Positions 1 to 64,000 of a stretch of DNA of 64,000 bases are shown here, one piece after another. The DNA is from Rippkaea orientalis PCC 8801. GTDB taxonomy: Bacteria; Cyanobacteriota; Cyanobacteriia; Cyanobacteriales; Microcystaceae. The position numbers were made by a program, and so were the translations under genes. The notes under the pieces are model-generated. The model had not been told where the DNA came from and did no database searches. It was given only the letters and a program-made list of their open reading frames with translations. Within the stretch, counting starts at the first letter, position 1, and every line of letters starts with the position of its first letter. The stretch spans positions 3,566,097-3,630,096 of the forward strand of contig NC_011726.1 of the NCBI RefSeq assembly GCF_000021805.1, given 5' to 3'.

Positions 1-1
1 T

Positions 2-670
<669 letters not shown>

Positions 671-714
671 AAAAATTAGTCAAGGAACTGCTAAGATAAA
701 GGGGTTAATTGTAG

Positions 715-720
715 TATAAT
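715..720 (+). promoter_or_regulatory. Possible -10 element (TATAAT) before the pentapeptide gene
   Basis: A perfect TATAAT lies 16 bp before the preferred start codon at 737. No convincing -35 hexamer is visible 17 bp upstream, so this is a weak promoter call. It is useful mainly for choosing between the two starts. Confidence 0.35.
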
Positions 721-736
721 GCGGTCAGAAGTCCCT

Positions 737-1729
737 ATGAAAGCCAATGAACTGATTGAGCGTTATTCGTCTGGAGAAACTCACTTTAATGGGTTAAAAT
801 TACCTGGAATTAACCTAGTTGGTGCGGATTTAATTGGCATTATTTTTAATGAAGCCGATCTTCATGGAGCGAATTTTTTATTAGCTTACCTCAACCGAGC
901 CAGCTTTACCCAAGCGAATTTAGTAGAAACCAATTTAAGCGGAGCTAATCTCAGTCAAGCCGATCTTAGTGGAGCCGATCTTCGCAGTGCTATCTTACAT
1001 GGAGCCATTTTACAAGGAGCTAATCTTAGGGATACGGATATTACCCTAGCCATCCTTTTAGACGCTAATCTAGTCGCAGCAGATTTACGCGGAGCCGATT
1101 TGAGTGGGGCAACCCTGACAGGGGCTTGTCTGCGGGGGGCAAATATGCGCCAGGAGAAAAAAAGTTACTATACCAATCTCCAGGCAGTTAATTTGACCAA
1201 AGCCGACCTTCAAGGGGCAAATATGAAGGGGGTTGATCTTAGTCGTGCCAATCTGACGGGAGCCAATCTCAAAGAAGCTAACCTGCGAGACTCCGATCTT
1301 CGCAAAGCCGATCTCACCGATGCTAATCTTAAAGGAGCGTTACTCACAGATACCAATTTTACCGGGGCTAAACTCACAGGAGCCAATCTAACGAATGCTA
1401 ATTTAGTCCGAGCCCAGATGTCCCATACTGATATGGTAGGTGTGATGGCCAAGGGTTCTGTGATGACCCATGCTGATTTGAGTCGTGCCAATCTCAGTCA
1501 AGCGAATTTAGACCTAAGTCGCATGAATCATGCTGATTTGAGCCGCTCTAATTTATCAGGAGCCAGTTTTAAGGATGCTGAGTTAGTCGAGGTTTTCTTA
1601 GCTAAAGCTAATCTGATGGGAGCTAATTTAACCCAAGCCAATTTAACTCGGGCTGAGTTGATGAGTGCTAATTTAACGGGTGCGATTTTGCGCGGGGCAA
1701 CCATGCCAGATGGTCGCGTTCGGGATTAA
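737..1729 (+). CDS. Pentapeptide-repeat protein
   Basis: The protein of 330 residues is built almost wholly of A(D/N)LXX pentapeptide repeats, which fold as a right-handed quadrilateral beta-helix; a short break (MRQEKKSYYTNLQ) lies near the middle. No enzyme motif, signal peptide or membrane segment is seen. The role is unknown; such proteins are abundant in cyanobacteria. An upstream in-frame ATG exists at 719, but it overlaps a perfect TATAAT hexamer (715-720), and related proteins commonly start with an M-x-A-x-E-L-(x)3-Y-(x)2-G segment, which here begins at 737, so 737 is preferred. It lies 66 bp after ligA. Confidence 0.85.
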   Translation: MKANELIERYSSGETHFNGLKLPGINLVGADLIGIIFNEADLHGANFLLAYLNRASFTQANLVETNLSGANLSQADLSGADLRSAILHGAILQGANLRDTDITLAILLDANLVAADLRGADLSGATLTGACLRGANMRQEKKSYYTNLQAVNLTKADLQGANMKGVDLSRANLTGANLKEANLRDSDLRKADLTDANLKGALLTDTNFTGAKLTGANLTNANLVRAQMSHTDMVGVMAKGSVMTHADLSRANLSQANLDLSRMNHADLSRSNLSGASFKDAELVEVFLAKANLMGANLTQANLTRAELMSANLTGAILRGATMPDGRVRD

Positions 1730-1770
1730 AGAAGGATAGAAAAATTGTTGAGCAATTAGGAGTATCCCTG

Positions 1771-2223
1771 ATGAAATTAACTAGCTCCGCTTTTGAAAAC
1801 AACGCTAAAATCCCTTTTAAATATACCTGTGATGGACAAAATATTAACCCTCCTCTAAGGATTTCTGAGGTTCCTGATGAAGCGAAAAGTCTGGTTTTAA
1901 TTATGGATGATCCCGATGTTCCCAAACGACTGAAGGCTGACGGAATGTGGGATCATTGGATTGTTTTTAATATCCCACCCACTGTAACAGAAATTCCTGA
2001 AGGGACTGAACCGCCAGGGATTCATTGCCTAGGAACCAGTGAAAATTTACACTATTTCGGACCTTGTCCTCCCGATAGAGAACATCGCTATTTTTTTAAA
2101 CTTTATGCTTTAGATACGGAATTACATCTTAATCCAAAAGCGACTAAAAAAGACGTTGAAGAAAGGATGAAAGGACATATCCTTGCACAAACTGAATTAA
2201 TAGGACGCTATGAAAGACATTGA
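1771..2223 (+). CDS. PEBP / RKIP-like (YbhB/YbcL family) protein
   Basis: The 150-residue protein matches the bacterial phosphatidylethanolamine-binding protein family in length and motifs: FKYTCDGQNINPPL near the N-terminus, the core LVLIMDDPDVP, and WDHWIVFNIPP followed by FGPCPPDREHRYFFKLYALD. These residues form the anion-binding pocket of the fold. The biological substrate is not known for bacterial members. There is no signal peptide, so it is cytoplasmic. It follows the pentapeptide gene by 41 bp and may be co-transcribed with it. Confidence 0.9.
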   Translation: MKLTSSAFENNAKIPFKYTCDGQNINPPLRISEVPDEAKSLVLIMDDPDVPKRLKADGMWDHWIVFNIPPTVTEIPEGTEPPGIHCLGTSENLHYFGPCPPDREHRYFFKLYALDTELHLNPKATKKDVEERMKGHILAQTELIGRYERH

Positions 2224-2443
2224 TGAGTAGACACGCAACACCACAAAATTAATGACAAAGTCTTTTCGTGAAGATACGCAACAAGCATTAGCAAAGATTT
2301 AGCAATTCCCTATGAGATCCTCCTCACCCAGAAGAGTGATCAATAAACAGCTAAATTGGATGAAGCCAGAGGCTAATGATTTCGAGTATCGTAAAAAGTG
2401 TTGAAGCAATTAGCAACAACTCAAGTCACGGAGAAAGAAATTT

Positions 2444-2587
2444 ATGAGACTTATCAAACTTATCTTCCAAAGTGTTGCTATCCTCACCTTTTTGGGTACA
2501 GCCGGTTTAATGTTTAATTATCTGTCAGAATCTAGTCTATCTAACCCGTTCATCGCTAATACGGTTGAGACGCAACAAGAAGTGTAA
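2444..2587 (+). CDS. Small hydrophobic-leader protein, unknown
   Basis: This is an unrecognised 47-residue reading frame. It starts at ATG 2444 behind a plausible ribosome site (GGAG at 2430-2433). It begins MRLIKLIFQS, continues with a hydrophobic stretch up to about residue 26, then has a short polar tail ending ETQQEV. The shape fits a tiny membrane-anchored or exported peptide. A hairpin followed by CTTTT lies downstream at 2772-2805 and could end its transcript. The 220 bp before it carry only short frames broken by stops. It may be spurious. Confidence 0.45.
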   Translation: MRLIKLIFQSVAILTFLGTAGLMFNYLSESSLSNPFIANTVETQQEV

Positions 2588-2771
2588 CGTTAGTTAATAG
2601 TTATTTGGCTGTAAAAATAACTAAAAGGTGGGTTAGTTGTCGATATTCATAGGAAATGGCAACAAGCAATGTTGCAAATCATTTTTCCCTTCACCCTCTT
2701 ACCCATGATTTGTCTCAAGCATTTAAGGCTTTGATATTAGCTTTCCTCCTCAAGTAGAACCAATGACCTCT

Positions 2772-2805
2772 CCACCCAGTCTTACTTAAGATTAGGGTGG
2801 CTTTT
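2772..2805 (+). terminator. Possible intrinsic terminator
   Basis: CCACCC (2772-2777) pairs with GGGTGG (2795-2800), and TCTT/AAGA pair inside it. The hairpin is followed by CTTTTC. It points rightward and could serve the small gene ending at 2587. Confidence 0.4.
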
Positions 2806-2861
2806 CATTAGCTGATTAGCTGATAATCACTAATTAAGTAGGTTGGCATAAATCAACGAAG

Positions 2862-2938
2862 GTTTGTAGTAAGCCCTTTAGAGCTTCAAAGTATTGCACA
2901 ATCAGAGGTAAAGCCCTTACTACAAACTTTTTTATTTT
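2862..2938 (+). repeat. Imperfect inverted repeat followed by a T-tract
   Basis: Two 19-base arms (2862-2880 and 2909-2927) share a perfect 12-bp outer part, GTTTGTAGTAAG, and an inner CTTTA block. They are separated by 28 bases and followed by TTTTTTATTTT. It resembles small folded intergenic repeats common in cyanobacteria. It could also act as a rightward terminator facing the 3' end of prfB. The rest of 2588-2956 shows nothing recognisable. Confidence 0.5.
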
Positions 2939-2956
2939 GACTTTAATTATACCGAC

Positions 2957-4055
2957 CTAATTACTACGAAGATAACTTTCAATAAATAAATCGAGTTTGC
3001 CATCCATCACCCCATTAACATCTGTTGTTTCCGTATTGGTTCGCACATCCTTAACCATTTGATAGGGATGAAAAACATAGTTACGAATTTGATTACCCCA
3101 AGCAGCTTCTACCATATCCCCCCGAATTTCTGCGATTGCTTGTGCCCGTTGTTCTTGGGCAATAATTAACAATTTAGCCTTCAATAAAGCAAGGGCTTTT
3201 TCTTTATTTTGTAGTTGGGATCTTTCTTGGGTACAGCGTACCGCTATACCTGTGGGAAGATGAACCACACGGACGGCGGTTTCCACTTTATTGACGTTTT
3301 GTCCGCCTTTTCCTCCGGAACGAGTAGTGGTAATTTCTAAGTCTTTTTCGGGGATCTCCACCTTAAGATCTTCTTCCTCTAAAGCCGGCATTACTTCGAT
3401 GCCAGCAAAGCTAGTTTGCCGTTTTCCGTTGGCATTAAAGGGAGAAATTCTCACCAGTCGGTGGGTTCCTTTTTCTCCTTTGAGATACCCATAGGCATAA
3501 CGTCCTTCAATTTCTAGGGTAGCTGACTTAATTCCCGCTTCATCTCCTTCTGAAATTTCTGTTAAATGGACTTTATAACCTTGTTGTTCTCCCCAACGGG
3601 TATACATTCGTAATAACATTTCTGCCCAGTCTTGGGCATCCGTACCACCAGCCCCCGCATTAATAGTTAACACAGCCCCTTTACTATCATAAATTCCCGA
3701 TAATAAGCGTTGTAATTCCCAGCGATCTAGCTCATGATTGAGTTGAGTTAAGTTAGCTTCGGCTTCTTCGTTGAGGGTAGCATCTTCTTCTAATTCTAAG
3801 AGTTCTGCGATCGCTTTAAGATCCTCTAACTGACCCATCCATTGATGATACTCTTCTACGCTTGATTTTAGATCATTGAGTTGCTGTAGTGTTTTTTGAG
3901 CGGTTTCTTGATTGTCCCAAAAATCGGGTTGGGCTGCAATTTGTTCTAAATCTTGAATATTGGCATTGAGGGCAGGTAAGTCAAAGATAGTCCTGGGTTT
4001 TCCCCAGGCGTGCAGCTATCTGTTGAATTTCTCGTTTTAATTCTGTTATTTCCAT
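2957..4055 (-). CDS. prfB: Peptide chain release factor 2, with programmed +1 frameshift
   Basis: RF2 recognises UGA and UAA stop codons and triggers peptide release. The long frame carries the SPF anticodon-like motif ([15 protein letters not shown]) and the catalytic GGQ loop ([11 protein letters not shown]). It lacks an N-terminus in its own frame. That N-terminus is in another frame: ATG 4055 encodes 24 residues ending TQDYL and hits an in-frame TGA at 3983-3981. A +1 shift at CTT TGA C continues with [14 protein letters not shown] into the main frame, giving 365 residues, the usual RF2 length. An in-frame ATG at 4064 is an alternative start. The gene is autoregulated: low RF2 favours the shift at its own UGA. 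Confidence 0.95.
3980..3992 (-). promoter_or_regulatory. prfB programmed +1 frameshift site
   Basis: Reading the minus strand, the site is TAT CTT TGA C, the same slippery core as in the E. coli prfB gene. CTT is the slip codon, TGA the recoded stop and C the unfavourable following base. An AGGA stretch a few bases upstream is a Shine-Dalgarno-like stimulator. The shift omits T at 3983. Confidence 0.93.
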
Positions 4056-4116
4056 TATTGACATCTTTATCCCATCATTATTCATTATCCCTCATTCTTT
4101 GGTAATTGTCCATTGT

Positions 4117-4785
4117 TTAATGGAGTTTTTCTAATCTTGGCTTCCACCAATCGTACCATTCTATCCAAACGGTTTCTAAGGTTTGATGGGTTTTTTCTAG
4201 GTCACTTGAAGTCAAGTCAGAAGTGATAGGAATTGAAATTAAAGTCCATAAACAAGATGTTTCCAATAGATTTTTGTAACCGACTACCCACAACAAAGTT
4301 CTTCCCACACTCCAACCATATTTGTATTTATTTTGAGTATGTTGTTGCTCATTGACGGTACTTTCTCCAACCCGATTAATACAAGCGGTGAGATAAGCTT
4401 TATTTTCATACTCAAACATCCAATAGTTGCCAATTCCCTCCTTTTGTTTAACACTGATACTAATGGTTGCTGGTGGCATAGAGGCTTCTTTAAACAGTAA
4501 ACGGCTGACATTGGCTCCATCGTATAGGCGATCGCTCGCTAGGATTTCCAATGTTTTTCCATTATTTGTATAGTGATAGAGTTGCTTATCCCCTTTTGGT
4601 GTAGGAGAGGTTTTTGCAAGGGGTTGCCATCCTTCCAAGGGAACAGCATCAGGAAATGTCACAGGAGTGATGGGGGGTTTTGAATCAGGAGAGACTAAAA
4701 AAGCCCTAATAATTGTTGCAATAATACCCGTTAAAAGGATAGCAAATAGTCCAATTCTTGCTGATTCCCAGGAAGTTTTTACCAT
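4117..4785 (-). CDS. Cyanoexosortase A system-associated protein
   Basis: This 222-residue protein has one N-terminal membrane segment (about residues 10-30, GLFAILLTGIIATIIRAFLV) and an extracytoplasmic remainder with a W-x-P-L-like segment (LEGWQPLA). Its position 20 bp downstream of the exosortase gene, on the same strand, and its single-anchor EpsI-like layout match the cyanoexosortase-associated family. Such proteins are thought to work with the exosortase in sorting PEP-CTERM proteins to the surface; the exact role is unknown. No clear PEP-CTERM substrate gene was seen in the window. Confidence 0.75.
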   Translation of the reverse strand: MVKTSWESARIGLFAILLTGIIATIIRAFLVSPDSKPPITPVTFPDAVPLEGWQPLAKTSPTPKGDKQLYHYTNNGKTLEILASDRLYDGANVSRLLFKEASMPPATISISVKQKEGIGNYWMFEYENKAYLTACINRVGESTVNEQQHTQNKYKYGWSVGRTLLWVVGYKNLLETSCLWTLISIPITSDLTSSDLEKTHQTLETVWIEWYDWWKPRLEKLH

Positions 4786-4805
4786 ACAAATTTCATCACT
4801 ATTAA

Positions 4806-5726
4806 TTAATCAACTTTAACATCTTCTTGTGTTTGTAAATTGGCAGTTACTGAATTAATATAATCTGTATTAATATCTTCAGTTTCCCCTTCATCTAACT
4901 CCGCTTCTAGAGATAGGGGACGAACATAAACTAACCAACAAAATATTCCGAAAATCCCCACTGAAATCAGGGCAAAAATTAAGCTGCCATCATCCCCATG
5001 CCAATATTTAAAGGCTTCTGGCTTGTCAAAAGCGACGAGAATGGTCATAATACAAACTCGAATCCCATTAGTCACAAAGCCTATTAGAACAGACACTGTA
5101 ATAGAAATCAATTGGTTAATGCGACTTAAGGGAACCAGACATAGGAACAAGATAGAGACAAAAAACATCAGCAAAATTGTTTCAGCCCCAGAACAAGTTC
5201 CATATACTTCAACCCGTCCTGTTGGTAATATAATAAAGACACCATCCCGATAGGATTGAAAACCAGTTGACCAAAGAGCAAAATTAGAAAAAATTGCGGT
5301 TATCGTCGCTAAATTCATTGCATTTAGTAGAGCATGGATAACACTAGATAATGGAAATAAACAAAGGATAGCTAATTCCTTTTTATATTGAGATAACCCT
5401 TTGATTCCTGAGGCCATTAGGACTAATCCTAACCCAGAAATTACAGGAGAAATCAAAGTGTGATAACCGGAGGGAGAAATCCCTCTAATCAGGACAAAAA
5501 CCACTAAAGTTGCCCCAAACACGGTCGAAAATAAACCGCTATTGAGTTTCAGTTCTTCTTTTTTATCCCATATTAAGGATGCGATAGTTAACCAAACGAG
5601 AACACTCAGACTCATTAAATTCGCGTTATCTGAGCGATCAAGAATGGTTAAATGTAGGGTTGCTACGGCTGCTGCTAGGGCAACTAACCAATATCTCGGT
5701 TGTGTTAATGACTTTTGCCAGTCCAT
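4806..5726 (-). CDS. crtA: Cyanoexosortase A
   Basis: This is a 306-residue polytopic membrane protein with about eight hydrophobic segments. It carries the exosortase catalytic triad: Cys178 in GTCSGAETI, Arg223 in TNGIRV and His243 in YWHGDDGS. Exosortases are transpeptidase-like enzymes that process proteins with a C-terminal PEP-CTERM signal, usually linked to exopolysaccharide. The adjacent system-associated gene supports the cyanobacterial A type. The symbol crtA here means cyanoexosortase A, not a carotenoid gene. The acidic C-terminal tail (LDEGETEDINTDY) is cytoplasmic or a linker. Confidence 0.88.
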   Translation of the reverse strand: MDWQKSLTQPRYWLVALAAAVATLHLTILDRSDNANLMSLSVLVWLTIASLIWDKKEELKLNSGLFSTVFGATLVVFVLIRGISPSGYHTLISPVISGLGLVLMASGIKGLSQYKKELAILCLFPLSSVIHALLNAMNLATITAIFSNFALWSTGFQSYRDGVFIILPTGRVEVYGTCSGAETILLMFFVSILFLCLVPLSRINQLISITVSVLIGFVTNGIRVCIMTILVAFDKPEAFKYWHGDDGSLIFALISVGIFGIFCWLVYVRPLSLEAELDEGETEDINTDYINSVTANLQTQEDVKVD

Positions 5727-5841
5727 GATGTTTTGTTAAAGACAATTTTAAATGACTAACAGGGTATTGAAACATTTTAACCTAACTTATTGTACATTCC
5801 TTAATCAATTTTGGCTCAATTTAGTTTCTGGTTCAGGCTGG

Positions 5842-6279
5842 TTACTCATTTTCAAAAGTTGACTCAAATAAATCTAAGGGAAAATGCCCATAAGTTCCAA
5901 CTAAGCTGTCATCTTCAGATTGACAAGAAATCAAAACCCCTCGGTAAGTGCCCTGATAGGAATCTAGATAGTACTTCTGAGTTTGTGTGTTGAACTTGAT
6001 ATAAACGGCTGTGTCTTCTGAAGGGAAGGGATTTTTATTTAACTCAAAATTATAATTTAAGGCTTTTAAATAACTCCTTAAAGCCTGTAATCCTTGTTGT
6101 AAATTATCAGCACAAATCCCAAAATTTTCATGATCACTAAGACCTGTGATTAGCTTAATGGCTTGACGTAAAACCTCTTTATCTAATTCAAATCTCATGA
6201 CTTTAATTTGAACACAGCTATAGCTTTTGAGGATTTTTATAGCTTCATCAACGGTTAAGTTATTTTGAGAAGAACTCAT
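5842..6279 (-). CDS. Cyanobacterial conserved protein (DUF1824-like)
   Basis: The 145-residue soluble protein has no signal peptide or membrane segment. Its wording (LTVDEAIKILKSYSCVQIK, ENFGICADNLQQGLQALRSYLKALNY, TQKYYLDSYQGTYRGVLISCQS) resembles the small cyanobacterial DUF1824 family. The function is unknown. It is divergent from the following glyQ region and separated from the exosortase pair by about 115 bp. The call rests on recollection of the family pattern, so a profile search would settle it. Confidence 0.6.
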   Translation of the reverse strand: MSSSQNNLTVDEAIKILKSYSCVQIKVMRFELDKEVLRQAIKLITGLSDHENFGICADNLQQGLQALRSYLKALNYNFELNKNPFPSEDTAVYIKFNTQTQKYYLDSYQGTYRGVLISCQSEDDSLVGTYGHFPLDLFESTFENE

Positions 6280-6376
6280 GATAATTGATTAAAAAACAAT
6301 AGTCTTAATATAACCTGAGTTCGAGCGTCAAGTCAGAAGTTCAGATTCTCCCTACCCTTGTCACCTCTGTTTGAGT

Positions 6377-6398
6377 GTGACAATTTATAAACTGTCAC
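6377..6398. promoter_or_regulatory. 22-bp near-perfect palindrome, possible operator
   Basis: GTGACA (6377-6382) and TGTCAC (6393-6398) flank TTTATAAA, with only one mismatched pair. It sits between the DUF1824-like gene and the candidate small RNA. The half-site spacing does not fit CRP (TGTGA-N6-TCACA) or NtcA (GTA-N8-TAC). The regulator is unknown. Confidence 0.45.
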
Positions 6399-6443
6399 AA
6401 TTATTAATAGGCATTAATGCTGATGCTGATAAATTTATCTTGT

Positions 6444-6520
6444 GTGTGAGGAGTAAGAGTGATATGAAAAAGCCTTTGGAGTCGAAACATGGCAAGACGC
6501 CCAGAGGCTTTTCATTTTTG
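6444..6520 (+). ncRNA. Candidate small RNA with a perfect complement to the Yfr1 core
   Basis: Bases 6444-6454 read GTGTGAGGAGT, the exact 11-nt complement of ACUCCUCACAC, the conserved unpaired core of the cyanobacterial sRNA Yfr1. Twelve bases on, a hairpin forms between 6464-6479 and 6501-6514 (GAAAAGCC/GGCTTTTC-type arms), ending in TTCATTTTTG. The loop contains CGAAACA, close to the GGAAACA loop motif of the Yfr2 RNA family. It may be a Yfr2-like sRNA or a leader targeted by Yfr1. The same bases also encode a 20-aa frame (6464-6526) with GGAG as ribosome site, so a small peptide is an alternative. Confidence 0.45.
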
Positions 6521-6635
6521 TGTTAAGGTATTGAAGCCAACAAAACAGACATAATAAGCCAAACTTGCCCCTCATTTTTCTAGTGGTATATTTAGATAAT
6601 CAGGTTTGAAGGAATTTTGGAGGCCATAGGGTCAG

Positions 6636-7508
6636 GTGTCGATTAATTTTCAGGAAATTATTGCGAAATTACATCAGTTTTGGAGCGATCGCGGTTGCTT
6701 AATTGCTCAACCTTACGATACGGAAAAAGGGGCAGGAACCATGAGCCCCCATACCTTCCTAAGAGCGATCGGACCCGAACCCTGGTCTGTGGCCTATGTC
6801 GAACCTTGTCGGCGGCCAACGGATGGTCGTTATGGGGAAAACCCCAACCGCTTTCAGCACTATTTCCAGTATCAAGTCCTGATTAAACCGTCTCCTGATA
6901 ACATCCAAGACATTTATCTTGACTCTCTGCGCGTTTTAGGGATTCACCCCGAAGACCACGATATTCGCTTTGTTGAGGATAATTGGGAGTCTCCCACCCT
7001 AGGCGCGTGGGGTGTGGGTTGGGAAGTGTGGTTAGATGGCATGGAAATTACCCAATTTACCTATTTTCAACAGTGCGGGGGGATTGATTGTCGTCCGGTT
7101 TCCATTGAGATTACCTATGGGTTAGAACGCTTGGCCATGTATCTTCAAGATGTGGAAGCGATCACCAAAATTCAATGGAATAATCGGGTGAATTATGGGG
7201 AAATTTTCCTGCAAAATGAAATCGAACAATGTACCTATAATTTTGAAGCATCCGATCCTGATTTGTTGTTGAAGTTATTTAATTTATACGAACAAGAGAC
7301 TAAACAACTGATCGAAAAAGGCTTAGTTCTTCCGAGTTTAGATTACGTTTTGAAGTGTTCCCATAGTTTTAATTTATTAGATGCACGGGGAGTTATTGCC
7401 GTAGCAGAAAGAACCCGTTATATCGGCCGAATCCGTAATTTAGCCAGAGAAGTCGCTCAATTATACCTACAACAACGGGAAACATTGGGCTTTCCTTTAT
7501 GTAAGTAA
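6636..7508 (+). CDS. glyQ: Glycyl-tRNA synthetase, alpha subunit
   Basis: This is the catalytic alpha chain of the bacterial alpha2-beta2 glycyl-tRNA synthetase. It charges tRNA-Gly together with GlyS, which is not in the window. The 290-residue length and the sequence [27 protein letters not shown] and [12 protein letters not shown] are characteristic. Translation starts at GTG 6636, 12 bp after GGAGG (6619-6623). The gene stands alone; subunit genes are often separated in cyanobacteria. Confidence 0.97.
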
Positions 7509-7529
7509 TTATTGAAGGATAAAGAATCG

Positions 7530-7985
7530 CTATAAACTTTTAAACATCAAACGAGATTGAGTTTTAAACCCTAAATTGTCATAAAGATTTAAGGCTGGTT
7601 GATTACTCTCAAATACCTGTAATCCTAACCTGCGATCGCCCCTAGTTATCACCCAATCTTCTGCTACTTGAATTAAGGCTGTTGCAATTCCTTGACGACG
7701 GTGTTCAGGAGTCACATAAATCAGGAAAATATGTCCATAGCGATCGCCACTCACCTGATCGATCGCGTTTCCCATCCATAAACCCGCTATTATTTCCCCT
7801 GAAACTGTCACCCACCAAAGAGGGGTTGTAGGAGATAAATACTGATCAACCGTGTTGGATAAATGGGTAAAATCAGACCTTTGGGGAAATAATTCCTGAT
7901 AGGTTAATTCCATGAACTTAACCAATAATTTTCTATCTTTAATTGCTCCCTTTTGTAATTGATACCCTTGCGGTAAATAAGTCAC
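7530..7985 (-). CDS. GNAT-family N-acetyltransferase
   Basis: The 151-residue protein has the GNAT acetyl-CoA pocket: the RRQGIATALI segment (Q/RxxGxG/A motif) preceded by the beta-strand HIFLIYVTPEH and followed by LGLQVFESNQPALNLYDNLGF. It probably transfers an acetyl group to an amine of a small molecule or protein; the substrate cannot be read from sequence. It faces glyQ tail to tail with a 21-bp gap. Confidence 0.85.
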   Translation of the reverse strand: MTYLPQGYQLQKGAIKDRKLLVKFMELTYQELFPQRSDFTHLSNTVDQYLSPTTPLWWVTVSGEIIAGLWMGNAIDQVSGDRYGHIFLIYVTPEHRRQGIATALIQVAEDWVITRGDRRLGLQVFESNQPALNLYDNLGFKTQSRLMFKSL

Positions 7986-8314
7986 AGTATTTTACAGTTT
8001 AGAATAAATTTGAAGGTAAAGAAATTTCATGAAATCTCTTTACAAATGTTATATAAAATCGCGTTTAGGTTGGTTATCAATGATAGAGGACGTAAGGGCG
8101 GGTGTTTTACAACAGTTTATGCTTCTAACGAGGATAATATAGCAATTTCCATGCTCGTGAGGTATAAAGTAGGGGCGTGGTTTCCACGCCCGTAAACCAT
8201 CTAGGTGTTAAGTGCACCTCATCAGAGTGAGAAATGCTATAGATAAACCCGCCCCTACAGGACGTATGTAGCATTTTTTTATCCATTTTATACTAGAAAA
8301 AATAGTTTAAGCTT
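7986..8314. repeat. Spacer with folded GC-rich interspersed repeats
   Basis: This 329-bp spacer holds no credible gene. At 8173-8191, GGGCGTGG and CCACGCCC form an 8-bp stem with a TTT loop. Related GGGCGGGT-type arms lie near 8097 and 8250-8262, with a repeated GGACGTA word beside each. These resemble the short GTAGGGGCG-type repeats scattered in many cyanobacterial genomes. No function can be assigned. Confidence 0.55.
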
Positions 8315-8485
8315 TTAAACAAATTCTCCTAAATGAACAGGTTTTTGGAATAATCCTATGTCTTCAATGGGAGCAGGTGCAGCTAAATCTGAGGGTAAAA
8401 AAGCACGGGCAGTAACCGCAACTAAAGCAACTAAAAAGATCAAAACGATGAATAAAGGAGCGATATATTGTCTGAAAAATGCCAT
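8315..8485 (-). CDS. Small single-pass membrane protein, unknown
   Basis: A 56-residue frame begins MAFFRQYIAPLFIVLIFLVA and has one strong transmembrane helix (about residues 8-28). It continues ARAFLPSDLAAPAPIEDIG and ends HLGEFV. The composition and clean hydrophobic-polar layout look like a real small thylakoid or plasma-membrane protein, and the wording looks conserved, but I do not recognise the family. It lies just downstream of tldD on the same strand, 76 bp after its stop, with a folded repeat between them. The ribosome site is weak. Confidence 0.6.
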   Translation of the reverse strand: MAFFRQYIAPLFIVLIFLVALVAVTARAFLPSDLAAPAPIEDIGLFQKPVHLGEFV

Positions 8486-8513
8486 CTTTTTATTACTAAT
8501 AAACTTAATTTTA

Positions 8514-8530
8514 GGTGGGCATTGCCCACC
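8514..8530. repeat. Folded interspersed repeat, GGTGGGC-ATT-GCCCACC
   Basis: A perfect 7-bp stem with a 3-base loop. The same element, with one change, recurs at 11754-11770. It lies between tldD and the small membrane-protein gene and could act as a weak terminator. Confidence 0.6.
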
Positions 8531-8561
8531 CTACATTGTACACGCCATTTGTCTGTACGGA

Positions 8562-10031
8562 TTATCGTCCTCCGACGGTGATCCCATCAACCTTGAGGTG
8601 AGGCTGTCCGACGGTGACATAGATGCTACCACTGACCGATCCACAAAAACCAGGGGCAAGCCCTAGATCTTGGGAACACATGGAAATTTGGGTCATAATA
8701 TCCTTTGCCGTACCTATTAACGTCGCCCCTTTAAGGGGTTTAGTAATTTGACCGTTTTCAATTAAATAGGCTTCGGAAACCGAGAAATTAAACTCACCCG
8801 TTGCACCAACACTTCCGCCTCCCATTTGCTTACAATAGATACCGCGATCAACCGAAGCAAACAGATCATCAATAGAATAGTTACCAGGGGCAATGTAGGT
8901 GTTGCGCATCCGTGAGGCTGCTGCATAGGCATAACTTTGACGGCGACCACTGCCTGTACGGGGATGACCTGTCCGCATCGATCCCGCGCGATCAGCTAAA
9001 AAGTTCTTTAAAATCCCGTTTTCAATCAAAAGTGTGCGTTGAGTTGGCATTGCCTCATCATCCATGTCCACGGTTCCAAAGGCACGGTCAGAAAGTCCTT
9101 CATCCCAAGCGGTTAGGCTTTCATGGGCGATCTTTTCCCCTTTTTTATCGATAAAGGGGGTGGTTTTATGTTCAATTTGGGTAGTTTCTAACAAATGTCC
9201 GCAAGCTTCATGGAAAATTACGCCCCCAAACTCATTAGCCATGATAATCGGATAATTACCCGATTCCACAAAATCAGCATAAAGCATTTTTCCGGCTGAC
9301 TCAGCGACTCCTTCGGCGGCGGTTTCGTAGTTCCATTCCCTTAGAAAATTCGGATCACTGGTGTCCCCAAACCGTTTACCAATAGAGGAACGGTGACTCC
9401 CATCGGCACACAATAGAGAATAGCCTACTGACTGAGTGAGGCGAATATCTCTGGCAAATACCCCATCACTCGCAGCGACGATGACTTCTTGCCAGTCCCG
9501 AAAGTACATGGCACGGCGAGATTGAACATGAGAGGCTTTTTGTCCCAATTTTGCGTTAGCATCTAGGAGAATATCCCCCATTTCTGACATTGAACTACAG
9601 TTAGCTAACCAAGACTCTTTGTTTTTAACAGTGGCGTAGTCTCGCAACAGTTCTAGGTTAATTTCGGGGATATAGGCTTGGGGAGAAGGTAGAATGAGTC
9701 CTAAAATCGATAAGGCTTTCTCTAAGGCGGTTTTTAAGCCACTGAAGGAGATATCATTGGTACTGACGTAACAGTCGGCTTTCCCCCGAAATACGCGCAC
9801 CCCTGCCCCAGTAGAGAGGCGAGGGGAGATACTGGTGATGGTGTCTTCTTCGGCTAGACAACTGATATAGTTCACCCGTTCGAGAAAAAATTCCACAAAA
9901 TCTGCTCCGGCAGCCCGTCCTAACCCTAGTAAAGTAGAGAGAGGGGCTTGCCAACTTTGGTCAAAGCGATCGCGGCTAGGGTGATAGGTTAATTGGGGCA
10001 GTTCTTGAGAAATTAGGAGAGTAGGGGACAT
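8562..10031 (-). CDS. tldD: TldD-family metalloprotease
   Basis: The 489-residue protein carries the HExxxH zinc motif of TldD (HEACGH in [16 protein letters not shown]), the catalytic subunit of the TldD/TldE protease that degrades unfolded peptides and matures some ribosomal peptides. The C-terminal region ends with [20 protein letters not shown], typical of TldD rather than PmbA/TldE. The partner gene is not in the window. There is no signal peptide, so it acts in the cytoplasm. Confidence 0.92.
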
Positions 10032-10267
10032 AGATCGGGTTCCTTAAATTATGCTGCGTCTTGAGAGTCAACGAAAAGTCAGTTTTGCTATTGTTTTCAG
10101 TTTAACCTAAATTCAAGGATGGCTATGGGCTAACAGGTTTTTCTAGACTGTTGCCGATATTTGAGATAATTTACCCCAAAAAACAGGTAGTATCTGTGAA
10201 CACCTCAACCATAGCGATCGCTTGTCCATTACAATATGTAAAGACATATTAAACCAGGGAAGACAGA

Positions 10268-11740
10268 ATGCGAGTTGCGATCGTTGGTGCCGGGTTAGCC
10301 GGAATGACCACCGCTATCGACCTAGTTGATGCGGGTTGTGAAGTGGAAATCTTTGAATCTCGTCCCTTTGTCGGGGGAAAAGTCGGGAGTTGGGTAGATA
10401 ATGACGGAAATCATCTAGAAATGGGGTTGCACGTCTTTTTTGGCTGCTATTATAACCTGTTTGAACTGATGAAAAAAGTCGGGGCGATCGAGAATTTGCG
10501 TCTTAAAGAACACACCCACACCTTTATTAACCAAGGGGGACGAGTCGGAGAATTAGATTTTCGTTTCCTCACGGGAGCTCCTTTTAATGGCTTAAAAGCC
10601 TTTTTCACCACTTCTCAACTCTCAACGGTTGATAAACTTTCTAACTCGTTAGCGTTAGGAATTAGTCCTATTGTTCGGGGATTAATTGACTTTAATGGGG
10701 CGATGAAAACCATCCGAGAACTTGACGCTATTAGTTTTGCTGACTGGTTTCGTCAACACGGGGGAAATAATAGCAGTTTAAAACGAATGTGGAACCCCAT
10801 CGCCTACGCTTTAGGGTTTATTGATACGGAAAATATTTCCGCTCGTTGTATGTTGACTATTTTCCTATTTTTTGCCACAAAAACAGAGGCATCTGTCTTA
10901 AGAATGTTAGAGGGTTCTCCCTTTGAATATCTCCACAAACCGATTATTAATTACCTCGAAACACGGGGAGCAAAAATTTATACCCGACGGCGTGTTAGAG
11001 AAGTTTTATTCCAAGAAAACGGAGATGAAACGCAAGTTACTGGAATGATTGTTGCTGATGGAGAAAGCGAAGAAACTATCACAGCAGATGCCTATCTTTG
11101 TGCTTGTGATGTTCCTGGCATTCAGCGATTATTACCCCAAGATTGGCGTAAATGGTCGGTATTTGATAATATTTATAAACTTGAAGCCGTTCCCGTTGCC
11201 ACGGTTCAATTACGCTTTGATGGTTGGGTGACGGAATTGCATGATCCCCAAAAACGAGAACAATTAAAAGAAGCGGCTGGACTCGATAACTTACTGTATA
11301 CTGCTGATGCTGACTTTTCTTGTTTTGCTGATTTAGCCCTAACCAGTCCGGCGGATTATTACAGAGAAGGACAAGGATCTTTATTGCAATTAGTATTAAC
11401 GCCAGGTGATCCGTTTATTAAAGAGAAAAACGAAGACATTGCCCATCATGTTTTAAATCAAGTCCACCAATTATTCCCCTCATCCCGTAATTTAAAAATG
11501 ACGTGGTATAGTGTTGTCAAATTAGCGCAATCTTTGTATCGGGAAGCCCCAGGAATGGACCCCTATCGTCCACCGCAAAAAACCCCTATTCCTAACTTTT
11601 TCCTCGCAGGTAGCTATACTCAACAAGACTACATTGATAGCATGGAAGGGGCAACAATTTCAGGACGACAAGCTGCTAAAGCCATTTTAGAAACAGCAGA
11701 AAAACTCAAAAGCATTCCCCAACCTTCAACAATTCGTTAG
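10268..11740 (+). CDS. zds: Zeta-carotene desaturase (plant type)
   Basis: The 490-residue FAD enzyme converts zeta-carotene through neurosporene toward lycopene in carotenoid synthesis at the thylakoid or plasma membrane. The N-terminal dinucleotide fold reads [19 protein letters not shown] with the acidic residue [16 protein letters not shown]. The C-terminal FAD contact is [19 protein letters not shown]. The [20 protein letters not shown] region is typical of CrtQ/Zds rather than phytoene desaturase. A HIP1 site lies at about 10215 upstream. The SRPBCC gene follows, as it does in other cyanobacteria such as Synechocystis. Confidence 0.95.
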
Positions 11741-11753
11741 AATATTAGCCAGT

Positions 11754-11770
11754 GGTGGGCATTGCTCACC
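11754..11770. repeat. Folded interspersed repeat, GGTGGGC-ATT-GCTCACC
   Basis: A near copy of the hairpin at 8514-8530, with one G-T pair replacing G-C. It lies between zds and the SRPBCC gene. Confidence 0.55.
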
Positions 11771-11807
11771 CTAACTTTATTAAATTAATTATTTTTTGTT
11801 GGGTAAA

Positions 11808-12257
11808 ATGTCTAATTGGTTAGAACATAGCGTACAAGTTGAAGTAGATGCCCCCATTGATCTCGTGTGGAGTTTGTGGTCAGATCTTGAACAAATGCCA
11901 CGATGGATGAAGTGGATAGACTCGGTTCAAGTATTAGAAGAAGATCCCGAACTATCTCGCTGGAAATTGGCAAGCAGTGGCTTTGAATTTATTTGGTTAT
12001 CCCGAATTTTAAAGCTAGTTTCCCATCAAATTATACAATGGGAATCGGTGGATGGTTTACCTAACCGTGGCGCAGTTAGATTCTATGATCGTCATGGTAA
12101 AAGTATTGTTCGACTAACGGTTGCCTATGCTATTCCGGGGTGGTTAGGACAATTAATGGATAATCTTTTTTTAGGAAGAATAGTCGAGTCAACTATTCAA
12201 GCTGACTTAGAACGATTTAAAGAATATATCATGAATCTTCAAGAAAATTTAGGATGA
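11808..12257 (+). CDS. SRPBCC (COQ10/START-like) protein
   Basis: The 149-residue protein has the polyketide-cyclase/START-like fold: VQVEVDAPIDLVWSLWSDLEQMPRWMKWI at the start and a long C-terminal helix (ADLERFKEYIMNLQENL). The fold binds hydrophobic ligands in a deep pocket. Its place after zds suggests help in carotenoid or isoprenoid-quinone metabolism, but this is inference. ATG 11808 is chosen over upstream in-frame TTG codons because homologues begin close to the first beta-strand. Confidence 0.85.
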   Translation: MSNWLEHSVQVEVDAPIDLVWSLWSDLEQMPRWMKWIDSVQVLEEDPELSRWKLASSGFEFIWLSRILKLVSHQIIQWESVDGLPNRGAVRFYDRHGKSIVRLTVAYAIPGWLGQLMDNLFLGRIVESTIQADLERFKEYIMNLQENLG

Positions 12258-12317
12258 ATATGAACAATTTTAAGGTAAACTTTGTGAAGTTAACGTTATT
12301 GAAAAGATGGGAATTGT

Positions 12318-13349
12318 ATGCTAAAAGAAACCCATAATAGTTTATCGATTCCTCGCATTTTAGATGCTAATTTGAATCGTGCTAGGGAAGGATTACGAAT
12401 TATTGAAGAATGGTGTCGCTTTGGCCTGGAAAATAGTCAATTAGCTGATAACTGTAAGCAAATGCGTCAAGAAATTGCCCGTTGGCATACTTCAGAATTA
12501 CGCATTGCTAGGGATACTCCCAATGATCCAGGGACAGCCTTAACCCATCCCCAAGAAGAAACCCGTAGCAGTATTGATCATCTCCTACAAGCCAATTTAT
12601 GTCGCATCCAAGAAGCCTTACGAGTGTTAGAAGAATACGGTAAACTGTATCAACCCCAGATGGGTATTGCCTTTAAAAATATGCGCTATCAAGTCTATAG
12701 TTTAGAAAGTAATTTAGTGAAACAAACCCGCTACGAAAAATATAAAAAATCTCCTCTATATCTAGTGACTTCTCCTGATGACAATATTCTTTCAATTGTT
12801 GAAGCAGCGTTACAAGGAGGGTTAACATTAGTTCAATATCGAGACAAAAATTCAGAAGATACTATTCAACTAGAAATCGCTCAAAAACTATGTCAATTAT
12901 GCCATAAATATGATGCCTTATTTATTATGAATGATCGGGCAGACATCGCTTTATCCGTCAATGCAGATGGGGTACATTTAGGACAGCAAGATATTTCTAT
13001 TGCCTTAGCAAGACAAATTGTTGGACCCAATAGAATTATCGGACGTTCTACCACAAATCCCCAAGAAATGGCTAAAGCAATAGCAGAAGGAGCAGATTAT
13101 ATCGGTGTGGGTCCCGTCTATGCTACCCCCACTAAACCTGATAAACCAGCCGTCGGATTAGACTATGTTAACTATGCTAAAGAAAACTCTCCTATTCCGT
13201 GGGTTGCTATTGGAGGAATTGATCTCAATAATCTCAATGATGTCATCAGCGCAGGAGCACAACAAGTCGCTGTGGTTCGTGCTATTATGAAAGCAGATAA
13301 CCCCACAAAAGCAACTCAAGAATTACTTGCAAAACTGAGTCTCAAGTAA
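12318..13349 (+). CDS. thiE: Thiamine-phosphate synthase with N-terminal extra domain
   Basis: The protein joins HMP-pyrophosphate and thiazole phosphate to make thiamine phosphate. The C-terminal 210 residues are the ThiE TIM barrel: VQYRDKNSED, LFIMNDRADIALSVNADGVHLGQ, IIGRSTTNPQEM, GADYIGVGPVYATPTKPD and WVAIGGID. The N-terminal ~135 residues (RILDANLNRAREGLRIIEEW, ANLCRIQEALRVLEEYGKLY) form a helical ThiD2-like domain found fused to ThiE in cyanobacteria and some other bacteria. thiS follows 13 bp later. Confidence 0.93.
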   Translation: MLKETHNSLSIPRILDANLNRAREGLRIIEEWCRFGLENSQLADNCKQMRQEIARWHTSELRIARDTPNDPGTALTHPQEETRSSIDHLLQANLCRIQEALRVLEEYGKLYQPQMGIAFKNMRYQVYSLESNLVKQTRYEKYKKSPLYLVTSPDDNILSIVEAALQGGLTLVQYRDKNSEDTIQLEIAQKLCQLCHKYDALFIMNDRADIALSVNADGVHLGQQDISIALARQIVGPNRIIGRSTTNPQEMAKAIAEGADYIGVGPVYATPTKPDKPAVGLDYVNYAKENSPIPWVAIGGIDLNNLNDVISAGAQQVAVVRAIMKADNPTKATQELLAKLSLK

Positions 13350-13362
13350 GCTTATTAATAAT

Positions 13363-13590
13363 ATGATTAATCAGACTGAAATTACTTTACAAGTTAACGG
13401 AAAACCTGCCACTTGTTTACCCCAAACTACCTTACCACAATTGCTAGAACAAATGGGATTAAATCCCCGTTTAATTGCCGTAGAATATAATGGAGAAATT
13501 CTTCATCGACAATTTTGGGACAATACCCAATTAAAAACAGGAGATAACTTAGAAATTGTTACCATTGTGGGAGGAGGAAATCATCAGTAA
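13363..13590 (+). CDS. thiS: Thiamine biosynthesis sulfur carrier ThiS
   Basis: This 75-residue ubiquitin-like protein carries sulfur as a C-terminal thiocarboxylate for thiazole formation by ThiG. It starts MINQTEITLQVNGKPATC and ends VTIVGGGNHQ. The usual active ThiS C-terminus is Gly-Gly; here three residues (NHQ) follow GGG. Either the tail is trimmed, or the carrier is used differently. The gene is 13 bp downstream of thiE, so the pair is almost certainly one operon. Confidence 0.93.
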   Translation: MINQTEITLQVNGKPATCLPQTTLPQLLEQMGLNPRLIAVEYNGEILHRQFWDNTQLKTGDNLEIVTIVGGGNHQ

Positions 13591-13619
13591 ACAGTAAACA
13601 GTTATCAGTTATCAATATT

Positions 13620-14282
13620 ATGAGTAGGCAAACGTTGGGACTGGAACCGAAATTATATGAATATTTGCAAGGGGTTTGTGTTAGGGAACCTGAGATATTA
13701 AAAGAATTGCGTCAAGAAACTGCAAAACATCCCATGTCGATGATGCAAATTGCCCCAGAACAAGGCCAATTTATGGCTTTATTAGTGGAACTCATGGGAG
13801 CCCAAAAAACCCTAGATATCGGGGTATTTACGGGGTATAGTGCTTTAGTTGTCGCGTTAGCTTTGCCAGAAGATGGTCAAGTTATAGCCTGTGATGTTGA
13901 CGAAAATTATACAGCGATCGCCCGTCATTATTGGCAAAAAGCAGGGGTTTCTCATAAGATACGATTACACCTAGCTCCCGCGTTAGAAACGTTAGATCAA
14001 CTGATAGCCCAAGGACAAAGTAATACCTTTGATTTTGCCTTTATTGATGCCGATAAAAGCAACTATAATCATTATTATGAAAGAGCCTTACAATTAGTCC
14101 GAATCGGAGGCTTAATTGCTATTGATAACGTTCTTTGGGGCGGAAAAGTTGCTGATGAAGACATACAGGACAATCGTACCCAACAAATACGCGCTTTAAA
14201 TGATAAAATCTATCAAGATTCTAGAGTGAGTATTAGTTTAGTTCCGATTGCAGATGGATTAACTTTAGCATTAAAAAGATAG
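13620..14282 (+). CDS. SAM-dependent O-methyltransferase (CCoAOMT-like)
   Basis: The 220-residue class I methyltransferase belongs to the cation-dependent caffeoyl-CoA OMT-like family. It has the SAM motif TLDIGVFTGYSALVVALALP, the metal-binding FDFAFIDADKSNYNHYYE and the post-motif IAIDNVLWGGKV. It resembles the characterised Synechocystis enzyme Slr0095, which methylates catechol-type phenolics. The natural substrate is unknown. A short cag/tatcag-type direct repeat separates it from thiS. Confidence 0.92.
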   Translation: MSRQTLGLEPKLYEYLQGVCVREPEILKELRQETAKHPMSMMQIAPEQGQFMALLVELMGAQKTLDIGVFTGYSALVVALALPEDGQVIACDVDENYTAIARHYWQKAGVSHKIRLHLAPALETLDQLIAQGQSNTFDFAFIDADKSNYNHYYERALQLVRIGGLIAIDNVLWGGKVADEDIQDNRTQQIRALNDKIYQDSRVSISLVPIADGLTLALKR

Positions 14283-14288
14283 GACTGA

Positions 14289-14654
14289 TTATCTCAACAA
14301 AGCTATCAAGAAGCTCATTAAAATTAAGCCAATTATTAATAATAATCCTCGATGGCGTGAACACCATAATTGGATAGCTTTCAAAGGATGAGCTGGCGCA
14401 AGAGAGGGGATAGTTTCTATGATTAATGGTTGAGATTTATCGTGATACAAAGTACAGGTTTTAGCGTAGGGACGTTGGGGATAATTGCAGGAATCATCTT
14501 CATGATATAAACAGCGATCGCACAAAAATTCATCTTGAGTGGCTTGATATAAAGGAATCCCCGGATGTCCATAAGCCTTCAAAGATTTATGACAATAGGG
14601 ACAGCGAATCGCTTGACTATCAATACTATTATGACAATGAGGACAACTAGACAT
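14289..14654 (-). CDS. Zinc-ribbon protein with C-terminal membrane anchor
   Basis: The 121-residue protein has two CxxC knuckles at the start (SCPHCHNS and RCPYCHKS), a cysteine-rich middle (LCDRCLYHEDDSCNYP, KTCTLYHD) and a C-terminal transmembrane helix (LLLIIGLILMSFLIALL). It is thus a tail-anchored cytoplasmic zinc-ribbon protein. Function is unknown; similar short proteins occur in other cyanobacteria. ATG 14654 is used in place of an upstream TTG. It is tail to tail with the O-methyltransferase gene. Confidence 0.75.
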   Translation of the reverse strand: MSSCPHCHNSIDSQAIRCPYCHKSLKAYGHPGIPLYQATQDEFLCDRCLYHEDDSCNYPQRPYAKTCTLYHDKSQPLIIETIPSLAPAHPLKAIQLWCSRHRGLLLIIGLILMSFLIALLR

Positions 14655-14683
14655 AATCAATTATTTTCACTATCAACTATTAA

Positions 14684-17323
14684 CTATAAAGCTCCTCGAA
14701 CTAAAATAACCGTACTATCAACCTGTTTAGCGATCGCCTTGGGAATATTACCATGAATCACCTGTTCTAAGAGTCCCTCTCGACTGACCCCCAACATGAC
14801 CACATCGCAAGTTTCAGCCGCCGCTAGATGAACGACTGCATCCGCCACCGACTGGGAACGAATGGGTAAAGGAATCACAGGCCGAGCAACGGCATCTTTG
14901 ACAGCTTGGGCAGTTTGTTCGAGAACTTGGTAGTCAGGAAGAGCACCCGCAGGTGGAAACACCTTACAAAGCCAAATAATCGGCGATCGCGGACGATCAT
15001 ACAATCCAGTTAACCCCGGTAATAATTCTAGAGCCCGTTGGGCATTGGGTCCCCCGGCGATGGGAATTAACCAAGTCGCATCCCTGTTTAAACTGTCGGG
15101 ATAACTTGGCTCACGGTTGCCCAATTTAACCAAAACTAACTCACACGGAGCTTTACGAATCAGTAAATCCACCACATGACCAAAAATCGCCCCCGGAGTC
15201 CCCGTTTCTCCATTCCATTCCATCACCATTAAATTGATATGGCGTTCACGAATCGTATCTAAAATGCCTTGGGCAATATCATGAGCAACCCTCACTTGCG
15301 TATGAACTGGCAGTTTTTGACGACGGCCTAAGCGTTCCATGCGATGGAGTAAATGGCGACTATGTTGCGACTTAACCGGGGTTTGGGCTGGTTTCTTGTG
15401 TTTAGGAACCTTAATTACCTGCAAACATTCTAATTCGTCATTTTGTTGCCTAGCGATCGCTGCTCCAATTTGAAACAAGGCCGTTGCCGTTTTGGGGTCA
15501 GCCAAGGGTAACAAAATTCGTCCCCCTCCCGTGGCCGGTGCACGGGTTTGATAGGCGATATAGGAGGGTTCTGGGATGGCTTCATTGAGTTTAGAATCAT
15601 TCCCCTCCAGTTGATTCGCTTCGACACGGATAATATCGGTACGGGTGATGATTCCGACCAACTTACTTCCTTCGGTCACAGGAAGACGGGACAACTGATA
15701 ACGGTTCAATAAATAGAGAACATCACTCAATAAAGCATCAGCTTCGACGCTAATAGGACGGGGAGTCATAAACTGCTTGACGGGGGTTTGACTCGACAGC
15801 TTGGCAGCGTTGGCCACATCGGTTTGGGTAACAATGCCCACTAATTTACCTTCTTCCATCACCGGAAACCCGCGATGACTCGATAAGGACATAGCTTGGA
15901 TCACCTGATCTAAGGTTAAGTCACTGGGTAAGGTTTCCACCTGAGATTGCATGACATCGGCTGCCGTCAATTGAGAGAGAAAATCCTGAACGACAGGGTT
16001 ATTATCCAGGTAAATGCCCCGCGCTTTGAGCATTCGTTCGTATAAAGACCCCCGTGAAAAACTGTCGGCCACCACATAGGCAACCGAAGAAGTAACCATT
16101 AACGGCAGAACGATATTAAAATTGCTATTCAGTTCAAAAACAATCACAATAGCCGTAACAGGAACGCCAACTACTGCCGAAAAAAAGCCCCCCATCCCCG
16201 CTAAGGCAAAGGCTGATTGGCTACTACTTCCCATGATGAACTGCTCCAAATCCCCCACTAAATAGCCTAAGGCCGAACCCAAGACTAAGGCCGGGGCAAA
16301 TAACCCCCCTGGAGCATTAGAACTATAGGCCAACATGGTCAGAAAAAAATGGGCAACAAAGGCTAAGAAAATTTTCTCGGTACTGAGTTCCCCCCTCACC
16401 AAGACAGTCTGAAGTCGGGTATTATCTTGAAAAAATGGGGGCAACAGAGCAATAATTAGGCCAGAAATCATTGCAACTAGCCCAATACGCCAGGGTAGGG
16501 GTAATTTGAGACGACTTTGGATAGCTAAACTGAACAGTAACCCTTGTTTAAAGAGAGCCCCCAAAAACCCTGCGAGTATGCCTAATAATAGGTAAAAGGG
16601 AATATCGTCCACCGAAAAACTAATATTCGGGAGATTCAAGAGGGGGGCAAAAGACAGCGATCGCGCTTCAACAATTAACGAGACGACTGCCCCAGTAAAG
16701 GAGGCAATGATGGAGGTTTGCAGCGTTAACCCTGAGACATCTCGCATCAACTCTTCTACAACGAACAACACACCTGCAATTGGGGTTCCAAAACCGGCCG
16801 CGAGTCCTGCCGCCGCGCCGGCCGCAATCATTTGTCGACGATGTTCAGGGGAAGTAGGAACCCAACTACTCAACTGTGCCGCTAAGGCTGCACCGACATG
16901 AACGGTTGGGGCTCGCCGACCGAGGGTTAATCCTCCTCCTAGGACTAGAATTGTGCCAATGAGTTTAACGACCGCTACTCGCAGGGACAAAGGCACTGGA
17001 TAACGGGCTAAGGCCGCTTTAACTTGGGTAATACCGCCTCCTGCGGCGGTAGGAGAGGTTTGTTCGATTAACCATCCAGCCATCGAACCTAAAAAGAGTC
17101 CCCCCAAGGGAAGTACCCAAATTGCTCCCAATTGATTGGCTAGACTAACCCGCCATCCTCCTAACCAGCCTACTCCCTCTTTTAATATTAAGGCAGCGAT
17201 TCCTGAGAGTAATCCTAGTAAACAAGCTTCTACAAAGGCATAGCGAGAATCAGTGGCATTTACTCCCAAGTGGCTAGATTTGACCCATTGGTAGAGGCGT
17301 TTAACGATTAAATGAGGCTTCAT
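14684..17323 (-). CDS. ClC-family anion transporter with CBS pair and two USP domains
   Basis: The 879-residue membrane protein has a ClC core (about residues 25-440), a CBS pair (about 455-570: TAADVMQSQVETLP and PVKQFMTPRPISVEA) and two universal-stress-protein-like domains (about 600-735 and 745-879, ending VIHGNIPKAIAKQVDSTVIL). Internal EE of GVLFVVEELM and the GGLFAPALVLG motif are kept. The gating motif normally GREGP reads GRRAP, so the external glutamate is Arg137 (codon 16915-16913). The GSGIP motif reads GGGIT. The cytoplasmic domains suggest nucleotide-controlled anion movement. Confidence 0.88.
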   Translation of the reverse strand: MKPHLIVKRLYQWVKSSHLGVNATDSRYAFVEACLLGLLSGIAALILKEGVGWLGGWRVSLANQLGAIWVLPLGGLFLGSMAGWLIEQTSPTAAGGGITQVKAALARYPVPLSLRVAVVKLIGTILVLGGGLTLGRRAPTVHVGAALAAQLSSWVPTSPEHRRQMIAAGAAAGLAAGFGTPIAGVLFVVEELMRDVSGLTLQTSIIASFTGAVVSLIVEARSLSFAPLLNLPNISFSVDDIPFYLLLGILAGFLGALFKQGLLFSLAIQSRLKLPLPWRIGLVAMISGLIIALLPPFFQDNTRLQTVLVRGELSTEKIFLAFVAHFFLTMLAYSSNAPGGLFAPALVLGSALGYLVGDLEQFIMGSSSQSAFALAGMGGFFSAVVGVPVTAIVIVFELNSNFNIVLPLMVTSSVAYVVADSFSRGSLYERMLKARGIYLDNNPVVQDFLSQLTAADVMQSQVETLPSDLTLDQVIQAMSLSSHRGFPVMEEGKLVGIVTQTDVANAAKLSSQTPVKQFMTPRPISVEADALLSDVLYLLNRYQLSRLPVTEGSKLVGIITRTDIIRVEANQLEGNDSKLNEAIPEPSYIAYQTRAPATGGGRILLPLADPKTATALFQIGAAIARQQNDELECLQVIKVPKHKKPAQTPVKSQHSRHLLHRMERLGRRQKLPVHTQVRVAHDIAQGILDTIRERHINLMVMEWNGETGTPGAIFGHVVDLLIRKAPCELVLVKLGNREPSYPDSLNRDATWLIPIAGGPNAQRALELLPGLTGLYDRPRSPIIWLCKVFPPAGALPDYQVLEQTAQAVKDAVARPVIPLPIRSQSVADAVVHLAAAETCDVVMLGVSREGLLEQVIHGNIPKAIAKQVDSTVILVRGAL

Positions 17324-17558
17324 GCGTTACCAGGATCTCGGCTAGTTACTATTAATCATAGCCTGATCGACTGATGTTGGGTTACACTTTAATCCTATGC
17401 TTTTGCGCTTCAAAGGAGGCGATCGCTTGTGCTAGCGGGTGATTCTAATTCAGATAATTTACTTGAGCTTGCTGAATAAACTTAGAAGCAAGAATAGTAT
17501 AAAACTAAGCTACACTTACCCAACTATGGGATAATGGACTTAAGGAGGTAGAACCGTT

Positions 17559-17825
17559 ATGAATAAATTAACAGGGTTTTTATATGCTCGCCCATCATTT
17601 GCCGAAGGGATTGCTCGGCTAATAGATTTCGGTAACACACTTCAAGTTTATAACACTTCTTTTAGCGATGAACAAGCTGACTTTCTAGCTTTAGCCTCTG
17701 ATTGGTACGTTTTGGGAGATGATTTGAGGAACGCAATGAATCACTACAATGATTTGTGTTCACAAGCCACGGATGAGCTTTTGCAACAGGCACGCGAAGA
17801 ATTACTGGCTGGAATCCAAGAGTAA
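17559..17825 (+). CDS. Small acidic protein, unknown, paired with DUF2335 gene
   Basis: This 88-residue soluble protein begins MNKLTGFLYARPSFAEGIAR and contains DEQADFLALASDWYVLGDDL; the C-terminal half is helical and acidic (ATDELLQQAREELLAGIQE). A strong AAGGAGG ribosome site lies about 11 bp before the start. I do not recognise a named domain. It precedes the DUF2335 membrane-protein gene by 24 bp and is likely co-transcribed with it. Confidence 0.75.
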   Translation: MNKLTGFLYARPSFAEGIARLIDFGNTLQVYNTSFSDEQADFLALASDWYVLGDDLRNAMNHYNDLCSQATDELLQQAREELLAGIQE

Positions 17826-17849
17826 TATAACCAAAACCAATTAACTTCT

Positions 17850-18347
17850 ATGCCAAAGCAGGACTATAGTGAGAATGAGGAGTCTAATCAAGAAACCGAA
17901 GCAATAGTAGCTAGTGATCCCTTGGAATCAAGCTCTGATAATTCCAAATTAGCGTCTCGAAGAGTCTTTGCGATCAGTTCTTTTGCTGGTCCACTTCCTC
18001 CACCAGAACAACTCAAAGCCTACGATCTGATTAAACCTGGTTTGGCAGGAGAATATTTTAATCTCGTTAAAAAACAAGCGGAGCATCGTATGGAATTGGA
18101 AAAATTAGTTATTTTGGGAGATGGAAAACGGTCTTGGGTTGGATTAGTTTTAGGATTTCTCATCGTGTGTTTTTTCTTGGGTTGCAGTACTTTCCTTATC
18201 ATTCAAGGACATGACACAGCAGGTAGTGTTCTTGGAACTACAAGCTTAGTTTCTCTGGCTGGTGTATTCGTATACGGAACTCAAAGTCGAGTACAAGAGC
18301 GTAAAGAAAAGCGAAAAGCTTTATTTGGTTCTGATTCAGATGAATAA
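17850..18347 (+). CDS. DUF2335-family membrane protein
   Basis: The 165-residue protein has a polar N-terminus, the family hallmark SSFAGPLPPPEQLKAYDLI followed by an EHRMELEKL helix, and two transmembrane helices near the C-terminus (about residues 96-118 and 122-142), ending in a charged tail (RVQERKEKRKALFGSDSDE). Function is unknown; the two-helix hairpin after a helical domain is seen in several small membrane effectors. It overlaps no neighbour and ends tail to tail with ribBA. Confidence 0.8.
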   Translation: MPKQDYSENEESNQETEAIVASDPLESSSDNSKLASRRVFAISSFAGPLPPPEQLKAYDLIKPGLAGEYFNLVKKQAEHRMELEKLVILGDGKRSWVGLVLGFLIVCFFLGCSTFLIIQGHDTAGSVLGTTSLVSLAGVFVYGTQSRVQERKEKRKALFGSDSDE

Positions 18348-18361
18348 TCTTGTGGTAAATT

Positions 18362-20032
18362 TCACCCCTGAAAACTATAGATCGTTTGCATCTCTAATTC
18401 TCGTAAATATTCAGAAGGTTGATCCTTCAAAGAAAACGTATGACGATCTAATTGGACTTGTAATCCCAACAAGGGATCATCCCCGGAAGAAATCAAAAAT
18501 TCTAAGCGTTTAATATTCGGCCAAGTGACAATTTCATCTAAGATTTGCGCGATCGCACTCAAATAAGGATGTTTACTATTATGATACCAATGGGGATCGA
18601 CCATTTTTCCCTGTTCAAACCCTAAATGAAAAATCAAACTCGGACTACTAAACAACGCATTAGCGATCGGTCTAACTTCTTCTTGTAATAATAATTGAGA
18701 AGAACGACATAATTGGCGTAACTTTTCCAAATTTCCATAGCGTTCCTTGGCACTTCGCATCTCTGTTTCCCAATCAATGGCCACCGTAATTAAATAGGTA
18801 TGCAATAGTAAATGTCCTAATTTTTCGGCTTTGGTGGCTAAATAATTTGCATTATAATCATTGGCTTCAATTAACAACGGAACCCGATCAACCACCTCCA
18901 AACCATACCCTTTTAATCCGGCAATTTTTCGAGGATTATTGGTAATTAGGCGAATTTGTTTAACCCCTAAATCATTTAACATTTGCGCCCCCATCCCATA
19001 ATCGCGCAAATCCGCCGGAAATCCTAATCTTTCATTGGCTTCCACCGTATCGAGTCCCATATCCTGCAACGAATAGGCTTTTAACTTATTCACCAGTCCA
19101 ATTCCTCGCCCTTCCTGACGCAGATAGACCACCACCCCTAACCCAGACCCTTCAATCATTTTTAAAGCCGTTTGTAGCTGCATACGACAGTCACAGCGCA
19201 TCGATCCAAGAGCATCCCCCGTTAAACATTCTGAGTGCATCCGTACCATAACGGGTTGATCTTTAAACTGTGCCGGATCTCCTTTAACAATAGCGACGTG
19301 CTCCGTTCCATCAAGAACATTCCGATAAGCATAGAGTTGAAATGTGCCAAATTGACTGGGAAATTGACAGACCGTCTCCCGATAGACGAAGCGATCATGT
19401 TTCAAACGGTAACTAATTAAGTCCGCAATACTAATCAATTTGAGTTCGTGTTTTTTGGCGTACTCGAACAGTTCAGGGAGTCGCGCCATCGAACCATCGG
19501 GGTTTTGAATTTCGCAGATGACCCCGGCCGGATAGAGCCCCGCTAAGCGCGATAAATCAACGGCTGCCTCGGTATGACCCGCACGTTTGAGGACACCTCC
19601 TTCTTTAGCACGAATGGGGAAGATATGGCCAGGACGGGTTAGGTCGTCGGGGTGGGTATCGGGGTTAATGGCGACTTGAATGGTACGAGCACGATCTTCG
19701 GCGGAAATACCCGTACTAACCCCTAAATGTTTAGCCGCGTCGATGCTAACGGTAAAAGCGGTTTGGTTACTATCGGTGTTTTTTGTCACCATTAGGGGAA
19801 GATCGAGGGTATCGAGGCGTTCTCCCATCATGGCTAGGCAAATGAGCCCTCTGGCTTCAACCGCCATAAAATTAATCATGTTAGGGGTGGCAAATTGAGC
19901 TGCACAGATGAGATCCCCTTCATTTTCTCGATTTTCGTCATCGACAACGATAATAGCCTTTCCTGCTTTAATATCAGCTAAAGCAGCATCAATGGTGTCA
20001 AATTGAGCGATCGCGTTGGGTGAAGCATCCAC
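18362..20032 (-). CDS. ribBA: Bifunctional riboflavin enzyme RibBA with C-terminal extension
   Basis: The 556-residue fusion makes both riboflavin precursors. The N-terminal DHBP synthase (residues about 8-208) shows [15 protein letters not shown] and [24 protein letters not shown]. The GTP cyclohydrolase II part (about 210-410) has the zinc site [18 protein letters not shown] and [12 protein letters not shown] further ~145 residues ([15 protein letters not shown] onward) of unknown role follow, as is usual in cyanobacterial RibBA. The gene stands alone, with a 625-bp spacer upstream. Confidence 0.95.
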
Positions 20033-20233
20033 AAGCAGTTAGTTGATTAATAGGGGAATTTTTACTTAGGTTTCTCTATTGTAAGCTTTCGGTTGGCTGT
20101 TGGGTAAGCCATCATTACATACTTGTACGGAGAATCACTCAGGTAGCAGAATGTATGAATTAGGAATTTTTGCGGTAGATTTTGAGGGATTAGACCCTAT
20201 ATTGTGATGACACTCAAACATCCCATAACATTT

Positions 20234-20350
20234 ATAAGTAGTCGTGCAAAATTAATTACCTAGTTCAGAGAGACAACAGGCAACAGAGTTAGGATAGAAC
20301 CATGACCAACTCATGGTAAGATGTGTAGTTAATTTTGCACAGTTAGTTAT
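20234..20350. mobile_element. MITE-like element, about 117 bp
   Basis: Terminal inverted repeats of about 26 bp: the left end carries GTGCAAAATTAATTAC (20244-20259) and the right end GTAGTTAATTTTGCAC (20325-20340), one mismatch apart, with further partial matching outward (ATAAGTAGTC versus ATAACTAACT). An inner hairpin CCATGA/TCATGG lies at 20300-20316. There is no coding capacity. A degenerate half copy may lie near 26240-26285. Confidence 0.6.
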
Positions 20351-20367
20351 GACTGTCTTTGCTATTC

Positions 20368-20393
20368 AGTAGGGTTGCAACTTCCACCCTACT
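20368..20393. terminator. Hairpin AGTAGGGT/ACCCTACT
   Basis: A perfect 8-bp stem with a 10-base loop, in the spacer between ribBA and the small-peptide genes. No clean T-tract follows in either direction, so it may be a folded repeat rather than a terminator. The rest of 20033-20560 holds nothing I can assign. Confidence 0.35.
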
Positions 20394-20658
20394 CTATGCT
20401 ATTTTAGGTCAAACAATCTCTTCAGACCTAACAGATATTTGATCCATTCTTAGTAAGCTCTTTGTGATTTTGATCACCGAGAAGTGTGATTCGAGTATTT
20501 AGGTTTTTCCTTTGATAATATCTCTCTGTATTCTACGCAGATACTTAAAAAATTTTTTATAGAAAGTCGAGCATTTTTTCGGTAGACCAGACCTAGGAAA
20601 CCAGAATACTATGTAATCATCGAGATTAAACAAACACCTAACCCAAGGAAACAAAACA

Positions 20659-20832
20659 ATGAACTTCAACAAATCTTTATTCGTTACTTTTTCCGTTATC
20701 TTAACTGCTGGAATCAATGTTTCTGCCTTTGCTGGAACTATTACTCCTCAAGATTCGCAAAGACAAGAAAGCAACCGCATTACTGAAACTACCCAGCCTC
20801 AGCAATATTGTTTTCCTCCCTTTAGATGTTAA
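20659..20832 (+). CDS. Small secreted peptide, copy 1
   Basis: The frame encodes 57 residues: a signal peptide (MNFNKSLFVTFSVILTAG, predicted cut after SAFA, about residue 25) and a mature peptide of about 32 polar residues (GTITPQDSQRQESNRI onward) ending YCFPPFRC. The only two cysteines bracket FPPFR, so an intramolecular seven-residue disulfide ring at the extreme C-terminus is likely after export. Ribosome site AAGGA precedes the ATG. I recognise no family. An identical copy follows 316 bp downstream. It might be a cell-surface, signalling or bacteriocin-like peptide; this is conjecture. Confidence 0.7.
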   Translation: MNFNKSLFVTFSVILTAGINVSAFAGTITPQDSQRQESNRITETTQPQQYCFPPFRC

Positions 20833-20860
20833 ATTCGGAGAGATTATGTCCTCCCAATTT
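20831..20860 (+). terminator. Hairpin after peptide copy 1
   Basis: AAATTCGGAG (20831-20840) pairs with CTCCCAATTT (20851-20860) with one mismatch. It begins at the stop codon. No strong T-tract follows, so terminator strength is uncertain. Confidence 0.5.
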
Positions 20861-20974
20861 ATACAAAAGCCAGAATAGAAAGTCGAGGGTTTTTTCGGTA
20901 GCCCAGACCTAGGAAACCAGAATACTATGTAATCATCGAGATTAAACAAACACCTAACCCAAGGAGACAAAACA

Positions 20975-21148
20975 ATGAACTTCAACAAATCTTTATTCGT
21001 TACTTTTTCCGTTATCTTAACTGCTGGAATCAATGTTTCTGCCTTTGCTGGAACTATTACTCCTCAAGATTCGCAAAGACAAGAAAGCAACCGCATTACT
21101 GAAACTACCCAGCCTCAGCAATATTGTTTTCCTCCCTTTAGATGTTAA
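20975..21148 (+). CDS. Small secreted peptide, copy 2
   Basis: This copy is identical to the gene at 20659 in all 57 codons, including silent positions. It has its own leader with AAGGAGA as ribosome site (stronger than AAGGAAA in copy 1) and its own downstream hairpin, so each copy could be expressed alone. Signal peptide, polar mature region and the C-terminal Cys-FPPFR-Cys ring are as in copy 1. An antisense frame seen across this DNA is only a shadow. Confidence 0.7.
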   Translation: MNFNKSLFVTFSVILTAGINVSAFAGTITPQDSQRQESNRITETTQPQQYCFPPFRC

Positions 21149-21176
21149 ATTGGGAGAGAGTATGTCCTCCCAATTT
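21147..21176 (+). terminator. Hairpin after peptide copy 2
   Basis: A perfect 10-bp stem, AAATTGGGAG (21147-21156) and CTCCCAATTT (21167-21176), overlapping the stop codon. The copy 1 version carries one mismatch, so this may be the ancestral form. Confidence 0.55.
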
Positions 21177-21190
21177 ATACAAAAGCCAGA

Positions 21191-21539
21191 AAAGTTTAGA
21201 CCTAATGAAAATCAAGAATGCTACAATTAATTTCTGTTCATTCCAAATGTCCCTACTGATTGCTAGCTATCATCCATCAATCTTTTACACTTATGATGGA
21301 TTCTGATACGATGTGTTCTTAATATAAAATCTCTCAATGTTAGATGACTGCAAGGGAGAAGGGATTGGGAAGTAAAGAAAAAAAACGATTGGTCGTATTC
21401 TTTGTCCTCATTGAGCATCAATGACACAAGATTTAACACTTTCCTATTAAATAGGTTCTATAATTCAAGGATAGGGTTAGTCGTGGGAGATATTACCCTC
21501 ACGACTAAAATACTTGAGACAATACCCAACTATCCTGTG
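21191..21539 (+). other. Spacer before the TpsA gene
   Basis: This 349-bp stretch holds no independent gene. An 8-bp stem, ATCCATCA (21272-21279) with TGATGGAT (21294-21301), is the only clear structure. The TpsA frame is open from a TTG at 21402, but that segment (21402-21539) lacks signal-peptide character. Confidence 0.4.
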
Positions 21540-24341
21540 ATGAGTGCCAGTTTTTATTTAACTCCCCATGACCTCCTTGCAACTTTTCTAAGTATCAGTG
21601 GTTTAATGGTTTCTCCCATCGCTTCAGCACAAGTTGCTAGTGATGGAACGGTACAAACGCAAGTTAACACCCTAGGGAATCAATTAGAGATTACAGAGGG
21701 AACGCAAGCAGGAAGCAATCTATTTCATAGCTTCAGCCAATTTTCTGTTCCGAGTGGTTTTGAGGCTTATTTTAACAATTCTTCGACCATTAGCAATATT
21801 ATCAGCCGTGTTACAGGGGGTTCAATTTCCAATATAGAGGGACTCATTCGAGCTAACGGGACGGCTAATTTATTCCTGATTAACCCCAATGGTATTGTCT
21901 TTGGTCCGAATGCGGCGGTTGATATTGGGGGGTCTTTTTTAGCCACTACCGCCGAATCCATCCAATTTGCTGATGGCTCTCAATTTAGTGCGACAAACTC
22001 CCAATCTTCACCCATTTTAACGATAGCGGTTCCAGTGGGGTTGCAATTTGGTTCTAACCCTGGAACCATTGTTAATCGAGCTAATCGAACAGTACCTGAT
22101 CCCACTCCTGATAACCCTAATAATACTAGGCAAGTAGGATTTGAGGTTAAATCGGGTAATACTATAGCTCTAGTAGGGGGAGATTTGGATTTTCAGGGGG
22201 GAAGGGTTAATGGTTCAGGAGGAAGGGTTGAACTGGGCAGTGTGGGGGGTAACAGTAGGGTTCAATTAAGCGTGACTAACCCAGGATTGGAGATTGACTA
22301 TCAAGGAGTTACCAACTTTCAAGATATTTCCTTATCTCAACAATCAATAGTAGATGTGAATAATTCAACAATTCAGGTACAGGGCAGCAATATTCGGCTG
22401 ACTAATGGCTCTCAAATTAGCAGCACAACAAGAACAACAGAAGATGCTGGAGATTTAACCGTTAATGCCACTGAATCTGTTGAACTGATTGGCGCTGCCC
22501 CTGAGGGGTTTCCTTTTCCTAGTGCTTTTATTGCTCAAGTCAATCCAGGGGGTACAGGTAGAGGGGGTAATCTGATCATCAATACGAAACAGTTAAGTAT
22601 CCGTGAGGGTGCTGGTATATCAGTAGCGAGTCGAGGTAAAGGAATAGGCGGTCGGCTAGAAGTTAATGTCTCAGAGGCGATTGAGATTACGGGAACTGGT
22701 CCACAATCCCTTAGTGTTCTCACAAGCTCCACAGATGGGACAGGGGATGGCGGCGAAATAGTCATTAATACGAGACAATTAACGCTGAGCAATGGCGGAC
22801 AAATACAGGCGTTTACGATTAATCAAGGACGCGGGGGAACTATCACCATTAACGCTTCTGATTCAATCGAAGTGAGTGGTCGAGGAGCGTTACCAGAGTT
22901 TAATACAGAAAGTTTTAGTTCTATTACAGCAGAATCAGGTTTTCAACTCCTTGGATTTACAGGAATTGCCCCAGGAGGCAATGTTAACATTAATACTAAT
23001 CAACTTATTGTCACCGACGGCGGAACGATTTCTGCTGGCAGTTTTGGACAAGGGAATGCGGGAAGCGTAGATATTACTTCAAATTCGATCTTTTTAGACA
23101 ATCAAGGGGTAATTACGGCTTCTAGTGAAGGAAGCGGGGATGCAGGGAACGTGAGTATCTACACAGACCAACTCTCCGTTAATAATCAATCAGAAATATC
23201 CGTCAGAAACATTGGTTTTGGTCAGGGGGGGAATTTAACGATTAGTGCTGATGCTATTTCGTTAAACCGAAACAGTCAATTGAGTGCCGTTAGTCTTCCC
23301 TTAGAGGATCTAACGCTCCAAAAATTAAGTATTAACGCCGAAGAATTTGCCAACCGTCCCAATATTGGCAACGCAGGGGATTTAATTCTTAACACTTCTT
23401 CATTAAATCTTAATAATGATTCCCAAGTGACCGTCAGCAGTTTTGGAACGGGAAATGCAGGAAGTATGGGGATTACAGCCCAAAATATCGCCCTAGATAA
23501 CAGTAGCGAACTCGCTGCCGAAACAGCTTCAGGGGAAGGGGGTAACATCAGTCTTTATGTCTCAGACTTCCTGAACCTTCGTCGCGCTAGTACCATCTCC
23601 ACCACTGCAGGAACCCTAGGTGGTGGTGGTAATGGAGGTAATATCTTCATTGATGCTGAATTTATGGTTACTGTACCCACCGAAAACAGCGACATTATTG
23701 CCAATGCTTTTCTGGGTAATGGAGGAAACATTCGTATTAACGCCTCTGGAGTGTTTGGGATCGAAGAACGGGAACGTCTGACCCCGTTGAATGACATTAC
23801 CGCGAGTTCCCAATTTGGACAGGTAGGGAGTATTGGTATTAACCGACCCGATGTTGATCCCCAACGCAGCTTAGTTAAATTGCCGGGTGAAGTGGTAGAC
23901 GCAAAAAACCTTGTGGTTCAAGCGTGTAGTCCTGGGGGAGCGTATACGCGAGGCGAATTTAGCATAACGGGCTCAGGGGGTTTACCCGTTAACCCTGATG
24001 AAGGAATTCAAACTGCCCCAGGCTTGACTGAATTAGGCTATCCTGAGATAGAAATGTTTAATCAATCAGATAATCAAGAATCTCTGAAAATCCCAAATGA
24101 GTCTTTAACCCCAGATTATAAGCGTCAGAGTTCTCCTACAACCATTGTGGAAGCTCAAGGCTGGATCATGGATAAGAATGGTAAAGTAGTGCTGACGGCT
24201 CAATCACCTAACGTTACTCCTCACGGTTCTGGGTTTATGCCATCCAACTGTTATGACCTTTCTAACCGTTCCCTTTCCTCGGCTACGTCTCCATCCCCAT
24301 CCCTTTCTGATGTTCCTCAGCGTAATAGTCTGGCTGAGTAG
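21540..24341 (+). CDS. Two-partner secretion exoprotein (TpsA, filamentous haemagglutinin-like)
   Basis: The 933-residue product has a signal peptide (DLLATFLSISGLMVSPIASA, cut near residue 30) and then the haemagglutinin/TPS domain: GTQAGSNLFHSFSQFSVPSG, FNNSSTISNIISRVTGGSIS, RANGTANLFLINPNGIVFGP. The rest is a long series of beta-helix repeats (GGNLIINTKQL, GGNVNINTNQL, AGSVDITSNS). It ends with a Cys-containing tail (NVTPHGSGFMPSNCYDL) usual in cyanobacterial members. It should cross the outer membrane through the TpsB protein encoded next. The frame is open from TTG 21402; ATG 21540 is preferred because it puts the signal peptide at the N-terminus. Confidence 0.88.
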   Translation: MSASFYLTPHDLLATFLSISGLMVSPIASAQVASDGTVQTQVNTLGNQLEITEGTQAGSNLFHSFSQFSVPSGFEAYFNNSSTISNIISRVTGGSISNIEGLIRANGTANLFLINPNGIVFGPNAAVDIGGSFLATTAESIQFADGSQFSATNSQSSPILTIAVPVGLQFGSNPGTIVNRANRTVPDPTPDNPNNTRQVGFEVKSGNTIALVGGDLDFQGGRVNGSGGRVELGSVGGNSRVQLSVTNPGLEIDYQGVTNFQDISLSQQSIVDVNNSTIQVQGSNIRLTNGSQISSTTRTTEDAGDLTVNATESVELIGAAPEGFPFPSAFIAQVNPGGTGRGGNLIINTKQLSIREGAGISVASRGKGIGGRLEVNVSEAIEITGTGPQSLSVLTSSTDGTGDGGEIVINTRQLTLSNGGQIQAFTINQGRGGTITINASDSIEVSGRGALPEFNTESFSSITAESGFQLLGFTGIAPGGNVNINTNQLIVTDGGTISAGSFGQGNAGSVDITSNSIFLDNQGVITASSEGSGDAGNVSIYTDQLSVNNQSEISVRNIGFGQGGNLTISADAISLNRNSQLSAVSLPLEDLTLQKLSINAEEFANRPNIGNAGDLILNTSSLNLNNDSQVTVSSFGTGNAGSMGITAQNIALDNSSELAAETASGEGGNISLYVSDFLNLRRASTISTTAGTLGGGGNGGNIFIDAEFMVTVPTENSDIIANAFLGNGGNIRINASGVFGIEERERLTPLNDITASSQFGQVGSIGINRPDVDPQRSLVKLPGEVVDAKNLVVQACSPGGAYTRGEFSITGSGGLPVNPDEGIQTAPGLTELGYPEIEMFNQSDNQESLKIPNESLTPDYKRQSSPTTIVEAQGWIMDKNGKVVLTAQSPNVTPHGSGFMPSNCYDLSNRSLSSATSPSPSLSDVPQRNSLAE

Positions 24342-26229
24342 CGGTCGTTATGGAGAGACGACAGAAGTCATAGGTACTAGGAGTGGGTTTGATAACGAAG
24401 TCAGAAGTCAGAAGTCAGAAGTCAGGAGTAGTTTTTGTAATGAGGATTTAAACACTGCTCCAAAAACTTTCTGTTTTCAAAGGCAGGGTTTTAGACACAA
24501 TTTTTTTGACAATTTAGTACATAAAAAAATAATAAATCTTGAAAAACTTGCCAGTACAGGAGTTAGCAGTCTGGGCGAACAGCCGTTCGCCCCTACGGTC
24601 ATTGCCAGGGACCCTCTCTCCCCCTCTCCCCCTCCCCCTCTCCCCCTCTCTCCCCCTGAGTCCCCTCCCCCCCTCTCAGTTCCCTCCCCTTCCCTTCCCA
24701 ACGAAGACAATTTAATCAATATTCCAGGGACAATTACGGTCAAAAAGTTTGATTTTGCGGGTAATACGGTCTTTAGTCAGGAAGAATTAGCCGAGGTTAC
24801 TGCGCCTTTTGTTGATCGTCCCCTTACCTTTGCTGAATTGCTTCAGGCGCGATCAGCCGTGACGAAGTATTATGTAAACAATGGGTATGTCACTTCTGGG
24901 TCTTATATTCCTCCTCAAACCATTGAAAATGGCGTTGTTACGATTCAAATTGTTGAGGGGTCTTTAGAGGATATTAATGTTAACGTTGAGGGAAAACTCA
25001 ACCCCAATTATATCCGCGATCGCTTAGCCTTAGCTGGAGAGACTCCTCTTCATCTTCCGACTCTCCTTGAGTCCTTACAATTGCTACAATTAAGCCCTTT
25101 AATTGATAGTATTTCAGCAGAATTATCAGCCAGCCCCCGTCCGGGGAGCAATTTATTAACTGTTAAAGTGGTCACAGCGCAATCATTTTATCCTAAGTTA
25201 ATCTTGGATAATGGACGTAACCCCCAAGCAGGAGAAATTCGTCGCGGTTTTGAGCTTTCGGAACTCAATTTAACAGGAATCGGTGATAAGATTAGGACAA
25301 CCTATTACAATAGTGATGGGAGCGATGATTTTGAGGTAACGTATCAAGTTCCCTTTACGATTTATGATAGCACTGTTGAATTTGGTTTTAGACATTTAAG
25401 CGGCGAAATTCTAGAAAAACCTTTAGATGTTTTAGAGCTAAATTCTGATTATCAAAAGTATTCTTTGAGATTTCGTCAACCGATTATTAAAACCCCTAAT
25501 CAAGAGTTTTCTATTGGACTAGATCTTGATCATCAAAAAAGTAAAACTGTTTATTTAGATGGACTTGCTTTTCCGGGTCGGGGGTCAGATACGGATGGAA
25601 GAACCCATATTTCTACCCTGAGATTTTCTCAAGAATGGGTAGGAAGAACGGAAGAACAGGTACTCGCTTTACGGTCACAATTTGATTGGGGTTTAGAAGC
25701 ATTGGGGACAACAACTCCCTATGATATTAATGTTAATCCAGCAACCCCTGAAGCGACTTATTTTTTATGGCGAGGACAAGGACAATGGGTACAAGTTTTA
25801 GCCCCTGATACATTATTTGTTATTCGTACAGATATCCAAATAGCTGACCGTCCAATTGTTTCTTTAGAACAGTTTTCTTTAGGGGGTTTAGAGAATGTAG
25901 AAGGCTATCGTCAAAACTCTCTTTTAACAGATAATGGTGTTTTTGCTGCTATGGAACTTCGTTTTCCTATTTTTCGCCTTCCGAGGGAAAATTTAGTACT
26001 TCAATTGATTCCGTTTGCTACCTATGGTCAAGGGTGGAATAGTGGCTTATCTCCTGATCCACCCATTAATGAATTAGCCTCTATTGGGCTAGGGTTTCAG
26101 ATTCAATATAATAATATTTTTAGTGCTCGTATCGATTGGGCTCATCCCTTAGGAAAGGATATTTTTCTTGAGGGGAGTTCTTTACAAGATCAAGGAATTA
26201 ATTTTACTATTAATATTAGTCCGTGGTAA
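24253..26229 (+). CDS. Two-partner secretion transporter (TpsB, ShlB/FhaC family)
   Basis: The 658-residue outer-membrane protein has a POTRA domain (about residues 158-245, ITVKKFDFAGNTVFSQEELA and VVTIQIVEGSLEDINV), a second POTRA-like stretch, and a C-terminal 16-stranded beta-barrel ending NFTINISPW with a terminal aromatic. It exports the TpsA protein encoded just upstream; the frames overlap by 89 bp if ATG 24253 is used. An internal start at 24310 (MFLSVIVWLSSG) gives a better signal sequence. The ~110-residue linker before POTRA is made from repeat-like DNA, which is odd. Confidence 0.88.
   Translation: MTFLTVPFPRLRLHPHPFLMFLSVIVWLSSGRYGETTEVIGTRSGFDNEVRSQKSEVRSSFCNEDLNTAPKTFCFQRQGFRHNFFDNLVHKKIINLEKLASTGVSSLGEQPFAPTVIARDPLSPSPPPPLPLSPPESPPPLSVPSPSLPNEDNLINIPGTITVKKFDFAGNTVFSQEELAEVTAPFVDRPLTFAELLQARSAVTKYYVNNGYVTSGSYIPPQTIENGVVTIQIVEGSLEDINVNVEGKLNPNYIRDRLALAGETPLHLPTLLESLQLLQLSPLIDSISAELSASPRPGSNLLTVKVVTAQSFYPKLILDNGRNPQAGEIRRGFELSELNLTGIGDKIRTTYYNSDGSDDFEVTYQVPFTIYDSTVEFGFRHLSGEILEKPLDVLELNSDYQKYSLRFRQPIIKTPNQEFSIGLDLDHQKSKTVYLDGLAFPGRGSDTDGRTHISTLRFSQEWVGRTEEQVLALRSQFDWGLEALGTTTPYDINVNPATPEATYFLWRGQGQWVQVLAPDTLFVIRTDIQIADRPIVSLEQFSLGGLENVEGYRQNSLLTDNGVFAAMELRFPIFRLPRENLVLQLIPFATYGQGWNSGLSPDPPINELASIGLGFQIQYNNIFSARIDWAHPLGKDIFLEGSSLQDQGINFTINISPW
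24399..24690 (+). repeat. Repeat-derived linker inside the TpsB frame
   Basis: Three kinds of low-complexity DNA lie in frame here. GAAGTCA-type 7-bp direct repeats run from about 24399 to 24425. A folded repeat, GGGCGAAC (24573-24580) with GTTCGCCC (24585-24592) followed by CTACG, resembles intergenic repeats. A C/T-rich tract spans about 24613-24690. Together they encode the proline/serine-rich linker. Confidence 0.7.
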
Positions 26230-26376
26230 GCTGTTAAGCAGGTAGACAAAATTAATTCCACAGTTGAGAGAGGCAGCAGAGAAAGACTACAGCAATTTTT
26301 AGTTAAAATCAAGATGGTATAATTAGGGTTAGCCTAAGCACTTATATTGAAGATTGTAGTCTCAAACTTATCTTTC

Positions 26377-27237
26377 TTAATTATCTTGACTATTAATATA
26401 TTGATTAATGACTTCTAAATCTAGCTTTAATTCCTGAGCGATTTGTTCAGGACTTAACCCTAATCTTAGTAAAAGAGGAACAGTTTTAAGCTTACCTTTA
26501 ATCTCTCCTTTAATCTCCCCTTTAATCTCCCCTTTAATCTCCCCTTTAATCTCCCCTTTAATCTCCCCTTTAATCTCCCCTTCTTGCACAGCTTCTTGGT
26601 AAAATTTGGTTTGCTTCCAGTCAACTAAGTTAAACATTTCTTCAATCTCCTGACGAGTTTTAAATGGAAATTTATAAACAATAATTCGTTCAATTAGGTC
26701 AATAACTTTTTGTTGAAAAATGGGATTAGTAATTTCTTGTCTTGCTTGATTAATTAAGTCAGGAACTTGTTGAGTGACTTCTGAGGGAGAAGCTTTAATA
26801 AACTTAATAATCTCAATGCCTAATGATTTAGGGTTTTGTTCATCAATTCGATCTAAGTATATCCTTTGTAACCAGTGATTGTCCAGCAATTGTTGATAAG
26901 GCTGAGGTAAACCTCCATCTAAATTATAACTTCCCCACAATACAACAGCATAAAACGGGCGTAAGGGTTTGTATTGATTAAGATAGAGAAATATCTCCGT
27001 CATAAATCGCCAATAAAAATCTTCATCTTTTTGAAATTGAATCTCTACAAAATAAATAGGAGCATCGGGATGGTTTTCATTGGGTAAAAATACCCCATCA
27101 AGACGAAAAGCTAACTCTTTAATTTCAATGGACTTAAATTGATAATATTGAGCTAGTTCAGAAGATTCTCCTAGGAGTTGAAAAAGCAGTTCGGGAAAAA
27201 CTTGAAATAGTGTATAAAAGATTTTATCGGTTCTCAT
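26377..27237 (-). CDS. Rpn/PD-(D/E)XK transposase-like nuclease family protein (DUF2887-type)
   Basis: The 286-residue protein starts MRTDKIFYTLFQVFPELLFQ and carries the nuclease-like core FRLDGVFLP ... IYFVEIQFQKDEDFYWRFM, with D and E-x-Q in positions expected of a PD-(D/E)XK active site. Related Rpn proteins nick DNA and raise recombination. The C-terminus holds about eight GEIK repeats from a 12-bp tandem repeat, then a helical tail (LSPEQIAQELKLDLEVI). ATG 27237 is preferred over 27279, which would overlap the upstream gene. A second family member lies at 37937-38740. Confidence 0.75.
   Translation of the reverse strand: MRTDKIFYTLFQVFPELLFQLLGESSELAQYYQFKSIEIKELAFRLDGVFLPNENHPDAPIYFVEIQFQKDEDFYWRFMTEIFLYLNQYKPLRPFYAVVLWGSYNLDGGLPQPYQQLLDNHWLQRIYLDRIDEQNPKSLGIEIIKFIKASPSEVTQQVPDLINQARQEITNPIFQQKVIDLIERIIVYKFPFKTRQEIEEMFNLVDWKQTKFYQEAVQEGEIKGEIKGEIKGEIKGEIKGEIKGEIKGKLKTVPLLLRLGLSPEQIAQELKLDLEVINQYINSQDN
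26494..26582. repeat. 12-bp tandem repeat in coding sequence
   Basis: Seven to eight units of CCTTTAATCTCC (plus strand) encode (GEIK)n in the minus-strand gene. Because 12 is a multiple of 3, copy-number change by slippage would keep the frame and only alter linker length. Confidence 0.95.
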
Positions 27238-27253
27238 CTTTTTCTGATTACCC

Positions 27254-29080
27254 TCAACTCCAAAATTCATCAAGATCAACTTTTTCTATCTCTTCTTGGA
27301 CTTCTTGAAAGTAACTACTTTCTGTTAGCATCGCCACTTCTTTTTGCCGTTTTTTCTGGTCAATTTCAATCTTTAACTCTTCTAATTGTCGCCTTAATTC
27401 ATTTTCGCGGCGTTTGCGTTCAGTAATATCCTCAATCATCCCTTCGTAGTATAATAACTCACCATTGCTATTGCGAACTGCCCTAGTATCTTCTTGAATC
27501 CAGATAATTTCTCCATCTTTTCTATACACCTGATACTCTAAATTTTGAGCTTGATCGTTGTTTTCCATCTGGTCTTGAAACTGAGCCTGATCGGTGGGAT
27601 TGACATAAATTTGTGTGCTAATATCGGTAATCGTTTCTAACATTTCTTGGGGGGATTCGTAGCCATAAATTCTAGCCATGGCCGAATTAACTTTAAGATA
27701 TCTTCCTTCAGGAGAAGATTGAAAAATTCCTTCTAAAGCGTTTTCAAAAATACTGCGATAGTTTTCTTCTGCTAGGCGTAATTCTTGGTTTTTGCGTTCT
27801 AATGTCTCAAAAGAGTCTTTCAATTGACCTGCCATGCGGTTAAAAGAATTAGCCAGCGTGTTAATTTCGCTAATAAAACTAGAGTCTAAATGCTGATCCA
27901 AGTTGCCATGAGCTAATTCATTAGAAGCTTGAGAAACCCGCAAAATGGGACGAGTCACCCAACGAGACGTGATGATTCCGATCGCGATCGCTGCTGCTAA
28001 AGCGACTAAGGATAAAACAAGGGTATTGCGAGTATTTTGATTAATTTGTGCCAGAAAATCCTTTTCTGGCACGACGACCACCGTTAACCAATCAATACCT
28101 CGTTTATCTTGAAAGGGTAAAATCTGGACAAATTGCCGTTCTCCATCTAAGGTAAATTCGAGTTGTTTAACTTGCTCTAATCCCTTAAGGTTATCAAAGC
28201 GATCCTGTAAATACTGCGCTGTCCCCCGAATTAAGGCACTATTGCTCTCGATCGCCGACAGATGACGCACCTGATCCCCTTCTCCTTCAAACAACTTTTC
28301 TGGGGTCGAGGAAGCTACCAGCGTCCCTGATCGCTTCATAATAAAGGTTTGTCCTGATTGACCCACTTTGAGCGATCGCAAAAAGCGACTCATCTCGGCG
28401 GGTAAAATAAAATCCGTGGCACACACCCCGATTAACGTTTGACCTGTGCGATCATAAATCGGGGTACTAGCGGTGATGGTGGGTAATTGGGTATCGAAAT
28501 CGAGATAAATTTCACTCCAGGTAGCGTCTCTGTTTTGTTTGGCTGTTTGGTACCAAGGACGCTTCCGCGCATCGTAGAGTTTAGTCCCTGTCTGTTTTAA
28601 GATAGTGCGATCGCCCCAATGATTCAAATCATAATACTGTCCGCGATAGTTAGTCGATTGGTTATACATCACCAATTGCAAAGGTATATGATCGGGTTCT
28701 CGTCCTACCCCCACCAACGATCCATCTCTTTCACTGCCACAATAAATTAAATTAGTATTCGGATAGATTTTCGCCTGTTCCCAGAGTTGATTAAAGCCTG
28801 TTCCCGTTGCAATCTGCAAATCTCCCGTTAACATTGCACTTCCGTTAATACGATTAATCGCGTGGGGAATCTCAACATAGGATTTAAGCTGTTGATCGAT
28901 GCGAGCAATTAATTCCTGACGTAACTGAGCGGCCAGATCCCGCGCTGTTGCTCGGCTATTGTACCAGGATAGGGAGAGAACTAACCCTACCGTTCCCGCT
29001 AGTTGCAATACCAAAAAGGAAATCAAAATGGAGGGAAGGCGGAATTTTCGGCGGGTTTTGTTGATCATTTTACCAATCAT
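27254..29080 (-). CDS. Membrane receptor with Cache, HAMP and PAS domains, no output domain
   Basis: The 608-residue protein has a first membrane helix (about 17-38), a periplasmic double-Cache sensor (about 45-330; [28 protein letters not shown] and ATDFIL are typical), a second helix (about 350-372), HAMP (to about 425) and one PAS/PAC (about 440-560, ending [15 protein letters not shown]). It then ends with a ~45-residue coiled tail ([20 protein letters not shown]). No kinase, GGDEF or methyl-accepting domain follows. Its first ATG overlaps the end of glsA by 11 bp; ATG 29068 is an alternative. It is likely translated by coupling in the ParA-glsA operon. Confidence 0.88.
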
Positions 29081-30101
29081 TCAGCCCATCCCCTCCGGCA
29101 ATCCATTCGGCTAAATCTTTTTCGGGTTTGGCTGCATTAAACAGATGCAAGCCAAAATCCCGCGATAACTCTTCACAGACCTTGATTCCTCGAATACTGT
29201 TTCCTTTCCCATCTAAAAGAGGTGAAAACGTCCCAATCCCTAATTGATTAGGAACAACGGCGGTAATTCCGCCTCCTACGCCACTTTTAGCTGGCATTCC
29301 CACCCGATAACACCATTCTCCCGATGCGTCGTACATCCCACAGGTGAGCATCACACTAATGACATCCTGTACATAGCGTTCGTCGATCGCCCGTTCTTGG
29401 GTCACGGGATTAACCCCATTATTAGCTAACGTCGCCGCTAACATGGCTAAATCTTTGGCATTGACCAATATAGAACACTGTTGGAAGTACAGATCGAGGG
29501 TTTCGTCAATTTTTTCGCTAACCATGCCGAAGTTTAACATGAGATAGGCCATGGCACGATTACGATGTCCTGTTGCCTTTTCTGAGAGAAATACAGGAAC
29601 ATTGAGATCGTGTTCCCGTCCGGTATAGCGTTGAAACATGGCTAATACCCGTTTGAGGCGTTCTGTACTATTTTGTCCTTTGATTAAGTCTGCGGTAGCG
29701 ATCGCTCCTGCGTTGACCATTGGGTTGTAGGGACGGTTGGTTGTTTCATCGAGTACAATCGCGTTAAAGGCTTCTCCGGTGGGTTCAACACTAACTTTAC
29801 TATTAACATAGTCCCGTCCGTGATCTTCCAAGGCTAACCCAAAAACAAAGGCTTTAGAAATCGATTGAATGGTAAATAGTTGTTCACAGTCTCCCACTTC
29901 AAAAATCTGTCCTTCTTTTGTCACCACACAGATACCAAACCAATTGGGGTTCGCTAGTGCCAGTTCGGGAATATAATTAGCTACTGTTCCTTCAGCGAAT
30001 GAGCGATATTTTTCGTGTAAATCCGTCAAATAATTGCGAAAGGGGGAAGTAACGGCCGTAATTGAACTGGCAAGGGACTCTAAATCACCGAAATTACTCA
30101 T
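29070..30101 (-). CDS. glsA: Glutaminase
   Basis: The enzyme hydrolyses glutamine to glutamate and ammonia. The 343-residue protein has the serine beta-lactamase-like S-x-x-K site ([13 protein letters not shown]), [15 protein letters not shown] and [14 protein letters not shown] motifs of the GlsA family. It is about 35 residues longer than many bacterial GlsA proteins, at both ends. It lies between a ParA-like ATPase (41 bp upstream) and a Cache receptor (overlapping downstream), an unusual setting for a metabolic enzyme. Confidence 0.94.
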
Positions 30102-30142
30102 AGCTTGTGCCTTGCTACAATCTACTTTTATTACGTTTTAGC

Positions 30143-30901
30143 TTATCCGGCCATAATTTGCTCGGCAACTTTGCGGAATTCTTGACTTACAGGATGTTCT
30201 GGATAGTTGACACAAAATACCCCTTCACTGGCTAATTGCACTACGTCTTCGGATAGGGGAAAAACTCCAGCGACGGTTTCTGCGTAGGTTTCCTCCACTT
30301 TTTGTTTTAAGGCTTCTAAATTGAGCTTACTGTGTGCTTTATTGATGGCTAAGAGCATTTTACGCACTTTTAATTGCCGTGCAACATCGACGGTTACTGC
30401 GGTTCCTTGATAGTCTTGTTTATCGGGACGCAAAATGAGGATCAAGACATGGGAAATGGCGATGGATAAAAAGGTTTCTTTGGACAGTCCAGGGTGGGTA
30501 TCAATGAAGAGATAATCGAGTTCGAGTCCTTTGACGAGACTGCGAAATCCATCATTCATGAGTTTAACATCGTAACCATCCTTCAAAATGCGAGCGATGT
30601 CATCAGCTTTAACGCTAGAAGGGACGAGATAAAGCTTGCCGTTGTCTGTTAATCCGATTTTATCACTCACATCATAGGCTGTATCTGCGATCGCCGTTTC
30701 TCCCCAAAGATAGTTATTGAGGGTTTTATCCATCTGTTCGGGTTCAAGGCAAAAGAGGTTATGAATGCCTGGGGAGGGAACGTCTGTATCAACTACCCCC
30801 ACGCGATGACCTTGTAAGGCAATAGTCGTTGCTAAATTAGCGGTAAAATTTGATTTCCCTGTACCCCCGCGATAGGAGTGAATGGAGACAACTTTAGGCA
30901 T
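30143..30901 (-). CDS. ParA/MinD-like ATPase
   Basis: The 252-residue protein begins MPKVVSIHSYRGGTGKSNFT, a deviant Walker A of the ParA/MinD type with Arg before GGTGK. It has the A' motif VGVVDTDVPSPGIH and Walker B DYLFIDTHPGLSKE. There is no C-terminal amphipathic MinD helix and no ParB nearby, so chromosome or plasmid partition is unlikely. As first gene of the operon with glsA and a Cache-HAMP-PAS receptor, it may position or regulate a membrane complex; this is inference. Confidence 0.88.
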   Translation of the reverse strand: MPKVVSIHSYRGGTGKSNFTANLATTIALQGHRVGVVDTDVPSPGIHNLFCLEPEQMDKTLNNYLWGETAIADTAYDVSDKIGLTDNGKLYLVPSSVKADDIARILKDGYDVKLMNDGFRSLVKGLELDYLFIDTHPGLSKETFLSIAISHVLILILRPDKQDYQGTAVTVDVARQLKVRKMLLAINKAHSKLNLEALKQKVEETYAETVAGVFPLSEDVVQLASEGVFCVNYPEHPVSQEFRKVAEQIMAG

Positions 30902-31121
30902 TTTACTCAGTTTTTTAGGACTTTAGTAATATGTTAATTAACTTTTGGTTTTTTTTCCACCTTGCTGATCCAAAACTTTGATAATTTAGGTTTATTTCTC
31001 CCCTAATTTTTGCCAATTATTGCCGATAAATATTATTGCGTACAATTGTGCGAGATTGCTCCGCCATGAGTTTTGCCATTACCTACTCTCTTTTCACTTA
31101 TGGAAAAAATTGGGTTTAAAA

Positions 31122-31142
31122 CCTCGCCCTTTTAGGGCGAGG
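31122..31142 (-). terminator. Intrinsic terminator of the NeuB-fusion gene
   Basis: A 9-bp GC-rich stem, CCTCGCCCT with AGGGCGAGG, and a 3-base loop start 6 bases after the stop codon at 31148. On the minus strand it is followed by TTTTAAACCC. A resemblance to IS200/IS605-type end hairpins was considered but the terminator reading is simpler. Confidence 0.8.
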
Positions 31143-31147
31143 GAGTC

Positions 31148-33397
31148 TCAAAATTCACTTTCTTCCAATTTTTCTAAAGCTTTCCAAAACCCTTCCCCTT
31201 CATTTTTATGACCTTGCCAAATTTCGGGAATAAAAGACGCTTGAGGACAGGTTTTAGCTAAATCTTCGGCTAAGGCTGGAAAATCAAGATCGCCTTCTCC
31301 AATTTGTAATCCTTCTCCGTCTAATCCTTCTGCATCGGCAATGTGCAAATGAGCCGTATAGGGTCCCACTTGTTGGATAAACTCTTTAAAGGATAAATTA
31401 TGGTGGTTACAGGCTAATTTTGAATGGGATGTATCTAAACAAACGCGATAGCCATAACTGCTACAAAATTGAGCAATATCATCAGGATCAACGAACAAAT
31501 TATGATACCGTTGTCCCCCAAAATGCCAGGGAAAAGGTGGCATGGTTTGAGGGATAATTTCTACACCCTCTTGATCTAATTTTTCTAAACTTTCAATTAA
31601 TAAATCATACAGTTTTTGCCGTTTAGCCATGGCTAAAGGTGCATCGCTCGTAAATCCCCCAATATTTGTAACGATTAAGGGTTTTAAGGCTTTTTTAAAC
31701 AGGGGTTTCAAGGAACGAGTCAGATCAATCACTCGCTGTAATTCTTCAATAGAATGCTGGCGATAATTCGGATCAACAGAACATAAATCTAACACATGAT
31801 CCCCTGCAAATAATTCGGGACTATGGACAACATAATCCAAGTCATATTCCCGATCAAAATATTGATTAATATCCTGTTCTAAGTCTTTATAACTCAGGTG
31901 AAATTCTAATAAATCGGGGTTAGATTTGACTAAAAGTTTCTTAAAATCATGGTACCGAACGGGTAGCCCCCAAGGACGTTTAAAGCTATAAGAACGGGGC
32001 TGAATTTGCGCTTCTTCCAAATCACTGGGAAAGAAGAAATCTCCTGCTTTGAAGGCTCGTTTTGCCCTCGTTCCAATGAGTTCTGATTTGCGGTTGGGTT
32101 GCAATCCTTTGCCTGGACTTTTAACCTCGATCATCTCTGCAGTAATCATCTGTCCAGGGGATAAATTGCAGTTAATAATTAAACTTTTGGCCAAGGTTTC
32201 TCGGTTCATCAATTCCCCTTGACTTAAGCGTCTTTCTCCTGTGGTTCCTAATGCTTCTTCGACTTGACGGATACCCTCTACCATTGCCCTAAATTCGTCG
32301 GGTAATAAACTCACTTTGTGGTCATTTCCTTCCATGGTTTTATCTAGAGTAAAATGTTTTTCAATGACCTTGGCTCCTTTAGCAATAGCTGCGATCGCTA
32401 CATGAATTCCCCTCTCATGTCCGGAATACCCTACCGGACAGTCTCCCAATTCTTTTAACCGCGTCAGATAGTTCAAGTTAACGTCTTTGAAGGGTGCGGG
32501 ATAGGTTGAATTGCAGTGTAATAATACATATATTCCCCCCAACCGTTGCAACAATTGCACAGATTCCTTAATTTCGGCTTCTGTGGACATTCCCGTAGAG
32601 CAAATCAGAGGTTTTCCGGTCTTAACTAATGCTTTGAGCAGTTCATGGTTAGTTAAGTCAGCAGAAGCTACTTTATAGGCTAACATCCCGTAATCTTCTA
32701 AAATTTCTAAGCTGTCCAAATCCCACGGAGTACACAAGGGCAAAATCCCCCGTTCTCGACAATAATCGAAGGCTTCTAGCATTTCTTCGGGGGATAATTG
32801 AAAGCGAGAGAGTAAATCTAGGGTATACTGAGAGCCTAGGTCTTCACTCGCATCATTAGCATCTCCTGCGTTGCTGTAGAGCGATTTTAGGCTTCTCATC
32901 TGGAATTTAGCACAGTTAGCCCCAGATGCGATCGCCTCATCGATTAATTGTTTGGCTAAGGGGAGGCTGCCGTTATGGTTATTCCCAATTTCGGCGATAA
33001 TAAAGCTAGGAGAGTCGTTATTAATGGTAAAGTCGCCAATTTGGATCTCTGCTGGACGTTTACGGGCGATCGCTACTAAATGATCGTTTTGATCGAGTAG
33101 GGGAATAAATTCGATGGTATCAGAGAAGTAGCCTTGAATTTTTTGAGGATCTTCATCAAAAGCCGCGTATTTGAAGTGTTTATTGGAAATATCGACAACG
33201 GGTTGATTGAGATCGATGGTATCTTGTCCTACTAACCAGCGTCGGAAGTCCCCATCGGTTAAAATTCCTTCTAAAACTCCTGATTCTGTGACGGAGAAAA
33301 TAATCCGACTTTTATTATCGCTAATTTTTTTGAGGGCGTTGAGAATACTATCTTCAGAGAAAACAATATATTTAGCCAGATTTCTATCAATAAGCAT
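31148..33397 (-). CDS. CBS - NeuB-like synthase - SAF - TIM-barrel fusion protein
   Basis: The 749-residue protein joins four parts. Residues 1-113 are a CBS pair (GILTDGDFRRWL). Residues ~120-390 are a NeuB-type sialic/legionaminic/pseudaminic acid synthase: FIIAEIGNNHNGSL, ANCAKFQMRSLKSLY, CSTGMSTEAEI, LLHCNSTYPAP, GYSGHERG and EKHFTLDKTMEGNDHKVSL. Residues ~403-460 are an SAF (antifreeze-like) domain (RAFKAGDFFFPSDL). Residues ~470-749 are a xylose-isomerase/AP-endonuclease-2-type barrel (VCLDTSHSKLACNHHN, HLHIADAEG, EIWQGHKNEGEGF). The core should condense phosphoenolpyruvate with an amino-sugar. No neuA, neuC or glycosyltransferase is adjacent. Confidence 0.88.
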   Translation of the reverse strand: MLIDRNLAKYIVFSEDSILNALKKISDNKSRIIFSVTESGVLEGILTDGDFRRWLVGQDTIDLNQPVVDISNKHFKYAAFDEDPQKIQGYFSDTIEFIPLLDQNDHLVAIARKRPAEIQIGDFTINNDSPSFIIAEIGNNHNGSLPLAKQLIDEAIASGANCAKFQMRSLKSLYSNAGDANDASEDLGSQYTLDLLSRFQLSPEEMLEAFDYCRERGILPLCTPWDLDSLEILEDYGMLAYKVASADLTNHELLKALVKTGKPLICSTGMSTEAEIKESVQLLQRLGGIYVLLHCNSTYPAPFKDVNLNYLTRLKELGDCPVGYSGHERGIHVAIAAIAKGAKVIEKHFTLDKTMEGNDHKVSLLPDEFRAMVEGIRQVEEALGTTGERRLSQGELMNRETLAKSLIINCNLSPGQMITAEMIEVKSPGKGLQPNRKSELIGTRAKRAFKAGDFFFPSDLEEAQIQPRSYSFKRPWGLPVRYHDFKKLLVKSNPDLLEFHLSYKDLEQDINQYFDREYDLDYVVHSPELFAGDHVLDLCSVDPNYRQHSIEELQRVIDLTRSLKPLFKKALKPLIVTNIGGFTSDAPLAMAKRQKLYDLLIESLEKLDQEGVEIIPQTMPPFPWHFGGQRYHNLFVDPDDIAQFCSSYGYRVCLDTSHSKLACNHHNLSFKEFIQQVGPYTAHLHIADAEGLDGEGLQIGEGDLDFPALAEDLAKTCPQASFIPEIWQGHKNEGEGFWKALEKLEESEF

Positions 33398-33500
33398 GGG
33401 AGTAAAATTGAAGCTTTTAGTCTAATTTAGCTTACTCAATACTATAGCATTCTTGGCTAATTCTGGAGTGATTATCAATGAACATAACTCGAAGAGACTT

Positions 33501-33647
33501 AGAGCCTGTTTGTAAAGTCAATTTTAAGGTAATTGTAGTGGGTTGGCACAGCTAATTTGTGCGTTACGACCTTAAATCCTAGTCATACCAAAGAATATAG
33601 CCGTCCGAACACACCCTACGCTAATGTTTTGTTGACAAACACTCTCT
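33501..33647. mobile_element. Possible MITE, about 147 bp
   Basis: The ends AGAGCCTGTTTGTAAA (33501-33516) and TTGACAAACACTCTCT (33632-33647) are imperfect inverted repeats, 12 of 16 matching. No coding capacity. The GTTTGT core resembles ends of IS5-type elements. The remaining spacer 33398-33715 shows nothing else. Confidence 0.4.
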
Positions 33648-33715
33648 TAAAGTATCTTATTTCTGAAATCTTTTAGAATAAGAATAACAAGTTAATAGGA
33701 TAGACGCTAAAAAGG

Positions 33716-34408
33716 ATGTATGTATTAATTGGGGGCGGGGGACTGATAGGATTAACTTTAGCACAAAATCTGGTCAACCTCGGACACACAGTAGCCGTCA
33801 TTGACATTGATCCAGGTGCCTGTCGAGATGCGCGCGATCGCCTTGGAGTCATGGCTTTTGAAGGTAGTGCCGTTACTACAGAAATCTTAATCGAGGCCGG
33901 GATTCGTAAAGCTGATGCAATTTGTGCCGTTTTACGCTACGATGCCTTGAACTTAGCCATGGTCTCCCTAGCGAGACATTACAACGTCCCGCATATTATT
34001 TCCCGAATGCGCCATCGAGATTTTGAGCAACCGTTACGCCATGCAGGGGCACATCGCATTATCAGTACCGTAGACTTGGCTGTGTCTACCATGATTAATG
34101 CGGTAGAATACCCCCAAGTGGAATCGATGATGCACTTTGAGCAGGGTCAAATTGAAGTCCTAAAACTGTCTATTCCAAAGGATAGCAGTGTGGTAGGACT
34201 TAAAATCTCTCAGATAGCTCAAGCGTCGGAATTTCCCTCTAATTCACTCATTATTGGCTATCAACCCCATCCCCACATGAACCTAATTGTCCCGAATGGG
34301 GATACTGTACTCGAAGGAGGGTCAACGGTTTTGGTGGTGACACAGCCGGAATATTTACACCAAATCATCAATTTCTTGCAGCATTGCCCAACGGTTCAGG
34401 CTTTCTAG
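33716..34408 (+). CDS. TrkA/KtrA-like RCK regulatory protein
   Basis: The 230-residue cytoplasmic protein has an N-terminal RCK Rossmann fold (MYVLIGGGGLIGLTLAQNL, with the NAD-binding acidic VIDIDPGACRD) and a C-terminal RCK_C domain (about residues 143-225, VVGLKISQIA ... VLEGGSTVLVVTQPE). Such proteins gate potassium channels or Trk/Ktr transporters by binding nucleotides. No KtrB/TrkH gene is next to it, so its partner is unknown. Confidence 0.9.
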   Translation: MYVLIGGGGLIGLTLAQNLVNLGHTVAVIDIDPGACRDARDRLGVMAFEGSAVTTEILIEAGIRKADAICAVLRYDALNLAMVSLARHYNVPHIISRMRHRDFEQPLRHAGAHRIISTVDLAVSTMINAVEYPQVESMMHFEQGQIEVLKLSIPKDSSVVGLKISQIAQASEFPSNSLIIGYQPHPHMNLIVPNGDTVLEGGSTVLVVTQPEYLHQIINFLQHCPTVQAF

Positions 34409-34436
34409 TCCTCTAAAGTTATGATGGATACTTGAC

Positions 34437-35819
34437 TTATTTTAAAAGACAAGAAAAAGGTTTTAAGATAATTTTTAAAAGTTCTTTGGCAACATATTCA
34501 ACAGCAGGAACAGGAACAGCATTACCAAATTGTCTTTTAGCAATATCTTCTTTAGGATGAAATTGGAAATCTGAGGGAAACCCTTGTAATTTTCGAGCAT
34601 GGGTTGCCGTAATTTTAATATATTTACGAGGTTTATAAATTTTTTGGAGGAATAACTTTTTATAAACGTCAGGATGCTCAGCTTGAATAGCAACGGTAGC
34701 AATGTAATCATTAGAACCTCTTGCCGTTAAAGTGGGGATAATATCGGCAGTGGGTAAAATAATTCGATAAATACCATTAATACCAGACATATTCTTAGAA
34801 TTGACAAATTCATATTCATTATTACCAGCAATACGAAAGATTTGTTTTTCAACTAATTCATTCAATTCTTCGATTTTCAGATCAGGGATAAGTGGTAAAA
34901 ATTCTTGATAAGCTAGAGGATGTCCATCTTTTTTACCCCCTATTTTACATCTTCTCTGTTTTAAATGAGTTAAACAGATCAATTTTTGTCTTTCTGTTGT
35001 ATCAATAATATCCCAGGAATGAATCGTTGTATGACCATTTCTTAAATCTGAAAAAACAAAGAAGTCATTAAGTTCGTCATTTTTCTGAAAGCGAGTTCTT
35101 GAAGGCGGAATAAACCCCTTAAAGAGAACATCTTCAGATAGTTTAACTTTTTTAATGGGTTTAATATTCTTTAAGTCATCTAAAATATCTAATACTTTAG
35201 GATGAATGTTTAGGGGGTCAGGAAACTGATAATTTTGAGATCCTTCGATATCATTTCTAATTCCTACCAGAAAAACTCGATCTCTATTTTGCGGCAAGCC
35301 AAAATCATAGGCGTTTAAAACTTGCCATTTTACCGAATAACCAGCCTGTTCTAAATGCGATAGGATTAGATCAAGATTGGCTTTATTTTTAGGAAAGGCT
35401 AACCCTTTAACGTTTTCCAAAATGAAACTTTTGGGTTGACTATTCTGAATTAATCGGATAACATCAAACCACAATCGCCCTCTAGGATCTTCAAATCCTT
35501 TCAATTGTCCTGCTACTGACCAAGGTTGACATGGAACACCGCCCACAATAATATCAACATTTTGAGGTAAATTTGGAATTTGAGTAATATCTCCAAACTC
35601 TCTTTCATCACTGGTCAAATAATTGATAAAGTTATGTTGATATACCTTAATAGCTTGCTTATCAATTTCCGAAAAACCTAAACACTTGCCTCCTAAGCTT
35701 TTTAGTGCAATTCTAAACCCTCCTATCCCCGCAAACAAGTCAATAAAGGTAAACTTTTGCTGAACAATTACTTCATGAATAGGAATCTCAATTTGTTTGA
35801 CTAAGTCAGAGCATAACAT
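34437..35819 (-). CDS. Solitary C5-cytosine DNA methyltransferase
   Basis: The 460-residue enzyme has the ordered C5-methylase motifs: I (FIDLFAGIGGFRIAL), IV with catalytic Cys (VGGVPCQPWSVAG), VI (FILENVKGL), VIII (QNRDRVFLVGIR), IX (IPTLTARGSNDYI) and X (QFGNAVPVPAVEYVAK). The variable target-recognition region lies at about residues 200-345. There is no restriction endonuclease gene or vsr beside it, so it looks like an orphan methylase. The recognised sequence cannot be read from the protein. Confidence 0.92.
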   Translation of the reverse strand: MLCSDLVKQIEIPIHEVIVQQKFTFIDLFAGIGGFRIALKSLGGKCLGFSEIDKQAIKVYQHNFINYLTSDEREFGDITQIPNLPQNVDIIVGGVPCQPWSVAGQLKGFEDPRGRLWFDVIRLIQNSQPKSFILENVKGLAFPKNKANLDLILSHLEQAGYSVKWQVLNAYDFGLPQNRDRVFLVGIRNDIEGSQNYQFPDPLNIHPKVLDILDDLKNIKPIKKVKLSEDVLFKGFIPPSRTRFQKNDELNDFFVFSDLRNGHTTIHSWDIIDTTERQKLICLTHLKQRRCKIGGKKDGHPLAYQEFLPLIPDLKIEELNELVEKQIFRIAGNNEYEFVNSKNMSGINGIYRIILPTADIIPTLTARGSNDYIATVAIQAEHPDVYKKLFLQKIYKPRKYIKITATHARKLQGFPSDFQFHPKEDIAKRQFGNAVPVPAVEYVAKELLKIILKPFSCLLK

Positions 35820-35944
35820 TATGGATCTTAATTAATACAATTGATTGATAAACGACGAATCTAATGAAATTGTAGCAAATTTTAAGCTGTTGAGGATAAA
35901 TTTTATAGACTTTAATGACGATGAAATTTTTCATCTGCTGCGTC

Positions 35945-36007
35945 CTATTCTTCCTCTAAATCAATCCCCAATGCTTGTAAGCGTTTGGCTAAATTGTCAG
36001 CGCGTTT
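35945..36007 (-). pseudogene. Uma2-type endonuclease 3' relic
   Basis: About 20 codons read KRADNLAKRLQALGIDLEEE then stop, matching the C-terminal tail common in cyanobacterial Uma2 (PD-(D/E)XK) proteins. Nothing of the main domain remains. It lies directly after the antiporter stop on the same strand. Confidence 0.45.
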
Positions 36008-36019
36008 GTAAGAAGTTGA

Positions 36020-37636
36020 TTAGTCATCTTCAAGTTTCAACAGTTGTTCATCAAGTTCTGTAAGATAGGCTTGTGCTAGGTTTTCTGAAATAACACGCTT
36101 GCGTAAGGCATCGTTAACAACGCCTTTTTCAGCTAGTAATAAACGACGACGAATGGCATCAAGTTTAGTCCGTTCGCCAGCACTATTCGAGGATTGATCT
36201 GAACTCTGATTATATAGATCTCGCAAACGATGTTCAGAAGCGGCCACTTTAACTTGATAGGCCGATCGCATTTCTTCGTAAATGGCTTTGGGTAAGATAC
36301 CGGACTTCAATAAATTCTCTAATTCACCTTGAGCGGCTTTAGAAGTCATCAATTGAATCTGTAGGGTTTCAATTTCTTCCCTCAGTTTGGAAAAATTGGA
36401 GAGATTTAGTCCTTTAACAAGCCAGGGTAGAATTAATCCCTGTCCAACTAAGGAAAATAACACTGCGCCAAAAACCAGTGTGATAATTTCTTCTCGTCCG
36501 GGTAAGGTCAAAGGAATGGTTAACGCGAGTGCCATCGATAGAGAGCCTTTAATGTTACCTAAGACTAAGACGTGCTGCCAGCGCAGGGGGATAGGGCGAT
36601 CGATCCAGCGTAGTATCGGTAATAGGAAATAAACGGACAGAATGCGAGCGAGTTGATAAGCAACTACCACTAATAAAATCGCTGGCAGCGTTCGCCATAG
36701 GGTCAGAGGATCAATTTCAATGCCGATTAATAAAAAAATAAAGGTATTGACGATAAAACTGGCGTATTCCCAGAAACTTAAGAGGGTGATGCGTTCGGAG
36801 GCTGAAGTCGTCTGAGATAGCCCCAGATTGCCGAAAATTAACCCACAGACAACGACTGCTACCGCACCCGATACCCCCAGGAATTGACCGACTTGGAAGG
36901 TTCCTAGGGCAACGGCAACGGTTAAGAGAAGGCTACTGAGGGGATCGTCTAAACGGGCGAAGATCGGAAGGCTTAAATAGCCTAAAATAGCCCCAATTAG
37001 GCTTCCCCCTAGGGCGACAATCAGGAATTCCTGAACGCCTTCTAGGAACGTCAATGAGCCTGTTCCATGGATGGTTAAAAGCAGGTTAAAGGAAATTAGG
37101 GCAGCCGCGTCGTTAAAGAGGGTTTCTCCTTCAACAATGGAGGACAGTCGTGAGGGGACACGGATCTCTTTAAAGACAGCAATCATGGAGACGGTATCGG
37201 TGTTAGCAAGGATGACTCCTATCAGTAGGACGGGAATCCAGGCTAATCCTAACCCAAATTTGACAAGACCTGCGATAATGGCCGCAGAAAAGACGGCACC
37301 CGGACCGGCTAAAAGGGCAATGGGTTTAAACGTACTCCGTAGGCGACTGACATCGGTATTAATGGCAGCTTCAAAGATCAGAATGGGCAAGAAAAGATTG
37401 AGGACTAAGGCTGGATCTAAGCCGATTTGACGGGATAATACATCAGTAATCGGTAATCCTGCTATGACTAACCCTGTTACATAGGGAATCCGCAGTTTTT
37501 GGGTGATTAGGGCAACGGTTGTTGCTACTAGGAGCAAAATAATTAGGATAATAGCCAGTCCTTCTAAGTCACCATAGCTTTGTGAGTTGACTGAACTACT
37601 ATTGGCGAAAACCCATTGTCCTAATAATTGAAGCAT
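36020..37636 (-). CDS. Na+/H+ antiporter, CPA1 (NhaP) family
   Basis: The 538-residue protein has about 12 membrane helices over residues 20-415 and a cytoplasmic helical C-terminus of about 120 residues. CPA1 landmarks include LFLPILIFEAAINTD, ILANTDTVSMIAVFKEI and the ion-site EGETLFNDAAALISF with the ND pair. It exchanges Na+ or K+ for protons for pH and salt balance. The DUF2887 fragment lies 13 bp upstream on the same strand. Confidence 0.9.
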   Translation of the reverse strand: MLQLLGQWVFANSSSVNSQSYGDLEGLAIILIILLLVATTVALITQKLRIPYVTGLVIAGLPITDVLSRQIGLDPALVLNLFLPILIFEAAINTDVSRLRSTFKPIALLAGPGAVFSAAIIAGLVKFGLGLAWIPVLLIGVILANTDTVSMIAVFKEIRVPSRLSSIVEGETLFNDAAALISFNLLLTIHGTGSLTFLEGVQEFLIVALGGSLIGAILGYLSLPIFARLDDPLSSLLLTVAVALGTFQVGQFLGVSGAVAVVVCGLIFGNLGLSQTTSASERITLLSFWEYASFIVNTFIFLLIGIEIDPLTLWRTLPAILLVVVAYQLARILSVYFLLPILRWIDRPIPLRWQHVLVLGNIKGSLSMALALTIPLTLPGREEIITLVFGAVLFSLVGQGLILPWLVKGLNLSNFSKLREEIETLQIQLMTSKAAQGELENLLKSGILPKAIYEEMRSAYQVKVAASEHRLRDLYNQSSDQSSNSAGERTKLDAIRRRLLLAEKGVVNDALRKRVISENLAQAYLTELDEQLLKLEDD

Positions 37637-37649
37637 GATTAAGTTAATA

Positions 37650-37847
37650 TTATTGCTGTTTGTTAACTTCTTGCTGGACTGTTTCTAAAGGTAAATCTAG
37701 AGACGCTGCAATAATTTCTACACTGAGTCCCAATTTGACCATTCGAGGGATAGAACCTAGTTTTGTTAAAATTTCTCCCTCTTTGATTCCCTCTTCTAAA
37801 GCTTCTTGATAAACTTTTGTTTGTTTTAAATCAATTAAACTAAACAT
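37650..37847 (-). pseudogene. Truncated tandem copy of the DUF2887-type gene, C-terminal part
   Basis: A 65-codon frame (MFSLIDLKQTKVYQEALEEG onward, ending EVNKQQ) repeats the last ~70 codons of the neighbouring gene at 37937-38740 with high identity; one GIKE unit is missing and several substitutions have arisen (VKLGLSVEI for LKLGLSIEI). The nuclease-like core is absent. It probably arose by partial duplication and is not functional, though the frame is still open. Confidence 0.75.
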
Positions 37848-37936
37848 AGCTTTTTTTCCTAATGTTTAGAAATCATAAAAATCGATCACAATTGACTAGA
37901 TTAACCTATGCTGTAACCCCAAAATTAGGTAAAAAA

Positions 37937-38740
37937 TTATTGATTTTTATTGACTTCTTGCTGGACTGTTTCTAAAGGCAAATCTAGAGATGCTGCAATA
38001 ATTTCTATACTCAGTCCTAACTTAAGCATTCTCGGAATAGACGCTAGTTTTGTTAAAATTTCTCCCTCTTTGATTCCCTCTTTGATTCCCTCTTCTAAAG
38101 CTTCTTGATAAACTTTTGTTTGTTTTAAATCACTTAAACTAAACATAGCTTCTATCTCCTTATAATTGGCGCGGGGTAATTTATAGATTAAAATTGTCTC
38201 TAATAATTCTAACAGGTCTTGTTGTTGTTTTTCATCAATGATTTGTTGACGAATTTCTGCAATTAGAGGGGTAGCAATTTCAAAGACTTGGGTTTCTTGA
38301 ACGATGATTAATTCTACTATAGCAAGTCCTATAGAAATTGGGGGACGATTTTCGAGTTGATTGAGATAAATTCGTTGAACCCGTCGAGGATTAAGTAATT
38401 CTTGATATCGTTCAATCTTGGATGATTCTACTTGATAATTAGGGTAAATAATAACTCCTCTCCAATCAGATTCTAGAGAAGTTTGGCTTAAATAAAGAAA
38501 AATCTCTCCAAAAAAGCGACCATAAAAATTATGATCTTTTTGAAACTGAACTTCTAAAAAATAGATGGGCTGAGCCTCAGTTTTAGGCAAAAATACACCA
38601 TCAATACGAAAGGCTAATTGTTTTACTTCTACTGAAGAGAATTGATAAGCGTTTGCTTGTTCAGAAGATTGATTAATGAGTTCAAAGAAAAACTCAGAGA
38701 AGGATTGAAAAAGACGATAAAAAATGGTGTCTGTTTTCAT
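37937..38740 (-). CDS. Rpn/PD-(D/E)XK transposase-like nuclease family protein (DUF2887-type)
   Basis: The 267-residue protein begins MKTDTIFYRLFQSFSEFFFE and has FRIDGVFLP ... IYFLEVQFQKDHNFYGRFF, the same D/E-x-Q core as the gene at 26377-27237. A GIKEGIKEGE repeat precedes the helical tail (GLSIEIIAASLDLPLETVQQ). It starts 9 bp after the SxtK-like stop and so may be transcribed with the carbamoyltransferase operon, though it is probably an insertion there. Function in recombination is inferred from the Rpn family. Confidence 0.75.
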   Translation of the reverse strand: MKTDTIFYRLFQSFSEFFFELINQSSEQANAYQFSSVEVKQLAFRIDGVFLPKTEAQPIYFLEVQFQKDHNFYGRFFGEIFLYLSQTSLESDWRGVIIYPNYQVESSKIERYQELLNPRRVQRIYLNQLENRPPISIGLAIVELIIVQETQVFEIATPLIAEIRQQIIDEKQQQDLLELLETILIYKLPRANYKEIEAMFSLSDLKQTKVYQEALEEGIKEGIKEGEILTKLASIPRMLKLGLSIEIIAASLDLPLETVQQEVNKNQ

Positions 38741-38749
38741 TACTTAGGC

Positions 38750-38911
38750 TTAGAATAGGGTGTAAATAAAAGGAGCGATCGCAGATCCCTGGGTAAAGAC
38801 AATTAAGGCTCCTAATAACACCAAGGTAATAATTAATGGGGCTAACCAATACTTTTTCCGTTCCTTTAAAAATCCCCATAGATCTTTTAATAAATCAATA
38901 AAGCCTTCCAT
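38750..38911 (-). CDS. SxtK-like small membrane protein (DUF5989-type)
   Basis: The 53-residue protein begins MEGFIDLLKDLWGFLKERKK, has one transmembrane helix (about residues 21-40) and ends IAPFIYTLF. The amphipathic start, KERKKYWL junction and PFIYTLF end are typical of the tiny protein encoded beside SxtJ-like proteins and carbamoyltransferases, as in saxitoxin clusters (sxtI-J-K). Its ATG overlaps the SxtJ-like stop by one base (TAATG), so it is translationally coupled. Function is unknown. Confidence 0.82.
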   Translation of the reverse strand: MEGFIDLLKDLWGFLKERKKYWLAPLIITLVLLGALIVFTQGSAIAPFIYTLF

Positions 38912-39318
38912 TAATAAGGTTTCTCCATACTAATTTTATCTCTAATTTTACTACGAATGCAATAGGTTTCTAAGGCAAATTCAAAATGTCTTTGCATGGT
39001 ATCTCGCTTGGCTAGTCTCATCACTATAGCCATCGGCGTTATAATCAGGAAAAAAATCATCCCTAAAATAATCCGACTATTAACCCAAGCAAGAACCTGT
39101 GCAATCTTCATCCATCCGTAATAAATCGGTTTAAGAGATTGCGGGATAATGAGTCCTAAAACACACAATACTCCCCCAATAATCCAAGGAATAAGGGGTA
39201 AATGGTGTCGCCAAAGTAAGGGCAATATTAAGCCAAATAAAATAGCAATAATACTTCCTGTTAATACACCAAAATCTCGTAACCCTTTTTTATCTAATTT
39301 GGGAATTTCATAAAACAT
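38911..39318 (-). CDS. SxtJ-like membrane protein
   Basis: The 135-residue protein has four hydrophobic segments (about 17-35, 41-60, 70-90, 85-102) and a polar tail (RHFEFALETYCIRSKI). It opens with KLDKKGLRDFGVLTGSIIAI, a pattern seen in SxtJ-family proteins encoded next to O-carbamoyltransferases. It lies 61 bp after the carbamoyltransferase gene and overlaps the SxtK-like gene. Its role is unknown; context points to a membrane complex with the carbamoyltransferase. Confidence 0.82.
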   Translation of the reverse strand: MFYEIPKLDKKGLRDFGVLTGSIIAILFGLILPLLWRHHLPLIPWIIGGVLCVLGLIIPQSLKPIYYGWMKIAQVLAWVNSRIILGMIFFLIITPMAIVMRLAKRDTMQRHFEFALETYCIRSKIRDKISMEKPY

Positions 39319-39379
39319 CAGATTAAGTTCCTTAACTTATCATTCAATTAAGCAATATTTGAAACTATTTAAAGCTATA

Positions 39380-41239
39380 TTAGTCTAGTTCAAATTCGGT
39401 TTTCCAAGAATCATCTTTTTGCCATTGAGGTTGATCAGATTTGGCTAATAAATAATTTTCTAGCACTAAATAATCCATCTCTGTTCGCATAAAACAACGA
39501 TAGGCATCTTCAGGAGTACAAACAATCGGTTCTCCTCTGACATTAAAAGAAGTATTCACCAAAACTCCGCACCCTGTCAACTTTTCAAATTCCTTGATTA
39601 ATTGATAGTAACGGGGGTTCGTTTCAGGGTGAACGGTTTGCACCCTTGCTGAATAATCAACATGGGTGATAGCGGGGATTTTTGAGCGAGGAACATTAAG
39701 TTTTTCGATGCCAAAAAGTTGTTTTTGTTCCTCAGTCATCGGGAAACATAAATCTTCTTTAACGGAGGCAACTAACAACATATAAGGACTCGGTTTATCT
39801 AAGTGGAAATAGTCACTCACTCGTTCCCCTAATACTGACGGTGCAAAGGGACGAAAAGATTCTCGATATTTAATTTTTAGGTTCATCACCGACTGCATTT
39901 TCTCATTACGGGGATCACCAATAATCGAACGATGTCCCAAGGCACGCGGACCAAATTCCATGCGTCCTTGAAACCATCCAACGATGTTACCTTGGGCGAT
40001 AATTTCAGCAACTTTTGCCAGTAATTCTTGTTCTTCTAAATAATTATATTTAGCCCTAACATCGTTTAAATATTGACCAATTTCTTGATGAGAAAATTGA
40101 GGACCTAAATAAGTCCCTTGCATCCCATCTAAGTGATTTTTTTTATCGCTTCTGACTTCTACCTGACGGGGCTTTTCTAAGTATTGATGCCAAATAGCTA
40201 AGGCTGCCCCAATCGCCCCTCCTGCATCTCCTGCGGCGGGTTGAATCCAAATATCCTTAAATTTGCTTTCTCGTAAAATCCGTCCATTAGCAACACAATT
40301 GAGGGCAACTCCTCCGGCTAAACAGAGATAATCTACTCCTAGTTCTTGATGGGCTTTATTCGCTAATCTAAGCACAATTTCTTCGGTAACTTTTTGAATG
40401 GAAGCTGCAATATTCATCTCCCGTTGAGTTAGTTCGCTTTCGGGTTTACGGGGAGGAGAACCAAACAGTTGATCAAACTTTTGATTGGTCATGGTTAATC
40501 CCGTTGTATAATTAAAATACTTCATATTTAAACGGAATGTGCCATCCTCTTTTATATCAACTAAATTGTCTAAAATAACATCAACATACTTGGGTTCACC
40601 GTAGGGGGCTAACCCCATTAATTTATATTCTCCGGAGTTAACTTTAAATCCTGTATAATAAGTAAAAGCTGAATAAAGTAAGCCCAAAGAATGGGGAAAA
40701 TTTATCTCCCATTGAGGAGTTAATTCATGACCATTTCCTAACCATAAAGAAGTCGTAGCCCATTCTCCTACTCCATCAAAACATAGTACTGCCGCTTGAG
40801 CAAAAGGACTGGGAAAAAATGCTGATGCTGCGTGAGACTGATGGTGTTCTGTAAATAATAAAGGAGGGAGTTGAGAAGTTTTACAATTAGCGAGTTTTGC
40901 CAGTTCTTTTTTGAGGACAGTTTTGAGATACAGCTTCTCTTCTAACCACACTGACATAGCCATAACAAAAGATTTAAACCCTTGCGGTGCGTAAGCTAAA
41001 TAGGTTTCTAGGAGTCTTTCAAAAGTAACCAGGGGTTTTTCGTAAAATACAATATAATCTAGTTTCTGTAGCGGGATTTTAGCTTCTTCTAGGGCATAAA
41101 CAATAGCATTTTGGGGGAACCTCGCGTCGTGTTTTTTGCGCGTAAAGCGTTCTTCTTGTGCGGCAGCGAGAATCTTCCCGTCTTGAACTAAAGCTGCTGC
41201 ACTATCGTGATAATAGGCTGAAATTCCTAAAATATTCAT
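39380..41239 (-). CDS. O-carbamoyltransferase (NodU/CmcH/SxtI family)
   Basis: The 619-residue enzyme transfers a carbamoyl group from carbamoyl phosphate, through carbamoyl-adenylate, to a hydroxyl. The N-terminal Kae1-like fold shows ILGISAYYHDSAAALVQDG, TEHHQSHAASAFFPSPF, LCFDGVGEWATTSLW and CLAGGVALNCVANGRI. The C-terminal domain has GRMEFGPRALGHRSIIGDPR and VNTSFNVRGEPIVCTPEDAY. The substrate is not known; no saxitoxin or other biosynthetic genes surround it, so it probably decorates a glycan or small metabolite. It leads the three-gene operon with the SxtJ- and SxtK-like genes. Confidence 0.92.
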   Translation of the reverse strand: MNILGISAYYHDSAAALVQDGKILAAAQEERFTRKKHDARFPQNAIVYALEEAKIPLQKLDYIVFYEKPLVTFERLLETYLAYAPQGFKSFVMAMSVWLEEKLYLKTVLKKELAKLANCKTSQLPPLLFTEHHQSHAASAFFPSPFAQAAVLCFDGVGEWATTSLWLGNGHELTPQWEINFPHSLGLLYSAFTYYTGFKVNSGEYKLMGLAPYGEPKYVDVILDNLVDIKEDGTFRLNMKYFNYTTGLTMTNQKFDQLFGSPPRKPESELTQREMNIAASIQKVTEEIVLRLANKAHQELGVDYLCLAGGVALNCVANGRILRESKFKDIWIQPAAGDAGGAIGAALAIWHQYLEKPRQVEVRSDKKNHLDGMQGTYLGPQFSHQEIGQYLNDVRAKYNYLEEQELLAKVAEIIAQGNIVGWFQGRMEFGPRALGHRSIIGDPRNEKMQSVMNLKIKYRESFRPFAPSVLGERVSDYFHLDKPSPYMLLVASVKEDLCFPMTEEQKQLFGIEKLNVPRSKIPAITHVDYSARVQTVHPETNPRYYQLIKEFEKLTGCGVLVNTSFNVRGEPIVCTPEDAYRCFMRTEMDYLVLENYLLAKSDQPQWQKDDSWKTEFELD

Positions 41240-41683
41240 TATTTTTGACTAACTCCTTCACCTTGTCAACTAACTCACTTGTAAAACTGATACTTGATTA
41301 AAATAAGGTATACCATAGCATAAACTGTCAAAGAACTGACCAGATGACAACGATTTTAGGAACAAAGAGAGGGAAACGCTACACGCTCAAATCATTTGAA
41401 TTAGATCCAAGAGTTGTTTTAAGTCGCTTCAAAAACCAAAATTTATTAAAATGATTTTACTTGGACAAACTATATAACCTAACGCGGGCAACATATAACA
41501 ATGTCTAAAGATGTCAAAACACCTTACAAACCTTGAAAAACAGGGACATTAAAGTCATTAAAGGAGAAGATTGAACAAGATAAAATAAATAAAACCCTTA
41601 TTCAGAATTAAATGAATGAAATAAAAAAATTATTGCCACAATGATCAATGTCGAGTCTCAATTAAGCACAGCGAGAGGGTTTC
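41240..41683. other. Divergent spacer between carbamoyltransferase and hybrid kinase genes
   Basis: This 444-bp AT-rich stretch should hold the promoters of both diverging genes. No convincing promoter, repeat or RNA is seen. One 36-codon frame (41344-41454, starting MTTILGTKRGKRYTLKSFEL) lacks a ribosome site and is not called as a gene. Confidence 0.4.
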
Positions 41684-44600
41684 ATGCTCAGAGTTAATGA
41701 AACTGAATGGCGTGCCATAGTCAATCTCACGGGGGTGGGGATAGCTCAAGCTGATCTCCAAACTGGACGGTTTTTGCAGGTTAATCCCGCTTTTTGTCGG
41801 TTAACAGGCTATACGGAAGCCGAATTACTCACCCTGACCATAGACGATCTTAACCATCCCGATGACCGTATCTTTGATCAACAACGTAACCTCAATCTTT
41901 TACAAAGAGGCAGTTATCAGTCAGAAAAACGCTATCAACGCAAAGACGGCAGCACCGTCTGGGTACTAGCAACAGGCGATATTATTCAGGATGCGCAGGG
42001 GCAACCGATTCAGGCTTTTGTGATGGTTCAGGACATTAGCGATATGAAGCAGCGCAAAGCGGAACCCCAACAACTCGAACTGTTCTTGCAAACCTCCGAA
42101 GCCAAACTCAGCCGTATTTTAAATAGTGCGATCGCTGCCATTTCCAGTTTTCGGATCTATGCTAACCGAGACTGGGAATACGACTATTGGTCGGCAGGAT
42201 GCGAAAAAATCTATGGTTATCCCCTCGAAGTCTATCAAGATAAATATTTTTGGCTATCTCAGGTAGTCCCAGAGGATTGTGAGCAGAAGATAATCCCCCT
42301 GTTTGAGGATTTCTTTGCCGAACGCGATGCCACAGTTGAGTATCGTTTTCGTCATCAAGATGGCTCAATTCGTTGGTTCTCCAGTTCCTACTCGTCTCAA
42401 AAAATCACCGAGGATTGTTGGATCGTCACAACGGTTAATTATGATATTACTACTCGCAAACAAGCAGAAATTGACCTAGAAAAAACTCAAAAGCGACTTC
42501 AACAGCAATTAGCAGAAATCGAAACCATTTACCAATCAGCCCCCATCGGACTCTGTGTTTTAGATACCAATCTACGCTTTGTTCGGATCAACCAACGACT
42601 AGCCGAAATCAACGGACTTCCCGTTGAAGCTCATCTCGGTCGAACCGTTAGGGAAGTGCTTCCCCAACTTGCTGATACAGCCGAACAGATCTTAGGGCAG
42701 ATTTTGACCACCGGGGAACCCCTGTTGAATGTGGAAATTACAGGAGAAACCCCGGCCTATCCTGACGTGCAAAGAACCTGGTTAGAAAACTTTTGGCCGC
42801 TCAAAGATCGCGATCGCATCATTGGCATCAGTACGCTTTGTCAGGAGATTACCGAGCGCAAACAAGCAGAACTGGCCTTAAATCAGCAAATAGCTAAAGA
42901 ACGTCTGCTCCTTGAAATTACCCAAGCCATTTACCAAACCCTCGATGTCCGCCAAATTTTACAAACCGCCGTCGCTCAGGTACAACGATGTTGGGACACC
43001 GATCGCGTTATTATTTTTCAATTTGATCCCGATGGGTCAGGGACGGTGGTTGCTGAATCGGTAAAAGCCGATTATCCTGCGATTTTGGGGTCGGAGATTC
43101 ATGATCCTTGTTTTGAGAAGCACTACATAGAACCCTATCGTCAGGGGCGAGTCTCAGCGATCGCTGACTTTCTGACGGCTCAAGTAGAACCTTGCTATCA
43201 AGAGTTCATGGCTCAATTTCAGGTTAGAGGCAATCTTGTCGTCCCCATTTTACAACGGGAACAGTTGTGGGGTTTATTGATCGCCCATCAGTGCAGTGCT
43301 CCCCGACAGTGGCAACCCTCGGAAATTGAACTCCTACAACAAGTAGCTCTTCAGTTGGGTATTGCCATTCAACAAGCGAAACTCTACGAAAAAAATGCCG
43401 AACAGGCGGCCTTCATCGATGTTGCTAGTGATGGCATTTTTGTTCAAGACTTGACTAGCCGTATTTTATTCTGGAGCCAAGGAGCAGAACGCTTGTATGG
43501 TTGGACAGCCCAAGAGGCTATCGGTAAAATGGCTGCTGAACTCTTGCTTCAGGACTCTGTGTCTGAACTAGAAAGTTCTCTCCAGATGACCCTCAAACAA
43601 GGATATTGGAGAGGGGAACTACACCACCTAACCCAAGAGAAGGCAGAAATCATCGTCGAAAGTCGCTGGACATTAATGCGCGATGCTCAGGGCAATCCTA
43701 TCTCAATTTTGACAGTTAATACCGATATTACCGAGAAAAAACTCTTAGAAAAGCAATTATTCCACGCTCAACGCCTAGAGAGTATTGGGACATTGGCCAG
43801 TGGCATCGCCCACGACCTCAATAATATTTTGACTCCTTTGCTCAGTATTTCCCAACTGTTACAACTAAAATATTCTAATTTGGATGAATCAACCTTACGA
43901 CTCCTGCAAATTCTGACAATCAATACCCAACGCGCGGCAAATATCGTTAAGCAATTGCTCTTGTTTTCCTCCTCCACTGAAACGGAATTTAGCTTAATCT
44001 CGCCATCTCAACTCCTAGAAGACGTTTTCAAATTCTTAGGAGAAACCTTCCCCAAATCTATTGAGATTGAAGTCGGAATTTCTCCTGATTTGTGGCTGAT
44101 TAATGGTGATCCTACCCAACTTTATCAAGTTTTGATGAACCTTTGTGTTAATGCACGCGATGCAATGCCTGATGGGGGTCAACTAACCATCTCTGCCCAA
44201 AATATTAACATTGATCAACAATATTCCTATACCAATCACCAGATCAAAGTCGGGCAATACGTTGTCATTACCATCAAAGATACGGGAAGGGGCATTCCTC
44301 GAGAAATCCTTGACCGCATTTTCGATCCCTTTTTTACCACAAAACCCTTGAGTCAAGGAACAGGGTTAGGACTTTCTACCGCCTTGGGCATTATCAAAAA
44401 TCATGGTGGTACTATCGAAGTGTACAGCGATCCCAACAACAGCAGGGGTACTCAATTTAACATTTATTTACCGATCAGCGAGACGATCGCTGTTTCTGAA
44501 ACTACGACGGGTCAGGTTATTCCCTCTGGACAGCAAGAATTAATCTTAGTTGTGGATGATGAAGTCTCGATAGGAGAAATTACGAAAACTACCTTAGAAA

Positions 44601-44896
44601 CCTATAATTATCGAGCGATCGCGGTTGATAATAGCATTGATGCTATCGCTTATTATGCCCAACACTATCAAGAGATTCAAATTGTTTTGATAGATTTGCT
44701 CATGCCAGAAATCGATGGATTAACCATCATGCGGGCTTTAAAAAGAATTAATCCTGATGTTAAGCTCATTGTGACAACTGGACTCACAACCCCAGAAAAC
44801 AGTAAAGCCGCTCAATCCCTCGGAATCAAAGGGTTTTTGCCCAAACCCTACACAGCCGAAACGTTATTATTGATGATGGCAAAAGTTGTAAGCTAA
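41684..44896 (+). CDS. Hybrid sensor histidine kinase (PAS x3, GAF, PAS, HK, receiver)
   Basis: The 1070-residue protein has no membrane segment. In order: three PAS/PAC domains (about 8-125, 145-265, 275-395), a GAF domain (about 410-565), a fourth PAS (about 575-690), HisKA with H-box GIAHDLNNILTPL (His about 709), an ATPase domain with N, G1 and G2 boxes (LMNLCVNARDAMPDG, DTGRGI, GTGLGLSTALGI) and a C-terminal receiver with Asp near 1003 (VLIDLLMPEIDG). The GAF lacks an obvious chromophore Cys in a phytochrome context, so the signal is unknown. No partner regulator is adjacent. Confidence 0.92.
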   Translation: MLRVNETEWRAIVNLTGVGIAQADLQTGRFLQVNPAFCRLTGYTEAELLTLTIDDLNHPDDRIFDQQRNLNLLQRGSYQSEKRYQRKDGSTVWVLATGDIIQDAQGQPIQAFVMVQDISDMKQRKAEPQQLELFLQTSEAKLSRILNSAIAAISSFRIYANRDWEYDYWSAGCEKIYGYPLEVYQDKYFWLSQVVPEDCEQKIIPLFEDFFAERDATVEYRFRHQDGSIRWFSSSYSSQKITEDCWIVTTVNYDITTRKQAEIDLEKTQKRLQQQLAEIETIYQSAPIGLCVLDTNLRFVRINQRLAEINGLPVEAHLGRTVREVLPQLADTAEQILGQILTTGEPLLNVEITGETPAYPDVQRTWLENFWPLKDRDRIIGISTLCQEITERKQAELALNQQIAKERLLLEITQAIYQTLDVRQILQTAVAQVQRCWDTDRVIIFQFDPDGSGTVVAESVKADYPAILGSEIHDPCFEKHYIEPYRQGRVSAIADFLTAQVEPCYQEFMAQFQVRGNLVVPILQREQLWGLLIAHQCSAPRQWQPSEIELLQQVALQLGIAIQQAKLYEKNAEQAAFIDVASDGIFVQDLTSRILFWSQGAERLYGWTAQEAIGKMAAELLLQDSVSELESSLQMTLKQGYWRGELHHLTQEKAEIIVESRWTLMRDAQGNPISILTVNTDITEKKLLEKQLFHAQRLESIGTLASGIAHDLNNILTPLLSISQLLQLKYSNLDESTLRLLQILTINTQRAANIVKQLLLFSSSTETEFSLISPSQLLEDVFKFLGETFPKSIEIEVGISPDLWLINGDPTQLYQVLMNLCVNARDAMPDGGQLTISAQNINIDQQYSYTNHQIKVGQYVVITIKDTGRGIPREILDRIFDPFFTTKPLSQGTGLGLSTALGIIKNHGGTIEVYSDPNNSRGTQFNIYLPISETIAVSETTTGQVIPSGQQELILVVDDEVSIGEITKTTLETYNYRAIAVDNSIDAIAYYAQHYQEIQIVLIDLLMPEIDGLTIMRALKRINPDVKLIVTTGLTTPENSKAAQSLGIKGFLPKPYTAETLLLMMAKVVS

Positions 44897-44961
44897 AAAG
44901 AGAAAATTTGGTAGATCAAAGAAGAAAAAAACAAAAAGACTTAATAGCACCGATGCTGTTT

Positions 44962-45033
44962 ACACGAGCCAGGATGTATGCCCCACCTGGTACATCTCCC
45001 CATGAAATTATTCGAGCCTATTGTGCTTGTTAG
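44962..45033 (+). pseudogene. IS630-type transposase 3' relic
   Basis: The frame reads TRARMYAPPGTSPHEIIRAY then CAC and stop. It is nearly the same as the last 23 codons of the IS630 fragment ending at 52237. The flanking DNA after the stop (TGTCTCATTCTTAT) also matches, until it is cut by the IS701 element at 45048. Confidence 0.85.
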
Positions 45034-45047
45034 TGTCTCATTCTTAT

Positions 45048-46436
45048 CTCTCTTCTGTCAAACTGGGTGAGGTAAAATGAGAAAAAAAGCTTGAAAGCCA
45101 GACAGAGATTATGGTTAAGCCTCGTCCACCGCGACCAACGGTTCAATTCGTAGATACATACTGTGAATTATACAGAGACTTATTCGTAGAAGTCAGAGCT
45201 TATGAGTCCTTTAAATATCTTCAGTTGGGACTAATAAGTGAGCTAAAAAGAAAGAGTTTACCAGCTATAGCTAAGGTGGTAGGATTAAAAAATGGACAAG
45301 GATTACACCATTTTATTAGTCAATCGCCTTGGCAAGCTTGTGACCTAGAGAAAAGAAGATTAGAAATTATCGTAGCTCTCTTAGAAGGAAGAGAAATTAT
45401 GGTAATAATAGATGAGACAGGAGATAAAAAGAAAGGAGAAAAGACCGATTATGTCAAGAGACAATATATCGGCAATTTAGGAAAAATTGAAAAGGGGATA
45501 GTATCGGTGAATGCCTATGGGTATTGCGAGGGAATGACTTTTCCGTTAAAGTTTAAAATCTTTAAACCGAAAGAGAGATTAAAAGAGGGAGATAAGTATC
45601 AAACAAAACCAGAACTAGGAGCAGAATTAGTGAAAGAAATTCAAGAGATGGGCTTTAATATAAAAAGAGTATTAGCTGATAGTTTGTATGGGGAAAGTCA
45701 TAGTAACTTTATTAGTATTTTAGAAAAATTGGGAATAGAATATGCAGTGGGAATCCGCAGTAATCATGGGGTATGGCTACCCAAAGGACAAATAGTAAGA
45801 GCTAATAGATGGAGAGCTTATAAGAATATCAGATGGAATGGTCAAGAAGAAACTCGTTACATTCGAGAGATAATTTATGGCAAAAGAAGAGAGGTGCAAG
45901 ACTGGCAAATTACCACCGATAAAGAAACTGTTCCTGATGACTCAACTTGGTTTGTTATGACCAAAATTCCGAGCCTTAATTATAAAGAAGTTGGCGATAT
46001 TTACAAAATACGAGCTTATGAAGAACAAGGATTTAGAAACAGTAAAAATGAGTTAGGATGGGCAGATTTTCGCTTGACAAACTATGCAGATATACAAAAA
46101 TGGTGGGAATTAGTGATGTGTGCCTATCTCCTGGTTTGTCTACATCATGATATTTTTAACCCTTCCGTTGCTCCCATCCCTAACTGCTATCAACAACATG
46201 ACTTATGGGACTCAGAAAAAGGCTGGAAAAATCAGCTAAATAACCTTCAGTTGATTTGACAGCCTTTTATCTGTTTTAATTTGATTTTAAGATGGCTGAA
46301 AATTTTTCCTATCCCTCAATTATCGTTAGGTTTTCCTAGGCTTATTGCCAAATTTAATGACTTTGATTGTTTACGATATTTGGTTTATTGTTGGCATGAC
46401 TTTTGTTATTCTTCTGCCTAGATTGACAGAAGAGAG
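45048..46436 (+). mobile_element. IS701-family insertion sequence, copy 1
   Basis: The element is 1389 bp. Its ends are imperfect inverted repeats: CTCTCTTCTGTCAAACTGGG at the left and, read inward from the right, CTCTCTTCTGTCAATCTAGG. Copy 2 (49662-51050) has the same length and an identical transposase in opposite orientation. The flanking four bases are TTAT on the left and ATAA on the right, so the copy has no matching direct duplication at present. Confidence 0.93.
45111..46259 (+). CDS. IS701-family transposase, copy 1
   Basis: The 382-residue DDE transposase has DETGDKKKGEKTDYVKRQYI (first Asp), VLADSLYGES (second Asp) and IRAYEEQGFRNSKNELGW (Glu region), as in IS701/DDE_5-type enzymes. 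It is complete, with no stop or shift, so it is probably active. It moves the element by cut-and-paste. The residue sequence is identical to copy 2, suggesting recent transposition or conversion. Confidence 0.93.
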   Translation: MVKPRPPRPTVQFVDTYCELYRDLFVEVRAYESFKYLQLGLISELKRKSLPAIAKVVGLKNGQGLHHFISQSPWQACDLEKRRLEIIVALLEGREIMVIIDETGDKKKGEKTDYVKRQYIGNLGKIEKGIVSVNAYGYCEGMTFPLKFKIFKPKERLKEGDKYQTKPELGAELVKEIQEMGFNIKRVLADSLYGESHSNFISILEKLGIEYAVGIRSNHGVWLPKGQIVRANRWRAYKNIRWNGQEETRYIREIIYGKRREVQDWQITTDKETVPDDSTWFVMTKIPSLNYKEVGDIYKIRAYEEQGFRNSKNELGWADFRLTNYADIQKWWELVMCAYLLVCLHHDIFNPSVAPIPNCYQQHDLWDSEKGWKNQLNNLQLI

Positions 46437-46538
46437 ATAACCCTAACTTTTTAAGGGTCTCTAACAGAAATGTTGAATGTTAAGAAATCGAGATAAAAAA
46501 CCCCGATCCCATCCTATTTTCGTAGGGGTTTAATACCA

Positions 46539-47813
46539 TTAAACCCGTTGAAGAGGCAAAATTAATTGTATCCAACCTCCCCCCGTTTCCGGATGGTTTT
46601 TAGCGGTAATATTGCCCCCATGGGCTTTAATAATTTCCAAGGCGATCGCTAGTCCTAAACCACTTCCTTGACGACGAGATTCAGGATCAGTCCCTTGTCG
46701 CACTCGTGAGGGTTCCCCTCGATATAACCGATCAAAAATATAGGGTAAGTCTTTTTCGAGAAAACCTGAACCTTGATCAATAATATCGATTTGAATACTT
46801 TGATCATCTGGGGTCAATTGAAGAGTCACTTCAATGACACCGTTAGGGGGGCTGTGTTTGAGACTATTATCAAAGATATTCAAAAAAACTTGGAATAAAC
46901 GGGCGCGATCGCCTGAAAACGTGAGTTCTGTCAGTTCTCTAAAGTTTAAGGTAACTTGGGTTTTTTGGGCTAGGGGTGCTAAACTTTGCCAAGCTGATTG
47001 GATTAATTCTCCTAAGTCCAGAGATTCACAGGTTAGGGTTTGACTATGATTTTCCCCTAATTGACTTAAATCAAGCCAATCTTCGACTAATTTAATCAGG
47101 CGTTGAGTTTCGCTTAAAAGTTGGTTAATCCAACGGCGTTCGGGGTTTTCCAAGCGGTTCTGTAGGGTTTCTGCCACTAGGGAAATGGCGGTTAAGGGGG
47201 TTCGCAATTCGTGGGTAAGATCAGAAAAGGCGCGATCGCGGGATTGGGATAATTCTAACAAGGGTTGTTGATTTTCGAGAAATACTGCTACTTCGCCTTG
47301 TTTTAGGGGATAGCTAGAGGCTTTTAGGCTAATAGAGATGGGGCGATCGCCTGATAATAGTTGATTATCATAATTCGGTGGATAAAACACCCATTCTTTT
47401 GTTTGAGGGGTTTGACGCTGGCGAGTTCGTTGAATCTGTTGATCGAGTTCATAGGAACGCACCAACTCCAAGAGGAGGCGAACTTGTCCAGGTTGCCAAC
47501 GATCAAGTTTAAGCAATTGTTGCGCTTGTGGGTTGCACCACAAGAGTTGATTATCTTGATCGATATGAAGATAACCAATGGGCAGGAGATCAAGGATCTG
47601 TTGTTGCTGTTGTAACGTTTCCGTTTGTTGTTGACACTGTTGTTGCAAATAAAGAATTTCTCGACGTACTAGGGACACCGCAGACAAAGATGAGGCTAAA
47701 TCTTTGGTATCGGGTGAAGCGATCAAGATTTTTTGCAATTGAGACTTAAAGCGGTAGTAATTCCACCCCCAAAGTATCATACCAATAAGCAAACCTAGGA
47801 CAAATAGTGACAA
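46539..47813 (-). CDS. sphS: PhoR/SphS-like sensor histidine kinase
   Basis: The 424-residue kinase has an N-terminal hydrophobic helix (FVLGLLIGMILWGW), a coiled segment, one PAS domain (about 72-185, GYLHIDQDNQLLWCNPQAQQ), HisKA with H-box DLTHELRTPLTAIS (His near 201) and an ATPase domain (IFDNSLKHSP, DQGSGF, GSGLGLAIALEI). This layout is that of the cyanobacterial phosphate sensor SphS. The frame starts at TTG 47813 because an in-frame TGA lies just upstream; ATG 47780 would lose much of the anchor. It follows the PhoB-like regulator by 87 bp. Symbol by similarity and context. Confidence 0.75.
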   Translation of the reverse strand: MSLFVLGLLIGMILWGWNYYRFKSQLQKILIASPDTKDLASSLSAVSLVRREILYLQQQCQQQTETLQQQQQILDLLPIGYLHIDQDNQLLWCNPQAQQLLKLDRWQPGQVRLLLELVRSYELDQQIQRTRQRQTPQTKEWVFYPPNYDNQLLSGDRPISISLKASSYPLKQGEVAVFLENQQPLLELSQSRDRAFSDLTHELRTPLTAISLVAETLQNRLENPERRWINQLLSETQRLIKLVEDWLDLSQLGENHSQTLTCESLDLGELIQSAWQSLAPLAQKTQVTLNFRELTELTFSGDRARLFQVFLNIFDNSLKHSPPNGVIEVTLQLTPDDQSIQIDIIDQGSGFLEKDLPYIFDRLYRGEPSRVRQGTDPESRRQGSGLGLAIALEIIKAHGGNITAKNHPETGGGWIQLILPLQRV

Positions 47814-47900
47814 AGTTAATCACAACCTGACTAAAATCGATTGATTCTATGGTAACTGTTAACTGTCCATAACTATGCTATTCGACTTGTCGTAGAAATC

Positions 47901-48653
47901 TTACCCGAAGCGATAGCCAAATCCTCGTACTGTAATGAGATATTCTGGTTGACTGGGATCGGTTTCTAATTTTTCGCGTAACCAACGAATATGAACATCA
48001 ACGGTTTTGGTATCTCCTAGGAAATCAGCCCCCCACACTTGATCAATCAACTGTTCACGGGACCAAACCCGACGAGGATAACTCATAAATAGCTCTAATA
48101 GACGATATTCTTTAGGAGAAAGGTTAATTTCTTCTCCACGAACAACTACCCGACATTCTTCGGGATAAAGGCTAATATCTTTGAACTTACGAACTGGGGC
48201 GGAGGAAACGTTGTTAAAGTCTTGACGACGAATTAAAGCACGACACCGCGCGACTAACTCGCGCATACTAAAGGGTTTCGTTAGATAATCATCGGCTCCT
48301 ACTTCTAATCCTAGTACCCGGTCGGTTTCGCTGGCTTTGGCACTGAGTATCAGAATAGGTACAATATTGTTATTATAACGTAGCAGACGGCAGATATCTA
48401 AGCCGTTAACCTGAGGTAACATCAAATCCAGTACCACTAGGTCAAAACCTGACTCAGTTCCTAGGGTGGCAACATCTTGTAATAAGCTTAAAGCGGTTCG
48501 TCCATCGCTTGCTGTTATCACTTCGTAGCCTTGTTCTTCTAAGGCGATGGTGATCATATCCCGAATCACATCCTCGTCTTCAACGACTAAAATTCGATGG
48601 TTAGGGACGATTTTCTCTAAGGATGAAGACTCAGCTAAGTCCAGAGATAGCAT
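47901..48653 (-). CDS. sphR: PhoB/SphR-like response regulator
   Basis: The 250-residue OmpR-type regulator has a receiver domain (HRILVVEDEDVIRDM, phospho-Asp in LVVLDLMLPQVNG, Lys in LTKPFS) and a winged-helix DNA-binding domain (LSPKEYRLLELFMSYPRRVW, TVDVHIRWLREKLE, ITVRGFGYRFG). It is upstream of the SphS-like kinase on the same strand. Three 11-bp-spaced CTT repeats in its upstream region look like a Pho box. It should activate phosphate-starvation genes. Distinct in N-terminus from RpaA and RpaB. Confidence 0.78.
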   Translation of the reverse strand: MLSLDLAESSSLEKIVPNHRILVVEDEDVIRDMITIALEEQGYEVITASDGRTALSLLQDVATLGTESGFDLVVLDLMLPQVNGLDICRLLRYNNNIVPILILSAKASETDRVLGLEVGADDYLTKPFSMRELVARCRALIRRQDFNNVSSAPVRKFKDISLYPEECRVVVRGEEINLSPKEYRLLELFMSYPRRVWSREQLIDQVWGADFLGDTKTVDVHIRWLREKLETDPSQPEYLITVRGFGYRFG

Positions 48654-48720
48654 AAAAATACCGTTAATGTTAGCTTCTTGTTAAGATATACAATAAAAAT
48701 TCAATTTTGGGAACATTAAA

Positions 48721-48759
48721 CTTTCCCTTATCTTACCCTATCCTTAAAGAATTTAACCT
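48721..48759. promoter_or_regulatory. Candidate Pho box in the divergent sphR-creatininase spacer
   Basis: Three direct repeats with an 11-bp period begin at 48721 (CTTTCCCT), 48732 (CTTACCCT) and 48743 (CTTAAAGA). They are close to the cyanobacterial Pho-box repeat (YTTAAYYT with 3-bp spacers). A further TTTAACCT at 48752-48759 matches the consensus best but is out of period. The site lies 4 bp before the creatininase start and 68 bp upstream of sphR, so it may control either gene. Confidence 0.55.
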
Positions 48760-48762
48760 TCT

Positions 48763-49509
48763 ATGCTGCTACAGTTAAGCACCTGGCCAGAAGTTGAAAA
48801 CTATCTAAAGACTTCATCGGGATTAATCATTCCCATCGGTTCGACGGAACAACATGGACCCACGGGGTTAATTGGAACGGATGCGATTTGTGCCGAGGCG
48901 ATCGCTAAAGGGGTGGGGGAAGAAGTCCAGGCTATGGTTGCACCGACCATTAATGTTGGAATGGCGTTACATCATACGGCTTTCCCTGGAACCATTAGTT
49001 TACGTCCTACGACGCTCATTCAGGTGATTCTGGATTATCTGACTTGTTTGACTGAGGCAGGTTTTAGACGCTTTTTCTTTATTAATGGGCACGGGGGCAA
49101 TATAGCTACCTTAAAAGCTGCTTTTTCTGAAGTTTATTACCATTTAGCTCATCTTAGACTCTCTGAAGCGGATCAAGTACGCTGTCAGGTGGGTAACTGG
49201 TTTATGTGCCGTTCGGTCTATCAAAAGGCGAAGGAATGGTATGGTGATCAAGAGGGATCTCATGCAACTCCGTCTGAAGTAGCTGTTACCCAATATGTTT
49301 ATCCTGAATCTATTAAAAAAGCGGCATTATCCCCAGATGTTGCGTCAGGATATCCTATCTATGGGGCAGAGGATTTTCGCCGTCATTATCCTGATGGTAG
49401 AATGGGTTCTAATCCGGCTTTAGCGACTCCAGAACACGGTCAAGAATTTTATGAGTTAGCCGTTAAAGAACTGTCTAATTCTTATCTAGAATTTTTGCAA
49501 TCTGAGTAA
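48763..49509 (+). CDS. Creatininase-family protein
   Basis: The 248-residue protein has the metal-binding motifs of the creatininase fold: LIIPIGSTEQHGPTGLIGTDA, ALHHTAFPGTISLRP, FFINGHGGNIATLK and a later Glu (DQEGSHATPSEVAVTQY). Members hydrolyse creatinine or open related amide rings, as in F420, riboflavin or mycofactocin side pathways; the cyanobacterial substrate is unknown. It diverges from the sphR gene and lies inside the block bracketed by the two IS701 copies. Confidence 0.88.
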   Translation: MLLQLSTWPEVENYLKTSSGLIIPIGSTEQHGPTGLIGTDAICAEAIAKGVGEEVQAMVAPTINVGMALHHTAFPGTISLRPTTLIQVILDYLTCLTEAGFRRFFFINGHGGNIATLKAAFSEVYYHLAHLRLSEADQVRCQVGNWFMCRSVYQKAKEWYGDQEGSHATPSEVAVTQYVYPESIKKAALSPDVASGYPIYGAEDFRRHYPDGRMGSNPALATPEHGQEFYELAVKELSNSYLEFLQSE

Positions 49510-49524
49510 GTTAAAATCTCCTAT

Positions 49525-49647
49525 TTATTGTCCTGCTGCAAAGATTTCTGCTGCTGTTAGGGTTAACTGCGGAAATACAGAAGAAATGATGCGATCGCTA
49601 TCACGAAATTGTTGAACTTGATACTCTCCATCGAGTAACTGACATAG
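49525..49647 (-). pseudogene. Uma2-type endonuclease 3' fragment
   Basis: Forty codons read LCQLLDGEYQVQQFRDSDRI and continue to TAAEIFAAGQ, the usual C-terminal end of Uma2-family nuclease-like proteins. The rest of the gene is missing: just upstream come the ATTATTTGAAATAAC junction and the right end of the IS701 copy. The gene was cut by IS630-related DNA before the IS701 event. Confidence 0.75.
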
Positions 49648-49661
49648 TTATTTCAAATAAT

Positions 49662-51050
49662 CTCTCTTCTGTCAATCTAGGCAGAAGAATAACAAAAGTC
49701 ATGCCAACAATAAACCAAATATCGTAAACAATCAAAGTCATTAAATTTGGCAATAAGCCTAGGAAAACCTAACGATAATTGAGGGATAGGAAAAATTTTC
49801 AGCCATCTTAAAATCAAATTAAAACAGATAAAAGGCTGTCAAATCAACTGAAGGTTATTTAGCTGATTTTTCCAGCCTTTTTCTGAGTCCCATAAGTCAT
49901 GTTGTTGATAGCAGTTAGGGATGGGAGCAACGGAAGGGTTAAAAATATCATGATGTAGACAAACCAGGAGATAGGCACACATCACTAATTCCCACCATTT
50001 TTGTATATCTGCATAGTTTGTCAAGCGAAAATCTGCCCATCCTAACTCATTTTTACTGTTTCTAAATCCTTGTTCTTCATAAGCTCGTATTTTGTAAATA
50101 TCGCCAACTTCTTTATAATTAAGGCTCGGAATTTTGGTCATAACAAACCAAGTTGAGTCATCAGGAACAGTTTCTTTATCGGTGGTAATTTGCCAGTCTT
50201 GCACCTCTCTTCTTTTGCCATAAATTATCTCTCGAATGTAACGAGTTTCTTCTTGACCATTCCATCTGATATTCTTATAAGCTCTCCATCTATTAGCTCT
50301 TACTATTTGTCCTTTGGGTAGCCATACCCCATGATTACTGCGGATTCCCACTGCATATTCTATTCCCAATTTTTCTAAAATACTAATAAAGTTACTATGA
50401 CTTTCCCCATACAAACTATCAGCTAATACTCTTTTTATATTAAAGCCCATCTCTTGAATTTCTTTCACTAATTCTGCTCCTAGTTCTGGTTTTGTTTGAT
50501 ACTTATCTCCCTCTTTTAATCTCTCTTTCGGTTTAAAGATTTTAAACTTTAACGGAAAAGTCATTCCCTCGCAATACCCATAGGCATTCACCGATACTAT
50601 CCCCTTTTCAATTTTTCCTAAATTGCCGATATATTGTCTCTTGACATAATCGGTCTTTTCTCCTTTCTTTTTATCTCCTGTCTCATCTATTATTACCATA
50701 ATTTCTCTTCCTTCTAAGAGAGCTACGATAATTTCTAATCTTCTTTTCTCTAGGTCACAAGCTTGCCAAGGCGATTGACTAATAAAATGGTGTAATCCTT
50801 GTCCATTTTTTAATCCTACCACCTTAGCTATAGCTGGTAAACTCTTTCTTTTTAGCTCACTTATTAGTCCCAACTGAAGATATTTAAAGGACTCATAAGC
50901 TCTGACTTCTACGAATAAGTCTCTGTATAATTCACAGTATGTATCTACGAATTGAACCGTTGGTCGCGGTGGACGAGGCTTAACCATAATCTCTGTCTGG
51001 CTTTCAAGCTTTTTTTCTCATTTTACCTCACCCAGTTTGACAGAAGAGAG
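49662..51050 (-). mobile_element. IS701-family insertion sequence, copy 2 (inverted)
   Basis: This 1389-bp copy is opposite in direction to copy 1 and has the same inverted ends. It is flanked by TAAT on the left and TTAT on the right. The right flank is shared with the MITE array, so this IS and the three MITEs form a run of four elements with TTAT between neighbours. Confidence 0.93.
49839..50987 (-). CDS. IS701-family transposase, copy 2
   Basis: All 382 residues are the same as in copy 1, with intact DETGDKKKGE, VLADSLYGES and YEEQGFRNSKNE catalytic segments. It is therefore a full-length, probably active transposase. It is also the likely enzyme for mobilising the neighbouring MITEs, which have the same CTCTCTTCTGTCA ends. 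Confidence 0.93.
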   Translation of the reverse strand: MVKPRPPRPTVQFVDTYCELYRDLFVEVRAYESFKYLQLGLISELKRKSLPAIAKVVGLKNGQGLHHFISQSPWQACDLEKRRLEIIVALLEGREIMVIIDETGDKKKGEKTDYVKRQYIGNLGKIEKGIVSVNAYGYCEGMTFPLKFKIFKPKERLKEGDKYQTKPELGAELVKEIQEMGFNIKRVLADSLYGESHSNFISILEKLGIEYAVGIRSNHGVWLPKGQIVRANRWRAYKNIRWNGQEETRYIREIIYGKRREVQDWQITTDKETVPDDSTWFVMTKIPSLNYKEVGDIYKIRAYEEQGFRNSKNELGWADFRLTNYADIQKWWELVMCAYLLVCLHHDIFNPSVAPIPNCYQQHDLWDSEKGWKNQLNNLQLI

Positions 51051-51054
51051 TTAT

Positions 51055-51228
51055 CTCTCTTCTGTCACTCTTGGAAAGGATGATCGCTAAAAGTCTTATG
51101 ACAAGAACACTTGAGCGATTTGACCAGAATTTTAATTTCTTAATAGAAAATAAGGTAGCGATCGCCCTTTTTGTAAGAGTTCTAGAAATTAGAAATTATC
51201 AGGGTTCCCCCAGAGTGACAAAAGAGAG
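51055..51228. mobile_element. MITE 1 of 3, IS701-related ends
   Basis: The element is 174 bp with ends CTCTCTTCTGTCACTCTTGG and, inverted, CTCTCTTTTGTCACTCTGGG. It has no transposase and contains a HIP1 site. TTAT flanks it on both sides (51051-51054 and 51229-51232). It is identical to MITE 2. Confidence 0.9.
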
Positions 51229-51232
51229 TTAT

Positions 51233-51406
51233 CTCTCTTCTGTCACTCTTGGAAAGGATGATCGCTAAAAGTCTTATGACAAGAACACTTGAGCGATTTG
51301 ACCAGAATTTTAATTTCTTAATAGAAAATAAGGTAGCGATCGCCCTTTTTGTAAGAGTTCTAGAAATTAGAAATTATCAGGGTTCCCCCAGAGTGACAAA
51401 AGAGAG
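51233..51406. mobile_element. MITE 2 of 3, identical to MITE 1
   Basis: A 174-bp exact repeat of MITE 1 in the same direction, separated from it by TTAT and followed by TTAT (51407-51410). Short open frames across the array are chance products of the repeat. Confidence 0.9.
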
Positions 51407-51410
51407 TTAT

Positions 51411-51583
51411 CTTTCTTCTGTCACTCTCGGAAAGATGATCGCTAAAAGTCTTATGACAACGAAACTTGAGCGATTTGACCAGAATTTTGATTTCTTAATA
51501 GAAAATAAGGTAGCGATCGCCCTTTTTGTAAGAGTTTTAGAGCTTAGAAATCATCAGGTTTCCCCCAGAGTGACAAAAGAGAG
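51411..51583. mobile_element. MITE 3 of 3, diverged
   Basis: A 173-bp copy in the same direction, with about a dozen substitutions and small indels relative to MITEs 1 and 2 (for example CTTTCTTCTG at the left end). TTAT follows at 51584-51587. It is probably the oldest member of the array. Confidence 0.88.
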
Positions 51584-51586
51584 TTA

Positions 51587-52000
51587 TATGAAATCCGTTT
51601 AATCAGTTAATGCAAGTATCAGTTGTCGGCCACCAATGAAAACAAGTTAATCCACTCACAAATTCTGGCTGTTCCATTAATACCTTAAGGCGAGGAATCA
51701 AGACCTCTTCTAATTCTTCTATTGTTTCAAAAGAACGATTATAACGTCTGGCTAATTCACGAACCCACTCAACTGTATATCCCGTGGCGATCGCTACCTC
51801 TTCTGTTTTTTTTCCACTAGCTAATAGCCAGATTATCTGATATTGACTTCGAGTGACTGGATTTTTCGCACTCCGATATTTAGTTTGTAATTCAGTGATA
51901 CTCAGGTGAGAGACTATCTCAATTCTTCTTGGCATCTGGGGGCGATCATTTATTAACTCTACCCTTTTATTATACGTTAACCATTCAAGCGGATTTCATA
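51587..52000 (-). mobile_element. Internally deleted IS630-type element
   Basis: A 414-bp element has 14-bp inverted ends: TATGAAATCCGTTT at the left and AAGCGGATTTCATA at the right (one mismatch). It encloses a transposase frame whose middle is deleted (51603-51935). It is thus a non-autonomous derivative. It sits beside MITE 3 and next to a separate IS630 fragment of opposite direction. Confidence 0.8.
51603..51935 (-). pseudogene. IS630-type transposase, internally deleted
   Basis: The 110-residue frame joins an N-terminal helix-turn-helix part (MPRRIEIVSHLSITELQTKY, GKKTEEVAIATGYTVEWVRE) to a C-terminal part (FETIEELEEVLIPRLKVLME, LTCFHWWPTTDTCIN). The DDE catalytic domain between them is lost. 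It might bind the element ends but cannot transpose. The join at about residue 72 is in frame. Confidence 0.82.
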
Positions 52001-52021
52001 TTAATTCCCTCTCTTACTCAG

Positions 52022-52237
52022 ACCTCAGTCTTAATCATGGACAATTCACCTATTCATCGAAAAACGGTCATTCGACAATTAGTAGAAGAAACCGGACACG
52101 AAGTGTTATTTTTACCGAAATATTCCCCTGATCTCAATGATATTGAGCATGATTTCAGTGCCTTAAAACGAGCCAGGATGTACGCTCCACCTGGTACATC
52201 TCTCGATGAAATCATTCGAGCCTATTGTGGTTGTTAG
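52022..52237 (+). pseudogene. IS630-type transposase, 3' fragment
   Basis: The frame reads TSVLIMDNSPIHRKTVIRQL, then FLPKYSPDLNDIEHDFSALK and ends RAYCGC. It carries the last Asp and the Glu of the DDE_3 domain but no N-terminal half. It is close kin of the relic at 44962-45033. Its direction is opposite to the deleted element on its left. The DNA after its stop (52238-52265) preserves the uninterrupted form of the flank split by IS701 elsewhere. Confidence 0.85.
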
Positions 52238-52261
52238 TGTCTCATTCTTATTTGAAATAAC

Positions 52262-52560
52262 TATAGAAGTTTATATTATGTGGCCAAAGCTATAACTAGA
52301 GGAGAAAACCCTGATGTAGTCAGCTATTTGGTTGAACGAGCTAAACTATTTGGCTTGGTTGAAGCTGAGCGAAAGCCACACCGAGACAAAGTCGCTCTCA
52401 CTCAACAAATTTGGGAGGCTATACCGTTAAGTTGACACCAATGACGGCCGTTGACCCCTACACCATTGCTATCTGTCGTCAGATTTTGAAGATTTGGTAT
52501 TAAAAAGGGATACTAGAGAAATCCTGTTGCAAAAGCCAATTACTACGGTTTGAAAAGGGG
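52262..52560 (+). pseudogene. Unrecognised gene debris
   Basis: The first part (52262-52435) is an open tail reading VAKAITRGENPDVVSYLVER through TQQIWEAIPLS and stop, without a start. The next ~120 bp contain SSDFEDLVLKRDTREILLQK in another frame. They look like remains of one or two genes broken by the IS630 events. I cannot name the families. The AT-rich spacer to 52676 shows nothing more. Confidence 0.5.
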
Positions 52561-52676
52561 TATTACAGGAGCAAGGCTTTTCTATTATTCATATAATATC
52601 ATGTCAAGTCAAGTTTGACAACGGGTTTTGAACATCAAAATTGACTTTTTAAATTGGGTTTAATAATATTAAGTCC

Positions 52677-53249
52677 CTACTGACTCCTGACATTATTAAC
52701 TCCTTTAACGGGAGTACCATCAGGAATATCCAACTCAATTAAAGGACCGCGATCAAATACTTCTATATCCCATTGTCCCCGTCGCGCCGTTTCAAAGACA
52801 ATATAGCGTCCATCAGGACTAATACTCGGATTTCTCACCCAACTGCGATAGCCTTGGGTTAAGAGTTCTGTCCGCTTGGTAGCGCGGTCATACAGAGCAA
52901 CATCTGGCCGTCCCTGAATACTGGAAATATAAACTAAATAGCGTCCTGTTCGGCTTAAACTCGGACTTTCGAGAATAACATTACTTTGGTTCAATCCAGG
53001 TAAATTAACTAACTGTTTAGCCCGCAAATCATACAGTAAAATCTGGTTAGTGCCATTGCGATTGGACACCAAAGCTACCCAACGACCGTCCCCACTCAAA
53101 GCGGGTTGCTGATCATTGTACCGACTGTTGAGAGTTGCCGGGGTTTCAGGACGCTTAACTAGAGTACAACCCGAAAGTAAGCTAATCAGTCCGATCGACA
53201 TTCCAAAAGATTTTAGACTCAATCTGCCCCTAAAAATCCACTTATTCAT
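52677..53249 (-). CDS. TolB-like beta-propeller lipoprotein
   Basis: The 190-residue protein has a lipoprotein signal (SIGLISLLSGC, lipid Cys at about residue 28) and then TolB/PD40 repeats: DQQPALSGDGRWVALVSNRNGTN, SPSLSRTGRYLVYISS, NPSISPDGRYIVFETARRGQWDI. With only three to four blades it is shorter than full TolB, so it may need a partner or self-associate. It is anchored outside the cytoplasm. It precedes no Tol/Pal genes here and follows ycf66 on the same strand. Confidence 0.85.
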   Translation of the reverse strand: MNKWIFRGRLSLKSFGMSIGLISLLSGCTLVKRPETPATLNSRYNDQQPALSGDGRWVALVSNRNGTNQILLYDLRAKQLVNLPGLNQSNVILESPSLSRTGRYLVYISSIQGRPDVALYDRATKRTELLTQGYRSWVRNPSISPDGRYIVFETARRGQWDIEVFDRGPLIELDIPDGTPVKGVNNVRSQ

Positions 53250-53293
53250 TCCCCCTGTTGCCTATTCCCTATTTCCTATCAAGAGATTGATGA

Positions 53294-54193
53294 TTAGTAA
53301 TCAAAACGAACGGAGTTAGGGTTATCAGGGTTACGATCGCCTCTTGGATTATCTTCTGAACCCGATGGTTGACCACTGGGTTTGCGTTCAGAAGGGGGTT
53401 CATCAATCGGCTGATAGTCTACATAATCCGTTGGGGTCACGTCTTCTGAGGAACTTCTTGAATAATATTCGGATTCAGAAGAGGGACGGCGACGGCGTTG
53501 GGTGGGCGGTCGGTTGGGGGTTTCTGGGGGTTCTACATCGGGACGGGGACGACGAGGACGGGGCGTTGCTGACCGTTCTTCCCACATATCAGAACCATCA
53601 TCCCAAGCATCGTAAGTCTCAGAGGGTTGAGCATTCGGACGGGGGCGACGCTGACGACTCGGTTCGCGATCGCTGACGGGGCGGACTGGGCGATCGCTAG
53701 AAGATTGAGGCCGACGGCGCGTCCGAGAACTCCGGGGTTCTTCGTCGCTGTAATTCGATTGACGGCTACTGCGAGGCTCTTCGTAGCCTCTTAAACGACG
53801 ATTATTGCTGTAACGAGGATCTTCTTCGTAGGGTTCAAGCTGGTCTAATTCTGCTTCAGTATAAACCCGTGTTTTACTGACGCGCCGTTCATCATCCACC
53901 AGTGGGGAACCCCGTCTAGCTTGTTCGGTGGTAACTCCCCGTAGTCGAATGGTTTCTACTGCAAAGAAAATGGCTGCTCCGGTGAGAAGGAACTGACCAA
54001 ATTGTAAAATGGGATCGAGTCGCCACCCTTGAAACAAGAGAATTAAGCCGCATAGCAACCCAACCGCCGCAAAAAAGATATCGTGATCCCTCGATAATTC
54101 TGGGCGGACAGAGCGCAAAAAGTACAACCCCGCTCCAGCAACTGCTAGAAAAATCCCAAGGATACTGGCTGAGTTCAGCCCAAAGTTTACCAT
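53294..54193 (-). CDS. ycf66: Ycf66-family membrane protein
   Basis: The 299-residue protein has three hydrophobic segments in the first ~85 residues (NSASILGIFLAVAGAGLYFL, DIFFAAVGLLCGLILLFQGW, QFLLTGAAIFFAVETIRLRG), the conserved Ycf66 domain, and then a long, disordered, Arg/Pro/Ser-rich tail. The tail repeats EEPRSSR and RRPRPN-type words. Ycf66 is conserved in cyanobacteria and some chloroplasts; its function is unsettled. psbX lies upstream on the same strand, a common cyanobacterial neighbour. Confidence 0.88.
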   Translation of the reverse strand: MVNFGLNSASILGIFLAVAGAGLYFLRSVRPELSRDHDIFFAAVGLLCGLILLFQGWRLDPILQFGQFLLTGAAIFFAVETIRLRGVTTEQARRGSPLVDDERRVSKTRVYTEAELDQLEPYEEDPRYSNNRRLRGYEEPRSSRQSNYSDEEPRSSRTRRRPQSSSDRPVRPVSDREPSRQRRPRPNAQPSETYDAWDDGSDMWEERSATPRPRRPRPDVEPPETPNRPPTQRRRRPSSESEYYSRSSSEDVTPTDYVDYQPIDEPPSERKPSGQPSGSEDNPRGDRNPDNPNSVRFDY

Positions 54194-54369
54194 TCTCTCT
54201 CTCCGTTCTCTGATTCTATGGTAGCGAACTTTAACAAGACTTCTCTAAATTTAAGGATACCCAGAAAATTTAACTATTTTAAGAATAAGTAATAATTTAA
54301 TTTTAGCGTGCAAGGGTCTAAATATTTTGGGAAATCCCCACCCGATTAGGGATTGGATGGGGATAGGGG

Positions 54370-54492
54370 TTAGTAATTGCGTTTGATTTTATCGCTTTGG
54401 CTAATAAAGATCAAACCGACGGTGATGGGAATCACGACAATAACGGTTCCCCAAATCAAACTCCAAAGGAAGTTCGCTAAAGAAGGTGTCAT
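54370..54492 (-). CDS. psbX: Photosystem II protein PsbX
   Basis: The 40-residue protein reads [20 protein letters not shown] at its start and ends [10 protein letters not shown], with one transmembrane helix. MTPSLANFL and GLIFISQ.DKI are hallmark PsbX residues. PsbX is a low-mass subunit near cytochrome b559 in the photosystem II core in the thylakoid membrane. It is too short for most gene finders. ycf66 follows on the same strand. Confidence 0.95.
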
Positions 54493-54579
54493 ATAGTTGT
54501 TACCCTTTGCTAATTTTGATATTCTCCGTAGCCCATTTTAGCAAACTCTTGTCACTTTGTTTGAAGGGGAGGGTGAGGC

Positions 54580-54662
54580 ATGTGAGGAGTGTGGGGAGTG
54601 TGGCAAGGGTGGGAAGGGTGGGGAGTGTGGCAAGGGTGAGGAGTGTGGCAAGGGTGGGGGAA
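54580..54662 (+). repeat. G-rich low-complexity tandem repeat
   Basis: GTGTGGCAAGGGTG-type units repeat several times with GAGGAGTGTGG variants, just upstream of psbX and of the small gene at 54718. G runs could form quadruplexes on this strand. It has no coding role. Confidence 0.75.
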
Positions 54663-54717
54663 ATTTTTGATAGACTATATTTGACACTATTGGTACTAAT
54701 TTAAAAGAGTTGTTACT

Positions 54718-54921
54718 GTGAATAAGTCCGATCCGTTAGCCGATCTCACTCATCTTGGCCTTAGTTTAGTGACGGTTCCCTTTCTGGGAGCATTATTAAT
54801 GGTTCATACTATTACTCAAGGATTGGAAGAATTAGGAGAAGTCAGTGAAGAAGTGTTTCGGGGCGATCGCCTTCCTATTCTGCCGTTTCCCAACTCCCTT
54901 GAAGAGACTGAACTTCCTTAA
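54718..54921 (+). CDS. Small protein with one membrane segment, unknown
   Basis: A 67-residue frame starts at GTG 54718 (MNKSDPLADLTHLGLSLVTV), has one hydrophobic stretch (about residues 12-32) and an acidic tail (EELGEVSEEVFRGD ... NSLEETELP). The organised hydrophobic/acidic pattern suggests a real cyanobacterial gene, but I cannot name it. It lies between the G-rich repeat and ppc. Confidence 0.55.
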   Translation: MNKSDPLADLTHLGLSLVTVPFLGALLMVHTITQGLEELGEVSEEVFRGDRLPILPFPNSLEETELP

Positions 54922-55160
54922 AGCATGATTAAATTTTTCAGTCTCTTAGCCTCAATCGTTCTTAATCCCGACAAAAACCGATAAAATAATGGGGGTCATT
55001 GGGCTAAATGTCAGTCCAATAGCTAAGTAATCCTTAAAATAGTGCCATTATCTAGCTTTTTATTGGGATTAAGTCAGTCTTGACGCTACTCAATCCCATT
55101 GTGTAATTTCTAGACATCTAAAATTAAGGAATCTGATTGTAGAACGTCCCTGAGGTTTCC

Positions 55161-58100
55161 ATGAGTTCGCTTCTTGAATCATCTTCATCCATCGTTGAAG
55201 AAATTAACATTTTTTCGACTTCTGATCTCTTCTTACGTCAACGTCTCAAATTAGTGGAAGAACTATGGGAGGCGGTGTTAAGGGCGGAATGTGGTCAAGA
55301 ATTGGTGGATTTGCTCAAACAACTCCGGACCATGTGTTCCCCGGAAGGACAGTTAACCGATATTACCCAAACGCCGATTACCGCAGTGATTGAGCAATTA
55401 GAATTGAATGAATCAATTCGGGCAGCAAGGGCGTTTGCGCTTTATTTTCAATTAATTAATATTGTTGAACAACATTACGAACAACGGGATCAACAACTAA
55501 CGCGACGGGCAAATTATTGTGATATCGACAGTAAACCCGCCAATAATCACGGAGAATCGTCCACTAATCCTTCAATTGGTCATCATTTAGTGGAAAGAAG
55601 CTGGATGGACTCAGAAAATACCTCGGAAAAAGGGGGAACATTCCACTGGCTATTCCCTCATCTCAAAGAACTAAACGTCCCTCCTCAACAAATTCAACGA
55701 CTCCTCGATCAACTCGATATTCGCCTCGTTTTTACAGCCCATCCGACGGAAATTGTTCGCCATACCATTCGACGCAAACAACGGCGCATTGTCAATATTT
55801 TACGACGCTTAGATCGCGCTGAAGAAGCCTTTCGGGGCATGGGACTGAGCAATTCTTGGGAAGCACAGTCGGCTATTGAACAACTGACCGAAGAAATTCG
55901 CCTCTGGTGGCGTACAGATGAACTACATCAGTTTAAACCGAGTGTTCTCGATGAGGTAGATTATGCCTTGCACTACTTCGATGAAGTGTTATTTGAGGTT
56001 TTACCCCAATTATCCCAACGATTGCAACAGTCCCTAAAATCTTCCTTTCCTTGGTTACGTCCTCCCAAAAATACCTTCTGTCGTTTTGGATCATGGGTTG
56101 GAGGTGATCGCGATGGCAACCCCTTTGTTACCCCAGAAGTAACGTGGAAAACCGCCTGTTACCAGCGTAATATGGTGTTAAAGAAATATTTAGAGTCAAT
56201 TCGAGACTTAACCGAGATTTTAAGTGCGTCCTTGCACTGGAGTAACGTTTCCCAAGATTTGCTGGACTCATTGGAACGCGATCGCGTTCAAATGCCAGAG
56301 ATTTATGATGAGTTAGCCATCCGCTATCGTCATGAACCCTATCGCCTCAAATTGGCTTATATTGAGAAACGGCTACAAAATACCCGCGATCGCAACAATC
56401 GCTTAGCCAACCCCGATCAACGACAACAGCTATTGTATCGGGAAGAAGAGAATATCTATCATTCAGGGGAAGAATTTTGGCAAGAACTGGAGCTAATTAA
56501 GCGAAATTTAGAAGAGACGGGGTTAAATTGCCTAGAGCTTAATAATTTACTGATTCAAGCCGAAATGTTTGGCTTTAACCTGACTCAATTGGATTTTCGG
56601 CAAGATTCTTCCCGTCATGCGGATGCGATCGAAGAAATTGCGGAATACCTGAATATTTTACCAAAACCCTACACTCAGCTTTCGGAAGCGGAGAAAACCC
56701 AATGGTTGATCCAAGAACTGAAAACGAGAAGACCCCTTATTCCCACGGGAATGCAGTTCAAAAAGCCTGAAAATAGCGAAACGGTAGAAACCCTACAAAT
56801 GTTGCGGTATTTGCAACAGGAATTTGGCTTAGAAATCTGTCAAACCTACATCATCAGCATGACAAATTATGTCAGTGATGTCCTAGAAGTGTTGTTATTA
56901 GCCAAAGAAGCCGGACTTTACGACCCTGCTACAAGTACCACCACCATTCGCATTGTTCCTCTATTTGAAACCGTAGACGACTTAAAACGGGCTCCCGAAG
57001 TGATGGAGGATTTATTTAAGTTACCCCTGTACCGCGCATCTCTGGCGGGAGGTTACGATCAACTGCAACCATCGGAAACCCCGAGTCAAGGGGCTGTTAA
57101 ATCTCTTAATCTGCCGGCTTTGCAACCGACGAACCTACAGGAGATTATGGTGGGATACTCCGATAGTAACAAAGATTCGGGTTTTTTGAGCAGTAATTGG
57201 GAAATTCATAAGGCGCAGAAAGCCCTCCAAAACATGGCTCAACGTTACGGCGTAGACTTAAGGCTGTTTCATGGTCGTGGCGGCTCGGTGGGACGCGGAG
57301 GAGGGCCTGCCTATGCCGCGATTTTAGCGCAGCCCTCGTCTACCATCAATGGACGGATTAAGATTACTGAACAGGGGGAAGTCTTAGCCTCGAAGTATTC
57401 CTTAGGAGATTTGGCGTTATATAACCTAGAAACCGTCTCTACTGCGGTGATTCAAGCGAGTTTATTAGGGAGTGGATTTGATGATATTAACCCCTGGAAT
57501 GAGATCATGGAGGACTTAGCTGAACGTGCGCGTAAAGCCTATCGGGGACTTATTTATGAGCAACCTGATTTTCTCGATTTCTTCCTGTCGGTTACGCCTA
57601 TTCCCGAAATTAGTCAATTACAGATTAGTTCTCGTCCGGCACGACGCAAAAGCGGTAAAGCTGATTTAAGCAGTTTACGGGCGATTCCTTGGGTATTTAG
57701 CTGGACACAAAGCCGTTTTCTGCTTCCGGCTTGGTATGGGGTAGGAACAGCGTTACAAAGCTTTGTCGATGAAGAACCGGAGGAAAATTTGAAATTATTG
57801 CGTTATTTTTACCTAAAATGGCCATTTTTTAAAATGGTGGTATCTAAGGTAGAAATGACCCTTTCTAAAGTGGATTTACAAATCGCTCATCATTATGTGA
57901 GGGAATTGTCAAAAGCAGAAGATAAAGAGCGATTTGAGCGAGTTTTTGAGGAAATATCCCAAGAGTATCACCGTACCCGTGACGTTATTCTCAATATTAC
58001 TAATCATCAACGCTTACTCGATAGTGATCTGAGTCTCCAGCGTTCGGTTCAGCTACGCAATGGAACAATTGTTCCCCTTGGCTTTTTACAAGTAGCTCTA

Positions 58101-58235
58101 TTGAAGCGGTTACGGCAATATAGTAACCAAGCGCAGTCAGGGGTCATTCATTTCCGCTATTCTAAAGAAGAGTTGCTGCGGGGGGCAATGTTAACCATTA
58201 ATGGCATTGCTGCAGGGATGCGGAATACGGGTTGA
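55161..58235 (+). CDS. ppc: Phosphoenolpyruvate carboxylase
   Basis: The 1024-residue enzyme adds bicarbonate to PEP to give oxaloacetate, the anaplerotic entry to the TCA pathway. Catalytic segments are all present: [69 protein letters not shown] and the C-terminal [11 protein letters not shown]. The length and an N-terminal extension of about 150 residues with a serine-rich start are normal for cyanobacterial PEPC. It is monocistronic. Confidence 0.97.
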
Positions 58236-58302
58236 TCAAGGTAAGTTTAGGGCTTTTAACTGTTGTTTCTAGAAAGCAATAATATATAAAGTCTTGGATA
58301 GC

Positions 58303-59049
58303 TCAACAGGCTTTTTGGCTTCTTTTAGCCAAAAGTTTTGACGGATCGATGGAAACAACGACTTCTTCTAAGGGTAAGGTTCTAGTTGTTTGATTTTGTC
58401 TGTGAGTTTGATACACTGTTTGGTGCGTTACATCTAAGGCTGTTAACCAGCCACTACGGGGATGATAAGCTCCTGTATCAATGTCAATCCATCCGGCACC
58501 GGATACCAATTTTCCGGGGGCAATCCCTGGAAAGGTGAAGGTAATGGTATGTCCAGTAATAATTAATTTATCGGGGAAATAGGGTTGAGGAGTACGATGA
58601 AACTCATCTCTGATCCAGCACATTTGTTGCGGGGTTTGTTCTGCTAAGGAAAGGTTTGGATTAACTCCCGCATGGACTAACCAGACATCCCCTAAGTCTA
58701 GGTAGGAGGGTAGGGTTTTCATCCATTGGATGTGTTCGGTTGGAATCTGATGGTCATAGCTCATGAGGGTACTATAGCCTCCACTGTAGAGCCAAGATTG
58801 TAGTTGATGACTGTTCAGTTCTCCTAATCCAACGCTTTGTAGTAACATTTGTTCATGATTACCTAACAGACAAGGATAGCCGTTTTTAATAACAAAATCG
58901 ACTACTTGGGCACTTTCAGGTCCACGATCAATTAAATCGCCTAAAAAATAGATTTTGTCTTCTGAGTTGGGGGCGATCGCGTCTAAGAGGGTTAGTAGGG
59001 TATTGTAGTGACCATGAACGTCACCAATAATAATACGACGATGGGACAT
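58303..59049 (-). CDS. PPP-type metallophosphoesterase (PrpA-like Ser/Thr phosphatase)
   Basis: The 248-residue protein has the phosphoprotein-phosphatase metal motifs in order: IIIGDVHGHYNTL, FLGDLIDRGPES, LLGNHEQML, WLVHAGVNP and IITGHTITF. It is the size of bacterial PrpA or ApaH-like enzymes and has no signal peptide. It could dephosphorylate proteins or cleave diadenosine tetraphosphate; sequence alone does not decide. It faces ppc tail to tail. Confidence 0.9.
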   Translation of the reverse strand: MSHRRIIIGDVHGHYNTLLTLLDAIAPNSEDKIYFLGDLIDRGPESAQVVDFVIKNGYPCLLGNHEQMLLQSVGLGELNSHQLQSWLYSGGYSTLMSYDHQIPTEHIQWMKTLPSYLDLGDVWLVHAGVNPNLSLAEQTPQQMCWIRDEFHRTPQPYFPDKLIITGHTITFTFPGIAPGKLVSGAGWIDIDTGAYHPRSGWLTALDVTHQTVYQTHRQNQTTRTLPLEEVVVSIDPSKLLAKRSQKAC

Positions 59050-59261
59050 AGTTTCTTCTGGAGATGGGTAAGTTTAGACTGGCTTATTCTATAGTACAGA
59101 TTTAAACGGAATTAACATAGGCTATTCATGGGGATAGGCAACAGAGGGATAGGGTTACTCTCCTTTTAAAAGCGGATTGGGTATGACTTCTAAGTTCGTT
59201 AGGATATCTACTCCTTTAATATTCCCAGATTGAACTGAAAAATTGGGTAAGATTGTGACTC

Positions 59262-60842
59262 CTAATTTTTCCTATTCTTTAAATTGCCCTTTTTCAGCCA
59301 ATCTCGATCAAGTTGAGGAATTTCTTCTAACGTATTGGGATTAATTAAGTCTGGATCAAGTTGAGGGATTTCGTATAAAGGATTAGGATTAATTAAGTCG
59401 GGGTTAATTTCAGGAATTTCTTCTAACGTATTAGGATTGATTAAGTCGGGGTTAATTTCAGGAATTTCTTCTAACGTATTAGGATTGATTAAGTCGGGGT
59501 TAATTTCAGGAATTTCTTCTAACGTATTAGGATTGGTTACATCGGGGTTAATTTCAGGAATTTCTTCTAACGTATTAGGATTGGTTACATCGGGGTTAAC
59601 TTGAGGTGGTTCAGGCTCATCTTCTCCTCGAATTTTTCTGTTAGTTTGCTCAATACGGGAAAGAAAGTTGTCTTGTTTATAGTTAAGAGATTGAGCTAAA
59701 ATTAGTCCTTGTTTAAAAAATTCTAAGGCGACATCATATTGTTTATAAGCTAAATAAATTTCACCAATTGTCTCATAGGTTCTCATTAATCCATAATAAT
59801 TATAAGAGAGTTGTTCGACTTGAATCAAGTTTTGATAAATTTGTAAGGCATAGTCATCTTGCTTGTAAGTTTGATAGAGTTTTCCTAATTTTGTTAAAGC
59901 TTCTGCTGCTGCACCAAATAACTGTAATGACCAAGATAAGGAATAGGCTTCTTGATAATTTTTACTAGCCATTTCTGGCTGATTTAAAGCTTCATAATCT
60001 TGTCCAATGGAAATTTTTAGCGCAGGAATTAACTGAATTTTTTTTGTTTTTAAATAATTTTCTGCTAGATCTTCCTTGATTTTTGTTGCATTTTCTGGTT
60101 GTAAAGAACGAGTATAAATTTCTGCTAAAATTTGCAGATAAACTCCTTCTTCTAGGGTATTTGATCTGGCTTGTGCTCGATCAAGTAATTCCTCATAAAT
60201 AGGAGCAGCTTGGGGATAATCAAATTTTGCTAAATATAATTCCCCCAATCTTTTTAAGGCTTTTTCTTCCGCTATAGGATCTTTAGCTTTACGAGCATTA
60301 TTAAGAACTCTTTTATAAATCCCTAAAGAATCATCTAAAGCGTGTAATTTTTCATAAGCATCCGCTAAAGCCATTAATAATTCTGGACTTAAAGGATCTT
60401 CTTTCTCTGATAATTCTTGTAAGGTTTTGAGTCGTTTACTAATAATTTTGACATCTTGGGTTAAAGTGTTATTCCAAGCAATTTCTCCAACCCGTCCTAA
60501 TGCAGCAATTTCTTCTAAGCGGCCTAAGACTCTTCTCACTCTTAATTCTCGATACCAAATGTCAAACGCTGCGGGTATATTTCCTTTGTCAAATTGAGCT
60601 TGTGCTTGAGCATTTAATTGATCCAATTCTTGCCGAAGTTTACGCTTTTCAAAAGGAGTTAAGGGACGGGGAATATTTGGAAGAAGAGGATCTTCGAGGG
60701 GAAGTTCTAGGGGGTTGGGTTTGGGTTGTTCAAGTTGAGCTAAACTAGGGTTAGGAGAACTGAGAAGAGTAATATTGGTCAGAGTAATTGCTATGACTAT
60801 TAATTTAGGGATCTTATAATGAATTAAACGACGATATATCAT
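59262..60842 (-). CDS. Exported TPR protein with C-terminal 16-residue repeats
   Basis: The 526-residue protein has a signal peptide (LIVIAITLTNITLLSSPNPS, cut near SLAQ), then about eight TPR-like helical repeats over residues ~75-400 (ALKRLGELYLAKFDYPQAAP, AAEALTKLGKLYQTYKQDDY, MRTYETIGEIYLAYKQYDVA). The C-terminus repeats NPNTLEEIPEINPDLI about seven times. TPRs usually bind proteins; the role is unknown. ATG 60842 is preferred since it puts the signal sequence near the start; the frame is open to an upstream ATG at 60887. It diverges from the phytase-like gene. Confidence 0.85.
   Translation of the reverse strand: MIYRRLIHYKIPKLIVIAITLTNITLLSSPNPSLAQLEQPKPNPLELPLEDPLLPNIPRPLTPFEKRKLRQELDQLNAQAQAQFDKGNIPAAFDIWYRELRVRRVLGRLEEIAALGRVGEIAWNNTLTQDVKIISKRLKTLQELSEKEDPLSPELLMALADAYEKLHALDDSLGIYKRVLNNARKAKDPIAEEKALKRLGELYLAKFDYPQAAPIYEELLDRAQARSNTLEEGVYLQILAEIYTRSLQPENATKIKEDLAENYLKTKKIQLIPALKISIGQDYEALNQPEMASKNYQEAYSLSWSLQLFGAAAEALTKLGKLYQTYKQDDYALQIYQNLIQVEQLSYNYYGLMRTYETIGEIYLAYKQYDVALEFFKQGLILAQSLNYKQDNFLSRIEQTNRKIRGEDEPEPPQVNPDVTNPNTLEEIPEINPDVTNPNTLEEIPEINPDLINPNTLEEIPEINPDLINPNTLEEIPEINPDLINPNPLYEIPQLDPDLINPNTLEEIPQLDRDWLKKGNLKNRKN
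59312..59604. repeat. 48-bp tandem repeats in the TPR gene
   Basis: About six units of 48 bp encode 16-residue repeats. The inner units are identical to each other for most of their length, while end units have changed (ATTAAGTC versus GTTACATC). The pattern indicates recent expansion in frame. It is not a CRISPR array, since it has no unique spacers. Confidence 0.95.
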
Positions 60843-60936
60843 AGGATTTAACAGACAATTGTTATTATTAAGGAATAAATTTACCATATTTTCTTAAATA
60901 AGCTAAATTGCTATTGTAATTTTCGGAGTTTAGGGA

Positions 60937-62088
60937 ATGAAACCCGTTGTCGTATTTGTTACCCATTTGATTTTAGTCATTTTTTTAACTGCTTGTGGGA
61001 TATCTCCTCAAGTTCTGGCCGAACAGCGATTATTTCCCCCCGTTTCCCTAGAATTTTTAGGAGAATACCAGCTACCGAAGCAAACCTTTGAGGGAACCTC
61101 CGTTGGAGGACTATCGGGATTAAGCTATGATCGTCAACGCGATCGCTTTTATGCTTTATCAGATGATCGCTCCCAAAAAGCACCCGCTCGATTTTATAGC
61201 TTAAAATTGTCAATCTCTGACGGAAATGATGGCAAAACCGAGATTAACAGCATCACGGTTGAAGCAGTGACGTTTCTGAAAAATTCATCAGGGGAGTTTT
61301 ATCAAGTTCAAACCATTGATCCCGAAGGAATTGCTCTTTCTCCTAGGGATACAGTCTTTATTAGTAGCGAAGGAGTTCCCAAACGGGGAATTAATCCTTT
61401 TATTGGAGAATTTAATCTCAAAACGGGTCAACTAGAACGAACTTTACCCCTACCTGAACGGTTTTTACCGGGAAAGGAACCCGATGGAACTCCTCGCGGG
61501 GTGGAGGATAATTTAGGGTTTGAGTCTTTAACCATTAGTGCAACCAGTACCCTGAAAGATGATCCATTTCGGTTATTTACGGCAAATGAATGGTCGTTAA
61601 GTCAAGATACGGCTCAAACTGACCAAAAACAAAAACCCCTGCGATTACTGCATTATGGCATTAATTCTATTGGATCTCCTGTACTGATTGCTGAACATTT
61701 ATATCTGTTGGATGAGACTCCTAACGGGGTAGTTTCTAATGGGTTAACGGATTTATTGGCCTTACCTCAAGAGGGATTTTGGTTAAGTTTAGAACGAACT
61801 TTTGGATTATCAGGAAATGGTGCAAAATTGTTTGAACTGGTTAATAGTAATGCGTCAGATATTTCTACTCGATTGAAGCTCACAGGGGACTTAAAAGATA
61901 TTAACCCATTACAAAAGAAGTTATTATTAGATTTGAGCGACTTAGGGATTGAGTTAGATAATTTAGAAGGGATGACGTTTGGTCCTCGCTTATCCGATGG
62001 GAGTCAGTCTTTAATTTTAGTGAGTGATGATAATTTTAATCAAACTCAGGTGACTCAGTTTCTTTTGTTTCGATTAAAGCAAGAATAA
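60937..62088 (+). CDS. Esterase-like phytase-family lipoprotein
   Basis: The 383-residue protein starts with a lipoprotein-type signal (ILVIFLTACG, Cys at residue 20). It continues with the phytase-like beta-propeller pattern: VGGLSGLSYDRQRDRFYALSDDR, IDPEGIALSPRDTVFISSEG, NLGFESLTIS and DNLEGMTFGPRLSDGSQSLILVSDDNF. Members are predicted extracytoplasmic phosphatase/esterase-like proteins, but activity is mostly unproven. The conserved acidic D-R and EG residues that bind metal in the family appear present. Confidence 0.85.
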   Translation: MKPVVVFVTHLILVIFLTACGISPQVLAEQRLFPPVSLEFLGEYQLPKQTFEGTSVGGLSGLSYDRQRDRFYALSDDRSQKAPARFYSLKLSISDGNDGKTEINSITVEAVTFLKNSSGEFYQVQTIDPEGIALSPRDTVFISSEGVPKRGINPFIGEFNLKTGQLERTLPLPERFLPGKEPDGTPRGVEDNLGFESLTISATSTLKDDPFRLFTANEWSLSQDTAQTDQKQKPLRLLHYGINSIGSPVLIAEHLYLLDETPNGVVSNGLTDLLALPQEGFWLSLERTFGLSGNGAKLFELVNSNASDISTRLKLTGDLKDINPLQKKLLLDLSDLGIELDNLEGMTFGPRLSDGSQSLILVSDDNFNQTQVTQFLLFRLKQE

Positions 62089-62134
62089 TACAGTCAATGA
62101 GCAAACATTATCATACAGTTGGCTAGGAAATCTT

Positions 62135-63685
62135 CTATCCAAGAGAGTGTACTCTCTCGTTAAGTTGAGCAACAACATGACGACTCGATTCTAAAGAACC
62201 TGTAATCCATCCAGGGTAATAACTGAGGTGTTCTCCCGCTAAATAAATATGATCATCGGGTTGATTTAATTGGGGATAGACAGTTTTTCTCATGTCAGTA
62301 TTATACATTGCCCAACCTCCTAAATTATAGGGAAGTTTGTGCCAAGGAACATAGAACCCGCTTTCAAATTCTTCTAAATATTGGGGGTGAATTTTGCTTC
62401 CTTGTTGTAGAACTAATTTTTCTCTTTCTTGAATTGATAAATTACCAAAATATTGAGCTTTTTCTTCATAATTATAGGCTCCGACTAAAATACCTTTTTG
62501 CGAAAAGAAATGATCTGAGGGATAAAAAATTTGAGTTATATTTTGATTAGTGTAGGAAATTCCGCCAAAAATTCGATCATCTTCTTCCCAAAACCGTCTT
62601 TTAAACTGTAATCCTACTTTGGATGTTGCCATATAGGGAATGCTAGAAATTGCCTGTTTCATAGGTTGGGAAAAATCAGAGGGAATACTTTTTAAAACGG
62701 TTAAAGGAATCGTACAAATACAATAGTCTCCTGTTATTGATTGTCTTTTTTGCTGTTTATCTAAGTAAATAATTTTGACTCCTGTTGTTGTTTTGCGAAT
62801 TTCTTGTACAGGAGATTCTAAGGAGATTTTTCCCTTGATTTTATTGACAAACGCTTTACTTAACTGATCTATTCCTCCAACAATTTGTAATAAACTAATC
62901 TGATGATTGAAGGTTGTTTCATTTAAAATATACCAAGAAAATCCATATTGAATAATCGCTGATAAATCAAAAGGAGACTCAATGACTCCTGGGTTTAAAG
63001 AGGCTCCTGGTAAAGTAGAATACCCTCTATTGCGAGATCCTTTATAAAATAAATCAGGGGAAAGATTTCCTTCTAATTGTAAAAAAGTGACTAATTTTTC
63101 TTGATCTTCTTTAGTTAATTCGAGATCTAAAGCATCTTGATTGATCGCTTTTGCTAAAAGTTCATTTTTATAGCCAAGAAAATCTTGTTTAATTTCTCTT
63201 ATTCTAATTTTTTTATTGGATAATTTACCAACATCTACTTGATAATAATAAGCTGCTTCATTGACATGGTTAAATGGTTCAATAGGAACTCCTAATTCTT
63301 GGCAATAATCGAGGGTTACATGGTGTTGAGCAATACGAGTTGCACCCGCATTAAAATATAAATCTTCATCAAAAGTTGATTGTTGTGTTTGTCCATCAAT
63401 TTCAGTTGATTTTGTTGTATTTCTGACAGTAAAACATCTACCACCAATTCTATTATTAGCTTCTAAAATAACACAATGGTAGCCTAATTTTTCTAATTCA
63501 TAGGCTGCACATAATCCGGCTACTCCGGCTCCTAAAACAATGACTGTTTTAGGTTGATTAATTGGTTTTAGTTCTAATTTTTTTGATGCTTTTGCAGGTT
63601 GTGATAATAAATCTAAAGCAATCATCGCAGCATAGGTTGAACCGGCTGATGCTGCTACTAAACTCAAAAAGTCTCGGCGTTTCAT
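62135..63685 (-). CDS. Tat-exported flavin amine oxidase
   Basis: The 516-residue FAD protein has a twin-arginine signal (MKRRDFLSLVAASAGS), the dinucleotide fold VIVLGAGVAGLCAAYELEKL with EANNRIGGRCFTVR, and the C-terminal FAD contact IYLAGEHLSYYPGWITGSLE. It should oxidise amino acids or amines to imines with release of hydrogen peroxide; L-amino acid oxidases of this kind are known in cyanobacteria. Its location is periplasmic after folding in the cytoplasm. The substrate is not evident. Confidence 0.9.
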   Translation of the reverse strand: MKRRDFLSLVAASAGSTYAAMIALDLLSQPAKASKKLELKPINQPKTVIVLGAGVAGLCAAYELEKLGYHCVILEANNRIGGRCFTVRNTTKSTEIDGQTQQSTFDEDLYFNAGATRIAQHHVTLDYCQELGVPIEPFNHVNEAAYYYQVDVGKLSNKKIRIREIKQDFLGYKNELLAKAINQDALDLELTKEDQEKLVTFLQLEGNLSPDLFYKGSRNRGYSTLPGASLNPGVIESPFDLSAIIQYGFSWYILNETTFNHQISLLQIVGGIDQLSKAFVNKIKGKISLESPVQEIRKTTTGVKIIYLDKQQKRQSITGDYCICTIPLTVLKSIPSDFSQPMKQAISSIPYMATSKVGLQFKRRFWEEDDRIFGGISYTNQNITQIFYPSDHFFSQKGILVGAYNYEEKAQYFGNLSIQEREKLVLQQGSKIHPQYLEEFESGFYVPWHKLPYNLGGWAMYNTDMRKTVYPQLNQPDDHIYLAGEHLSYYPGWITGSLESSRHVVAQLNERVHSLG

Positions 63686-63725
63686 TCTAATTTAAGTCAA
63701 TCAGTCTAGAATAAAAAAGTGTTGG

Positions 63726-64000
63726 TTAATTACAAGTAATCCCAGCTTCTTGAGCGGATTTATATTTAGCTAAAACAAACATATAACCGTAGGGTGAGCA
63801 TTTACTAGGGACAACCTTAACTAATTCTACTACTTTTTCAGCGCGATCGCCACTTAATTCAAAACTAATTTTTCCGGTTGCTCCTTTAGTTTCAAAGTTA
63901 GGACGTTTTAAACTTTTATAAAGTGCATTGCGTTCAATATTAGGGTTAAAAATCGATTGTAATTTTTGAATAATATCTAACTTGGGTTTCTCTTTTAAGG
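63726..64000 (-). CDS. Periplasmic solute-binding protein, C-terminal part (5' end outside window)
   Basis: The visible 90 codons read LKEKPKLDIIQKLQSIFNPN and then RPNFETKGATGKISFELSGD, the end of an ABC-type branched-chain amino-acid (ligand-binding receptor) fold, where GATGxIxF is typical. It ends KSAQEAGITCN with two Cys (PSKCSPYG and ITCN) that could form a disulfide. The frame runs off the right edge. Transporter genes cannot be seen. Confidence 0.7.
   Translation of the reverse strand, partial: LKEKPKLDIIQKLQSIFNPNIERNALYKSLKRPNFETKGATGKISFELSGDRAEKVVELVKVVPSKCSPYGYMFVLAKYKSAQEAGITCN

Follow-up and report, generated by a model that had tools for sequence, protein, structure and literature searches.

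The window considered here is the whole stretch of 64,000 nucleotides of Rippkaea orientalis PCC 8801 that was analysed (contig NC_011726.1, positions 3,566,097 to 3,630,096). The part under study is a gene block lying between two IS701-family elements, with the following features in window coordinates:

41684–44896, plus strand: PAS/GAF hybrid histidine kinase ORF, 1070 aa, the left neighbour (ORF, Pfam, blastn)
44892–45047, plus strand: IS630-family remnant no. 1, in two parts separated by an internal deletion; IS701 copy 1 interrupts its right terminal repeat at TTAT (blastn against the L043 copy)
45044–45047, plus strand: left flank TTAT of IS701 copy 1 (direct reading)
45048–46436, plus strand: IS701-family copy 1, 1389 bp, transposase ORF 45111–46259 (NF033540; identity with copy 2)
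46437–49661, no strand assigned: block probably inverted between the IS701 copies (flank analysis)
46539–47813, minus strand: SphS/PhoR-like histidine kinase, 424 aa (HisKA and HATPase_c)
47901–48653, minus strand: SphR/PhoB-like response regulator, 250 aa (Pfam; end-to-end alignment with relatives)
48763–49509, plus strand: amidohydrolase of the creatininase family (248 aa), oriented divergently to the response regulator gene (PF02633, 239 bits)
49510–49643, minus strand: C-terminal gene remnant, its N-terminal part not seen here (translation, matches in relatives)
49644–49660, minus strand: right terminal repeat of an IS630-family element, its final 17 nt only, which remnant no. 1 lacks (match to L043)
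49662–51050, minus strand: IS701-family copy 2, 1389 bp, transposase ORF 49839–50987 (ORFs, inverted-repeat comparison)
51051–51054, plus strand: right flank TTAT of IS701 copy 2, common to the first MITE (direct reading)
51055–51583, plus strand: three head-to-tail MITEs with IS701-like ends and TTAT between them (51055–51228, 51233–51406, 51411–51583)
51588–52000, no strand assigned: further inserted element with approximate ends of the TATGAAATCCG type (110-aa ORF 51603–51935 on the minus strand)
52001–52265, plus strand: IS630-family copy no. 2, right part, right terminal repeat uncut (99% to L043 over 265 nt; DDE_3)
52266–52433, plus strand: C-terminal fragment of a multicopy gene that probably encodes a transposase (genome G011 has 91 matches)

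The inverted arms extend over 1394 nt with 100% identity; trimmed to the CTCTC...GAGAG termini, they give two IS701 copies of 1389 bp with 0 differences, the transposase of which scores 241.5 bits with NF033540, above the cut-off of 150. As the sequence stands, copy 1 is flanked by TTAT/ATAA and copy 2 by TAAT/TTAT. After flipping 46437–49661, copy 2 acquires TTAT/TTAT, a perfect match, and copy 1 TTAT/A+TTAT, with one extra A between the IS and TTAT, which counts against an inversion. This change from unmatched to matched flanks had been proposed in the first-pass annotation, and direct reading confirmed both it and the flanking sequences themselves, TGTCTCATTCTTAT at 45034–45047 and ATTATTTGAAATAACTAT at 49661–49644 on the minus strand. 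By itself a 4-bp match carries little weight, since ends of the IS701 type are found here mostly at TTAT, ATAA or TTAA and the outer flanks of the pair match too (TTAT/TTAT).

According to a passage of PMC2266710, 4-bp target duplications accompany almost all IS701-family elements. The same feature was found at L034, a nearly full-length copy (98%, about 30 nt shorter) with TTAT/TTAT, and in full-length MITEs with the same ends, which have exact 4-bp duplications in 8 of 9 cases in the genome (5 of 6 without the window array). The two window copies differ from the family in having no matching flanks as they stand. Imperfect duplications are present outside the window in the L033 copy (TTAT/ATAT) and in the plasmid pieces L035/L036 (GTAT/ATAT), each with a one-base difference, and they count against an inversion. 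A MITE at TTAT within an IS630 remnant at L045 indicates that IS701-type elements do insert into IS630 copies.

An IS630-family terminus is divided over both junctions. Remnant no. 1, which in blastn is 94% identical to the full-length L043 copy at 44892–44962 and 92% at 44964–45047, breaks off within the right repeat, precisely where IS701 copy 1 begins; the absent terminus lies reversed beside copy 2. The L043 element, with terminal repeats and TA at both ends (957 nt including the TAs), is independent of these pieces and thereby strengthens the inversion reading. With the extra A and one TTAT omitted, the re-inverted junction matches L043 at 58 of 61 positions, including 13/13 beyond TTAT; the present junction, handled likewise, matches at 48 of 61, with 3/13 beyond TTAT. 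It counts against the inversion that the re-inverted junction with nothing omitted matches at 51 of 66 positions, and also that TG, instead of the expected TA duplication, stands at the outer end of the IS630 copy when rejoined.

The 17-mer at 49644–49660 has 0 mismatches to the right repeat of L043 and 2 to the left one; the left-repeat reading was set aside in view of these mismatches, and no left IS630 half was seen beside it. At up to 2 mismatches the window has two occurrences of the 17-mer, where 0.02 would be expected by chance, and the genome has 14 of an 18-base version, where a reversed-pattern control has 0; the variant form TATAGTCATTTCAAGTAA makes up 8 of the 14. The joined sequence TGTCTCATTCTTATTTGAAATAACTAT, earlier placed uninterrupted at 52238–52265, is indeed present and intact, but it occupies 52238–52264, one base less, and belongs to another mobile element, whose right terminal repeat it forms; it is neither unique nor neutral ancestral DNA. 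The 102-aa C-terminal IS630 piece at 51929–52237 resembles the family in its DDE_3 domain (PF13358, above cut-off), as L043 does in its TA-flanked terminal repeats; the window differs in holding decayed right-hand parts only and in a NF033545 score of 54.7, below the cut-off of 100.

Inside the block, the response regulator has its best matches in other genomes at 82–83% aa identity over positions 1–250 (38 other genomes, 1.5-kb flanks), and the relatives of the kinase in L061, L062 and L097 are 419–429 aa long. The name of phosphate-response pair, given to these two genes in the first-pass annotation, agrees with their similarity to PhoB and to PnpS/PhoR, but all scores lie below the model cut-offs: 242 bits for PhoB (cut-off 296) and, as the best matches of the kinase, 185 for PnpS (cut-off 400) and 167 for PhoR (cut-off 334). 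The pair may thus be called phosphate-responsive by similarity only. The gene remnant at 49510–49643, which we take to be Uma2-like, has aa matches in L088 (73% over 37 residues), L093 (51% over 35) and L070 (44%), and its 40-aa piece gave no match in Pfam. A similar fragment adjoins the creatininase gene in L093 and lies beyond the kinase gene in L088, which has no bearing on the inversion. No visible gene is broken by the rearrangement. Because the sphR-like, sphS-like and creatininase genes would have moved whole, together with the intervening DNA, no change of function is expected, and nothing seen here suggests altered regulation.

Outside the block, the last 5 bases of the PAS/GAF kinase ORF overlap the IS630 match, so its C-terminus is possibly altered. 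The fragment at 52266–52433 has matches in 6 of 38 other genomes and none in Pfam; its interpretation as part of a host enzyme was rejected, as the gene of which it forms the end is present in many copies.

Gene order was compared in 46 of 80 loci found (L060–L102, L105, L118 and L128), with up to 10 kb on each side; 45 of them are cyanobacterial by title and one (L100) is from Gracilibacteria, and the cyanobacterial-titled L125 and L126 were left out. The inner block is kept to varying degrees among the 46 loci, and the divergent order of creatininase and response regulator is the same in 29. With a criterion of 45% identity, 40% coverage and E of 1e-12 or better, only L118 matches a window gene beyond the block, namely the ORF 24253–26229 (47%), some 20 kb off. 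Gene order in these relatives therefore cannot decide the orientation. Two block-neighbour genes from relatives (L061, L060) have their best matches here at 2.23 Mb and 0.42 Mb, so far from the block that a moved block is not distinguishable from general reshuffling. The opposite orientation was seen in no strain or relative examined, a set with one genome per species and no same-species genome.

In our opinion, an inversion between the IS copies is most likely, being the most economical reading of both junctions. One IS701-family element would sit at TTAT in a decayed IS630-family copy, within its right terminal repeat, and a second, identical one, in the opposite direction, at TTAT adjoining the MITE array. 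Their exchange, for which homologous recombination over 1389 identical bases is the likeliest mechanism, would flip the 3.2-kb block with its sphS-like gene, sphR-like gene, creatininase gene and gene remnant, and each IS701 copy would thereby get one flank of its partner. That this event took place, which orientation came first and how the exchange proceeded are inferred from the junctions, and we consider it probable that the block was inverted by exchange between the two copies, a replicative route included. Known inversions between inverted IS copies have the same features, identical inverted copies bracketing a block and swapped target flanks; the difference is that no alternative orientation was seen here and one flank carries an extra base. 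In one passage of PMC2266710, inversions by homologous recombination are described as a general consequence of the multiplication of IS elements. The event is an ordinary one of a known kind within a nest of mobile elements.

Inversion, as proposed in the first-pass annotation, is the simplest reading, but recombination between the copies is not alone in predicting these flanks: replicative transposition and a mis-oriented assembly do so too. In replicative intramolecular transposition, a sub-case of the inversion that we consider somewhat unlikely, a lone IS701 in the IS630 remnant would attack the TTAT by the MITE array, copying the IS and inverting the DNA in one step. It leaves the same swapped target duplications, as known for IS6-type elements, and is indistinguishable here from homologous recombination. 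Copies 1 and 2 are identical, whereas the L033 copy has 2 differences, and this speaks for the replicative route; however, a 611-nt plasmid piece is also identical to copy 1, so the identity does not single out the window pair, and there is no sign here that IS701-family elements transpose replicatively. An assembly error, with the block placed backwards relative to the real, re-inverted chromosome, or with both orientations in the culture and one of them chosen, predicts exactly the same flanks, and identical arms of 1394 nt exceed a single short or Sanger read. Against such an error, which is improbable, speak the 4 contigs for 4.79 Mb, which imply a genome finished to some degree, and the fact that paired clones easily span 1.4 kb.

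Two further explanations compete with the inversion. The IS701 copies may have been inserted independently in different IS630 ends, with IS-adjacent deletions taking the other halves, in a mobile-element nest where deletions occur and where IS630 copies are entered by such elements, e.g., the L045 MITE. This would need two IS630 copies to be hit at an identical base and in the same relative direction, and two deletions to stop precisely at the IS and leave complementary halves behind, which makes it quite improbable. The arrival of the block as a composite transposon between two IS701 copies would agree with the perfect 4-bp match of the outer flanks and with the position of the block beside other genes in the relatives examined. 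These different surroundings say little, since two of the relatives' neighbour genes are far apart in this genome, and the IS630 terminus, missing outside copy 1 and present at the inner end of copy 2, would be left unexplained; we regard this origin as hardly credible.

It is very improbable that the identical IS pair acts as a standing reversible switch for the phosphate-type regulator pair, with both orientations coexisting in the population. A Pfam scan of 14 window proteins and 2 fragments listed no family of invertases or tyrosine recombinases, and the locus gave no sign of a switch. If there were one, transcription from the IS copies into the 3' ends of the sphS-like or creatininase genes, by read-through or in antisense, would depend on the orientation. 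No title or abstract beginning on this locus was found in the literature, where a mention inside the bodies of papers is possible, and no paper was found on sphR together with creatininase in cyanobacteria.

Summarizing, the locus would be a clean, small example of the flipping of a gene block by identical IS copies, in which a further element, divided over the two junctions, reveals the break points. It is also a warning that the orientations of blocks between identical IS copies need confirmation by long reads. The finding matters mainly for the reading of gene order in this genome.

The argument for inversion of the small gene block between two IS701-family copies rests on a split terminus of an IS630-family element rather than on matching 4-mers. 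The window occupies bases 3566097-3630096 of a 4,679,413-bp contig (genome 4.79 Mb), and the right-hand side of the region is a nest of mobile elements:

41684-44896, ORF of a large PAS/GAF histidine kinase
44892-45047, decayed IS630-family remnant
45048-46436, + strand, IS701-family copy 1
46437-49661, block: SphS/PhoR-like kinase (-), SphR/PhoB-like regulator (-), creatininase-family gene (+) and a short C-terminal gene remnant
48654-48762, intergenic stretch between the SphR-like regulator and the creatininase
49644-49660, IS630 terminus of 17 nt
49662-51050, - strand, IS701 copy 2
right of copy 2, three head-to-tail MITEs with IS701-like ends
between the MITEs and the second IS630 copy, an additional small insert
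52001-52265, right part of the second IS630 copy
52266-52433, tail of another multicopy gene (91 matches in genome G011)

The first-pass annotation gave flank strings and coordinates that are correct to within one base, and the identity of the two IS701 copies was confirmed (0 differences across 1389 bp). A full-length IS630-family copy elsewhere in the genome (L043; 957 nt, counting the TA that flanks each end), in which both termini are visible, served as the reference. The remnant left of copy 1 breaks off within its own right repeat, at TTAT, and the remainder of this repeat adjoins copy 2 in reversed orientation. With an extra A and one of two TTAT copies omitted for joined and present junctions alike, the joined flanks were identical to L043 at 58 of 61 bases and at 13 of 13 past TTAT, against 48 of 61 and 3 of 13 for the present junction; without any omission, the joined flanks agreed at 51 of 66. 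The 17-mer adjoining copy 2 shows no mismatch to the right repeat and two to the left one; with up to two mismatches allowed, it is found at two places in the window versus 0.02 expected. The "uninterrupted" sequence reported at 52238 is present, but belongs to an IS630-family element, being its right terminal repeat. Once rejoined, the IS630 copy split between the two IS701 junctions carries TG at its outer end in place of the expected TA duplication.

Target duplications were given less weight. After computational re-inversion, copy 2 is flanked by a perfect TTAT/TTAT, and copy 1 retains an unexplained extra A. Duplications of 4 bp are ascribed to almost all IS701-family elements (PMC2266710). 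Full-length MITEs with IS701-like ends in this genome show an exact 4-bp duplication in 8 of 9 cases (5 of 6 excluding the window array, which supplies three; three more partial matches were left out). Among three IS701 insertions outside the window with two readable ends (the plasmid pieces L035/L036 counted as one), it is exact in L034 only, L033 and L035/L036 each being off by one base. Because the nine MITE sites recur as TTAT (4), TTAA (2), ATAA (1), TTAC (1) and mismatched GTAA/TTAA (1), a 4-bp match by itself is weak evidence; the outer flank pair of the two IS701 copies likewise matches (TTAT/TTAT).

An IS-mediated inversion of an ordinary kind is probably real. It may have arisen by homologous recombination between two pre-existing IS701 insertions or by replicative inversion from a single copy, which leave identical flanks; assembly in the wrong orientation, which may also account for the arrangement, predicts the same flanks too. 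No invertase family was listed among the 14 window proteins and two fragments scanned with Pfam.

In the array at 51051-51587, single TTAT spacers are common to neighbouring MITEs and to IS701 copy 2, which is consistent with either tandem duplication or repeated insertion into a single target. The genome has six more full-length copies of the MITE elsewhere, and one MITE lies inside an IS630 remnant (L045). An element ending in TATGAAATCCG has an IS701-type insertion right next to it, at TTAT, in two places (L034 and 51584-51600). IS701-type ends thus seem frequently to land within or beside other mobile elements. On a small contig (L176 on G000:C1, 7765-9400 and 22838-24874), an IS with CTCACATCTTGCACC ends is present in two inverted copies, 99.7% identical over 1439 nt, each adjoining a fragment of an IS701 (positions 1-611 at one copy, 1240-1389 at the other); the two fragments are on opposite strands, separated by roughly 15 kb. 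This pattern resembles the present case and suggests a second IS-mediated inversion, although 628 nt of the IS701 are absent and the second IS copy lacks its far end.

Relatives were compared at 46 loci (neighbour-gene matches at ≥45% identity, ≥40% coverage and E of 1e-12 or better), and their gene order favoured neither orientation of the block. A 47% match to the window ORF 24253-26229, distant from the block, came from locus L118, and the gene-order comparison gave no match to any other window ORF outside the block. The genomes covered comprised one per species, none of them from the same species, and very near records may be missing from the set of loci. An IS701 search of seven genomes of the genus found similarity in two besides the organism's own, with best alignments of 74% across 579 bases and 80% across 104.

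The large histidine kinase ORF has its stop at the extreme edge of the IS630 remnant (44892-44896), and its C-terminus may therefore have been altered by that element. Between the end of the SphS/PhoR-like kinase ORF and the IS lie 102 bases. Since the block encloses all three genes and the intervening DNA, the flip would break nothing visible. The proposal that a phosphate regulator pair was flipped in one piece holds as a probable flip, SphS and SphR being names by similarity, with scores under curated cut-offs. The best named matches of the SphR-like regulator include SU2, a unicellular cyanobacterium, and two endosymbionts of Epithemia (82-83% amino acid identity). Within the library searched, no publication combined sphR, creatininase and cyanobacteria. 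In 29 of the 46 loci the creatininase gene lies next to the regulator gene in divergent orientation (of the other 17, L072 and L082 extend only ~0.5 kb on the relevant side), and this pairing hints at a functional link between them.
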